From positions 1 to 6,414 of the forward strand of contig JALGWK010000109.1 of the NCBI GenBank assembly GCA_025774205.1: a stretch of DNA of 6,414 nucleotides. The letters are read 5' to 3'. A program made the position numbers and the translations under genes. Source of the stretch: a bacterium (GTDB taxonomy: Bacteria > Blakebacterota > Blakebacteria > Blakebacterales > Blakebacteraceae). How positions within the stretch are numbered: position 1 is the stretch's first letter; each line of letters opens with the position of its first letter. Below, piece by piece: positions 1-6,414 of the stretch. The notes below the pieces were generated by a model. That model saw only the letters and a list, made by a program, of their open reading frames with translations. It was not told the DNA's origin and did no database searches.

Positions 1-1
1 T

Positions 2-370
2 ATCTGGATCTACGGTGAGACGGGCGCCCTCGAGTGGCACCAGGAGCACCCCAACTACCTGTATGTGAAACGTCCCGACGCGCCGGTGGAGATATGGCGC
101 CGGGGGAACGATTATGTTGGCGAGAAGAGCCCTGCCGCCGACAGGGCCACCCGGCTTCCCGCCGGGCACCCCGAAGCGTTCATCGAAGCCTTCGCCAACA
201 ATTACGTCAACTTCGCCGATACGGTGAGAGCATCGATGGAAGGGATCGAACCCGATCCGCTGGCGCTCGACTTCCCCGATGTGGATGATGGTCTGCGGGG
301 CATGCTCTTCCTCAAGACCCTGGTGGAGAGCGCCGGCAGCAGCGAGAAGTGGACAGAGATACAGACCTGA
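2..370 (+). CDS. Gfo/Idh/MocA-family oxidoreductase, C-terminal 122 residues (partial, 5' end outside window)
   Basis: The reading frame is open from the left edge to the TGA at 368-370, giving the last 122 residues of a longer protein. The opening residues IYGETGALEWHQEHPNYLYV are typical of the C-terminal alpha/beta domain of Gfo/Idh/MocA NAD(P)-dependent sugar or inositol dehydrogenases, in which a strand carrying G-x-x-G-x-L-E-W is common. A later stretch, HPEAFIEAFANNYVNFADTV at about residues 53-72, matches the family's conserved helix. The ending KWTEIQT is also usual for the family. The Rossmann fold and the catalytic lysine motif lie outside the window, so cofactor and substrate cannot be read. 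It is followed on the same strand by a TIM-barrel epimerase-like gene and a membrane protein, which suggests sugar or polyol catabolism. The stop codon lies inside the first copy of a 43-bp tandem repeat. Family assignment is strong; the specific reaction is unknown. Confidence 0.88.
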   Translation: MWIYGETGALEWHQEHPNYLYVKRPDAPVEIWRRGNDYVGEKSPAADRATRLPAGHPEAFIEAFANNYVNFADTVRASMEGIEPDPLALDFPDVDDGLRGMLFLKTLVESAGSSEKWTEIQT

Positions 371-431
371 GTCAGACAGACCTGAGTCGAAGTGGACAGA
401 GATACAGACCTGAGTCAGACAGACCTGAGTC
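346..431. repeat. Perfect 43-bp tandem duplication (two copies) with a nested 15-bp period
   Basis: Positions 346-388 and 389-431 are identical over 43 bp, and the match ends sharply on both sides. Within each unit the 11-mer CAGACCTGAGT occurs twice, 15 bp apart, so it appears four times in all (362, 377, 405 and 420). The first unit contains the last codons and stop of the oxidoreductase; the second is a non-coding copy of them. Removing one unit would shrink the intergenic gap from 78 to 35 bp. Replication slippage is the simplest origin; an assembly error is the alternative. Confidence 0.95.
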
Positions 432-433
432 AG

Positions 434-439
434 AAGGAG
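434..439 (+). promoter_or_regulatory. Ribosome binding site AAGGAG deciding the start of the epimerase-like gene
   Basis: AAGGAG lies 9 bases before the ATG at 449. The same frame is open further upstream to an ATG at 392, but that extension is encoded by the tandem-repeat copy (residues of the type [14 protein letters not shown]) and has no such site. The start is therefore placed at 449. The site sits just past the end of the second repeat unit, so the duplication left it intact. Confidence 0.8.
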
Positions 440-448
440 CGTACCGAG

Positions 449-1453
<1,005 letters not shown>

Positions 1454-1485
1454 GCAGCAACGGGCCCTGATCCGGATCTCCTGAG

Positions 1486-2712
1486 GTGCCTGACGCGCCA
1501 GCGGTCTCCCACGCGCTGATCGTCGATCCCGTCGCCGTCCTCTGTGTCCTGGCGGCGGTGGTCTTCGTGTCGGTCCGGCTGGAGGAGCGCTTCAGCTTCT
1601 TCCGGTCCCTCGGCGCCGCCCTGGTCGGGATCCTCATCGGGATGCTCCTCTCCAACCTGGGTGTGATCCCCGGGGAATCCCCCACCTATGCGTTTCTGGT
1701 AGGGCCGGGTGTGAGTGTGGGCATCGCCCTCATCCTGTTGAGCGTCGACGTCCGCTCGATCCTGCAGGCCGGTCCGACGATGCTGGCGGCCTTCGGGATC
1801 GGGGCAGCGGGTACGGCCATCGGGGCGGTTCTCTTCGGGCTGCTCCTTTCGGGACAGGTGGGTCCCGAGACCTGGAAACTGACGGGGCAGTTCACCGGCA
1901 CCTATACCGGCGGGGGGATGAACTTCGCCGCCCTCGGGCAAGCCCTCGAGACCAGCAGTGACCTCTTCACCGCCGCGATCGCGGCCGACGTCATCGTGAC
2001 CGCCATCTGGATGGCGACCTGTCTCGCGGTCCCCGTCCTGCTGGGACGACCGAAACACTCCCCCACCCTTCCTGAATCCGATCCCGGTCCGGGACCGGCT
2101 GAACCAGCCGAAAAGGCCGAACCGGCTGGGAAAACCGAACCGGATGAGAAGACCGAGACCCTGGAACAGGCCCTCCACTCGAGCGGGAGGCCGGTCACCC
2201 TCTCCGACGCCGCCGCCATGGTGATGATCGCGGTTGGCGCGGTCTGGCTCTCGGGAAAACTGGCCGTTCTGCTTCCGGTCTTCCCCGGGGTGCTCTGGCT
2301 GACCACCATCGTACTCGCTGTCGCCCAGATACCGGCCGTCAAGAAGATCTCAGGTGGCGCCATGTGGGGCAACTACCTGGTCCTGCTCTTCCTGGCCAGC
2401 AACGGGGCGCAGTCGGTGGTCGCGAACATCGTCCGACACGGCCCGGCGGTCTTCTGGTTCGCCGGCGGAACCGTGCTGATACATGGGATCTTCATATTCG
2501 GGGTGGGACGCCTGTTGCGGATAGATCTGCCCACACTGGCCGTGGCCTCGCAGGCAAACGTAGGCGGAGCAGCCTCAGCCATGGCAATGGCCAGCGCCCG
2601 GGGATACGGCGACCGCCTCCTCCCAGGCGTCATCGTCGGCCTGCTGGGGTACGCGATCGGCAACTACGCCGGCTACGCGATCGCGATGCTCATGCGGGGA
2701 TGGCTAGTCTGA
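1486..2712 (+). CDS. DUF819-family multi-pass membrane protein, probable transporter
   Basis: The protein has 408 residues with about ten hydrophobic segments (roughly 11-30, 41-61, 69-86, 98-122, 160-186, 242-264, 266-283, 294-314, 321-341, 377-400). The Gly-rich stretch FTGTYTGGGMNFAALG (136-151) in the first half and SQANVGGAASAMAMA (355-369) in the second are the marks by which I assign DUF819. They look like paired re-entrant segments of a two-half transporter, similar in idea to other secondary carriers; that parallel is inference. Between the halves, residues 189-228 form a hydrophilic Pro/Glu/Lys linker with a loose repeat (EPAEKAEPAGKTEPDEKTE), longer than I would expect. The GTG at 1486 is chosen because a stop at 1468-1470 closes the frame just upstream and the first in-frame ATG falls inside helix 2. 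No good Shine-Dalgarno precedes it. Its place after the oxidoreductase and epimerase genes suggests it carries their substrate or product. Its tail overlaps the convergent peroxiredoxin gene by 9 bp. Confidence 0.82.
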   Translation: MPDAPAVSHALIVDPVAVLCVLAAVVFVSVRLEERFSFFRSLGAALVGILIGMLLSNLGVIPGESPTYAFLVGPGVSVGIALILLSVDVRSILQAGPTMLAAFGIGAAGTAIGAVLFGLLLSGQVGPETWKLTGQFTGTYTGGGMNFAALGQALETSSDLFTAAIAADVIVTAIWMATCLAVPVLLGRPKHSPTLPESDPGPGPAEPAEKAEPAGKTEPDEKTETLEQALHSSGRPVTLSDAAAMVMIAVGAVWLSGKLAVLLPVFPGVLWLTTIVLAVAQIPAVKKISGGAMWGNYLVLLFLASNGAQSVVANIVRHGPAVFWFAGGTVLIHGIFIFGVGRLLRIDLPTLAVASQANVGGAASAMAMASARGYGDRLLPGVIVGLLGYAIGNYAGYAIAMLMRGWLV

Positions 2713-3312
2713 CGCCATATCGGTCGTCCAGACCTCCCACACCTTCCCGACCAGATCGGGTCCCGGTTTGAGGGTCATCTTCCCGGGCTTCCATCCTGAT
2801 GGAGTCGCCTCACCGCCTTTGGTCTCCCTCACCAGCTGGAATGCCTGGACCTGGCGCAGTGTTTCGGACACGTTCCTTCCAACCGGCGGCGTCAGGACTT
2901 CGAAGCCCTGTACTATCCCGTCGGGATCGATGATGAAACGGCCCCGCGTCTCGACCCCGGCATCCTCGTCGTATATCCCGTAGACCTCTCCGACTTTCCC
3001 ACCGGCATCGGAGAGCATGGGATAGGGGATCCCTCCCTCCACCATCTTTGAGAGCTCGTGGTCGTTCCACATCTTATGGACGAACACGCTGTCCACACTC
3101 ATCGACATCACATCCACACCCAGTTCCCGGAATTTGCTGTAGTTATCGGCGACCGCCGATACCTCGGTCGCTCAGACGAAGGTGAAATCGCCCGGGTAGA
3201 AACAGAGTACGACCCAGTTCCCCAGATGGTCTGACAGCTTCTCCTCGGTGAACGCCCCGTTGTGGTAGGCCGGGGCGACGAAATCTGGCGCGGGCTTGCC
3301 TACTCTGATCAT
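2704..3312 (-). CDS. prxU: Selenocysteine-containing peroxiredoxin (PrxU type); in-frame TGA at 3174-3172 read as Sec47
   Basis: Reading through one TGA gives a continuous 202-residue peroxiredoxin of the AhpC/2-Cys Prx family. The first part, [20 protein letters not shown], is a typical Prx N terminus. The active-site loop reads [18 protein letters not shown], so the PxxxTxxC motif is met by Pro40, Thr44 and the TGA-encoded residue 47. The rest stays in frame and conserved: [13 protein letters not shown] (70-82), IPYPMLSD (95-102), and [12 protein letters not shown] (121-132), in which Arg123 is the likely catalytic arginine. In 2-Cys enzymes the resolving Cys sits in a GEVCP-like motif; here that region is GEATPSGW (167-174) with Thr170, and no cysteine follows residue 47. 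The only Cys is Cys37. It should reduce H2O2 or organic peroxides in the cytoplasm, using thioredoxin, glutaredoxin or a low-molecular-weight thiol as reductant (inference). ATG 3312 is preceded by GGGAAGGAC. A SECIS-like hairpin follows the TGA. A pseudogene is the main alternative, but a single stop placed exactly at the catalytic residue argues strongly against it. Confidence 0.93.
3144..3161 (-). promoter_or_regulatory. Bacterial SECIS-like hairpin downstream of the Sec UGA codon
   Basis: On the minus strand the mRNA reads TATCGGC-GGTC-GCCGATA: a perfect 7-bp stem with a four-base GGUC apical loop. Ten bases separate the UGA (3174-3172) from the stem, and the loop starts at the 18th base after the UGA. 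In known bacterial SECIS elements the apical loop lies roughly 16-37 nt past the UGA and has a G among its first two bases; the E. coli fdhF element has a GGUCU loop at nearly the same distance. SelB carrying Sec-tRNA would bind here. The hairpin lies within codons for residues 51-57, so the sequence serves both protein and RNA structure. Confidence 0.85.
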
Positions 3313-3317
3313 CTTGT

Positions 3318-3326
3318 GTCCTTCCC
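3318..3326 (-). promoter_or_regulatory. Ribosome binding site of the selenoprotein peroxiredoxin gene
   Basis: GGGAAGGAC on the minus strand contains AAGGA (3323-3319) with six bases to the ATG at 3312. It fixes the start at [11 protein letters not shown], which is the normal N terminus of the family. The frame is also open upstream of this ATG, but that stretch is Pro/Gly-rich, low in resemblance to any Prx, and lacks its own ribosome binding site. Confidence 0.8.
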
Positions 3327-3338
3327 TGATAACTGGTA

Positions 3339-3353
3339 CCGGTTCTTCACCGG
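3339..3353. repeat. Short inverted repeat in the peroxiredoxin leader (5-bp arms)
   Basis: CCGGT-TCTTC-ACCGG lies 27 bp upstream of the peroxiredoxin start codon. As RNA it would make a 5-bp GC-rich stem with a five-base loop just before the ribosome binding site. It is short enough to be chance in GC-rich DNA. It is listed because two longer dyads lie in the same leader. Confidence 0.4.
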
Positions 3354-3373
3354 GTGATTCGACCGGGGCCCCT

Positions 3374-3393
3374 CCGACAGGTCCACCTGTCGG
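3374..3393. promoter_or_regulatory. 9-bp inverted repeat upstream of the peroxiredoxin gene, possible operator
   Basis: CCGACAGGT-CC-ACCTGTCGG is a perfect 9+9 dyad with a 2-bp centre, 62-81 bp upstream of the start codon at 3312. The tight centre and 20-bp span fit a site for a dimeric helix-turn-helix repressor better than a strong RNA hairpin. I do not recognise the half-site as a known regulator's box. No convincing -35/-10 pair could be placed beside it. Confidence 0.5.
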
Positions 3394-3470
3394 CCGGGCG
3401 CACCCCGCGGCCGGTTTTTCAGCCACTTCGGACCTCCATTCTGTCTCAGGTGGGTATAACGGGCACGGCA

Positions 3471-3497
3471 ATGAGGATAAGGTACCATTATCCTCAT
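3471..3497. promoter_or_regulatory. 10-bp perfect inverted repeat between the TPR gene and the peroxiredoxin gene, possible operator
   Basis: ATGAGGATAA and TTATCCTCAT form perfect 10-bp arms around the 7-bp centre GGTACCA. The arms are much more AT-rich than the surrounding DNA. On the minus strand no run of T follows, so a rho-independent terminator for the upstream TPR gene is unlikely. The GATAA...TTATC core loosely resembles Fur/PerR-type boxes, but its 7-bp spacing is not theirs. A redox- or metal-responsive operator for the peroxiredoxin is a reasonable guess, not a demonstrated one. The rest of the 235-bp gap (3313-3547) shows no supportable gene. Confidence 0.5.
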
Positions 3498-3547
3498 AAC
3501 CTCGTATAGAGGGAGATTCCGGTCCGATTATCGACCGGGGACCCCGC

Positions 3548-4363
3548 TCAGCGCATTTCCACAAGTAGCCGTCTGGCCTCCTGCTTCCTGCCGGCATCGA
3601 GGTGATACACTTCAGGCAGTCTGAGTACTGTCTCGAATTCCATACGGGCCAGAGCCTTCTCTCTCATTTCCAGATAGGTCTTCCCCAGCTCGAGGTGGTG
3701 CAGGATGACATCAGGTTCAAGAGTGATTGCCCTGCTGAAGAGACGTACCGCCTCGTCATTGGATGCCGGTGGCAACCCTCCATAGAATACCTTTGCCGCC
3801 AGTTTCACCGCTCCTGACAGATTCGCGACAGCGTAATGCCAGCACGCCAGTCCGTGGATCGCGCCGGTGTGATCCGGATCGATGGCGATCGCCCGCTCAA
3901 AGGCCGCTTTCGACTCGGCGGCCATCTCGATCGTCTCCCGGCCGCCAGGCAGCTGGGAGAGCATACCGGTCGACTGACCGACCTGGAACCAGCCCCCGGC
4001 GCTGTCAGGCTCCACCATCACAGCCCTGCGAGCGTACCGGACCGCCTCCTGGCAGACCGGTTTCGCTTCCTGTGGTGACACCTCCCTCAGAAAAACTCCT
4101 GAGTTATCGACCAGTATCTCGGCCATCCAGCAGAGGAGGGAGTAATCATCCGGATCATCCTTGAGGAGCGGGCGAAGGATCTCGAGCGCCTGCTCGTAAT
4201 CTCCGGAGACATCCAGCTCTCGCACAATCTTCAGATGATCTTCCCTGCCCTGCTGGCAGGTGGCTGGCGATTGCGGGAGGAGAAGAATCGCACTCAGAAC
4301 CACTGCCCCTGTGAAGACCGGTCGTTTGAAGACTGGTCGTTGAACAGCTCTCATTTTCATCAT
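3548..4363 (-). CDS. Exported tetratricopeptide-repeat protein, RMDN-like
   Basis: The protein has 271 residues. A basic start ([15 protein letters not shown]) and a hydrophobic stretch at 18-30 ending near SPATCQQ (32-38) make an N-terminal signal peptide. Cys36 does not sit in a good lipobox, so cleavage by signal peptidase I is more likely than lipidation. TPR-like helices follow at about 41-70, 104-120 ([20 protein letters not shown]), 149-172 ([21 protein letters not shown]), 203-218 ([16 protein letters not shown]) and 221-245 ([12 protein letters not shown]). The blocks [10 protein letters not shown] (174-183) and [15 protein letters not shown] (191-205) recall the regulator-of-microtubule-dynamics (RMDN) family, which also occurs widely in bacteria with unknown function. 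Its ATG overlaps the stop of the upstream permease as ATGA. The GGTGGA just before it suits the ATGs at 4360 or 4354 better, so the true start may be one or three codons later. It probably acts as a periplasmic scaffold for, or alongside, the permease. Confidence 0.8.
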
Positions 4364-6414
4364 TCCACCCTCAGGGCATCAACGGGAGTGATCCGTATGG
4401 CACGCCGGGCCGGCATGAGACTGGCCAGCAGCGCAATCACTGCCAGCAGCAGCAGAGGGATCACCATCAGCAGCGGTTCGAACAGACTGATGCCGGGCAG
4501 GGCCGCGCTCGCCAGTACCGTAACTCCAACCGAGCAGATCAGGCCTATCCCCAGCCCGACGAACGCCAGGCGCATCCCCCGTCCCACAACGAAACGGAGC
4601 ACATCGCCGTTCAGCGCGCCGAGCGCCATTCGGATGCCGATCTCCTGTGTCTGCCGGTTCACGAAGTAGGCTACCAGTCCATAGAGCCCGATCGAAGCCA
4701 GCAGCATCGCGATGAATCCGAACATCCACATCACCCCGGTAGCGATGTTGTAGGGCATCAGGGAGAAACTGATCCGACTGGCCATGGTGTTCAGCTCGCC
4801 CATCGGCAGCATCGGATCGAGTTCAGCCACCTCCCGGCGAACCGCGTCAACCAGGGTGAGTGGATTTGATCCGACCCTGATGTGGAACGTCATCATGCCG
4901 AAGTAGTGCTGTTTGAAGGCGTAGTAGTATTGCGGCTGGGGATCTTCACTCAGCGCGAAGTACTTGCCGGTAGGAACCATCCCCACAACCTGGTACCAGG
5001 TATCGGCATGCTTCACCTGCTTCCCGACCGGGCTCTCACCGGGCCAGAACCGGTTCCGAAATGCCTCGTTCACGACAAGAACCGGTTGGGAATCCCCATC
5101 ATCGAAGGCTGTGAAGCCTCTTCCTTCCAGAATGGAGATGCCCATAGCCGTGAAATATCCCTCATCGATGGTATTGACCATGACGAGCAGCCGCTCACCC
5201 TCCGGGACCTCATATCCCTCCGGCTCACATCCATGAGTCTGGGACGTCAGACTGAGCGGAACATTCAATGCCATACCAACTGCTTCCACCCCCGGCAGAG
5301 TCACCAGGCGGCTTTCCAGATCACGGAGAAAGTTCCTTCCATCCTCCTCACTGTATCCCTGCATGGCCAGGTCGAGTGAGACCAGCAACTGGTTGTCGGG
5401 ATCAAAGCCCGGATCGATGTCCTGCATATGCTGCATCCCCCTGAGTACCAGTCCGCCTCCCACCAGCAGGGTCAAGGAAGCAGCGACCTGCACCGTGACG
5501 AGCATCCGGCGGGAGAACGCTGCCCGACGTGACAGCATGTTGTTACCCGACCGCAGTGCCGTCACGATGTTCTCCCGGGTAGCATGGAGCGCGGGTGTCA
5601 GACTGATCAGCAGCGTGGCGGCCGAGATCGAGAGGATGATGAAGAGAATATCGCTCCAGCTGGTCACGTTCCCCGTTCCCACTTCCATGGGAAGATCCAT
5701 CGGTACCGAGATGCCGTTGCTGGCGCTATTCAGAGCCAGCGTGATCAGGAATCCGAGGATTCCCGCCAGGAACGCCAGTATGGCGCTCTCCGCCAGCAGG
5801 GACCTCATGAGGCGACCACGCCCGGCACCCAGCGCCATCCTGATACCTATCTCCCTGCGACGACCGGCAGTCCGGGCCAGCAGCAGTCCAGCCACATTGG
5901 CGCATGACAGAATGAGAACGAGACCGATTATCACGAAGCCAAAGGTGATGAACTGCCGGAAGCCGGCCCGCACCATGGGATCGAGACTGGCCTCTTCTTC
6001 GGGAAGCATGTTGTATGTCTTCCCGGTATAAATATCAGGGTATCGTTCGGCCAGCCTCTCCCGTAAAGATCCCACCTCCTCCTCGGCCTGCTCGAATGTA
6101 ACGCCGGGACTCAGCCGACAGATGACTGACCGGAACATATGGTCATCCCGCACGTGGATATCCGGCAGCACCGGGGCGGCCTGGGAATGCATCGCCACCG
6201 GCACCCAGAGACGCATCACCAGTCCGACTGAATCCCCGTAAAATCCCTCTTCGGCGACGCCGATGATGGTGAATGGATAGCGGTTGATGTGGATCTGCCA
6301 ACCGATAATGTCAGGATCGGCTCCGAACCGGTCCTGCCATAATCCATAGCTGATGACCGTGACCGGATGGGTCCCCTCGGTATCATCCTCTTCCGGCAGG
6401 AAGCTCCTCCCCAG
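4360..6414 (-). CDS. ADOP-type (duplicated FtsX/MacB-like) ABC transporter permease, N terminus outside window
   Basis: The frame is open from the right edge to the TGA at 4362-4360, giving the last 684 residues; an ATG at 6219 is internal, because upstream codons continue a MacB-type periplasmic domain (TVISYGLWQDRFGADPDIIG, then PFTIIGVAEEGF). Numbered from the edge, the order is: end of periplasmic domain 1 (1-150); a helix at about 156-181; the FtsX signature GRRREIGIRMALGAGR (184-199); helices at 208-230 and 255-278; a helix at 306-323; periplasmic domain 2 (about 327-555, including PGVEAVGMALNVPLS and VGKQVKHADTWYQVVGMV); a helix at 559-585; a second signature RQTQEIGIRMALGA (587-600); helices at 615-637 and 647-667; and the ending DALRVE. 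Two FtsX cores in one chain define the 'acidobacterial duplicated orphan permease' type. Such proteins often lack an adjacent ATPase, as seems so downstream here. Role: probably mechanotransmission or export, substrate unknown. It is coupled to the TPR gene by a 4-bp overlap. Confidence 0.9.
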   Translation of the reverse strand: MGRSFLPEEDDTEGTHPVTVISYGLWQDRFGADPDIIGWQIHINRYPFTIIGVAEEGFYGDSVGLVMRLWVPVAMHSQAAPVLPDIHVRDDHMFRSVICRLSPGVTFEQAEEEVGSLRERLAERYPDIYTGKTYNMLPEEEASLDPMVRAGFRQFITFGFVIIGLVLILSCANVAGLLLARTAGRRREIGIRMALGAGRGRLMRSLLAESAILAFLAGILGFLITLALNSASNGISVPMDLPMEVGTGNVTSWSDILFIILSISAATLLISLTPALHATRENIVTALRSGNNMLSRRAAFSRRMLVTVQVAASLTLLVGGGLVLRGMQHMQDIDPGFDPDNQLLVSLDLAMQGYSEEDGRNFLRDLESRLVTLPGVEAVGMALNVPLSLTSQTHGCEPEGYEVPEGERLLVMVNTIDEGYFTAMGISILEGRGFTAFDDGDSQPVLVVNEAFRNRFWPGESPVGKQVKHADTWYQVVGMVPTGKYFALSEDPQPQYYYAFKQHYFGMMTFHIRVGSNPLTLVDAVRREVAELDPMLPMGELNTMASRISFSLMPYNIATGVMWMFGFIAMLLASIGLYGLVAYFVNRQTQEIGIRMALGALNGDVLRFVVGRGMRLAFVGLGIGLICSVGVTVLASAALPGISLFEPLLMVIPLLLLAVIALLASLMPARRAIRITPVDALRVE

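Follow-up and report, generated by a model that had tools for sequence, protein, structure and literature searches.

The window analysed here, a stretch of DNA of 6,414 nucleotides, carries on its minus strand a gene that almost certainly encodes a selenoprotein peroxiredoxin of the PrxU family. On the sequence evidence, the UGA at 3174-3172 is predicted to be read as selenocysteine, directed by a SECIS hairpin, SelB and tRNA-Sec. The gene and its core are laid out as follows:

2704-3426, minus strand: long prxU reading frame of 240 residues with a GTG start, a TAG stop and selenocysteine at residue 85 (translated with TGA as U; matches NF040737; start conserved in 79 genes)
2704-3312, minus strand: core peroxiredoxin frame from an inner ATG, 202 residues with selenocysteine at residue 47 (inner ATG invariant in 81 genes)
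3172-3174, minus strand: selenocysteine TGA codon at the peroxidatic position, Sec47 of the core and Sec85 of the long form (TGA in 81 of 81 genes)
3202-3204, minus strand: Cys37, the only cysteine of the core (invariant in the close set of 81 genes)

A sequence-only reading of this DNA had joined two minus-strand pieces into one peroxiredoxin frame, 3312-2704, broken only by the TGA, and had placed that codon exactly at the C of PxxxTxxC. Sequence and translation both bear this out: the TGA is the sole in-frame interruption, no frameshift is present, and the codon is the 47th of a 202-residue frame that ends in TAG. When the TGA is read through, the core matches the AhpC-TSA domain (residues 4-135, E 5e-36), the Redoxin domain and the 1-cysPrx_C domain (157-194). 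The alignment with human peroxiredoxin 2 spans residues 3-186, with the TGA falling exactly on the peroxidatic cysteine, and the predicted structure has a Prx1/AhpC core whose best Foldseek matches are Prx2 and AhpC (E 3e-20 to 5e-19). By homology, then, the predicted product has the Prx1/AhpC fold and uses selenocysteine as its peroxidatic residue. The assignment to PrxU, a family that the sequence-only reading had named as known, agrees with a score of 403.3 bits against NCBIfam model NF040737 (cut-off 270); the name of this model includes thioredoxin-dependent peroxidase activity, and membership here is by profile score and the TxxU codon. The enzyme had been called easily missed; it is less hidden than that, as a curated NCBI PrxU model exists, and since the NF040737 alignment begins at profile position 2, the model already covers the N-terminal tail described below.

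Relatives of the gene were collected by a search of a species-genome collection, from which the best 80 of 573 were taken, all full-length and 75-95% identical, giving 81 genes with that of the window. Among the phyla represented in these best 80 of 573 are Thermodesulfobacteriota, Krumholzibacteriota, Fibrobacterota, Spirochaetota, Nitrospirota, Calditrichota, Cloacimonadota and others. The suspicion that the TGA arose through a sequencing error or marks a pseudogene could draw on the state of the genome, a draft assembly of 527 contigs with 4.8% contamination. Against it, codon 47 is TGA in all 81 genes, the SECIS hairpin is conserved, and the core differs from its nearest relative by 61 synonymous and 10 non-synonymous codons. 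We give this explanation practically no weight, and the relatives' TGA rules it out. The column had been singled out in advance as the place to look for a TGC or TGT misread as TGA; the TGA is genuine, and a read error is ruled out because the same codon is shared by another genome of the genus and by genes from many other phyla.

Still more improbable is a recoded genome in which TGA is read as sense everywhere, a proposal for which no support was found. Each of the five neighbouring genes looked at in the window stops at TGA, which makes it an ordinary stop here and rules out a genome-wide recoding. The same conclusion is favoured by the tRNA-Sec and SelB of the genome, and by the many relatives in which the prxU gene itself terminates with TGA.

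A hairpin suited to recoding lies immediately downstream of the UGA:

3144-3161, minus strand: bSECIS hairpin with a 7-bp stem and apical loop GGUC, 17 nt after the UGA (covariation, RNAalifold and bSECIS rules)

In E. coli fdhF, SelB likewise recognises a GGUC loop. Across the stem columns of a 50-sequence alignment, 98.6% of cells are paired and 46 double-sided changes are observed, as against 9.7 in shuffles. The stem covariation score is 0.368, compared with 0.077 when shuffled and at most 0.110 when the partner is slid by 1-3 columns; RNAalifold recovers the identical stem. Across the genes the loop is GGUC or AGUU, its internal G and U being constant in all 81 while the outer G/C covary to A/U. 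Published rules for bSECIS elements call for a loop of 3-9 nt with a G in the first two positions, a stem of 4-16 bp, a distance of 16-37 nt from the UGA and a minimum free energy of at most -7.5 kcal/mol (PMC13188914). The hairpin conforms to all of them, with its 4-nt GGUC loop, 7-bp stem, 17-nt spacing and energy of -13.2 kcal/mol. That single-sequence energy is modestly below shuffles (z -1.56), and besides this modest value we found no evidence against selenocysteine. An Rfam scan of the window gave no match.

The decoding machinery, named by the sequence-only reading as selA, selB, selC and selD, was found in the genome in its entirety. The tRNA-Sec scores 65.9 bits (gathering score 47) and has the anticodon TCA according to ARAGORN; SelB scores 342.7 bits in one frame; SelA, at 353 and 138 bits, is a single gene divided between two contig ends that overlap. 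SelD lies in two pieces on two contigs, a split that leaves each slightly below the cut-off. The first of these pieces (L134, contig C412) reads TCAGUASKLG, which is of the selenocysteine type; the SelD of this genome is thus a selenoprotein itself, with selenocysteine in the active site. Both tRNA-Sec and SelB are likewise present in the same-genus genome. SelB exceeds its cut-off in 31 of 36 tested genomes with PrxU above cut-off, a weak test as SelB is common in genomes without PrxU too. Among PrxU genomes at least 90% complete, 23 of 24 pass, the exception being G094, a genome rated 100% complete whose PrxU gene (L163) has the TGA and in which no SelB exceeds the family cut-off, perhaps owing to contamination or because its SelB is divergent. 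In the window, the UGA at 3174-3172 would be decoded as selenocysteine through the downstream hairpin, SelB and tRNA-Sec. The claim that the gene encodes a selenoprotein is upheld by the TGA in 81 of 81 genes, the covarying SECIS and the presence of tRNA-Sec, SelA, SelB and SelD.

PrxU is accompanied by other selenocysteine peroxiredoxins. A second one is present in the same genome (L133 and L132, contigs C164 and C225) and in the same-genus genome (L139); it has the C-terminal resolving cysteine, and the usually invariant Pro of PxxxTxxU is replaced by Arg (FYRADFTFVU). At another locus (L182; G093, contig C521), two selenocysteine peroxiredoxin genes stand in tandem; both lack the GCARPTGG tail, and the second has a signal-peptide-like start.

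The sequence-only reading had proposed a selenoprotein of 202 residues. The nature of the product holds, and its length does not: the frame stays open upstream of the inner ATG as far as a conserved in-frame start, GTG 3426-3424, which adds a cysteine-bearing tail of 38 residues. The features of this extension are:

3433-3437, minus strand: upstream ribosome-binding site GGAGG, 6 nt before GTG 3426 (Shine-Dalgarno-like motif in 73 of 79 genes)
3313-3426, minus strand: N-terminal tail of 38 residues (no stops in 79 genes; protein-level constraint at CARPTGG)
3400-3402, minus strand: Cys9 of the long form, the invariant cysteine of the tail motif GCARPTGG (column C9 invariant)

As the conserved upstream start has its own ribosome-binding site, the coding region is taken to be 2704-3426 and the longest product to have 240 residues. 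Between the tail cysteine and the inner Met, 2,350 codons from 79 genes contain no stop. The Cys, Arg, Pro and Gly of CARPTG are kept in 79 of 79 genes while the third codon positions vary freely, which indicates selection at the protein level. In every relative with enough upstream DNA, the tail opens with a motif resembling M[AP] plus 14 further letters, followed by a variable charged linker. GCARPTGG was not found elsewhere in the genome, occurring in this gene alone. In the monomer model the tail has a pLDDT below 50 and is predicted to be flexible or disordered, so that the model is uninformative on docking to the active site, with which such disorder is compatible.

The inner start, too, is conserved. 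The ATG at 3312 is invariant in 81 genes and is preceded by the following element:

3319-3323, minus strand: inner ribosome-binding-like site AAGGA before ATG 3312, weaker than the AAGGAGG of most relatives

GGAG or GAGG occurs before the inner ATG in 75 of 80 genes, compared with 10% of core positions and 19% of tail positions, and GGAG is found at -13 in 67 of 80. Two products are therefore probably made, the tailed form of 240 residues and a form of 202 residues from the inner ATG. It is conceivable, and we lean against it, that only the tailed form is made, the inner site being left over from an ancestral start or arising as a by-product of the Lys-Glu linker. In favour of this, it is the long form that the NCBI model describes, the site in the window is weak, and the tail-less homologue L174 has such a site ahead of its start too, meaning that it may be inherited. 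Such a single-product gene would have to be reconciled with the retention of the site in 75 of 80 genes from many phyla and with codon choice: in the last six linker positions, Glu is encoded 80 times by GAG and 23 times by GAA, as against 74 and 191 in the remaining linker (p 3.5e-18), and this use of GAG and AAG, unlike that of the remaining linker, points to continuing selection at the nucleotide level. Since the inner site is found both in the sister clade of the tailed genes and in L174, the inner start seems to be an ancestral one that remains under selection. The window is among the genes that lack the full GGAG core at this site, and with only AAGGA its short form may be less well made.

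Two such forms, if both are made, would differ in the residue available to resolve the oxidised selenium. Compared with typical 2-Cys Prx1/AhpC enzymes (human Prx2, Salmonella AhpC), the protein is alike in fold, in alignment over the whole core and in active-site signature; it differs in having selenocysteine for the peroxidatic cysteine, a cysteine-bearing N-terminal tail and no C-terminal resolving cysteine (VCP motif), the position of which is occupied as follows:

2803-2805, minus strand: Thr170 at the usual position of the C-terminal resolving cysteine (EATPSGW as against EVCPAGW; Prx2 alignment)

Every one of the 81 close-set genes has Thr or Ala here. In a tree, tailed genes without the C-terminal cysteine form a clade of 91 rows (support 100/98), whose sister clade has selenocysteine, tail and C-terminal cysteine together; most deeper selenocysteine homologues have the C-terminal cysteine and no GCARPTGG tail. 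This order, in which the tail came first and the C-terminal cysteine was then lost, fits a swap of one resolving cysteine for another. As few independent events are involved, the apparent link between presence of the tail and loss of the cysteine is suggestive only. Three secreted-looking selenocysteine peroxiredoxins without the C-terminal cysteine bear another N-terminal cysteine, in a VLGxCG motif. At these loci (L174_1/L183, L184 and L185), the VLGxCG cysteine comes after a signal-peptide-like stretch.

We tentatively propose that the invariant tail cysteine stands in for the C-terminal resolving cysteine. As expected from peroxiredoxin chemistry, Sec47 would attack hydrogen peroxide or an organic peroxide and be converted to a selenenic acid. 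In the 240-residue form, the tail cysteine would then form a selenenylsulfide with the selenocysteine, in place of the missing C-terminal cysteine, and this bond would be reduced by thioredoxin or another thiol. That the tandem starts serve to provide a tailed form with its own tethered resolving cysteine alongside a tail-less form needing an external reductant is an extension that we consider rather unlikely. Three observations count against the tail as the resolving group: the sister clade combines it with the C-terminal cysteine, L174 (the same gene as L183_1) is a selenocysteine homologue with neither, and the monomer model leaves it disordered. A conserved gene neighbourhood naming a reductant was not found, as among 18 loci only one close pair shares neighbours.

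The sister clade and L174 also favour a different mechanism, which is a real possibility. The protein may be a one-Sec enzyme whose oxidised selenium takes its electrons straight from an external thiol or hydrogen sulfide, while the tail cysteine links subunits or docks a partner, as exemplified by the N-terminal cysteine of human Prx4. The lack of a C-terminal resolving cysteine in the core is in keeping with this, as are the many hosts that bear names of sulfate-reducing groups. Sulfide is known to reduce oxidised Prx6-type enzymes very rapidly (PMC12697902). However, the core here has the Prx1-type Tyr-Pro and not the His of the Prx6-type enzymes studied with sulfide (PMC12697902), and both the invariant CARPTG and the N-terminal cysteine of the secreted-looking homologues without a C-terminal cysteine fit a resolving role.

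A selenocysteine-containing peroxiredoxin, PrxU, was reportedly described in Eubacterium acidaminophilum by Soehling et al. in 2001. PrxU genes were also noted in Desulfotignum phosphitoxidans and D. autotrophicum (PMC4046663), and "Peroxiredoxin (Prx), TxxU" appears in selenoprotein reviews of 2022 and 2026. With PrxU as modelled in NF040737, the protein shares the selenocysteine at the peroxidatic position of PxxxTxxU, the Prx/AhpC domain and the tail, which is part of the NCBI model. Other thioredoxin-fold selenoproteins include the Prx-like thiol:disulfide oxidoreductases (UxxC/UxxU) and Prx-SUH (PMC13188914). The present protein differs from the former in having TxxU and no UxxC, and the Prx-SUH model, scored on a relative, gives 21 bits against a cut-off of 298. 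Like human peroxiredoxin 4, it combines a Prx1-type core with a cysteine-bearing N-terminal extension, and Prx4 C51A entries are among the structure-search matches. Prx4 is a secretory protein that retains both catalytic cysteines. The gene is thus a plain member of the known PrxU family, with its gene model extended upstream. In the literature searched, which did not extend to the founding 2001 paper, nothing was found on the tail cysteine, the GCARPTGG motif or tandem starts, and we do not claim that the cysteine or the starts are unreported.

This gene offers a clear example of UGA recoding from a lineage about which little is known, and its relatives show that PrxU is widespread across phyla. 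Annotation of such genes must handle both the TGA and the upstream start, as the protein is otherwise cut twice. The tail cysteine, the lost resolving cysteine and the second conserved start together constitute a specific and testable hypothesis on the recycling of a selenoenzyme. If true, the two-form scheme would complete the peroxiredoxin cycle in an unusual manner, and would do so across many anaerobic phyla.
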